DNA of 35,708 bases from Hyphomicrobiaceae bacterium (GTDB lineage: Bacteria; Pseudomonadota; Alphaproteobacteria; Rhizobiales; Xanthobacteraceae). The translations under genes and the position numbers were made by a program. Under the pieces are notes generated by a model. That model did no database searches, was not told the DNA's origin, and was given only the letters and a program-made list of their open reading frames with translations. The stretch covers positions 1 to 35,708 of the forward strand of contig JAJPJB010000019.1 in the NCBI GenBank assembly GCA_021324465.1. The letters are read 5' to 3'. Below are positions 1 through 35,708 of this stretch, one piece after another; the first letter of the stretch is position 1; each line of letters starts with the position of its first letter.

Positions 1-205
1 CGAAATAGGATCGACGAGGGCGTAAAGGGCGTGCTTTTGCCCGGCATGGTTCCGCCGTTATCGGGCCAAATTCATAGTTGCCAACGACAACTATGCTCCG
101 GTTGCTCAGGCCGCGTAACGCGGTTTGATAGACCGATCTAAAGTCCTAGCGTCTTAGCAGCGCTAGGCGGGGTTCGGAGGCACCTGGCAACAGAAGCCTC
201 CACTT
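1..205 (+). ncRNA. ssrA: tmRNA (ssrA), coding half of a two-piece/permuted alphaproteobacterial type; 5' end cut by window
   Basis: tmRNA rescues stalled ribosomes and adds a degradation tag. The block GGATCGACGAGG at 9-20 matches the conserved 5' tRNA-like start of tmRNAs. The segment ATAGTTGCCAACGAC before the tag resembles the E. coli resume region. The tag frame at 80-118 reads ANDNYAPVAQAA then TAA. After the tag come a perfect 7-bp stem (145-151/161-167) and the block GGCACCTGGCAACAGAAGCC within a GGAGGC/GCCTCC stem (176-181/196-201), which I recall as typical of alphaproteobacterial tmRNA. No T-arm or CCA end follows the tag, as expected for a circularly permuted gene whose acceptor half lies upstream, outside the window. 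The true ends are uncertain: a few 5' nucleotides are probably missing on the left, and the 3' end is placed just after the last stem. Confidence 0.88.
80..118 (+). other. tmRNA tag-peptide reading frame (ANDNYAPVAQAA-stop)
   Basis: Resume codon GCC at 80-82 is followed by eleven more sense codons and TAA at 116-118. The encoded tag ends in hydrophobic Gln-Ala-Ala, the kind of C-terminus recognised by ClpX. The Ala-Asn-Asp-Asn start is the part of ssrA tags typically bound by SspB, whose gene lies about 200 bp downstream. Confidence 0.88.
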
Positions 206-214
206 TCATTTTGA

Positions 215-314
215 GGGCAGATAACGGACGGCAGAGGACAGAATCGCTCTGGACCTCTATGATTGCTGTACTATTTCTTTTCTGTCGTCCGTCGTCCGAC
301 ATCTGTCGTCTGCC
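215..314. repeat. imperfect inverted repeat ending at the sspB start codon
   Basis: GGCAGAGGACAG at 230-241 is complementary at 11 of 12 positions to CTGTCGTCTGCC at 303-314. The right side also contains two direct copies of TCTGTCGTC (281-289, 302-310). The last base of the repeat abuts the sspB ATG at 315, and no Shine-Dalgarno sequence is visible between them. It looks like a degenerate REP-type element placed over the sspB leader; a regulatory role is possible but unproven. Confidence 0.5.
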
Positions 315-848
315 ATGGCCACCGACCACATCCGTTACGACGTTCTCGCTCAAACTGCCTTGCGCGGCGTGGTGCGGACGGTGCTGGCCGACGTCGCCAA
401 GAAAGGCCTGCCCGGCGAGCATCATTTCAAGATCACCTTCAATACGGCGGCTCCCGGCGTGCGGCTGTCGGAGCGCATGCGCGCGCAATATCCCGAGGCC
501 ATGACAATCATCCTGCAGCACCAGTTTTGGGATTTGCATGTCAGTGAGCAGGGATTCGAAGTCGGCCTGTCGTTCGGTGGCGTTCCGGAACGCCTGGCCG
601 TGCCGTTCGAGGCGGTGACCGCGTTTTACGATCCTGCCGTGCAATTCGGCTTCCAGTTCGAGCCCATCGAAGGCGCCTTCGACCGGAGCGCGCCGGAACC
701 GGGACGGGCCGCGGCGCCGGCGCTACCGGCCGCCGCCGACAAGACTGATGCGCTGCCATCCCCGCCAGAATCGACTGAACCGCCCGGCCGCCCCGATGGC
801 GGCGCCGGTGCTGAGGTCGTGCGGCTGGATCGCTTCAGAAAAAAGTGA
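315..848 (+). CDS. sspB: SspB-family ClpXP adaptor protein
   Basis: SspB binds ssrA-tagged proteins and hands them to the ClpXP protease in the cytoplasm. The product is 177 aa. Residues about 5-120 match the alphaproteobacterial SspB fold as I recall it, with blocks such as HHFKITFNT (37-44), ILQHQFWDLHV (66-76) and the strand pair ending PFEAVTAFYDP. Residues 120-165 are Pro/Ala-rich and look disordered. The last residues, VVRLDRFRKK, are separated from the folded part by this linker and could be the ClpX-binding tail seen in SspB proteins (inference). The ATG at 315 is used because the conserved region starts almost at once and no better start exists; no SD is visible. The tmRNA gene lies directly upstream, so substrate tag and adaptor are side by side. 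Confidence 0.9.
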   Translation: MATDHIRYDVLAQTALRGVVRTVLADVAKKGLPGEHHFKITFNTAAPGVRLSERMRAQYPEAMTIILQHQFWDLHVSEQGFEVGLSFGGVPERLAVPFEAVTAFYDPAVQFGFQFEPIEGAFDRSAPEPGRAAAPALPAAADKTDALPSPPESTEPPGRPDGGAGAEVVRLDRFRKK

Positions 849-983
849 AGGGGGCCGGCCGGGCGCCTCGGATATCCCGGTTTTCTGGCGGAATTGCAGG
901 GAGTTGAGCGTGTCGGCCGTGGTCGCCGGCAGATGCCGCGCTGCGGCTGTGATCCAGTGACTATGCCGGCTCGTAACAAGAAG

Positions 984-1016
984 AGGTCCAAGTGGACCTA
1001 GTGGTATTGACATACC
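984..1016. promoter_or_regulatory. two adjacent palindromes upstream of the DUF4169-RHH pair, candidate operator
   Basis: AGGTCCA (984-990) and TGGACCT (993-999) form a perfect 7-bp dyad with a 2-nt centre. Directly after it, GGTAT (1003-1007) and ATACC (1012-1016) form a second dyad. They end 22 nt before the DUF4169 ATG. The second cotranscribed gene encodes a ribbon-helix-helix protein, a family that often binds paired palindromes in its own promoter, so autoregulation is a reasonable but untested inference. Confidence 0.4.
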
Positions 1017-1038
1017 TTCGGATTGGCCCCAGCGCACC

Positions 1039-1227
1039 ATGGTCCCCATCGTTAATCTGCGGAGCGGACGGAAAAGGGCCAAACGCCGCCTGACCGAGCG
1101 GAAAGCGGCCAAATGCCGGACTGTCTTTGGCCGATCCAAAGGGCAAGCGAACCAGGATCGGTCCTCGCGCGACAAACTCCATAGCTGCCTCGACCAGCAC
1201 CGGATCGAAACGGGAGATGGGAAATGA
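1039..1227 (+). CDS. DUF4169 family small protein
   Basis: A 62-aa, strongly basic protein starting MVPIVNLRSGRKRAKRR and ending with a HRIETGDGK tail. This matches the DUF4169 pattern as I recall it: an N-terminal 'VNLR..RK' start, Lys/Arg/Ala-rich helix, 'N/C-R..FGR(S/T)K' in the middle and a short acidic end. Function is unknown. Its TGA overlaps the ATG of the following RHH gene (ATGA at 1224-1227), indicating translational coupling. Codon use and the short length are normal for the family. No clear SD precedes the ATG, so the start is inferred from the conserved N-terminus. Confidence 0.72.
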   Translation: MVPIVNLRSGRKRAKRRLTERKAAKCRTVFGRSKGQANQDRSSRDKLHSCLDQHRIETGDGK

Positions 1228-1568
1228 AATCGCCTGTCGTTAAGCGCTCGATCGTGATCGCCGGCCACAAGACCAGCATTAGCCTTGAGGATGCGTTCTG
1301 GAAGGCGCTCAAGGAGATCGCGATCGCCCGGGGCGCCACCCTGTCGGACCTAGTGGCTTCGATCGATTCTGAGCGCCAGCACGGCAATCTGTCGTCGGCC
1401 ATCCGCCTGTTTGTTCTCGACCACTTTCAGTCAAGGTGCACGGGCCATATGGGCGCGAGCGCTGTCACCGCACCCCATGCCATTGTCGGCGGCGCGCCGA
1501 CCAATCCGGCACCGCGCGAGATGATGCTGGTGCCGCCCGGCGCCGCCCCGGTGATGCGGCCGGAATAG
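1224..1568 (+). CDS. ribbon-helix-helix domain protein (RHH_4 type)
   Basis: A 114-aa protein. Residues about 4-68 form an Arc/MetJ-like ribbon-helix-helix domain of the RHH_4 kind: a short strand (VVKRSIVIAGHKTSISL), a helix (DAFWKALKEIAIARG), then LSDLVASIDSERQHGNLSSAIRLFVLDHF. The domain normally dimerises and inserts the paired strand into the DNA major groove. The remaining 45 residues are Ala/Pro-rich, ending MLVPPGAAPVMRPE, without a recognisable domain. GGGAGATGGGA ahead of the ATG gives a usable ribosome binding site. It overlaps the DUF4169 gene by 4 nt. The target genes are unknown; the paired palindromes at 984-1016 are a candidate site. Confidence 0.85.
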   Translation: MKSPVVKRSIVIAGHKTSISLEDAFWKALKEIAIARGATLSDLVASIDSERQHGNLSSAIRLFVLDHFQSRCTGHMGASAVTAPHAIVGGAPTNPAPREMMLVPPGAAPVMRPE

Positions 1569-1598
1569 GCGCCTGCACCGCCATTTCGGTCGATGGAA

Positions 1599-1629
1599 GT
1601 GAGCACCTGCCTCAGATGGCAGTGCTCAC
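1599..1629. terminator. strong hairpin between convergent genes, possible terminator
   Basis: GTGAGCACCTGCC (1599-1611) and GGCAGTGCTCAC (1618-1629) pair over 12 bp with one bulged base and a 6-nt loop. It lies between the end of the RHH gene (1568) and the end of the leftward oxidase gene (1753), where a bidirectional terminator would be expected. No T-run follows on either side, so intrinsic termination is doubtful. Confidence 0.35.
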
Positions 1630-1752
1630 CATAGATTGCTTGCGCAGCGTACCAGCAAGCAGTCAATAGTGGGTCGGCGCTACGTGCCAGCGTCTGCACG
1701 AGGTACGGCCGTGCGATCGTCGAGCAAGCTACCGCCACGGCAGTTTCGTCTC

Positions 1753-3168
1753 TTAGATCGCAACAATCTTCCCCGGATTGAGAATATCCAGCGGGTCGAG
1801 CGCCTGCTTGATCGCGCGCATCGCCGCGAGCGCCGGCGCGCCGTGCTCGGCCAGCAGATACTTCATCTTGCCCTGACCGACGCCGTGCTCGCCGGTGCAG
1901 GTGCCGTCCATCGCTAGCGCGCGGTCGACCAGGCGTTCCAAAAAGGCCTTGGCGCGGCTCACTTCGTCGTCATCGGCAAGGTCAACCATCAGCGAGAGAT
2001 GGAAATTGCCGTCGCCGACATGGCCGAGCACCGGCGCCAGCAGGTGAGCCGCTTCGACATCGCGCTGCGTTTCGGTCACGCATTCGGCAAGGCGCGAGAT
2101 CGGCACGCAGACGTCGGTGGCCAGCGCCGCCGCGCCGGGACGAAGCTGCTTGACCGCCCAATAGGCGTCGTGCCGCGCCTGCCACAAGCGCGTGCGATCC
2201 TCGGCCTTGGTCGCCCAATCGAACGGGCCGCCGCCGAGCTCGCGCGCGATGTCGCCGAAACGTTCCGACTGCTCGGCGACGCCGGCGTCGCTGCCGTGAA
2301 ACTCGACGAACAGCATCGCCGTCTCCGGCAGCGTCAGATTCGAATATCGATTGCATGCGCGCACCTGCTGCGCGTCGAGCAATTCGATGCGCGCCACCGG
2401 AATGCCCGACTGAATCGTAAGGATCGTCGCATTGCATGCCGCTTCCACGCTCGGGAACGGACAGATGCCGGATGCGATCGCCTCCGGGATGCCGGCAAGC
2501 CGCAGCGTCAATTCGGTGATGATGCCGAGCGTGCCTTCCGAGCCGACCAACAGCCGCGTGAGATCGTAGCCGGCGGCGGATTTCTTCGCGCGTCGCGCCG
2601 TCGCCATCACCTCGCCATTGGCGAGCACCGCTTTGAGCGCCAGCACATTGTCCTTCATGGTGCCGTAGCGCACCGCATTGGTCCCGGAGCAGCGGGTCGC
2701 CGCCATGCCGCCGAGCGAGGCGTCGGCGCCCGGATCGATCGGAAAGAACACACCCTTGTCGCGCAGATATTCGTTGAGCTGCTTGCGGGTGATCCCCGGC
2801 TCGACCACGCAATCGAGGTCCTCGGCATGCACCGCAAGCACGCGATTCATGTCGCGGAAATCGAGGCAGATGCCGCCGCGCGGCGCATTGACCTGACCTT
2901 CGAGCGAGGTGCCGGTGCCGAACGCGATCACCGGCACGCGCTCGGCGGCGGCGAGCCGCACGATGTCCTGCACCTCTTGCGTCGATTGCGGAAACACCAC
3001 CGCGTCCGGCGGCTGATTGTCGATCCAGGTCGTCGTATTGCCGTGCTGCTCGCGCACCGCCTGCGAGGTGACGAGGCGGTTGCCGTAGCGCGCGGCAAGC
3101 GCCGCGATCACCGTATCGGCGGCCTTGCGCTGTTGTTTGGTGCGTGGTGTGGCTTCAAGGAGGGCCAT
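1753..3168 (-). CDS. FAD-linked 2-hydroxyacid dehydrogenase (GlcD / D-lactate dehydrogenase-like)
   Basis: A 471-aa flavoprotein of the vanillyl-alcohol-oxidase superfamily, expected to oxidise a D-2-hydroxyacid such as D-lactate or glycolate to the keto acid and pass electrons to a carrier. The PCMH-type FAD domain covers about residues 50-235 and contains VIAFGTGTSLEGQ (80-92). The C-terminal cap carries GHVGDGNFH and GTCTGEHGVGQGKMKYL (422-438), both signatures of the GlcD/DLD group. No signal peptide or iron-sulfur motif is seen. Length suits mitochondrial-type D-lactate dehydrogenase and bacterial GlcD subunits. There is no glcE/glcF next to it, which favours a single-subunit lactate-type enzyme, but the substrate cannot be told from sequence. 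The start is ATG with AAGGAGGG inverse on the plus strand not applicable; the N-terminus fits family length. Confidence 0.85.
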   Translation of the reverse strand: MALLEATPRTKQQRKAADTVIAALAARYGNRLVTSQAVREQHGNTTTWIDNQPPDAVVFPQSTQEVQDIVRLAAAERVPVIAFGTGTSLEGQVNAPRGGICLDFRDMNRVLAVHAEDLDCVVEPGITRKQLNEYLRDKGVFFPIDPGADASLGGMAATRCSGTNAVRYGTMKDNVLALKAVLANGEVMATARRAKKSAAGYDLTRLLVGSEGTLGIITELTLRLAGIPEAIASGICPFPSVEAACNATILTIQSGIPVARIELLDAQQVRACNRYSNLTLPETAMLFVEFHGSDAGVAEQSERFGDIARELGGGPFDWATKAEDRTRLWQARHDAYWAVKQLRPGAAALATDVCVPISRLAECVTETQRDVEAAHLLAPVLGHVGDGNFHLSLMVDLADDDEVSRAKAFLERLVDRALAMDGTCTGEHGVGQGKMKYLLAEHGAPALAAMRAIKQALDPLDILNPGKIVAI

Positions 3169-3430
3169 GTTTGGGGCGTTTCCCTTAATTCTTGCGCCGC
3201 AGCTGTGGGCGGAGGTGCTTGTGCCGCGGCCAAACTGGCGGTGCGGCGGCGATAAATCAAGTCGGGCAAAAAGCCCGTCGCCCCGACGAAACGCGCCGGC
3301 TAACTCTGCCTTGCCGGCGGACAGGAGTTATCTCAGTCGCCGGCGCTTCATCTCAAATGTGTTTGATCTGGCACCGCAGGGGCCGGCCCACCTCTTGCGT
3401 GCACCGCATCAAATCCGCCACATTGCCGCA

Positions 3431-3931
3431 ATGCTCGATCGTGTCGACTTCGAACCGGCTTTCTTCGCACCTTTCGTATCCTCGCCGATGCGGGTGGAGG
3501 CGGGCTGGATCGACTATAACGGCCATCTCAACATGGCCTATTACAATGTGCTGTTCGACCGCGCGGTCGACGAGGCCTATGAGCTCCTGGGCTGCGGCCT
3601 CGATTATCTCAAGACGCGGCGGCATTCCTGCTTCACCGCCGAGGTCCACGTGCGTTACTTGCGCGAGCTCAACGCCGGCGATCCGGTGCGTGTCACCTTT
3701 CAGCTGCTCGATTTCGACGCCAAGCGGCTGCATTATTTCGAGCAGCTGTTTCATGCCCGGGAGGGCTGGTTGTCGGCTACCTCGGAGAACATGGCCCTGC
3801 ATGTCGACATGGAGCAGAAAAAGACCGCGCCATTTCCGAGCAGCATCGCGGCACGTCTCGCGCGCATGAAGGCCGCGCATGCGGCGCTGCCGGTTCCCGA
3901 CGGCGCCGGCCGGCGCATCGCAATGCGCTGA
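3431..3931 (+). CDS. hotdog-fold thioesterase family protein
   Basis: A 166-aa acyl-CoA thioesterase-like protein. VEAGWIDYNGHLNMAYYNVLFDRAVDEAYELLG carries the Asp-Tyr-Asn-Gly-His-Leu-Asn signature of 4-hydroxybenzoyl-CoA-thioesterase-type hotdog enzymes; the Asp/His region supplies the active site. EVHVRYLRELNAGDPVRVTFQLLDFD is the following central strand block. The open frame extends back to 3125, but that would overlap the divergent oxidase gene and adds 102 residues without family features, so the ATG at 3431 (MLDRVDFEPAFFAPF) is preferred; 3488 is a possible later start. No SD is obvious. The substrate is unknown; related proteins act on short or aromatic acyl-CoA. Confidence 0.8.
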   Translation: MLDRVDFEPAFFAPFVSSPMRVEAGWIDYNGHLNMAYYNVLFDRAVDEAYELLGCGLDYLKTRRHSCFTAEVHVRYLRELNAGDPVRVTFQLLDFDAKRLHYFEQLFHAREGWLSATSENMALHVDMEQKKTAPFPSSIAARLARMKAAHAALPVPDGAGRRIAMR

Positions 3932-4100
3932 CCGTCTTTGGCGCGGCGCACTGAAGGCGCCAGCCCGGAATCCCCGACCCCAGGTGCCGTCAGGTGCCGG
4001 GAGTATGGATCACCGCTTGTGCGCGCTTGCGCGGCCATGACCGCGTGCAAAGCCTCGTAAAAGCCTTGCGCAAATGCCATCTTAAGCGCCATGAGAATCA

Positions 4101-6800
4101 GTGTTTGCAGTGGCTGAGCGGACCTTGGCCGATCCTCTGAAGCGCAATGTGGAACCTGCCGCGCCGCCGCCCGCCCGCGGCGGGATCGCCGCGCGCGCGC
4201 GGGCCGCCGCGGGCGCCGCCGCGCCTTACCTCGCAGGCCTCAATCCGGAACAGCGGCTTGCAGTCGAGACGCTCGACGGTCCGGTTTTGGTGCTGGCCGG
4301 CGCCGGCACCGGCAAGACGCGCGTGCTCACGGTGCGCATCGCCCATATCCTCGCCACCGGCCGCGCCCGCCCGGGCGAAATCCTCGCGGTCACCTTCACC
4401 AACAAGGCGGCGCGCGAGATGAAGGCGCGCGTCGGCGAGATCGTCGGCCATGTGGTCGAGGGCATGCCCTGGCTCGGCACCTTCCACTCGATCGGCGTGA
4501 AGATTCTGCGCCGGCACGCCGAGCTGGTCGGGTTGAAGGCCGATTTCACCATTCTCGACACCGACGATCAGATCCGCCTGCTCAAGCAGCTGCTCGAAGC
4601 CGAGAACATCGACGAGAAGCGCTGGCCGGCGCGCGTGCTCGCCATGCTGATCGATGGCTGGAAGAACCGCGGCCTCACGGCGGAGCAGGTGCCCTCGAGC
4701 GAGGCCGCCGTCTTCGCCAACGGCAAGGGGCTCAAGCTCTACAAGGCCTATCAGGAGCGCCTGAAGATTCTCAACGCCGCCGATTTCGGCGATCTGCTTC
4801 TGGAAAACATCCGGCTGTTCCGCGAGCAGCCTGAAGTGCTGCGGGGTTATCAGGCGCGCTTCAGGTTCGTTCTGGTCGACGAATATCAGGACACCAACGT
4901 CGCGCAATATCTCTGGCTGCGACTGTTGGCGCAGCGGAGCCAAACGGTACGCAACGCGATCACTCACCCTCCCCTGGAGGGGGAGGGTGTAGGCGGCCTT
5001 CAGTCCCCGTCTTCAGAAACGCCGACGCCAAGCATCGGCTATGCCGCCGAAGACAGTCCGGGGTGGGGTGAGGACGAGGCATCGCCTGCTGCGCCGCCGT
5101 CACCCCCTTCCGGCTCGCTGTCGCAAGCCGACCTCCCCCCGGCTGAAGGTGCTCATGCCAAAAACATCTGCTGCGTCGGCGATGACGACCAGTCGATCTA
5201 CGGCTGGCGCGGCGCCGAGGTCGACAACATTCTTCGCTTCGAGCACGATTTCCCCGGCGCAACCGTGATCCGGCTTGAGCGCAATTACCGCTCGACCGGC
5301 CATATCCTCGCCGCCGCCTCGCATCTGATCGCGCACAACGAAGGCCGGCTTGGCAAGACGCTGCGCACCGACGACGAGCTCGGCGAAAAAGTGACCGTCA
5401 CCGGCGCCTGGGATTCCGAAGAGGAAGCGCGCGCCGTCGGCGAGGAGATCGAACAGCTGCAGCGCTCCGGCCATGCGCTCAACGAGATCGCGATCCTGGT
5501 GCGCGCCTCGTTCCAGATGCGCGAATTCGAGGACCGCTTCGTCACGCTGGGCCTGCCCTATCGCGTCATCGGCGGGCCGCGCTTCTACGAGCGCGCCGAG
5601 ATCCGCGACGCGCTGGCTTATCTGCGGGTGGTCAATTCGCCAGCCGACGATCTTGCCTTCGAGCGTATCGTCAATGTGCCCAAGCGCGGGCTCGGCGACG
5701 CCACCGTGCAGATGTTGCACGACCATGCGCGCAAGCGCCGCGTGCCACTCACCGAGGCCGCGCGCGCGGTGATCGAGACCGACGAACTGAAACCTAAGCC
5801 GCGCGGTGCGCTGCGCGGGCTCCTCGAAGCGATCGATCGCTGGCGCAAACAGCGCGATGCGCTGCCGCATACCGAGCTCGCCGAGATCATTCTTGACGAG
5901 TCTGGTTACACCGAGATGTGGCAGAAGGACCGCTCCGCCGATGCCGCCGGCCGGCTCGAAAACCTCAAGGAGCTCGTGCGCTCCATGGAGGAGTTCGAGA
6001 ATTTGCAAGGCTTTCTCGAGCACATCTCTCTGGTGATGGACAACGAGAAGGCCGCCGAGGCCGATGCCGTCAATATCATGACGCTACACTCCGCCAAAGG
6101 TCTCGAATTCGACACCGTGATCCTGCCCGGCTGGGAGGAAGGCGTGTTTCCCAACCAGCGCACGCTCGACGATCAGGGCCGCTCCGGCCTGGAGGAGGAG
6201 CGCCGCCTCGCCCATGTCGGCATCACGCGCGCAAGGAAGCGCGCCAAGATCTATTTCGCCACCAACCGGCGCATGCACGGCCTGTGGCAGACCAACATCC
6301 CCTCGCGCTTTCTCGACGAATTACCGGAAGAAAATGTCGAGGTCACCGAGTCGCAAGGCGGCTTCGGCGGCTATGGCGGCTACGGCAGTTCGCGCTTTGA
6401 CGCGGCGACCTCGTTCGGCTCGAACTACGGCACGCCCGGCTGGCAGCGCGCGCAGGCCACCCGTGCGCAAAGCGGCGGCTTTTCAGATGCGCAGGCCGAA
6501 TTCGACGCCGATATTGACTATCTCGCCCCAGCGGGGAGAGGTCGATCGGGCGCAGCCCGATCAGGTGAGGGGGCTCGGCGCGGAGGCAGCGACACGCCGC
6601 GCCGCATCCCGCTCACCATCGAAGGCGAGGTGGTCGCCAAATCCACCGGCACGGTCTCCGCCTTCACCGTCGGCGACCGCGTCTTCCACCAGAAATTCGG
6701 CAATGGCAACATCACTGCGATCGACGGCAACAAGCTGACCATTCAGTTCGACCGCGCCGGCGAGAAGCGGGTGGTGGATAGTTTCGTTGCGCGGGTTTGA
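4101..6800 (+). CDS. uvrD: UvrD/PcrA-type ATP-dependent DNA helicase with two in-frame repeat insertions
   Basis: A superfamily 1A 3'-5' DNA helicase of repair and replication. All motifs are visible: Walker A AGAGTGKT (66-73), TFTNKAAREM, DEYQDT (260-265), GDDDQSIYGWRGA (360 on), RNYRST (394-399), TLHSAKGLEFD (661-671) and HVGITRAR (705-712). The C-terminal Tudor-like tail has GDRVFHQKFGNGNI. The 899-aa length exceeds the usual roughly 720-850 because about 70 low-complexity residues (about 282-352) sit between motifs II and III and a second foreign stretch starts at 808. Both match DNA repeat elements at 4962-5156 and 6522-6582 and keep the frame. Start is GTG at 4101: an in-frame TGA lies only 7 nt upstream, so no earlier start is possible. 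The helicase is very likely functional since every motif is intact. Confidence 0.92.
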   Translation: MFAVAERTLADPLKRNVEPAAPPPARGGIAARARAAAGAAAPYLAGLNPEQRLAVETLDGPVLVLAGAGTGKTRVLTVRIAHILATGRARPGEILAVTFTNKAAREMKARVGEIVGHVVEGMPWLGTFHSIGVKILRRHAELVGLKADFTILDTDDQIRLLKQLLEAENIDEKRWPARVLAMLIDGWKNRGLTAEQVPSSEAAVFANGKGLKLYKAYQERLKILNAADFGDLLLENIRLFREQPEVLRGYQARFRFVLVDEYQDTNVAQYLWLRLLAQRSQTVRNAITHPPLEGEGVGGLQSPSSETPTPSIGYAAEDSPGWGEDEASPAAPPSPPSGSLSQADLPPAEGAHAKNICCVGDDDQSIYGWRGAEVDNILRFEHDFPGATVIRLERNYRSTGHILAAASHLIAHNEGRLGKTLRTDDELGEKVTVTGAWDSEEEARAVGEEIEQLQRSGHALNEIAILVRASFQMREFEDRFVTLGLPYRVIGGPRFYERAEIRDALAYLRVVNSPADDLAFERIVNVPKRGLGDATVQMLHDHARKRRVPLTEAARAVIETDELKPKPRGALRGLLEAIDRWRKQRDALPHTELAEIILDESGYTEMWQKDRSADAAGRLENLKELVRSMEEFENLQGFLEHISLVMDNEKAAEADAVNIMTLHSAKGLEFDTVILPGWEEGVFPNQRTLDDQGRSGLEEERRLAHVGITRARKRAKIYFATNRRMHGLWQTNIPSRFLDELPEENVEVTESQGGFGGYGGYGSSRFDAATSFGSNYGTPGWQRAQATRAQSGGFSDAQAEFDADIDYLAPAGRGRSGAARSGEGARRGGSDTPRRIPLTIEGEVVAKSTGTVSAFTVGDRVFHQKFGNGNITAIDGNKLTIQFDRAGEKRVVDSFVARV
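4962..5156. repeat. palindromic repeat element inserted in frame within uvrD (between motifs II and III)
   Basis: CACCCTCCCC (4965-4974) and GGGGAGGGTG (4980-4989) form a perfect 10-bp inverted repeat with a 5-nt loop. The rest includes GGGGTGGGG blocks and a closing CCGACCTCCCCCCGG stretch. The same kind of sequence occurs as intergenic repeats in Bradyrhizobium-like genomes (recollection). Translated in the gene frame it gives THPPLEGEGVGG followed by Ser/Pro/Gly-rich residues that have no counterpart in other UvrD proteins. The exact ends are estimated from where helicase homology stops (about residue 284) and resumes (KNICCVGDDDQS, from 5160). Confidence 0.75.
6522..6582. repeat. second palindromic repeat element inserted in frame within uvrD C-terminal region
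   Basis: GATCGGGC (6544-6551) and GCCCGATC (6555-6562) form a perfect 8-bp inverted repeat with a GCA loop. It is preceded by CTCGCCCCAGCGGGGAGAG, an imperfect dyad, and followed by GGTGAGGGGGCTC. In frame it encodes LAPAGRGRSGAARSGEGARR, starting at residue 808, inside the variable linker before the Tudor-like tail. The sequence type differs from the first insertion, so these are two separate events. Confidence 0.68.
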
Positions 6801-6827
6801 GGACGCGTTGAAGTCATCGGATAGTGT

Positions 6828-7160
6828 TCATATCGACACTTGCTGTGCAGATCGGATCGTACGCCTTATTTCAATTGTGTGGAGCGGCTGTTTCGTGAAG
6901 GGGAGGCGATCGAGTGCACCGTTAAATTCACCGACAACGATACGATAAGGCGGCGTGCCGACGCATTGTTTCCGGGTAATGTCGCGGCAGCTCAGACAGC
7001 TCGCCTTCGGCAAAATTAATGAATCCTCTGTCAAGCCGAATGGAATGATGTGCTCTTTTGAAAGATGCTTGCTATATGCGCCGCAATAAATGCAGTGCCG
7101 GATCGGAGCGTATCTTTTGGGCGGCGTGACAATCTCGATCGGAGCTTCGATAAACGGCAT
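6828..7160 (-). pseudogene. truncated HNH-endonuclease-like protein (probable remnant)
   Basis: The frame encodes MPFIEAPIEIVTPPKRYAPI then CIYCG, LSKEHIIPFGL, and ILPKASCLSCRDITRK. This Cys-x2-Cys ... EHIIP ... Cys-x2-Cys layout is that of HNH-like proteins with a treble-clef fold. In related proteins, as I recall, the second Cys pair is followed by a long C-terminal part; here the similarity fades after about residue 70 of the longer frame and the protein ends early. The start at 7160 is chosen because the conserved part follows shortly; 7175 is also possible. It lies between uvrD and a palindromic repeat in a poorly conserved area. A short intact gene cannot be excluded. Confidence 0.5.
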
Positions 7161-7231
7161 ACACGGCCAATCCAATCAGCACGTCGGATGAGTTGAGCCC
7201 TTGCGAACCCATCGCTTGTTCGGGAGCCCGT

Positions 7232-7258
7232 GATGGGTATCGCTTCGCTCCACCCATC
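7232..7258. repeat. REP-like palindrome GATGGGT...ACCCATC
   Basis: GATGGGT (7232-7238) and ACCCATC (7252-7258) enclose ATCGCTTCGCTCC. The whole unit, ending in CTAC, matches a repeat of the form GTAGGATGGGT...ACCCATC that I recall as common between genes in Bradyrhizobium-type genomes. It sits 4 nt from the stop codon of the leftward L,D-transpeptidase gene and may serve as its 3' hairpin. Confidence 0.65.
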
Positions 7259-7262
7259 CTAC

Positions 7263-8852
7263 TCACCAATTCCAGAAGCCTGGCGGCCGGTAATAGCTGC
7301 GCGGCGGCTGTCTATAGCCGTATCCGTAGGAGGGGAACCAATCGCGCTGGCGGCCGTAGCCGTACCCGCCGTACCCATATTCATCGCTGTCGCGTACGAT
7401 CATGTCGGGCGAGCGCTCGCGATTGGCGAAGCCGCCCTGCGGCTGGTTGCTCAGCACCACGACGAATTCGGTGCGATAATTGGTTTCGCTGCTCAACGGC
7501 TCATCCGAGATAGTGATCGAGGATAGCGGCACGGTGGTGGGCGCGATCCGGTCGAGCACTTCCTGCGGGAAGGTGATACGGTCGAGCGCGTCTTTGGCAT
7601 TGTCGCCGTTGTCGATTGAGACTTCGGTCCAGCGCAGGCCGTCCGCGGTGCGCGCGACCGCGGTGAAGACATGCGTGCCGATCGCCTTGTCGGGATTTTT
7701 GATGGTGACCGGAAATTCCAGGCTCGTGTCGTATATCTCGCCGCCGTCCGGCGCCCGCTTGTGTGTGTCGCGCCGCACGTGAAGCTTCTGCGTCGCCCGG
7801 CTGATGAAGATCGCGACCGGCGCGCCCGCAAGCCTCGCGTCTAACGCGGCCGCCGCCGCCGTGCTGCGGGTGGCCTCGGCCGTCTTGGCGGTTGCATCGG
7901 CGGCGTCGGCGGCGTCCTGCTTCGCCTTGGCGTCGGCTCTGGCGGCGCCGAGCTGCGCCGGCAGCGCCGCGACCTTGGCGGCGGCCTTCTGCCTCATGTC
8001 CTGCGCCATTGCGAGGGTCCGGTTCGACCTGGCGGTCGCGATGATCTTCTCGGCGTAAGCGATCTCGGCATCGGCGCGCCTCTTGAGCGACTCGAGATTG
8101 CGCGCCGCCGCCGCGGCCGCGGCAGCCTCGCGCTTTGCCGCCGCGGCCGCGGTCTTGGCGGCGGCAGCCGTCTTGTCGGCTTCGTCCGCTTCGCGATCGA
8201 GCGCTTGCGCGCGCGCCGGTATGGCGTCGAGCGCATCCTGCCTCGGCACGAACAGGGACGGATGCGAAAACGCGACCGGCTCTGCGTCGCCCGGCGCGAT
8301 GATTACCCGCATCCCCATCGGCGCCTTGTCGAACACCTTCGCGGCGAAATCGTAAGGCATGCGCACGCAGCCATGCGAGGCCGCGTAGCCGGGCAGGGGG
8401 CCGCCATGCAGCGCAATGCCGTTCCAGGTGATGCGCAGCATGTTCGGCATCCAGGCATCGTCATAGAGGGTCGAATGATGATCTTTGTTCTTCTCCACGA
8501 CGGCAAAGGCTCCGGCCGGCGTCTCGCGTCCGGTCGTGCCGGTCGATACGGGGGCGCGCAGAATCCAGCCGTCGGCGTCGTAGAAGGTGACCTGCTGGCT
8601 CTTGATCGACACGATGGCCATGATCGGTTCACCTGCCGGGCGGGGCGCTTTCGCTTCCACAGCCTGTGCGGGCCACGCGTGCCCGGCAGCGGCGTCGGCA
8701 GGAGGCGCGGCAATCACGTGCATCAGCGCGAGCGCGAACATCACAACGCCAACGGGCGCCCATCCTGCAAGCGCCCATCCCGGAAGCGCTTCCGGGCGTA
8801 CGCGGAAGCACACGGCTCGGATGGATGACGCCGGGCTTGATTGATTTTTCAT
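7263..8852 (-). CDS. L,D-transpeptidase (YkuD) with coiled coil, second YkuD-like lobe and Tyr/Gly-rich tail
   Basis: A 529-aa exported peptidoglycan cross-linking or protein-anchoring enzyme. Residues 33-54 are a membrane/signal segment. A YkuD domain covers about 77-187 with LHG (148-150) and SHGCVR (159-164), giving His149 and catalytic Cys162. Residues about 205-340 are an Ala/Lys/Glu-rich coiled coil. A second region (about 345-440, AIFISRATQKLHVRR ... FPVTIKNPDKAIGTHVFTAV) resembles another YkuD start but has no SHGC motif, so it looks catalytically dead. The last 50 residues are Tyr/Gly/Arg-rich. GAGGAA precedes the ATG at 8852. A TGAAC-N16-CGTT element just upstream resembles an EcfG promoter with one mismatch, but it lies very near the start. 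Confidence 0.85.
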   Translation of the reverse strand: MKNQSSPASSIRAVCFRVRPEALPGWALAGWAPVGVVMFALALMHVIAAPPADAAAGHAWPAQAVEAKAPRPAGEPIMAIVSIKSQQVTFYDADGWILRAPVSTGTTGRETPAGAFAVVEKNKDHHSTLYDDAWMPNMLRITWNGIALHGGPLPGYAASHGCVRMPYDFAAKVFDKAPMGMRVIIAPGDAEPVAFSHPSLFVPRQDALDAIPARAQALDREADEADKTAAAAKTAAAAAKREAAAAAAAARNLESLKRRADAEIAYAEKIIATARSNRTLAMAQDMRQKAAAKVAALPAQLGAARADAKAKQDAADAADATAKTAEATRSTAAAAALDARLAGAPVAIFISRATQKLHVRRDTHKRAPDGGEIYDTSLEFPVTIKNPDKAIGTHVFTAVARTADGLRWTEVSIDNGDNAKDALDRITFPQEVLDRIAPTTVPLSSITISDEPLSSETNYRTEFVVVLSNQPQGGFANRERSPDMIVRDSDEYGYGGYGYGRQRDWFPSYGYGYRQPPRSYYRPPGFWNW

Positions 8853-9353
8853 CTATTCCTCGGTGGAAACGAAATTGACGAGACGAAGTTCAAAGATCGG
8901 CCGCGAAACCGTGCGACAAAACCGTGACGCAAAACGCTCACGCATGGTAGCGATTCTCACGGTCTGCCGATAGCGACATATGTTAGCCGAACACGATGAT
9001 CGATCGGCGCGGCATTGGCGAGGCGCAATCTGATGGACTCGCTGCGTAGCGAAGTCACGGGCGGGCCAAAGACGTTCCCACCAGGCGCCCGCGTTTCTCG
9101 CGGCGCTCGATGAGGCGATCGTGCGGCTCAGGCGCCAAGGATTTGGTCAAGCACCGAGTTAATGCATCACCACCCGACATAATCCGGCGATCCATGCTGC
9201 CCGGCCGAACATGCGCCGTTGCCGCATGGATTGCCGGGGGCACGCCTGGTCAAGCTCCGGCAATGACACTGGCAAAAGGGTGAGCGCGATCTGGAACAGA
9301 ATCGACTGGCGATCCTTGTTCAAGCAGACGTTTGTTCGTCGGAGCACCCAGCC
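8853..9353. other. intergenic stretch without recognisable gene
   Basis: No frame here has family resemblance. The left part is the leader of the leftward L,D-transpeptidase gene. From about 9170 on there are REP-like fragments (see 9221-9264). The rest shows no clear promoter, RNA gene or protein. Confidence 0.5.
9221..9264. repeat. REP-like element, copy 1 (GCCGCATGGATTGCCGG type)
   Basis: ATTGCCGG (9230-9237) pairs with CCGGCAAT (9257-9264). The unit begins with the 17-mer GCCGCATGGATTGCCGG at 9221-9237, which recurs exactly at 9585-9601 in the same orientation. The ATTGCCGG...CCGGCAAT form with 'CAAGC' in the loop is a common alphaproteobacterial repeat. Confidence 0.7.
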
Positions 9354-9503
9354 ATGATCCGCAAGCTCGCATCGGGCAAATACCGGCTCTATTCGCGCAA
9401 GGTAAATCCAAAGACCGGCCGGCGGCGTAATCTCGGCACGTTCAATTCGCGCGCGGCGGCGCAAAAACACGAGCGCGCCGTGCAGTTTTTCAAGAAGCAT
9501 TAA
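9354..9503 (+). CDS. 49-residue basic hypothetical protein
   Basis: The frame ATG 9354 to TAA 9501-9503 encodes a very basic protein starting MIRKLASGKYRLYSRK, then VNPKTGRRRNLGTF and RAAAQKHERAVQFFKKH. I believe similar short proteins occur as conserved hypotheticals in rhizobia, but the function is not known. The pattern 'G-x-Y-x-L-Y-S-R ... T-G-R-R-R-N-L-G-T-F-x-S-R-x-A-A' suggests a small beta-hairpin followed by a helix, as in the AP2-like/arm-binding N-terminal part of phage integrases (weak inference). It lies alone between REP-like elements. No clear SD precedes the ATG. It is easily missed because it is under 60 codons. Confidence 0.65.
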   Translation: MIRKLASGKYRLYSRKVNPKTGRRRNLGTFNSRAAAQKHERAVQFFKKH

Positions 9504-9513
9504 AATGCTCGTC

Positions 9514-9534
9514 CCACCGGGCTTGACCCGGTGG
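9514..9534. repeat. REP-like palindrome CCACCGGG-CTTGA-CCCGGTGG
   Basis: A perfect 8-bp inverted repeat (9514-9521/9527-9534) with loop CTTGA, starting 10 nt after the stop of the 49-residue protein. The 'GGGCTTGACCCGG' core is a widespread alphaproteobacterial repeat. It could also act as the 3' hairpin of the small gene's transcript. Confidence 0.7.
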
Positions 9535-9584
9535 CCCATGCCGAACCGTCGCGACCAAGGCGTCGAGATCGAATGAGCGGACGC

Positions 9585-9616
9585 GCCGCATGGATTGCCG
9601 GATCGAGCCCGGCAAT
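9585..9616. repeat. REP-like element, copy 2 (GCCGCATGGATTGCCGG type)
   Basis: Begins with the same 17-mer as the copy at 9221 and continues to CCGGCAAT (9609-9616), which pairs with ATTGCCGG (9594-9601) around a 7-nt loop. The two same-orientation copies flank the 49-residue gene. Confidence 0.7.
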
Positions 9617-10132
9617 GATGAGGAAAAGCGAGCGTCAGTGCGAGCGCGGCGAAGCAATCTGGTTCTCACAAGCGTCATTGCCGGACCTGATCTGACTTGA
9701 TCCATCAATCCATGCGGCGGCGAAGCTGGATCAGGCTTTCTGATCCGATTTCAAAGTCGCACGTCGGTGTGGAGCCGCGGCATAGGCGAGCGCAGCGACG
9801 CTGTTCTGCGAACGGCTATGCCTGCGGGTGACGATGGGATGTGTGTCGCTTGTTTGACATAATGAGCGGAAGACTGAGCGGGAGACTCGCATGTCGATGC
9901 GCGCAAATCCTGACATGCCGGTCCGAGGCAACAGCCTCGACGGGCACGGCGCCACGTAGAGATCTGCCCAAGGCGGACGCTTCACAAAACCGTGTCCAAC
10001 ACTCCTACCGAATCCCGCCGTAATCCGTTCACTATTCGGCCGAAACGCGATTGCGCGCGGTCTTGATTTGAACCAAATACCAAGCAAGAACTTCTTGGTG
10101 TTGGGCGACAGCTTCTTCCCCTGGGTATTCAC

Positions 10133-10933
10133 ATGCGTCCAGCCATCAACGGTTGCTCTTCCCATCTGTCTGCGCTCATTCTGGTCACCGCCTTCGCCGT
10201 GCCTTTCGCCTCGGCGGCGCAGGCCAATATCCTGATCAATATCGACAAGAGCACGCAGCGCATGTCGGTCGATGTCGACGGCGTGCACCGCTACGACTGG
10301 CCGGTATCGACCGGCCGGCCCGGCTACGACACGCCGAGCGGCAATTTCAAGCCCAACCGCATGGACGCCGACCACTATTCCCAGGAATGGGACAATGCAC
10401 CGATGCCGCACGCGATCTTCATCGATCTGGAAGGCCATGCCATCCATGGCTTTTCCGACGTGAAGCATCTCGGCCTGGCGGTGTCGCACGGCTGCATCAG
10501 GCTCTCGCCCGATCATGCCGCGACGCTGTTTGACCTCGTGAAATCCGAAGGCATGGCGAACACCAAGGTCGTGATCACCGGCCGCACGCCTGGCGGTGAC
10601 AACGGCCCGGTGGCGCGCGCGCATCTGCCGATCAACGAGACGATGCGCAACGGCGTGCCGGTAGCGAGCGCGCCGGACCAGAGCCAGCAGGGCTATGGCG
10701 AGCAGGGCTACTACGGCCAGCCGCGTTACGGCCAGCAGCCGGGTTACGGCCAGCCGCCCTACGGCCGGCCCGATTATGACCAGGAGCAGACCGCGCAATC
10801 TTACGCCCCGCCCGGCTACGGCCGGCCGACCTACGGGCGCTATCCGTTTCCGCCGCAGCCGCAGCCCTATTACGGCCAGCCCTACGGCTATCCGCAGCCC
10901 TATTACGGCCAGCCGACCTACCGGCAGTGGTGA
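10133..10933 (+). CDS. exported L,D-transpeptidase (YkuD) with Gln/Gly/Tyr/Pro-rich repeats
   Basis: A 266-aa exported enzyme expected to form 3-3 peptidoglycan cross-links or attach proteins to the wall. A signal peptide covers residues 1-31 (hydrophobic LSALILVTAFAVPF, then ASAAQA). The YkuD domain (about 32-150) has the STGRPGYDTPSGNF substrate strand, HG at 105-106 and SHGCIRLS (118-125), with Cys121 as nucleophile. From about 185 to the end the protein is made of short YGQP/YGQQP/YGRP-type repeats, probably a flexible wall- or membrane-facing tail. It is a second, much shorter relative of the enzyme at 7263-8852; both have Tyr/Gly-rich tails. The rho-independent terminator at 11013-11045 ends the unit. 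Confidence 0.9.
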   Translation: MRPAINGCSSHLSALILVTAFAVPFASAAQANILINIDKSTQRMSVDVDGVHRYDWPVSTGRPGYDTPSGNFKPNRMDADHYSQEWDNAPMPHAIFIDLEGHAIHGFSDVKHLGLAVSHGCIRLSPDHAATLFDLVKSEGMANTKVVITGRTPGGDNGPVARAHLPINETMRNGVPVASAPDQSQQGYGEQGYYGQPRYGQQPGYGQPPYGRPDYDQEQTAQSYAPPGYGRPTYGRYPFPPQPQPYYGQPYGYPQPYYGQPTYRQW

Positions 10934-11012
10934 TCGGCACCCCGTTCACGGCCTGTTGAATGCCGGCTTCGGCGGCGCTCGCAGTCCTGCCGTCGACAAT
11001 GAATAGTCTTTG

Positions 11013-11045
11013 GCGTCCGCTGTTCGTTACGGCGGACGCTTTTTT
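11013..11045 (+). terminator. rho-independent terminator after the L,D-transpeptidase gene
   Basis: GCGTCCGC (11013-11020) and GCGGACGC (11032-11039) form a perfect 8-bp stem with an 11-nt loop and are followed by six T residues (11040-11045). It lies 80 nt past the stop codon at 10933 and just before the ribosome binding site of the next gene. It therefore separates two transcription units, unless the downstream gene relies on read-through. Confidence 0.88.
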
Positions 11046-11062
11046 CCCAAGAGGATCCCGCC

Positions 11063-11560
11063 ATGCCGGTCATTCGCTTGTTCGGTTCTGCCGCTTTTGC
11101 TGGAATGCTTGCCGTCGCGACCAGCCCGGCCGGCGCCGCCCTGATCACACACAAGGACATTCCGTTGAGCGTCGCCAAGACGCTGGCCGAAGCCACCGTC
11201 GCCGCCTGCGCCGCCAAGGGCTATGCGGTCTCCGTCGTCGTGGTCGATCGCGACGGCGAGACCATTGTCGAGATGCGCGGCGATGACGCCTCTCCGCACA
11301 CCATGGAAAATGCGCGGCGCAAAGCCTATACGGCGATGACCTTCAAACAGACTACGGCCGAATACGCCAAGAAGCTCAATGACGGCAATCCGGTGGTGCG
11401 TCAGCAGGTCACGCTGCCGAGTGTGATCGCCATCCCGGGCGGCGTGCCGATCAAGGCCGGCGACACGGTGATTGGCGGCGTCGGGGCCTCCGGCTCGCCC
11501 GGCTTCGACGACGATTGCGTGAATGCCGGGTTGGCGCAGGTGAAGGATCAGCTGCAGTAG
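11063..11560 (+). CDS. exported GlcG/HbpS-family protein (heme-degrading/heme-binding type)
   Basis: A 165-aa protein of the GlcG/HbpS family (DUF336). Residues 1-26 form a signal peptide (hydrophobic FGSAAFAGMLAVATSPAGAA), so the mature protein is periplasmic. The family core starts ITHKDIPLSVAKTLAEATVAACAAKGYAVSV and includes VVDRDGETIVEMRGD, ARRKAYTAMTF and IPGGVPI...GDTVIGGVGASGSPG. Some members bind heme or octameric ligands; others have unknown roles. AAGAGGA precedes the ATG at 11063. It stands alone between a terminator and a convergent gene. The name GlcG is family-level only; no glycolate genes adjoin it. Confidence 0.85.
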   Translation: MPVIRLFGSAAFAGMLAVATSPAGAALITHKDIPLSVAKTLAEATVAACAAKGYAVSVVVVDRDGETIVEMRGDDASPHTMENARRKAYTAMTFKQTTAEYAKKLNDGNPVVRQQVTLPSVIAIPGGVPIKAGDTVIGGVGASGSPGFDDDCVNAGLAQVKDQLQ

Positions 11561-11678
11561 GCTTGCACTTCGTCATGGTCGGACTTGTTTCGGCCATGCA
11601 CGTCTTTGCTCCGGCGCCGGACAAGCGCGGGCTTGACGATGGGAGTGAATCGCGCGCGGTTCAGGGTCGGGGCGGGCT

Positions 11679-12476
11679 TCACTTCGGCTTCTGAAACTTC
11701 AGCACGAAATTGTCGACCGGCATGTTCGGCTTGTAGCTTGGGAAGTCGTGCGTGTCGGCCGGATTGCGCCAGAAGTCGCCTTCGCCGACGAGATTGAAGC
11801 CGGCCGCCCGCACTTCCTGCTTGAGCGCGTCTTCCTCGATTCGGTGCAGCGTCTTGCCGACGCTGGTGCCTTGACCTGCAAGCGCGGAATGATCGGCGAT
11901 GACGAGATAGCCGCCGGGCTTGAGCGCGCGGAACAACGCCTTGTCCATGGCGGCGCGATCGACATTCATGTAGGTCGTGTCGTGGTAGTAGAACAGGAAG
12001 GTGATCAGATCGAGATCATTCACGCCGGGCGGCAGCGGATCGTCAAACGGCCGCATGTCGGCGACCGTATGCTTCATTGCCGGTGTCGCCATGCGCGCCT
12101 CGAACGCGGCCTTCGGCTTGTCGGAAAGATCGATCGGGTTCTGCGCATAGACAATGCCGCTCGGTGCCACCGCGCGCGCCATCAGTTCACTCGAATAGCC
12201 GCCGCCGGCGCCCATATCGAGCACTTTCATACCGGGGCGGGGCGCCGCGAATTTGAGAAACGGCAACGGGTCGCGGCGCTTGTCCGCTTGCCGGTCGGTG
12301 TCGCTGCGGTCTGGTGCAGCGAGCAGCGAGGCGTAACTGGGCGCGTCTTGCATCTCTTGCGCCTGTGCGTCTCCAACAGCGAACACGGCGAAGCGTGGCA
12401 TCGGGCCGCAAGCCAGCGCCAGGAAGCAAAGAAGGTAAACAGCCAAGAGTTGTTTGCCGAAATATTTTGTGGTCAT
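11679..12476 (-). CDS. exported class I SAM-dependent methyltransferase-like protein
   Basis: A 265-aa protein with a Rossmann methyltransferase core: LDMGAGGGY (86-94, SAM motif I), then VADMRPFDDPLPP, LDLITFLFYYHDTTYMNVDR and ALKPGGYLVIADHSA. The N-terminus (KQLLAVYLLCFLALACG ... AVGDAQAQEM) is a clear signal peptide with cleavage near residue 40. Export is odd because SAM is made in the cytoplasm; related exported proteins are found in proteobacteria, function unknown. The ATG at 12476 is preferred to 12500 since GGGAGA lies 6-11 nt ahead and the signal peptide starts properly there. The gene converges with the GlcG-like gene and diverges from prmA. Confidence 0.85.
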   Translation of the reverse strand: MTTKYFGKQLLAVYLLCFLALACGPMPRFAVFAVGDAQAQEMQDAPSYASLLAAPDRSDTDRQADKRRDPLPFLKFAAPRPGMKVLDMGAGGGYSSELMARAVAPSGIVYAQNPIDLSDKPKAAFEARMATPAMKHTVADMRPFDDPLPPGVNDLDLITFLFYYHDTTYMNVDRAAMDKALFRALKPGGYLVIADHSALAGQGTSVGKTLHRIEEDALKQEVRAAGFNLVGEGDFWRNPADTHDFPSYKPNMPVDNFVLKFQKPK

Positions 12477-12680
12477 TCCATTCTCCCGGGCATGATCCAT
12501 GCGCGTGCCGTGAACACCGTTTCGCGCGAAGTGCTGTGCAATGGTAGCGGACCTGTTGTGGAAAAGCTGCGAACAATGTGTTGATCGGAATGTGAATATT
12601 TTTACGCCGATCGGGAATAACGGCTCCCGCGCCTCTCGTGTGAATTCTGTATAAAGCCTTTGAAAGGTCTTGGACCATCA

Positions 12681-13652
12681 ATGCATTTGGAAACACTGCA
12701 GCCGACTTCGGCAACTTCACTGGCCACCCTCGTTACCGATGAGCGGTCGGCGCGGAAGATCGGCGACCTGTTTGCCGAGAGCTTTGAGCCGGATCAGATC
12801 GCGGTCAGCCTTGTGGATACCGGGCAGGGCGCCTGGCGGGTCTCGCTGCATTTTCGCGATGCGCCGGACGAGAAGCGCGTGCGTCATCTCGCCGCCGTAG
12901 CTGCCGGGCCGGAGGCGGGCCGGGCGCTGCATTTCGAGATGATTGCGGCGAAGAACTGGGTGCGCGAAAGCCTGCTCGGCTTGAAGCCGGTCACGGCCGG
13001 GCGCTTTGTCGTGCACGGTGCGCATGACCGCGCCCTTGTACCGCCGAGTAAGATCGGCATCGAGATCGAGGCGGCGCTCGCTTTCGGCACCGGCCATCAC
13101 GGCACGACGCGCGGTTGTCTGCTGGCGCTCGATCGGCTTTGCAAACCGCTGAACAGCCGGCGCCCCATTTCGTCCCGTCACTTCACGGCGACCGAGAAAA
13201 AAATTCTCGACCTCGGCACCGGCACGGGCGTGCTCACCATCGCTGCGGCGCGCGCACTGCATCGGCCGGTGCTTGCCGTCGACATCGACGCCAGTGCGGT
13301 TCGCATTGCACGCGGCAATGCGCGGCACAACAAGATTGCCACGCTTGCGTCATTCATGCGCGCCGACGGCTTGGCCGCGCCGCATAGTCGGGCGCATAGG
13401 TCCTACGATTTGATCTTGGCCAACATTCTGCTCAAGCCGCTGCAGCGCTTTGCGAGGCCGCTGAGAGCGCTGCTCGCCCCCGGCGGCCGCATAATCCTGT
13501 CCGGTATTTTCAACTGGCAGGCCAATGCCGTGCTTGCCGCTTACAAGCCGCTCGCGCTGGAGGGCCGGATTGACGTGGATGGTTGGACCACGCTGGTGCT
13601 TAGGCGCGGCTCGCGCTTGTCACGCGTTGCCGGACGCTCGCGCGGTTCATAA
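12681..13652 (+). CDS. prmA: ribosomal protein L11 methyltransferase-type protein (PrmA family)
   Basis: PrmA methylates lysines and the N-terminus of ribosomal protein L11 using SAM. The 323-aa product has the less conserved N-terminal substrate domain (1-110), the family motif FGTGHHGTT (135-143), SAM motif I LDLGTGTG (176-183), VDIDASAVRIARGNARHN, and LILANILLKPL, equivalent to the PrmA post-motif. A 15-residue insert (LNSRRPISSRHFTATEKK) precedes motif I. The frame opens at a TTG (12660), but the ATG at 12681 (MHLETLQ) is preferred. TATAAA at 12650-12655 might be a -10 box, without a convincing -35. Aminopeptidase P follows after 9 nt, so the two are probably cotranscribed. Confidence 0.9.
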   Translation: MHLETLQPTSATSLATLVTDERSARKIGDLFAESFEPDQIAVSLVDTGQGAWRVSLHFRDAPDEKRVRHLAAVAAGPEAGRALHFEMIAAKNWVRESLLGLKPVTAGRFVVHGAHDRALVPPSKIGIEIEAALAFGTGHHGTTRGCLLALDRLCKPLNSRRPISSRHFTATEKKILDLGTGTGVLTIAAARALHRPVLAVDIDASAVRIARGNARHNKIATLASFMRADGLAAPHSRAHRSYDLILANILLKPLQRFARPLRALLAPGGRIILSGIFNWQANAVLAAYKPLALEGRIDVDGWTTLVLRRGSRLSRVAGRSRGS

Positions 13653-13661
13653 ATTAGTAAA

Positions 13662-15497
13662 ATGTTCGAAGCGCATTTCCAGACTTTCGAGGACCGCGGC
13701 GAGCGCGACGCCAGCGCGCCACGGCTGGCGGCGCTGCGCGCCGAGCTCAAGCGGCGTGGGCTCGACGGTTTCATCGTACCGCGCACCGACCGTTATCAGA
13801 ACGAATATGTGCCGCCCTGCGCCGAGCGGCTCGCTTGGCTCACTGGATTCACCGGCTCTGCCGGCCTTGCCATCGTGCTGCTTGATCGCGCGGTCATCTT
13901 CGTCGACGGGCGCTATCTGGCCCAGGTGCGCGAGGAGGTCGACACGGCGCTGTTTGCGATCGAGCATCTGGTCGAGCATCCGCCGACGCAGTGGATCGAG
14001 GAGAATCTTTCGGCGGGCGCAAGGCTCGGCTATTCGCCGTGGCTGCATACGGTCGACGGCGCCGAGCGGCTCGCCAAGGCTTGCGAGGCGGTGAAAGCAA
14101 ACCTCGTTGCCGTGTCCGACAATCCGCTCGACACGGGTTGGCAGGATCGGCCGCCGCCGCCGCTAGGCGCCGTGGTGCTGCATGAGATGCGCTATGCCGG
14201 CGAGGAGGCGGCCGCGAAATTGCAGCGCGTGCGCGCCGATCTTGCCAAAACCGCCGCCGACGTGCTGATCGTGTCCGATCCGCAGTCCGTCTCCTGGCTG
14301 TTCAATATCCGCGGTCACGACGTGCCGCATACGCCGCTCGTGCTCGCTTCCGCGGTCGTGCCGCAGGACGGCCGCGCCGCGCTGTATGTCGACGGCCGCA
14401 AGCTCAGCAATGACGTGCGGCATCGGCTTGCGGAACTGTCCGACGTGCGTGAAGCGAGCGAGTTCGAGCGCGACCTGGCAACGCTCGGCCGGGCGCGGCT
14501 TGCCGTGCGCCTTGATCCGTCGCTCTGCCCTGAAGCGATTGCGCGGCTCGTTGCCGACAATGGCGGCACGGTGGTGCGCGGCGGCGATCCGATCGTGCCG
14601 CTGAAAGCTGTGAAAAACGCGGCCGAGATTGCCGGCGCCAAGGCCGCGCAACTGCGCGACGGCGCCGCGGTGACGCGCTTCCTCGCCTGGTTCGATCGCG
14701 AGGCGCCGGGCGGCAACTTGACAGAGATCGATGCTGTCGAGGCGCTGGAGAGTTTTCGCCGCGATACCGGCATGCTCAAAGACGTGTCGTTCCCGACTAT
14801 CGCGGGCGCCGGCCCCGACGGCGCCATTGTGCATTATCGTGTCAGCCGCCGCAGCAACCGCCGCATCGCGCCCGGCGAGCTGTTTCTCGTCGATTCCGGT
14901 GGCCAATACGAAGACGGCACCACTGACATCACGCGCACGCTCGCGGTCGGCACGCCGAGCGCCGATATGCGGAAGCACTTCACACTCGTGCTGAAAGGCC
15001 ATATCGCGATTGCGCGCGCGCTCTTTCCCGATGGTACAACCGGCGCGCAGCTTGATACCTTGGCGCGGCAATTTCTCTGGCGCGACGGCCTCGATTTCGA
15101 TCATGGCACCGGGCACGGCGTCGGCAGCTACCTGTCGGTGCATGAGGGGCCGGCGCGCATCTCAAAACTCGGCACCGCGGCGCTCAAGCGCGGCATGATT
15201 TTGTCGAATGAGCCGGGTTATTACCGTGCCGGCGCCTACGGCATCCGCATTGAGAATCTGGTTCTTGTTGTCGAAGCAGTACAGGTCTCGGATCCGGAAA
15301 AGCCGCTCAATGCCTTTGAGACGCTGACCTTGGCGCCAATCGATCTGCGTCTTGTCGATCGCTCATTAATGACGGCCGAGGAAATCGCCTGGCTCGACGG
15401 CTATCACGCGCGTGTGCGCGATGAGCTCGCGCCGCAACTCGATGCGCAGACGCAGGCGTGGCTGGTCGCGGCGACAAAGCCGCTCGCTTCCCTGTAG
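13662..15497 (+). CDS. pepP: aminopeptidase P family protein, long (APP1-like) form, M24B
   Basis: A metallopeptidase that removes N-terminal residues preceding proline. It is 611 aa, the three-domain form seen in eukaryotic XPNPEP1 and many alphaproteobacteria, with two creatinase-type N domains (about 15-150 and 160-310) and the M24 domain (about 320-540). Metal ligands, placed by alignment to human XPNPEP1, are Asp411, Asp422 (in DGTTDITRT), His485 (GTGHGVG), Glu517 (NEPGYY) and Glu531 (IRIENL); His494 (VHEGP) is the catalytic His. All are present. It begins 9 nt after prmA, so the two genes are probably one operon. Confidence 0.92.
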   Translation: MFEAHFQTFEDRGERDASAPRLAALRAELKRRGLDGFIVPRTDRYQNEYVPPCAERLAWLTGFTGSAGLAIVLLDRAVIFVDGRYLAQVREEVDTALFAIEHLVEHPPTQWIEENLSAGARLGYSPWLHTVDGAERLAKACEAVKANLVAVSDNPLDTGWQDRPPPPLGAVVLHEMRYAGEEAAAKLQRVRADLAKTAADVLIVSDPQSVSWLFNIRGHDVPHTPLVLASAVVPQDGRAALYVDGRKLSNDVRHRLAELSDVREASEFERDLATLGRARLAVRLDPSLCPEAIARLVADNGGTVVRGGDPIVPLKAVKNAAEIAGAKAAQLRDGAAVTRFLAWFDREAPGGNLTEIDAVEALESFRRDTGMLKDVSFPTIAGAGPDGAIVHYRVSRRSNRRIAPGELFLVDSGGQYEDGTTDITRTLAVGTPSADMRKHFTLVLKGHIAIARALFPDGTTGAQLDTLARQFLWRDGLDFDHGTGHGVGSYLSVHEGPARISKLGTAALKRGMILSNEPGYYRAGAYGIRIENLVLVVEAVQVSDPEKPLNAFETLTLAPIDLRLVDRSLMTAEEIAWLDGYHARVRDELAPQLDAQTQAWLVAATKPLASL

Positions 15498-15551
15498 CCG
15501 CCTGGGATTGTTTGCGTCGTAGCATCGACTCCCGCCGGCAAGGTTTACCGA

Positions 15552-15576
15552 GGAACATTACCGCCTTTGGGACGTT
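15552..15576 (+). promoter_or_regulatory. EcfG-type general stress promoter upstream of DUF3309 gene
   Basis: GGAAC (15552-15556), a 16-nt spacer and CGTT (15573-15576) match the consensus GGAAC-N16/17-CGTT of the alphaproteobacterial general stress sigma factor EcfG at every consensus base. The element lies in the 156-nt gap before the small DUF3309 gene, about 77 nt ahead of its ATG, in the right orientation. Confidence 0.65.
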
Positions 15577-15653
15577 TCTTGGCGGAGGATTTCGTCGCGG
15601 ATGACTTTTGGAACACGTTCGAGTCATAGGTCATAGCGAGAGTGAGGAGTCGC

Positions 15654-15809
15654 ATGCTTTCAACGATACTGATCATTATTCTGATTCTATTGCTGATCGG
15701 CGCGTTGCCGGCCTGGCCTTATAGCTCCGGCTGGGGCTATTATCCGGGCGGCGGATTAGGCCTTATTCTGATCGTCGTGATCATTCTGGCGCTCGCCGGA
15801 CGAATATAG
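15654..15809 (+). CDS. DUF3309 family small membrane protein
   Basis: A 51-aa hydrophobic protein: a first membrane helix (STILIIILILLLIGALPAW), a short PYSSGWGYYPGGG loop and a second helix (LGLILIVVIILALAGRI). This is the DUF3309 pattern, common in alphaproteobacteria and without known function. GAGGAG lies 4-9 nt before the ATG, a strong ribosome binding site. The upstream EcfG-type promoter suggests it is made under general stress (inference). It is too short for routine length cut-offs. Confidence 0.87.
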   Translation: MLSTILIIILILLLIGALPAWPYSSGWGYYPGGGLGLILIVVIILALAGRI

Positions 15810-15840
15810 GCGCAGGCACCGATGAGCCGACAGGTGGAGC

Positions 15841-19636
<3,796 letters not shown>

Positions 19637-19726
19637 GGGATGAGAAGGACTCGAGCATGACGGGGAATCATGCCCCCGGGCCGCGGATATTAGCGATTTC
19701 CGACGCTGCCGTCAGTCGGCCGCCGC

Positions 19727-20608
19727 CTATGTGCCTTTGGCGCTCGCGAGACCCATATTGGAGAATGCGCGGCTGATCCAGGAGGATTTGTTCTCGTTGG
19801 GCACCTGACCCTGCCGCTTCACCAGATTATAGGCGTCCTTGTACCAGGGGCTGTCGGGGAAATTATGCCCGAGCACGGCGGCGGCGGTCTGCGCCTCGTC
19901 GATGATGCCGAGCGCGATGTAGCACTCGGTCAGCCGTTCCAACGCCTCTTCGACGTGACGCGTGGTCTGATATTGCGTCACCACCACTTTGAAGCGGTTG
20001 ATCGCGCCGACGAAGTCGCGGCGGTCGAGATAATAGCGGCCGACCTGCATCTCCTTGCCGGCGAGCTGATCGCGCGCCATTTCGATCTTCTTCTTGGCGG
20101 CGACAGCATATTCGCTGTCCGGATATTTGCGCACGACCTCATTCAGCGCGTCGATCGCCTTGTCGGCGCGCGCCTGATCGCGCGACACGTCGAGAATCTG
20201 ATCATAATAGGAGGCGCCGATCAGATATTGCGCATAAGCGGCGTCCGGACTTCCCGGATGCAGCGTCACATAACGCTTCGCCGAATTGATGCAGGATTCG
20301 TAATCTTCGGCCTGATAATAGGAATAGGCCGACATCAATAGTGCCTTGCGCGCCCAGTCCGAATAAGGGTTTTCGCGGTCGACCTCGTCGAATTTCTTCG
20401 CCGCCTCCTTGTAGTCCTGCTTCTTGTTGAGGAGATACAGCCCCTCGTTATAGAGCAGGTCGGCGGGAGTGTCGGGGACGTAGTCTTCGTCCTTGCTGAA
20501 CAGACTGCAGCCCAGGAGTGGCGCGGCCAGAAGCGTGAGCGCCAGGCAACCGGCCAGGACGCGCGGAGTGGGAGCGGATCGGATCGATCCTGGTAACCGC
20601 GGCAACAT
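19727..20608 (-). CDS. bamD: outer membrane assembly lipoprotein BamD (ComL/YfiO)
   Basis: BamD is the essential TPR lipoprotein of the BAM complex that folds outer-membrane beta-barrels. The signal peptide ends in the lipobox LLGC, with Cys34 as the lipidated residue. TPR repeats fill about residues 48-250, starting DTPADLLYNEGLYLLNKKQDYKEA and including AAYAQYLIGASYYDQI and HPGSP. The frame opens further upstream, but the ATG at 20608 (MLPRLPGSIR, 293 aa) gives a proper signal peptide and has GAGGGGA upstream. Downstream of lpxC on the same strand, with recN following. Confidence 0.93.
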   Translation of the reverse strand: MLPRLPGSIRSAPTPRVLAGCLALTLLAAPLLGCSLFSKDEDYVPDTPADLLYNEGLYLLNKKQDYKEAAKKFDEVDRENPYSDWARKALLMSAYSYYQAEDYESCINSAKRYVTLHPGSPDAAYAQYLIGASYYDQILDVSRDQARADKAIDALNEVVRKYPDSEYAVAAKKKIEMARDQLAGKEMQVGRYYLDRRDFVGAINRFKVVVTQYQTTRHVEEALERLTECYIALGIIDEAQTAAAVLGHNFPDSPWYKDAYNLVKRQGQVPNENKSSWISRAFSNMGLASAKGT

Positions 20609-20741
20609 GAGCGTAAATGCGTCCCCTCGGTGCGTCCGGCTTGTGGCCTTCCTAACGCGGTAAAGCCCCGGCTTCCGGCGCGAGCCCATCCGTAAAGCCC
20701 TACGGCAGCCCCAAGAACACCCCAAACAGTAGCGCAATTAT

Positions 20742-20756
20742 GGCCGATAATCGGCC
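20742..20756. promoter_or_regulatory. 15-bp perfect palindrome between lpxC and bamD
   Basis: GGCCGAT (20742-20748), A, ATCGGCC (20750-20756). It lies about 134 nt upstream of the bamD ATG and 36 nt past the lpxC stop, within a 184-nt gap. No T-run follows on the minus strand, so a terminator is unlikely; an operator is possible. Confidence 0.3.
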
Positions 20757-20792
20757 CGGATTAAGGCGCAAAAGCTCGGCAAAGTTAAGCTG

Positions 20793-21755
20793 TTAGGAGA
20801 CGTCAGGGCCGTAGGCCGCGGCCGCAAAAGCAGGTATGAGATCGGCATGGCCGCGTGGGCGCCGCGTTTCGGGCGTGTCGACATAGGCCCAGGCGCTGCG
20901 GTCCGCCATCAGCGCGCAAAGCACGGCATGATTGAGCTTGTGGCCGCCGCGGACGGAGCGGTAGACGCCAAGCAACGGCGCGCCGGAGAGCGCCAAGTCA
21001 CCGATCGCGTCGACCGCCTTGTGGCGGACGAACTCATCGGCGAAGCGGATGCCTTCGGCATTGAGCACGCGGTCTTCGGCGACGACGACGGTATTGTCCA
21101 AAGAGGCGCCCAGCGCGTAGCCCGCGCTCCACAATTTGGAGACATCGCGCATGAAGCCGAAGGTGCGGGCGCGGGCAAGATCGCGGCGAAACACATCGGG
21201 CTCGATATCCAGCGCCAGCGCCTGGCGGCCGATCAGCGGATGATCGAACTCGATCTCGGTCTCGATCCGCAGTCCCCGCAGATGCGGGCGCAACTCGCCG
21301 TAGCTATCGCCCTTGCTCACCCGAATCGTCTTGAGCACCTGGATATAACGGCGCTGCGCCGGCAGGGCCACGATGCCCGCCTGATCGATTGCAGCGACAA
21401 AAGGAGCGGCGCTGCCGTCCATGATCGGCACTTCCGGGCCGTCCACCTCGACCACCGCATTGTCGACGCCGAGCCCGTGCAGGGCCGCCAGCACATGTTC
21501 GGTGGTGGAGATGGCCGGCCCATTATGGTCGCCGAGGACGGTTGCGAATTCGGTCGCCGTTACCGAGCGGAAGTTGGCGCCGATCTCGCGGTCCGGCTGC
21601 CCATCGCTGCCGCTCCGCAGGAAGACAATGCCGGTATTGGCTTCGGCAGGATGCAGTGTGAGGCTGGCCGGTGCGCCGGAATGAACGCCAATCCCTGTCA
21701 CAGTGACATGATGTTGCAGCGTCGTTTGCCTGCCGGCGTGCACGCCTCGCGTCAT
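20793..21755 (-). CDS. lpxC: UDP-3-O-acyl-N-acetylglucosamine deacetylase LpxC
   Basis: Catalyses the first committed step of lipid A synthesis, a zinc-dependent deacetylation in the cytoplasm. The 320-aa protein has the zinc ligands His87 (STTEHVLAALHG), His245 and Asp249 (RHKAVDAIGDL), and catalytic His272 (GHKLNHA). Both halves of the duplicated fold are present. The frame opens at GTG 21770, but the ATG at 21755 (MTRGVHAGRQTTLQHHVTVTG) matches usual LpxC N-termini and has GGGA upstream. It follows ftsZ after a 466-nt gap, which may hold its own promoter. Confidence 0.95.
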   Translation of the reverse strand: MTRGVHAGRQTTLQHHVTVTGIGVHSGAPASLTLHPAEANTGIVFLRSGSDGQPDREIGANFRSVTATEFATVLGDHNGPAISTTEHVLAALHGLGVDNAVVEVDGPEVPIMDGSAAPFVAAIDQAGIVALPAQRRYIQVLKTIRVSKGDSYGELRPHLRGLRIETEIEFDHPLIGRQALALDIEPDVFRRDLARARTFGFMRDVSKLWSAGYALGASLDNTVVVAEDRVLNAEGIRFADEFVRHKAVDAIGDLALSGAPLLGVYRSVRGGHKLNHAVLCALMADRSAWAYVDTPETRRPRGHADLIPAFAAAAYGPDVS

Positions 21756-21953
21756 GCTTCGGTCCCACACCCTTCACGGCCAAACCACGCGGGCCAAGCC
21801 CGAACAATATGGCCACCCCAACCTGAGGGAACGCGTGCTTTCGCTTGCTGATTGAGGGCAGTTGCCGCAGGTCGCTCCGCGCTCCACTCCCCAAAAGCGC
21901 CGCAGACCCGCCGAACCGTGAGTCCCCCCAACACTCCCCCGAACGACGCGTAA

Positions 21954-21982
21954 ACCTTACCGGCGCCGCAGCATAACGCCAA
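21954..21982 (-). promoter_or_regulatory. candidate housekeeping-type promoter for lpxC
   Basis: On the minus strand TTGGCG (21982-21977) and TAAGGT (21959-21954) are spaced by exactly 17 nt, about 200 nt ahead of the lpxC ATG. The -35 fits well and the -10 only partly. It is a weak pattern match in an otherwise GC-rich gap. Confidence 0.25.
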
Positions 21983-22185
21983 CTCACGCTTTCTTACCGA
22001 CTGTTACCTTTTTCTAGCCGCACTGTTGGCGGCTCGTCGCCCCAAAGTCGTGCAGCTTAGGGTTCTGGCCTGTAGGCTCGGGACGCAAATCCGGCGCATC
22101 GCGCGGCCGAACGTCTGAAAAAATTAATTCAATTCAATGACTTAGTTGGAAAGGCGGTCTGCCGCCGTGACCTAGGATCGGATGC

Positions 22186-22215
22186 GCGGCGGGAACGTTT
22201 GCGCTTTCCCGCCGC
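22186..22215 (-). terminator. strong hairpin just after the ftsZ stop codon
   Basis: GCGGCGGGAA (22186-22195) and TTCCCGCCGC (22206-22215) form a perfect 10-bp stem with a 10-nt loop, beginning 6 nt past the ftsZ TGA. There is no T-run, so it is more likely an RNA-stabilising hairpin or a factor-dependent end. A second, smaller hairpin follows at 22153-22166, then TTTCC. Confidence 0.45.
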
Positions 22216-22221
22216 CACCAT

Positions 22222-24054
22222 TCACTTTGCTTGCCGGCGCAGGAAGGCGGGTATGTCCAGCTGGTCCTCATCGCCGGAGTTATGCACAGGGGCCTGCCGG
22301 CCGTGCTGGTCCAGCCCCGAAGGTGCCGCGCGCTTGGCATATTCCGAGACCGGCTCGGGCCGGGGCTCGGCCGGGCGCGGCATAGCCGGACGTCCCGGGA
22401 GCCGTTCGGTCGGTATCGGTCCCGTTACGCGTGGCGCAGGCGCCGCCGGCGGCTCGTCCGCTTCACGACGGCCAAGGCCGACTGAGGCCAGACGCTGTAA
22501 CAGGGACATGCGCCGCTTCTCGGGGTGGTCATCTTCCGGCATTTCGCCGCGTCGAGCGCGGATTTCGTTTTGCGCTGGGACTGGCAGTTCCTCGATTCGC
22601 GGCATCCGCGGCGCCCTGATTCGCTCCGGTTGCGGCGGAATGAACGCGCGCGGCTCTTCGGCCTCGGGTTCGCGAGGAGCCGGTTCCATGAACAATGTGG
22701 GCTTCGGCGCGATCGGCCGGATGGTGACGTCCTCGACGGCCGCCGCAATTGCCGCTTTGGCCGCCGATTCGATCGAAGCGTTGAGCGTGGCCGGCGCGGC
22801 AGGGGCGATGGAGGGAGCCGGTGCCGTCGTCGCCGGCGTAGCACTGGCGGCCGGCGGCGCGCCGGGAGCCGGGCTTGCGGTCGGCGCAACGGCCGGAGCC
22901 GACGTAGCGGCCGCCGCCAGCCGCGGGTCGGCCCGCTCGATGCGTTCGGCAATGCGCTGGTTGTCGGCGCGGATGCGCTGCGCCAAGTCGGCGAGCCGTG
23001 TATCGGACGCATGCGATGTGTGGGCTGGCGGCGCCGCATGCGGGATGGACGCATGCGCAGTGTGCGTTGCGCTCGGCAAGCGCTGCGCCAGGGAATCAAT
23101 GCCGGTGGCAACGACCGAGACGCGGATCATGCCGTCGAGGCTTTCGTCAAACGTGGCGCCGACAATGATATTGGCGTCCTGGTCGACTTCCTCGCGAATG
23201 CGGGTGGCCGCCTCGTCGACTTCATAGAGCGTGAGATCGCGGCCGCCGGTGATCGAGATGAGCAAGCCGCGGGCGCCCTTCATCGAGGCATCGTCGATCA
23301 GCGGATTGGAAATCGCTGCTTCCGCCGCGGTGAGCGCGCGCTTCTCGCCTTGCGCTTCGCCGGTGCCCATCATCGCCTTGCCCATCTCACGCATGACAGC
23401 GCGGACATCGGCGAAGTCGAGATTGATCAGGCCTTCCTTGACCATCAGGTCGGTGATGCAGGCGACGCCGGAATAGAGCACCTGGTCGGCCAGCGCGAAG
23501 GCATCGGCAAAGGTCGTTTTCTCATTGGCCACCCGGAACAGGTTCTGGTTGGGAATGATCAAGAGCGTATCGACGCATTTCTGCAATTCGGCGATGCCGC
23601 CATCGGCGATGCGCATGCGGCGCTGGCCTTCGAAGTGGAACGGCTTGGTGACGACGCCGACAGTGAGAATGCCGAGTTCGCGCGCGGTCTTTGCAATCAC
23701 CGGCGCGGCGCCGGTGCCCGTGCCGCCGCCCATGCCGGCGGTGACGAAGACCATGTGCGCGCCGGACAGATGATCGCGAATCTCGTCGATCACCTCTTCC
23801 GCCGCGGCGCGGCCGACCTCGGGCTGCGAGCCGGCACCGAGCCCCTCGGTCACCTGCACGCCCATCTGAATGACCCGCTCCGCCTTCGACATCGTAAGCG
23901 CCTGCGCGTCGGTATTGGCGACCACGAAGTCGACGCCTTGCAAGCCGGCGGTGATCATATTGTTGACGGCGTTACCGCCCGCGCCGCCGACACCGAATAC
24001 GGTAATGCGGGGCTTCAGCTCACGGATGTCGGGTATGTTCAGATTGATCGTCAT
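22222..24054 (-). CDS. ftsZ: cell division protein FtsZ (long-linker form)
   Basis: The tubulin-like GTPase that forms the division ring. The globular part (about 12-320) has [24 protein letters not shown], the tubulin signature GGGTGTG (109-115), [13 protein letters not shown] and the T7-loop region NLDFADVR. After it comes a very long Pro/Ala-rich linker (about 330-595) and the conserved C-terminal peptide [11 protein letters not shown], which binds FtsA and other partners. Total 610 aa, typical for Bradyrhizobium-like species. The frame opens upstream at 24141, but ATG 24054 ([13 protein letters not shown]) has AAAGAGG 6 nt ahead and the standard N-terminus. ftsA ends 97 nt upstream. Confidence 0.97.
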
Positions 24055-24151
24055 GATTGCCTCTTTCTCGTCGCGCGGGCGCTTTCCGCGCCAAGCCCCC
24101 TGCGGTCCGCCACTGACCGCCGCGATTTTCCAGCTTCGCATCTGTGGGCCA

Positions 24152-25474
24152 TCAGAAGCTCTCGCGAAGCCACAGTCCGACGCGAGCGAAATAGCCGCCC
24201 GTGCCCATCATCAGTTGCCGCTTGCGGCGCGCCTCGAAGTGCTCGAGATGCGCCGCCTGTGGATAAACCAGGAGACCGGCAGCGACCGCAAAGGCCGAGC
24301 CCTTGATCACATCGGGCGCTCCCGCAATGCCGAGCGGCCGGCCGATGCGGACCTGCCGGCCGAGAATCCGCGCCGCCAGATCCGGCAGTCCGGTGAGCTG
24401 GCTGCCGCCGCCGGTCAAAATGACATGGCTGCGCGCATCGGGCGCCAACGGGCAATTGGCAAGCCGATCGCGTACCATTTCCAGAATTTCCTCGACGCGC
24501 GGCTTGATGATGCTCACCAATGTGGCGCGCGACACCAATTGCGCCTGGTCGCGCTCGTCGTCGCTCAGCGGCGGCACTGTGATCATGTCACGTTCGTCGG
24601 ACCCTCCGCACATCACACTGCCATAAAGCGTTTTGATTCGCTCGGCGTCGGCCACTCTGGCATTGAGCCCCCGGGCGATGTCCATGGTGACGTGATGGCC
24701 GCCGAGCGCAAAACCGTCGGTATGGACCAGCCGGCCGCCCAAAAATGCCGCCAAAGTGGTGGTACCGGCGCCCATATCGACCACGGCGGCGCCAAGATCG
24801 GCCTCGTCGTCGGCCAGGACCGCAAGCCCCGCAACATAGGGACTGGCCACCATGGCTTCTACTTCGAGGTGGCAGCGCTCGACAGCGAGCATCAGGTTGC
24901 GGGCCGCTGCGATATCCGTGGTGGCGACATGCATGTCGACGCCGAAACGCGAGGCCAGCATGCCGCGCGGGTCGCGAACGCCGCCGACCCCGTCGATCGA
25001 GTAGCCCACCGGCAGCGAATGCAAAATGGCGCGCCCATCACGTAGCGAATGGCGGCTGCCGGCGGCCAAGACCCGGGCAATATCGTGCTCCGATACCGCC
25101 GAACCGACGATATCGATCTCGGCGGCGAACAGTTCGCTGCACAGGCGCCCTGCGGACAGCGACAGCACCACGGATTCGATTTCAACCCCGGCCATGCGCT
25201 CGGCGGCATCGACGGCGTGGCGAATCGCTCCCTCGGCCTGGCCGAGATTGGCGACGCATCCGGCCTTCATGCCGCGTGCCACGGTGTGGCCGAAGCCGAC
25301 GAGCTCGATGCCATGGCTGCGACGCGTCAAAACCTGCTGCGGGGCGTGTGGCCGCAGCCGCGCGATCATGCAGACGACCTTGCTCGAGCCGACGTCGAGC
25401 GCCGCCACCAGCGCGCTCTTGCGTGGCGAGACAGGCTTCATTTTGGGGGTCAGGCCATAGCGGAGCGCGTTCAC
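24152..25474 (-). CDS. ftsA: cell division protein FtsA
   Basis: An actin-like ATPase that tethers FtsZ to the membrane. The 440-aa product has the phosphate-1 motif [15 protein letters not shown] (26-40), the 1C subdomain, [13 protein letters not shown] (phosphate 2) and [19 protein letters not shown] (adenosine motif). The C-terminal residues [13 protein letters not shown] form an amphipathic membrane-targeting helix. Start is GTG at 25474, whose first bases overlap the ftsQ stop as GTGA, showing coupling; an AAGAGGAAGGGG stretch precedes it. ATG 25441 is a less likely alternative. Confidence 0.96.
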
Positions 25475-26475
25475 GCGTCGCCCCCCTTCCTCTTTTTGCT
25501 GTTGGCCTTGAGCAATTCGTCACGCGCCGCCGCCGCAGCATCCGACAGCCGCACCGTCACGCGATCCGGCAGCCGCAAATCGATCATTGTGATGTCGCGG
25601 GTCGGAAGCTTCTTGTCGCGATCGAGCGCGACCAGTCGGTTGAGCGCGCCCGGCACGTCGGTTTCCGGCAGGCGCACGTCGATGCCGTTGCTCAGCCGCA
25701 AATTCCAGCGCCGATCGGCCACCAGAACCGAGGCGCGCAGCACCGCGCGGATGTCAGGATAGCGGTCAAGAAAGGTGAGAAAATCCTTGGCCCGTTTTTC
25801 GGCGCCGCGCCCGACCACCAGCGGCAGGCCGAGATAACGATCCTCGACGAACGGCTCGAGCACGGTGCCATCACCGGCGATCACGCTGACATGGCCGTCC
25901 TTCTGCCACAGCGCAAAAGCCCGCCGCTCGGTGACCGTGATCTGCAGGCGATCCGGATAGAGCTTCAGAACCGCCGCATCGGCGATCCAGGGGTTGGCCA
26001 TCAGTCGGGCGCGCGCAGCCTCAGCGTCGAGGAAGAGCAGCGAGGCATTGCCGGTCACGCCGGCGGTGGCCAAAATCTCTTCGCGAGTGACCTCTTTCTC
26101 CCCGGTCAGAGAAATGGCGGCGATACGGAAGCCGAGCGAGTTGGCAGCGACGTCACGCGCCTGTTTGAGCCAATCGATGAGCGCGGGGACATGCTGGCCG
26201 GCGACCGCGCCGTAGCCCAAGGTTGCAACGAGCAGCAGCAGCGACGCCGCGAGGCCAAATCCCTGCGGCAGCGGCAGGCGTGCGAGGCGCTCGGCCATGC
26301 GGATAATCAGGTGCGGATAGGCCAAAATCCAGGGGCGACCCTTGGCGTCATGATGCGCCTGTGGATGATCATGGACGCGCGTCAGGCTCGGCTCGTCAAA
26401 CGGCGCGCCGGTCGCATCCGCAGTTGATTGCCCCGACCGCCTCAGCGATTGGTCGAGGCGTCCTCCACCATCCAT
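25471..26475 (-). CDS. ftsQ: cell division protein FtsQ
   Basis: A single-pass inner-membrane protein of the divisome that links FtsB/L to FtsW/I. The 334-aa product has a cytoplasmic N-terminus (1-70), a membrane helix (about 72-93, FGLAASLLLLVATLGYGAV), a POTRA domain (about 115-185, with ISLTGEKEVTREEIL and PWIADAAVLKLYPDRLQITVTERRAFA) and a beta domain ending DMIDLRLPDRVTVRL-like (TMIDLRLPDRVTVRL). Its ATG at 26475 lies 34 nt inside the 3' end of ddl, and its stop overlaps ftsA by 4 nt. Confidence 0.94.
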   Translation of the reverse strand: MDGGGRLDQSLRRSGQSTADATGAPFDEPSLTRVHDHPQAHHDAKGRPWILAYPHLIIRMAERLARLPLPQGFGLAASLLLLVATLGYGAVAGQHVPALIDWLKQARDVAANSLGFRIAAISLTGEKEVTREEILATAGVTGNASLLFLDAEAARARLMANPWIADAAVLKLYPDRLQITVTERRAFALWQKDGHVSVIAGDGTVLEPFVEDRYLGLPLVVGRGAEKRAKDFLTFLDRYPDIRAVLRASVLVADRRWNLRLSNGIDVRLPETDVPGALNRLVALDRDKKLPTRDITMIDLRLPDRVTVRLSDAAAAARDELLKANSKKRKGGDA

Positions 26476-27355
26476 TGCACCAGCTCATCGAAGGTGATGC
26501 CCGCGTAGGCGGCAAGCTCCGGTACGAGCGAGGTCTCGGTCATCCCCGGTTGTGTGTTGACCTCAAGGCAGATCAGCGTCCCAGTTCCCCGATCGTCATA
26601 GCGAAAGTCTGCACGGCTCACGCCGCGGCAGCCAAGCGCGTTATGGGCAGCCAAGGCGAGTCTGCGGACCTCCTGGTAAACATTCGGTAAAATTGGCGCC
26701 GGCAGCAGATGTTTGGAGCCGCCGGCTGCGTATTTCGCTTCATAGTCGTAAAGCGCGTCGCCGGCACGATCTCGATCACATCGAGCGCGCGGTCGCCCAT
26801 CACCGCGCAGGTCAGCTCCTTGCCCGGCACGTAACGCTCGATCATCACCTTGTCGCCGAACGCCCAGTCGTCGCGAAAGAGCTCCTGCGGCGGATGCGGA
26901 TGCTCCGCGGTGACAATGAAGACGCCAACGCTCGATCCTTCGGCGATCGGCTTGATCACATATGGCGGGGCCATCAGATGCGCTCTGGCCGCCTCGAAGC
27001 GCGACACCACCGTGTCCTCGGCAACCGGAACGTCGCAGGCGCGAAACAGCGCCTTGGCGTAATCCTTCTGCATGGCGAGCGCCGATGCGAGCACGCCGGA
27101 ATGCGAATAGGGAATGTCGAGGACCTCCAAAAGGCCTTGCAGCGTGCCGTCTTCGCCCGGCCGGCCATGCAGCACGTTGAGCGCGACGTCAGGCTTGGCC
27201 GCGGTCAGCACCGTGGCAATGTCGCGCCCGACATCGATTGGCGTGACCCGATAGCCGCGGCGCGTCAGGGCGGCGGCGCAGGCCCGGCCTGAGCGCAGCG
27301 ACACCTCGCGCTCCGCCGACCAGCCCCCCATCAGAACGGCGACGTGCTTGGCCAT
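26442..27355 (-). pseudogene. ddl: D-alanine--D-alanine ligase Ddl, split by a one-base frameshift
   Basis: Ddl joins two D-Ala for peptidoglycan precursors. The 5' frame from 27355 starts MAKHVAVLMGGWSAEREVSLRSG and stays in ATP-grasp homology through PYVIKPIAEGSSVGVFIV and DVIEIVPATRF. It then becomes unrelated (TTMKRNTQPAAP...). The next frame restores the expected YDYEAKYAAGGSKHLLPAP and ends in CLEVNTQPGMTETSLVPE. The break lies at an A3 run (26750-26752, TTT on the coding strand); one extra T restores an intact protein of 304 aa, the normal Ddl length. So this is either a recent deletion or a base-calling error in a homopolymer; all conserved residues survive. Normal Ddl position, overlapping ftsQ. 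Confidence 0.9.
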
Positions 27356-27495
27356 GATTGCGCCGGGTTTCCCAACCGCTGATTCGCAAGGATCACCAAT
27401 AGAATCGACAATTGCGGAAAGGTCGAGGGGCCTGGCGAATGATTGGTCGCAAGCCGCTTTCAGGCCGCTCGGTCATCGGCCCTACGCTGCCTCGG

Positions 27496-28680
27496 CTATT
27501 TGACCATCACCCAGGTCGGCTGCAGGATCGGATAGGCAATCAGCCCGATGATGGCAGTCGCCGCGATCAGCAAGGGATTGCTGATCTTCCAGCGGAACAG
27601 GGCGGCAAGCGAAGCCGCGCCGATCAGCGCCGTGAGCCAGTCGCCAATCGCAACCCGGCCCAGCAGGATGCAGGCGCCGAGAATTGTCCCGATCGCCGCG
27701 CCATAGGCGCCGCGTACGAAGCCTTGCACGTTCGGATTGGCGCCGTAGCGCGCGAGCAGCGGCGCGGCGACGAGAATGAAGATGAAAGATGGGAAGAAGA
27801 TGCCGATCGTTGAAACGAGGGAGCCCCAAAAGCCCGCGACCAGATAGCCGACGAAGGTCGCTGTGATCACCACCGGGCCCGGGCTGATCATGCCAACGGC
27901 GACGGCGATCAGAAACTGGCGCTCGTCCAGCCAGTTATATTGCTGCACCAGGCCCTGCTGGAGAAACGGCACGATTACCAGGCCGCTGCCGAAGGTGAGC
28001 GATCCGGCTTTGAGAAAAAACAGTAGAAGCTTGCCCAAGGTCGAACTTGTCGCGACCGGCGTCAGCACGGCCGGTACGATGGCGGCCTGCAGTCTAGCGC
28101 TGGGCGGGCGGCGGAGCAGGTTGCCGTAATAGAGAATGCCGAGAATGCCGGCGCCGATGAACAGGAAAGCCACTTCGGCCTGCAGGATCACGGTGACGAC
28201 GAGGCAGCCTGCCGCGATCATCCATTGCAGCCAATCTTCCATGCCGAGCTTGGCGAGGCGGTAGCAGGAATGCTGGATCAGCGCGATCACGGCCGGGCTT
28301 ACGCCGTAGAAGATCGCGGTGACCGGCTTGAGATCGCCGAGATAGACATAAAGCGCACCCAAGGCAGCGACGATCACGAAGTTCGGGAAAATGAACGCCC
28401 AGCCGCCGGCCCAGGCGCCCAAGAATCCGCCGCGCAGATAGGAGATGTAAATCCCGACCTGAATCGCCAGCGGCCCGGGCAAGGTCTGGCAGATGGCGAT
28501 CCCCTCGCGCATCTGTTCTTTGGTGAGCCAGCCGCGCTCGCCGACGACTTCGCGCTCCATCTGGCCGACCAGCGCCACCGGTCCGCCAAACCCAAGAAGC
28601 CCAAGACGAAGAAAGTAGACCACTAACTCCGAGAGCGGCGTCGATTTGGCGACTGTTGTGGAAGGGGTATTGCCGTCCAT
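27496..28680 (-). CDS. chrA: chromate efflux transporter ChrA
   Basis: A CHR-family inner-membrane protein that exports chromate. The 394-aa protein is a two-domain (long) form. The N half has FGGP (31-34), the segment VGERGWLTKEQMREGIAICQTLPGP (ending at 70) and GGFLGAWAGGWAFIFPNF; the C half repeats the pattern as FLKAGSLTFGSGLVIVPFLQ, WLDERQFLIAVAVGMISPGP and FPSFIFI. About ten membrane segments are visible. The frame opens at 28728, but ATG 28680 (MDGNTPSTTV) follows GAGGAG and sits at the end of the conserved leader shared with the chrB-type gene. Last gene of the minus-strand chromate block, upstream of ddl. Confidence 0.93.
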   Translation of the reverse strand: MDGNTPSTTVAKSTPLSELVVYFLRLGLLGFGGPVALVGQMEREVVGERGWLTKEQMREGIAICQTLPGPLAIQVGIYISYLRGGFLGAWAGGWAFIFPNFVIVAALGALYVYLGDLKPVTAIFYGVSPAVIALIQHSCYRLAKLGMEDWLQWMIAAGCLVVTVILQAEVAFLFIGAGILGILYYGNLLRRPPSARLQAAIVPAVLTPVATSSTLGKLLLFFLKAGSLTFGSGLVIVPFLQQGLVQQYNWLDERQFLIAVAVGMISPGPVVITATFVGYLVAGFWGSLVSTIGIFFPSFIFILVAAPLLARYGANPNVQGFVRGAYGAAIGTILGACILLGRVAIGDWLTALIGAASLAALFRWKISNPLLIAATAIIGLIAYPILQPTWVMVK

Positions 28681-28765
28681 GCGCAATCTCCTCGACAATG
28701 CGAGTGCTGCGCAGAGCTTGGACGGCAAACCGTCTGACGGGGAGCCTGCGTTTCCCCGGGCGAGA
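28673..28765 (-). promoter_or_regulatory. leader RNA element of chrA (copy A), candidate translational switch
   Basis: On the minus strand, in order: a GGGGA/TCCCC hairpin (28757-28739), a GACGG/CCGTC hairpin (28734-28721), TGCGCA (28713-28708), a CTCG...CGAG hairpin, the SD GAGGAG, then TGCGCATGGACGG (28685-28673) spanning the start codon. CCGTCCA plus, after a 5-nt gap, TGCGCA (28725-28708) can pair along that whole 13-nt start segment, competing with the GACGG/CCGTC hairpin. About nine-tenths of the bases are the same as in the chrB-type leader at 30912-31003. It resembles the chrB RNA motif class described from comparative genomics (from memory, not checked). Confidence 0.75.
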
Positions 28766-28830
28766 TATTACGTGACCGCCGGGTTTGCGGCAAGACGCTC
28801 TGCCTCATCAATCCTGGCGAGGGCGCGATT

Positions 28831-29748
28831 TCAGCTTCTGCTATTGGCCATTCTGTCCAGGGCGGAGCGCAGTCCTTTGGCGAGCTTGATAGCGTCGTCG
28901 TTCGCCCAGAAATGCATGAAGAACAGCCGCGGCTGTTCGTCGAGCATGTGGCTGTGCAAGGCTGTAACTTCGATGCTGCTGGCGCGCAATTCCTTGATGA
29001 CAGCATTCACTTCGTCGGCCGTGAGCACGAAATCGCCGCTGATCGCTGCCTTGCCGCCGCCGGTCGCCTGAAAGCCGATACCGGTCGCTACGCCCAAGGG
29101 GCCGGGTGGCGTGAGCGGCGTTCCGCTCATCGTAATCGTATCGCGGCGCGGAACGCCAAACTGATAGACGCCATCATTAGCCTGGCCCTTGGTGCCGATG
29201 ATCTGATCGAGCCGCGCCGTATCGAGATCGACGGTGGGTGGAGGCGAGGTCGCCGCCGGCGGCGCGAGCGGCGTTTTGCTTTCCGCCAGCCCGCTCCGAA
29301 TAGCCGCTGCCATGTTCAGCGGATCGCCCATGGCGCCGAGATGCATGTAATAGGTCGCTGGATTGGCGCGCAAGAGATGATTGTGGACGGCGGTAATGCC
29401 GATCCCACTCGCGGTCAGCTTCGACATCACCGGGTTGATCTCGCTCTCCAGCAGCACCACGTCGCCCATCACCATGGCTTCGCCATGCATCGGCTTGAAC
29501 GCGACCCAGCCGCCGAGCGCGAGTGCCGGCTTGATGGTTACCCCATCGAGCGTGACCGTCAGGTCGGTCCGCGGAAAGCCGTAGCGATGCGCGTCGCCGG
29601 ATGCCACCGCGGCTTTTCTGCCGATGGCCTCGTCGACCCTTGGCCAATCAATCGCTTGGTTCGTACTTTGGCTCATGCTTTGGCTGCGGGCCGATACGAC
29701 CAAAGCCGGGATCACAGCACCAAACAACAGCGCAGCAACAAGACGCAT
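28831..29748 (-). CDS. exported protein with two DUF1259 repeats
   Basis: A 305-aa protein. Residues 1-23 form a signal peptide (LVAALLFGAVIPALVVSARS). It consists of two DUF1259 units (LppY/LpqO family): about 36-155 and about 175-295. Each unit ends alike: ITAVHNHLL...YYMHLGAMGDP in the first (His122, His124, His136) and VTALHSHML...FFMHFWANDD in the second (His265, His267, His279), possible metal sites. Function is unknown; the family often occurs near chromate or metal resistance genes, in my recollection. The ATG at 29748 is chosen over the GTG at 29751 because AAGGAGG lies 5 nt ahead. It lies within the chromate block. Confidence 0.87.
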   Translation of the reverse strand: MRLVAALLFGAVIPALVVSARSQSMSQSTNQAIDWPRVDEAIGRKAAVASGDAHRYGFPRTDLTVTLDGVTIKPALALGGWVAFKPMHGEAMVMGDVVLLESEINPVMSKLTASGIGITAVHNHLLRANPATYYMHLGAMGDPLNMAAAIRSGLAESKTPLAPPAATSPPPTVDLDTARLDQIIGTKGQANDGVYQFGVPRRDTITMSGTPLTPPGPLGVATGIGFQATGGGKAAISGDFVLTADEVNAVIKELRASSIEVTALHSHMLDEQPRLFFMHFWANDDAIKLAKGLRSALDRMANSRS

Positions 29749-29834
29749 CACGTCCTCCTTCGTTCGGGCTCGCGGTCTTACTCGCGGCCCTGTCTGCGCC
29801 CCTCACCGCATTCAGAACCGATCGTTCGATCCGA

Positions 29835-30020
29835 TCACTTCTTTCCGCAACTCTTCATGCAACGCTCGTACTCCGTCTGGCAGGTCGGCCCCGAATAGTT
29901 GGCATCACAGAGACGTCGTTGGTCGCTGCATTGCTTGCAACTGTTCGACTGCGCTCTCGCGCTTTCGGCCACGGTCCAGCTCGCCACGGCCGTCACGATA
30001 ATGATTGCCACGATCCGCAT
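29835..30020 (-). CDS. small Cys-rich exported protein
   Basis: A 61-aa protein: signal peptide (MRIVAIIIVTAVASWTVAE ... ARAQS, cleavage near 24), then about 37 mature residues with six Cys (28, 31, 38, 47, 54, 58). The Cys-x2-Cys start and Cys-x3-Cys end (CMKSC) would allow disulfides or metal/heme-free thiol binding in the periplasm. GGGAGAGAAG just before the ATG at 30020 is a strong ribosome binding site, supporting a real gene. It lies between the rhodanese-ChrB gene (77-nt gap) and the DUF1259 gene (86-nt gap), all on one strand. I do not recognise a named family. Confidence 0.75.
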   Translation of the reverse strand: MRIVAIIIVTAVASWTVAESARAQSNSCKQCSDQRRLCDANYSGPTCQTEYERCMKSCGKK

Positions 30021-30097
30021 TTTCTTCTCTCCCGGTCTGCCTCCAACCAACACGCAAGCGCGCTCGCCGGCGGCTTCGCTGTGCCCGTGAGCCTGTC

Positions 30098-30919
30098 TCA
30101 GCTTCGGGCCTGAGTGGGCGGCGTCTTTGTTGGCCAATTGTGGGTCTCCGCTTGCAGCGACCGACACCAGGTGTAAAGGGCGTCGTACATCACCATGCCG
30201 TGCGCCAGCATCTCGTGGTCGTTCTGAAAGTTGGCGGAAAGCCCGAGCGAGATTGCAAACAGGCCGCCGCATTGCGGCGCCAGATCGTGGCGCGACGTGT
30301 CGGCGCCGCGCACTATAGTCGCGAGCTGATCGAGCGCGCGATCCTCGATGCCGAAGATTCTCAGGATCGTATCGAACGAGCAGCGCTCGCCTTCGTGCGC
30401 GAAACGGGCGCCTTCGATGTCGTAAGCGATCGCTCCGGTCTTGGCCGCGACCGGAAAAACATCGCCCGTCGGCACATACAAAAACTCGGCTTGCGGATCG
30501 ATGAAGCGGCGAATGAGCCACGGGCAGGCTATGCGGTCGATCTTTGGCCGCTCGCGCGTCACCCATCTGTTGATCGGATCAGGCCAGCGCAGCCGGGTCG
30601 GCAGCCGTCGCTTCATCCAGCCGGCAATGCCCTCGTCGAGGTAGAAACCGCGGCGCCCCGCGCTGCGCAGCGCCGCGGCCGCATCCTGGCTGACACTTTG
30701 ACCTTGCGTGCAATAGGCAATGACTGTTCTGCCGGCAGGCAGGGCGTCCAGCCATTGCGGATCGTTCTCCGGATCGCGACGCACCGCGCCGATGATGAGG
30801 CGATCGTCGGAGTCGAAGTCGTCGCTACGGCGAACATCGACCAGAATTGGCGCGAGGGCCGTGCCCAGGCGCGTATAGAGCTGATCGGGCGAAATCGAGT
30901 GAAAAGCTTTTCCGTCCAT
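30098..30919 (-). CDS. chrB: rhodanese-ChrB fusion, chromate resistance protein
   Basis: A 273-aa protein. Residues 1-105 form a rhodanese domain (LVDVRRSDDFDSDDRLIIGA; active-loop Cys70 in YCTQGQSVS). From about 125 to the end is the ChrB C-terminal domain (PKIDRIACPWLIRRFIDP, FLYVPTGDVF, CSFDTILRIFGI, ATIVRGADTSR). ChrB proteins regulate or assist chromate resistance. Here the usual N-terminal regulator half is replaced by a sulfurtransferase-type domain, so a redox or sulfur-linked role is possible (inference). The frame opens at 30988, but ATG 30919 (MDGKAFHSIS) has GAGGAG ahead and ends the conserved leader. First gene of the chromate block, downstream of murB. Confidence 0.9.
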   Translation of the reverse strand: MDGKAFHSISPDQLYTRLGTALAPILVDVRRSDDFDSDDRLIIGAVRRDPENDPQWLDALPAGRTVIAYCTQGQSVSQDAAAALRSAGRRGFYLDEGIAGWMKRRLPTRLRWPDPINRWVTRERPKIDRIACPWLIRRFIDPQAEFLYVPTGDVFPVAAKTGAIAYDIEGARFAHEGERCSFDTILRIFGIEDRALDQLATIVRGADTSRHDLAPQCGGLFAISLGLSANFQNDHEMLAHGMVMYDALYTWCRSLQAETHNWPTKTPPTQARS

Positions 30920-31003
30920 GCGCAATCTCCTCGGCAAGCGAGTGTTGCGCAGAGCTTGGACGGGAACCGTCTGAAGGGGAGTCTGCATATCCCCTTGCGA
31001 GGG
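30912..31003 (-). promoter_or_regulatory. leader RNA element of the rhodanese-chrB gene (copy B), candidate translational switch
   Basis: Same order as at chrA: GGGGA/TCCCC hairpin (30994-30976), GACGG/CCGTC hairpin (30971-30959) and TGCGCA (30951-30946). Then come a CTCG...CGAG hairpin, GAGGAG, and TGCGCATGGACGG (30924-30912) across the ATG. CCGTCCA and TGCGCA (30963-30946) can pair with the start segment instead. Loop bases and two single-base gaps differ from copy A, while every stem base is kept, and the first two codons after ATG (Asp-Gly) are the same in both genes. Confidence 0.78.
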
Positions 31004-31094
31004 ACTCTAGATCGGTGAATCTGCGGCCGCAAGTGGAAAAAGCAGGTTTTCGCCGGCACCGGCGAGAACTTCGCGCGAGGGCGGCACGAGAGTC

Positions 31095-32012
31095 TCAGCT
31101 CGGGGTTCCGATCCGTTTGATCTCCCATTCGAGATCGACGCCGCAACTTTCCTTCACGCGTCGGCGCACGGTTTCGCCCAGAGTCTCGATTTCGGCGGCG
31201 CTGGCATTGCCGAGATTGATCAAAAAGTTGCAATGCATCTGCGAGACCTGCGCATCGCCGACGCGCAAGCCCCGGCAGCCGGCGGCATCGATCAGCTCCC
31301 AGGCTTTGTGGCCGGTTGGATTCTTGAAGGTCGAGCCGCCGGTGCGGCTCTTGATCGGCTGCGTCGCTTCACGCGATTCGGTGATCTTCTCCATCTCGGC
31401 GGCGATCGCGGCGGAATCGCCGCGCTCGCCGGCAAATATGGCTTGCGTGAAAATGTAATCGTCCGGCGCACCACAATGACGATAGCTGTAATGCATGTCG
31501 GCGTTGCTCAGCACATGGATGCGCCCCCGGCGATCGACCGCGCGGGCCTCGATCAAGGCGTCCTTGGTCTCGCGCCCGTAGGCGCCGCCATTCATGCGTA
31601 GCGCGCCGCCGACAGCGCCGGGAATGCCACGCATGAAGGACAGGCCGGCAAGGCCGGCTTCCTGCGCCGCGCGCGCGATTTTGACGTCGGGCACCGCAGC
31701 GCCGGCGCGAAGGCGCATGCCTTCGACTGCGATTTCGCCAAAGCCGCGGCCGAGTCTGATCACGGCGCCCGCGATGCCGCCGTCGCGCACGATCAGATTG
31801 GAGCCGAGGCCGATTACCGTGACGGCGATATCGGCTGGCAGATTTTTCAGAAAGTAGGCGAGATCGGCTTCATCCTCCGGCATGAACAAAAGCTGCGCCG
31901 GCCCGCCGACGCGAAACCAGGTCAGCTCCGCCAAAGGCTGGTTGGCGAGGAGCCTTCCGCGCAGCTGCGGCATATGCTTTTTGATATCGGGGACCAAGTC
32001 GGCGAACGGCAT
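31095..32012 (-). CDS. murB: UDP-N-acetylenolpyruvoylglucosamine reductase MurB
   Basis: An FAD enzyme reducing enolpyruvyl-UDP-GlcNAc to UDP-MurNAc. The 305-aa protein has the FAD motifs [12 protein letters not shown] (68-79) and [22 protein letters not shown] (125-146), the proton-donor segment GSTFKNP (226-232, Ser227) and the C-terminal domain. Type IIa form, as in other alphaproteobacteria. The ATG at 32012 shares its A with the murC TGA (TGATG), so start and coupling are clear. After murB the normal cluster order is broken by the chromate genes. Confidence 0.95.
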
Positions 32013-33421
32013 CAGCTGCTTCCGGCGCTCGCCAGTTCGCCCGGCAGCGCATAGGCCCATTGTGTGATCGAGCCGGCGCCGAGGCAGACGACATAATCGC
32101 CGGGCTGCGCCATGCCGGCGATCAGTAAAGCGAGCCGTTCGGGATTCTCGAGCGGCACCACCTGACGATGGCCGTGGGTGCGCAAACCCTGTACGAGCGA
32201 TTCGCGATCGGCGCCGGGAATCGGCGCTTCGCCTGCCGAATAGACATTGGCGACGATCACCACATCGGCATCGTTGAAGCAGGTGCAGAATTCCTCGAAC
32301 AGTGACGCGAGCCGCGTATAGCGATGCGGCTGTACCACGGCAATCACCTGTCCCTTGGTTGATTCACGCGCCGCTTTGAGCACAGCGGCGATCTCGACCG
32401 GATGATGGCCGTAATCATCGACGATGGTGACACCGTTCCAAAGCCCGGTGCGGGTGAAGCGGCGCCGTACGCCGCCGAATTTGGCCAGCGCATCGCGGAT
32501 CACGTCGTCGGCAACGCCCAGCTCGTGGGCGACAGCGACGGCGGCGGTGGCATTGAGCGCATTGTGCCGCCCCGGCATCGGCAGCGCGAGATTCCTGATT
32601 TCATGCGGCGGCCGGCCGCCGCGCTCATTGAGCACGATCGTGAACAGTGAGGTACCGCCTGCATGCGAAACATCGAGCAGCCGCACATCGGCCTGCGGAT
32701 TTTCCCCGTAAGTGATGATGCGGTGATCCTGAATGTGACCGACGAGCTTCTGCACCACGGGGTGATCGGTGCACATCACCGAGAAACCGTAGAACGGCAC
32801 GTTCTCGACAAAGGCGCGAAACGCGTCCTGCACGGCCTCGAACGTCTTGAAGTGATCGAGATGCTCCGGATCGACATTGGTGACGATGGCGATATCGGCC
32901 GGCAATTTCAGGAACGTGCCGTCCGACTCGTCGGCCTCGACCACCATCCACTCGCCGGCGCCGAGCCGGGCATTGGTGCCATAGGCATTGATGATGCCGC
33001 CATTGATGACGGTCGGATCGAAGCCGCCGGCATCGAGCAGTGCCGCCACCATCGACGTCGTCGTGGTCTTGCCGTGCGTGCCGGCAATGGCGACGCAGCT
33101 TTTCAGCCGCATCAGTTCGGCGAGCATCTCGGCGCGCCGCACCACCGGCAGGCGCTGCGTGCGCGCCGCAACGAGTTCCGGATTGTCGGACCTGATCGCG
33201 GAGGAGACCACGACCACGCGCGCGCCATCCAGATTCTCGGCGGCATGCCCGATCGCGACCCTTACGCCCTTGTCGCGCAGCCGTTTGACATTGGCGCTGT
33301 CGGTCTGGTCCGAGCCCTGCACGGTATGGCCGAGATTGAGCAGCACTTCGGCAATGCCGCTCATGCCGATGCCGCCGATGCCGATGAAATGCACCGGCCC
33401 GATATCGCGCGGCAGTTTCAT
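32012..33421 (-). CDS. murC: UDP-N-acetylmuramate--L-alanine ligase MurC
   Basis: The Mur ligase that adds the first residue of the stem peptide. The 469-aa product has the N-terminal Rossmann domain ([17 protein letters not shown]), the P-loop GTHGKTTTT (114-122), the central-domain [12 protein letters not shown], and the C-terminal [15 protein letters not shown] and [11 protein letters not shown]. The frame opens upstream at 33454, but the ATG at 33421 ([10 protein letters not shown]) has GGGGAG 6 nt ahead and standard N-terminus. murG ends 35 nt upstream and murB overlaps its stop. Confidence 0.96.
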
Positions 33422-33456
33422 GCATGCTCCCCGAAGCGGTTGGCCAGGCGGCAAAA

Positions 33457-34557
33457 TTACTGGTTTGCGCGCCGCGCCGCTACCTGCAGCACGAGATCCG
33501 CGAGCCGTTCGGCGGCGTCGAGGCGGCCCATCGATTGTGCCGCCGCCGCCATGGCGACAAGGCGTTGCGGCTTGCCGGCAAGAACCGCGATCTCATTGGC
33601 GAGCCGGTGCGGGGTAAAATCATCCTGCCGTAGCCGGAGCGCGCCGCCGGCGCGCTCCAGCACCCCGGCATTGGCGAATTGATCCTGGTCAAGCGCATGC
33701 GGCAGTGGCACCAGGATCGACGGCCGGCCGATCGCGGCAAGCTCGGCCACGGTTGAGGCGCCCGAGCGCGCGATCACGAGATGGCAGGCGGCGAGGCGCG
33801 CCGGCAGATCGGCGAAGAAAGGCGCGATCTCGGCGGCGACGGAGAGAGTGGCGTAGGCCTCGCTGACGCGGCCGAGATCTTCTTCGCGCGCTTGCTGGAC
33901 GATGGCCAAACGCGCGCGCAGCGCGGGATCAAGCCGCGCGATCGACGCCGGCACGATGTCCGCCATGATGCGCGCCCCCTGACTGCCGCCGACAACAAGC
34001 AGGCGCAGCGGATCGCCCGGCGCCGGATAGGGCGTGCCGGCGGCGGCGATGACGGCCGGCCGAAGCGGATTACCTGTAACGGTCGCCTTCGCGGCGAGCG
34101 CCGGAACTGCGGCAAACATGTCCGGAAAGGTCGTAGCGATCGCCATAACACGCGGCGCGAGCAGCCGGTTGGCGCGTCCCATCACGGCATTGGCTTCGTG
34201 GATCAGACTTGGCACACCGTACCAGGCCGCGGCCAGCACAGGGGGAATGGTCGGATAGCCGCCGAAGCCGATCACGGCCGCCGGTCTGAGTCGGCCGATC
34301 AGCCGGCGCGCTTGGTTGAGTCCGAGGCCAAGCGTGGCAAGAGCCTTGGCGACCGCGATCGGATTGTTGGAATGAAATGTCGCGCTCGACACCACATGAA
34401 CCGCGTCGTCCGCGAAGGCGCTGCCAAAGCGTGCCGCACGTCGGTCGGTAACGAGATGAACGGCTATGCCGCGCGTCTTCAGCACCGCGGCCAGTGCTTC
34501 TGCCGGAAACAGATGACCGCCTGTGCCGCCGGCGGCGACCAGCACAGGCGCGTCCAT
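33457..34557 (-). CDS. murG: lipid II synthase MurG (UDP-GlcNAc transferase)
   Basis: A GT28 glycosyltransferase that adds GlcNAc to lipid I to make lipid II on the inner-membrane face. The 366-aa protein has [16 protein letters not shown] (GGTGGH 10-15), [39 protein letters not shown] and the donor-binding GGSQGA and [23 protein letters not shown]. Length and order are normal. Its ATG shares a base with the ftsW stop (TGATG). Confidence 0.96.
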
Positions 34558-35708
34558 CAGGCTTCACTCACCGATGCATGACCAATGGCCAGCAGTTTTT
34601 CGCCGCCAAGCCGCGCGCGCGGGCGTTCGCGTGTCAGGGCCATCAGCATGCCCATGCCATAGGCGAGCGAGATCAGCGAGGAGCCGCCGTAGGAGACGAA
34701 GGGCAGGGTCATGCCCTTGGCCGGCATCAGATGCAGGTTGACTGCCATATTGATGGTCGATTGCAGCCCAAACAGCATGGCCAAACCCGCCGACGCGAAA
34801 CGGATGAAAGGATCCTCGGTGCGCGTCGCCCGGATCAGCGCGCGAATGACAATGAAAGCAAACAGGGCGACCAGAATGAGGCAGAGCACGACGCCAAATT
34901 CCTCGCCAGCGACGGCGAAGATGAAATCGGTGTGACCCTCGGGCAGGATGCGCTTGATCGTGCCTTCGCCCGGGCCGCGGCCGAACCAACCGCCGCGCAA
35001 GAAGGATTCTGTCGCAAGGTCGACATTGAAGGTGTCGCCGGAACTCGGATCGAGAAAGCGGTTGATGCGCTGCGCCACGTGCGGCACGGTGAAGAAGGCT
35101 GTGATCAGGCCGACGCCCGCCGCGCCGGCAAGTCCGATCACCCAGATGAAGCGCATGCCCGCCATGTAGAACAGCGCGCCCCAGACCAGCGAGATCAGCA
35201 TGGTCTGGCCGAAGTCGGGCTGCATGACGAGCAGCGCGACGACGATGATGAGCAGCGCAAGCGCGATGGAGTTTGCGGGCATTTCCGGCCGTCGCGCCGT
35301 CTCGCCGAACAGCCAGGCTATCAGCACGACGAATGCGGGCTTTAGGAATTCCGACGGTTGGATGTTGACGCCGAGGATCACCAGCCAGCGCCGCGCGCCC
35401 TTGATCTCGGCCCCGAAATAGGGCGTCGCCGCAGTCAGTGCGAGGCTCACGACGAACACAATCAGCGCGGTTTTTCGAATGTCATGTGGCGAGAGAAACG
35501 AGGTCGCCGTCAGCACCGCGGCGGCCGGGATGAGGTACAGCACCTGGCGATTGACGAAGTGGAACGGATCGAGCCCGATCCGCGTCGCCACCGGCGGGCT
35601 TGCCGCCAGGCACAGCACGATGCCGCCGAGCATCAGCGCGCCCAGCGCCGCCAGGGTCAGCCGGTCGACCGTCCACCACCATTCCGAAAACGGCGTCGGT
35701 TGCGCGCG
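34557..35708 (-). CDS. ftsW: SEDS peptidoglycan glycosyltransferase FtsW (5' end cut by window)
   Basis: FtsW polymerises septal glycan from lipid II with its partner FtsI. The frame is open to the edge: the residues before the first Met at 35633 read RAQPTPFSEWWWTVDRL, which is the typical FtsW N-terminus, so the real start is just outside the window. 383 residues are visible, with ten membrane helices. Conserved blocks include GVNIQPSEFLKPAFV, QPDFGQTMLI, GRGPGEGTIKRILPEGHTDFIF and SYGGSSLI. Coupled to murG by TGATG. Confidence 0.95.
   Translation of the reverse strand, partial: RAQPTPFSEWWWTVDRLTLAALGALMLGGIVLCLAASPPVATRIGLDPFHFVNRQVLYLIPAAAVLTATSFLSPHDIRKTALIVFVVSLALTAATPYFGAEIKGARRWLVILGVNIQPSEFLKPAFVVLIAWLFGETARRPEMPANSIALALLIIVVALLVMQPDFGQTMLISLVWGALFYMAGMRFIWVIGLAGAAGVGLITAFFTVPHVAQRINRFLDPSSGDTFNVDLATESFLRGGWFGRGPGEGTIKRILPEGHTDFIFAVAGEEFGVVLCLILVALFAFIVIRALIRATRTEDPFIRFASAGLAMLFGLQSTINMAVNLHLMPAKGMTLPFVSYGGSSLISLAYGMGMLMALTRERPRARLGGEKLLAIGHASVSEA

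Follow-up and report, generated by a model that had tools for sequence, protein, structure and literature searches.

Two chrB-b RNA leaders in one chromate locus and a putative switch that includes the start codon

Described relatives and layout of the two leaders

The chrB motif was reportedly founded in a comparative-genomics study. That paper lay outside the literature searched here, in which no description of a helix through the start codon was found. The RNA class itself is already known as Rfam chrB-b (RF03086), whose model has two hairpins, P1 and P2, a tail running CAAGC-CUGC, and pseudoknot partners; it covers 49 positions and stops at CUGC, without an expression platform. An excerpt of PMC7657543 reports a pseudoknot for "chrB RNA", version not specified. 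In the chrB-a model (RF03078; ten sequences compared by eye), a pseudoknot strand overlaps a hairpin of the GCGUCC/GGACGC type just upstream of the AUG. SAM-II, in the part of PMC9373788 consulted, has a pseudoknotted aptamer near the start that is thought to control access to the ribosome site.

The window analysed here (35,708 nucleotides) holds two such leaders, one in front of chrA and one in front of a rhodanese-chrB gene (Table 1). They match RF03086 with 65.8 and 63.1 bits, respectively, against a gathering cut-off of 36.5 (cmscan of the window against Rfam, E-values 1.6e-11 and 7.3e-11), which bears out an earlier suggestion that they belong to a chrB RNA class, and they are the only RF03086 matches reported across their own 4.57 Mb genome. 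The chrB-a cut-off of 43.9 was not reached; the rhodanese-chrB leader scored 23.6 bits and the chrA leader was unlisted at E up to 1. Both leaders share with RF03086 the P1 and P2 hairpins, free of any marked non-standard pair on the Rfam structure line, the tail, and the GCAG/CUGC pseudoknot strands in the P1 loop and 3' tail. The start helix and the Shine-Dalgarno (SD) hairpin lie beyond that model. As in chrB-a, a pseudoknot strand overlaps a hairpin just upstream of the AUG; the chrB-a hairpin stops short of the AUG, whereas the predicted helix of the window leaders passes through it into codons 2-3. The likeness to SAM-II lies in a pseudoknotted aptamer near the start and a translational level of action. 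According to the same excerpt, however, bound SAM-II hides the SD in its pseudoknot, whereas the window-leader pseudoknot would free the start and the alternative helix would include coding bases (PMC9373788).

When the letters were re-read, the pairing segments named in the original prediction were found at their claimed positions on the minus strand of both leaders, and its alternative GACGG/CCGTC hairpin coincides with P2 of the Rfam chrB-b model. A CTCG/CGAG hairpin is present as described; it does more than abut the SD, its 3' strand CGAG overlapping GAGGAG. From the motif start to codon 3 the leaders agree in 76 of 87 aligned columns, a near-identity that had been remarked on and that stands above chance by the Rfam E-values and by the lack of a further RF03086 match in the genome. 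The genes behind them are, as had also been claimed, unrelated: ChrA (PF02417) and a rhodanese (PF00581) with ChrB_C (PF09828). Multiple leaders per locus are common, and 18 of the 119 genomes with chrB-b matches have two leaders no more than 5 kb apart.

Table 1. Features of the two leaders and their genes in the window; positions inside the first column run 5' to 3' on the minus strand
Feature	Position	Strand	Basis
chrA, chromate transporter, starts Met-Asp-Gly	27496-28680	-	PF02417 269.4 bits; TIGR00937 318.6 bits
UGGACGG, chrA leader: AUG bases 2-3, codon 2, codon 3 bases 1-2; partner CCGUCCA; within TGCGCATGGACGG (28685-28673), which contains ATG 28680-28678	28673-28679	-	
SD/start hairpin, chrA leader: TGCGCA (28713-28708), CTCG (28704-28701), CGAG (28694-28691; overlaps SD GAGGAG 28693-28688), TGCGCA	28680-28713	-	MFE fold, homologous contrasts
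chrB-b aptamer (RF03086) of chrA: P1, pseudoknot loop GCAG, P2, tail to CUGC	28711-28758	-	cmscan
Pseudoknot 3' strand CUGC, chrA leader; overlaps TGCGCA; partner GCAG (28749-28746)	28711-28714	-	
Shared strand CCGTCCA (P2 3' strand plus CA), chrA leader; partner P2 5' strand or start region	28719-28725	-	
P2 5' strand GACGG, chrA leader, paired with CCGTC (28725-28721); letters identical to codon 2 and codon 3 bases 1-2	28730-28734	-	Rfam structure line, letters
Rhodanese-ChrB_C gene, starts Met-Asp-Gly	30098-30919	-	PF00581 and PF09828
UGGACGG, rhodanese-chrB leader, over AUG and codons 2-3; within TGCGCATGGACGG (30924-30912), which contains ATG 30919-30917	30912-30918	-	
SD/start hairpin, rhodanese-chrB leader: TGCGCA (30951-30946), CTCG, CGAG (overlaps SD GAGGAG 30932-30927), TGCGCA	30919-30951	-	MFE fold
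chrB-b aptamer (RF03086) of rhodanese-chrB gene	30949-30995	-	cmscan 63.1 bits
Shared strand CCGTCCA, rhodanese-chrB leader	30957-30963	-	
P2 5' strand GACGG, rhodanese-chrB leader, paired with CCGTC (30963-30959)	30967-30971	-	

Pairing around the start codon across chrB-b

The class-wide collection comprises 196 chrB-b matches from 119 genomes, found by genome searches with stricter filtering that may have missed weak matches. Dropping five without CAA in the tail and six without a usable frame left 185 with a usable start, and removing six starts fewer than 22 bases away left 179. Starts were called by a rule of our own (ATG preferred, an SD, and a frame of at least 60 codons or open at the contig end). 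Homologous contrasts are disjoint pairs that may have branches in common, and proteins were clustered by single linkage at E 1e-5.

The 3' strand of P2, CCGUCCA, is alternatively complementary to UGGACGG over the AUG and codons 2-3, and covarying versions occur (CCAUCCA/UGGAUGG, UCGCCCA/UGGGCGA, GUAUCCA/UGGAUAC). Among the 122 of 185 starts followed by G, own pairing reaches 2.93 of the four variable positions versus 2.31 (sd 0.06) after shuffling, a value that none of 20,000 shuffles attained; slid registers pair only 0.9-1.3. Thirty-six disjoint homologous contrasts favour the own partner in 22 cases and the swapped one in 3, with 11 ties, so that 3 of 25 decisive contrasts run opposite. Start-region changes thus have their counterparts in the CCGUCC segment at a rate above both shuffles and homologous swaps, a comparison that had been proposed as a means of refutation. 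The Asp codon follows the same pattern: where the partner base is G, GAC/GAT counts are 41/10, and where it is A they are 7/32 (Fisher p 3e-9); counting each genus and combination once gives 21/7 and 6/13 (p 0.006). Inside the genes, the two sets use GAT about equally (0.40 and 0.39). The synonymous Asp codon tracks the RNA partner base, and internal codon usage does not explain this.

Covariation of the start helix is therefore upheld; its universality is not. Pairing is complete in 55 of 185 matches and reaches at least six of seven positions in 87, leaving 98 below that level, among them 29 of 63 ChrB leaders, 13 of 16 Cj0069 leaders and all four MATE leaders. A fully paired 7-mer lies near the start in 59 of 179 matches, as against 12% in controls; in 55 it coincides with the called start, in 3 with an AUG that precedes the called start by four bases, and in 1 it lies elsewhere. 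In those three matches the best-paired AUG opens frames of 49, 62 and 24 codons, which makes their true starts uncertain. From a 64-row alignment, RNAalifold selects five start-helix pairs unprompted (columns 3-7/56-60) as its sole output, at a weak energy of -2.66 kcal/mol, and none of 500 shuffles scored as high for covariation of the whole structure. With codons 1-3 swapped in from another genus, at least four pairs form in 50% of folds, versus 72% (129/179) with the own codons; swapped codons often still pair because CCA/UGG is near constant.

The TGCGCA-type pairing before the AUG, also part of the original prediction, is conserved too: 70 homologous contrasts gave 52 own, 7 swapped and 11 undecided. 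These were energy contrasts rather than RNAalifold runs, because the hairpin is out of register in the alignment for TauE-type leaders. MFE folds pair at least two of the four pseudoknot bases just upstream of the AUG in 162 of 179 matches. Full pairing of the pseudoknot loop with the tail of the same leader is seen in 177 of 196 matches, as against 800 of 1960 combinations (41%) in which the loop is given a different tail, taken from another genus. In the 63 matches with a tail other than CUGC, the loop fully pairs the own tail in 47 and CUGC also in 47 (G-U allowed); given these tails, the test of the putative pseudoknot is less sharp. These comparisons show that both sets of predicted pairs recur across genera and, because they overlap, exclude one another; they also show covariation of the start helix with coding bases, one of them at a synonymous position.

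A translational switch and its alternatives

We give a probability of roughly 0.6 to the reading that each leader, as a chrB-b RNA, switches translation and that the start codon is freed when the aptamer forms; both a ligand and the direction of switching are inferred. In the first state, P1, P2 (GACGG/CCGUC) and the pseudoknot GCAG/CUGC would form the aptamer and occupy both shared strands, so that the start-codon region would be released and left open. In the second, pairing of CCGUCCA with UGGACGG would cover the AUG and codons 2-3. Just upstream of the AUG, the pseudoknot strand and the bases that follow it would pair as well, giving one long stem that contains the SD and the start codon. 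Carried within the leader, the 5' strand of P2 would duplicate codons 2-3 and compete with the genuine ones. A ligand or stress signal would favour the aptamer and turn translation on, presumably with no terminator involved; the aptamer is taken as the on state because that is expected of resistance genes.

Unconstrained folding gives the start-locked state in both leaders, 9.5 and 7.1 kcal/mol below the P2-forced folds with the pseudoknot uncounted (7.6 and 4.8 kcal/mol with less flanking sequence). With P2 forced and the pseudoknot strands reserved, the SD is mostly paired to neighbouring sequence in both leaders, and for this reason the energy models lend no support to release of the ribosome site. 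A crude scan of 27400-31300 placed no terminator-like site at the leaders (4 in the region versus 3.3 expected), on which ground terminator-type control was rejected, and found no sigma-70 promoter-like site. Of the 55 fully paired matches, 47 have a frame that stays open as far as the 5' end of the motif, and 31 of these 47 include an in-frame ATG, GTG or TTG. The motif-to-start distance is nevertheless not confined to one reading frame, since every remainder modulo 3 occurs within the larger families. An upstream in-frame start or leader peptide was accordingly rejected, and the leader does not form a conserved extension of the protein's N-terminus.

The same two structures could act with the opposite sign, the ligand stabilising the start-locked form and turning the gene off. 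Sequence cannot tell the sign, the start helix belongs to the conserved RNA, and the Rfam chrB-a model has the pre-AUG hairpin as a conserved part. We nevertheless regard this as unlikely: the tail CAAG, P2 and the pseudoknot strands are among the most conserved elements and build the form that excludes start locking, and resistance and export genes are normally switched on by their signal. Slightly less probable again is a damper of translation without a small molecule, either fixed or dependent on protein, temperature or the ribosome, with P2 and the pseudoknot as a folding path. It would accommodate the diverse downstream genes, the lack of a named ligand in the literature and database entries searched, and the predominance of the start-locked fold, which has the lowest energy in 48 of the 55 fully paired matches; a compact pseudoknot with a near-invariant unpaired CAAG (kept in 185 of 196 tails) would, however, be typical of ligand-binding aptamers, and two alternative conserved states favour switching.

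It seems very improbable that the repeats act at the DNA level, as operators bound by the ChrB regulator, and do not reflect RNA structure. An excerpt of PMC3817168 describes Ochrobactrum tritici ChrB as binding its own promoter region, which has an imperfect inverted repeat, but that repeat is AT-rich and different in sequence. Several separate strands pair here in a fixed order, pseudoknot included, and the start helix contains G-U pairs (32 cells beside 694 Watson-Crick and 121 mismatched in 121 matches, raw counts that carry no chance level). A simple recent copying of a promoter-leader segment, with protein-level constraint on Met-Asp-Gly, would suit the identity between the two leaders but is already disfavoured and is hardly credible. 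The closest relative of each leader is not its window partner but one found in another genus, in front of a different gene, and on this ground we rejected recent local duplication. In addition, Met-Asp-Gly stands on unrelated families and a synonymous site tracks the RNA partner base.

Downstream genes and shared N-termini

Families downstream of chrB-b comprise the chromate transporter, rhodanese-ChrB, TauE, MFS, MATE, ornithine-cyclodeaminase-like and Cj0069-type proteins. Chromate is a doubtful ligand because the last four are among them. Met-Asp-Gly is common to ChrA, rhodanese-ChrB, TauE, MFS and other proteins behind these leaders, and a TGGAYGG start was found in 0 of 30 control ChrA loci, the best-scoring 30 of a longer list, 7 of them without a candidate start (a crude control, with 150 bases upstream of the frame searched). 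A tail-like word occurs in 3 of the 30 control loci. The proposal that RNA pairing accounts for Met-Asp-Gly fits these data; pairing of the RNA with the start codon and codons 2-3 would explain why unrelated proteins share it.

A wider form of the switch reading, which we hold to be somewhat better than an even bet, is that chrB-b RNAs are aptamers whose P2 5' strand acts as a decoy for codons 2-3, with the shared strand choosing between decoy and real start. Through the RNA, Met-Asp-Gly or a fitting alternative (for example Met-Asp-Thr or Met-Glu-Thr) would then have been imposed on six or more unrelated protein families that belong to a wider stress regulon, and the leader and first three codons would travel as a cassette.

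The analysis supplies a concrete candidate expression platform for an RNA class with no ligand named in the literature searched. The pairing map shows targets for mutation, and the list of downstream families narrows the search for the ligand. More broadly, a regulatory RNA may shape both the N-termini of unrelated proteins and the choice among synonymous codons in their genes.

The two leaders and their class

The leaders of chrA and of the rhodanese-ChrB_C gene had been suspected of belonging to the chrB motif class, and both score well above the gathering score of Rfam RF03086 (chrB-b; 65.8 and 63.1 bits, respectively, against 36.5). On re-reading of the sequence, the leader segments of the original prediction lie at the positions named. 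The two leaders are the only matches reported by an RF03086 search of their own genome, and by the features tested they are chrB-b members. Neither is chrB-a (RF03078, cut-off 43.9 bits), for which one leader scores 23.6 bits and the other is not listed. The leaders are identical at 76 of 87 columns; the proteins behind them belong to separate families (PF02417 vs PF00581 plus PF09828). A gene with Pfam PF07485 (DUF1529/DUF1259) lies between the two.

The chr genes are placed between genes that we take to be murB and ddl, in what looks like a division and cell-wall cluster, and a chromate cassette seems to have been inserted into this usually tight arrangement. In this assembly the presumed ddl (D-alanine-D-alanine ligase, named by sequence and place) appears as two pieces out of frame with each other; it is either misassembled or damaged.

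Features in the window (forward-strand coordinates)
Feature	Position	Strand	Remark
chrA start ATG	28680-28678	minus	downstream of chrB-b leader
rhodanese-ChrB_C gene start ATG	30919-30917	minus	downstream of chrB-b leader
chr genes between presumed murB and ddl	26600-32060	minus	
presumed ddl, two pieces	26300-27355	minus	different frames
alphaproteobacterial permuted tmRNA, piece	1-204	plus	cut by window end (181.5 bits)

Two alternative structures

Whole-genome searches with RF03086 (E <= 0.001) gave matches in 34/385 genomes of the class, 31/397 of the order and 54/198 of the family, and in 14/18 and 2/10 genomes of the orders of two other hits, with overlapping genome sets. The collection comprises 196 distinct hits, some under the family cut-off, from 119 genomes in 60 genera. 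The tail carries CAA where expected in 191, of which 185 also offer a usable start.

In the Rfam chrB-b model, P1 and P2 (GACGG/CCGUC) are accompanied by the tail CAAGCNCUGC. The P1 loop contains GCAG, which is able to pair with CUGC in a pseudoknot; a structure-prediction paper lists chrB RNA among pseudoknots newly revealed (PMC7657543). Loop and tail are fully paired in 177 of the 196 hits (counting G-U pairs and taking the best loop-region 4-mer), including GCAG/CUGC (113), GCGG/CCGC (28), GCGG/CUGC (15), GCGA/UCGC (4) and GCCG/CGGC (3). Loops set against a different tail from another genus pair fully in 800 of 1960 trials, and in the 63 hits whose tail differs from CUGC, pairing with their own tail succeeds in 47, no better than the 47 obtained by substituting CUGC (G-U allowed).

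The alternative structure would re-use the 3' strand of P2, CCGUCCA pairing with UGGACGG over the AUG and codons 2-3 (the start helix), and the UGC of the pseudoknot strand together with GCA would pair with UGCGCA, whose end is the A of the AUG. Left unconstrained, both window leaders are predicted to fold into this form, here called start-locked, at -47.9 and -43.5 kcal/mol; P2-forced folds reach -38.4 and -36.4 kcal/mol, pseudoknot not counted. Among fully paired hits, minimum free energy (MFE) folds of the motif to start+40 are start-locked in 48 of 55, P2 in 2 and other in 5, and the start-locked energy is below the P2-forced one in 41 of 44 comparable hits (median 5.0 kcal/mol, pseudoknot not counted). 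When P2 is forced and the pseudoknot strands are reserved, the SD is predicted to be mostly paired to neighbouring sequence in both leaders, so energy alone does not demonstrate release of the ribosome site.

For 70 homologous pairs, duplex energies were computed between CUGC plus 8 bases and the 16 nt preceding the start. Own partners are better by >1 kcal/mol in 52 and swapped partners in 7, with a difference within 1 kcal/mol in 11. MFE folds running from the shared strand to codon 3 pair at least two of the pseudoknot strand's four bases before the start in 162 of 179 cases. The two states thus tend to be mutually exclusive on both shared strands.

Covariation of the start helix with coding bases

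A G comes directly after the start codon in 122 of 185 hits, so that UGG faces the nearly invariant CCA. Over the other four positions these hits average 2.93 pairs vs 2.31 (sd 0.06) with starts shuffled among hits, the observed value being attained by 0 of 20,000 shuffles. The excess persists when each combination of genus and sequence is counted once (2.71 vs 2.23, 94 rows) or each distinct sequence once (2.38 vs 1.98, 70 rows); registers displaced by 1-3 give 0.9 to 1.3. Among 36 disjoint homologous-protein pairs whose leaders differ on both strands, own pairing is better in 22, swapped in 3, with 11 ties. The start pairing put forward in the original prediction is supported by these comparisons of homologues.

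A fully paired 7-mer, sought between -22 and +18 relative to the start, is present in 59 of 179 hits; when the strand is taken from another genus, 12% of these controls contain one. The called start's U is its first base in 55 hits; in 3 the 7-mer falls on an AUG 4 nt before the called start (opening frames of 49, 62 and 24 codons; start calls ambiguous), and in 1 it is elsewhere. From 100 eligible leader pieces (moderate lengths; UGG required at the start, so that the first three pairs are given), 64 were aligned, one per genus and protein cluster. RNAalifold returned five start-helix pairs and nothing besides, at a weak -2.66 kcal/mol; one pair is G-C in 34, A-U in 15 and G-U in 7, and the next U-A in 54 and C-G in 4. 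The covariation score of the full structure was attained by 0 of 500 shuffles, which leave relatedness in.

Fewer than six of the seven start pairs form in 98 of 185 hits; the helix is absent from all 4 MATE leaders and seldom found in Cj0069 leaders (6 or more pairs in 3/16). At least 4 pairs appear in 50% of folds with a foreign start vs 72% with the own, the former because CCA/UGG is nearly constant. In chrB-a the arrangement is similar, but the hairpin ends before the AUG (ten of 11 sequences by eye; one out of register). Three collected leaders (L145, L149, L130) have TTGGCGAA immediately 5' of an ATG, opposite a UCGCCCA strand, which suggests that the helix can also lie ahead of the start codon, in the manner of chrB-a.

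Asp codon 2 is GAC in 41 and GAT in 10 with partner G, and GAC in 7 and GAT in 32 with partner A; the two groups hardly differ in GAT usage inside the genes (0.40 and 0.39 in that order). Amino-acid changes track the partner strand too. In one order with 15 hits, 8 are fully paired, comprising five Met-Asp-Thr (GUAUCCA), two Met-Glu-Thr (GUUUCCA) and one Met-Asp-Ala (GCGUCCA); the others have 6/7 (one), 5/7 (four) or 4/7 (two) pairs.

Met-Asp-Gly, held in the original prediction to follow from the leader, begins 47 of the 87 proteins behind hits with at least 6 pairs, over nine protein clusters. Scanned representatives assign six of these to ChrA, rhodanese-ChrB, TauE, an MFS transporter, DUF3182 and a weak lectin-like/glycosidase-like match; the Pfam scan of one further cluster gave no match, and two are short unscanned frames, possibly not genes. 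A TGGAYGG start occurs in none of the best 30 ChrA loci collected by protein family (7 without a resolved start), and the own genome's second ChrA seems to start Met-Asp-Gln. This fits a tie to the leader, and the start helix likely accounts for N-termini common to these unrelated proteins.

Leader copies and the chrB-b regulon

Two or more hits occur in 46 of 119 genomes; in 18, two share a contig and lie no more than 5 kb apart, and eight of these 18 have TauE then ChrB. The best match of each window leader is the leader of a lectin-like gene in another genus, not the other window leader; these closer matches speak against a fresh local duplication, and the window leaders look like members of a dispersed leader family. 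One genome has ten chrB-b matches, five on one 11-kb contig and on both strands (L131, contig G949:C169; L123, contig G949:C388), some preceding frames unlike genes. The leaders may multiply as cassettes.

ChrB is described as a DNA-binding regulator, and its operator is AT-rich and unlike the window leaders (PMC3817168). No description of an expression platform for chrB RNAs was recognised among the papers listed by the literature searches, and an earlier account may exist. The RNA class is already known; the addition is a predicted alternative helix spanning the start codon, backed by covariation with coding bases. This helix is very probably real as a structure. For the full switch model, a prediction in which ligand, in-cell switching and direction are hypothetical, we estimate a probability of about 0.6. 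Leaders of the class also stand before MATE, ornithine-cyclodeaminase-like, Cj0069-family, DUF3182 and lectin-like genes (L139, L040, L019, L131 and L080). This points to a chrB-b regulon broader than chromate, and its ligand may be other than chromate.
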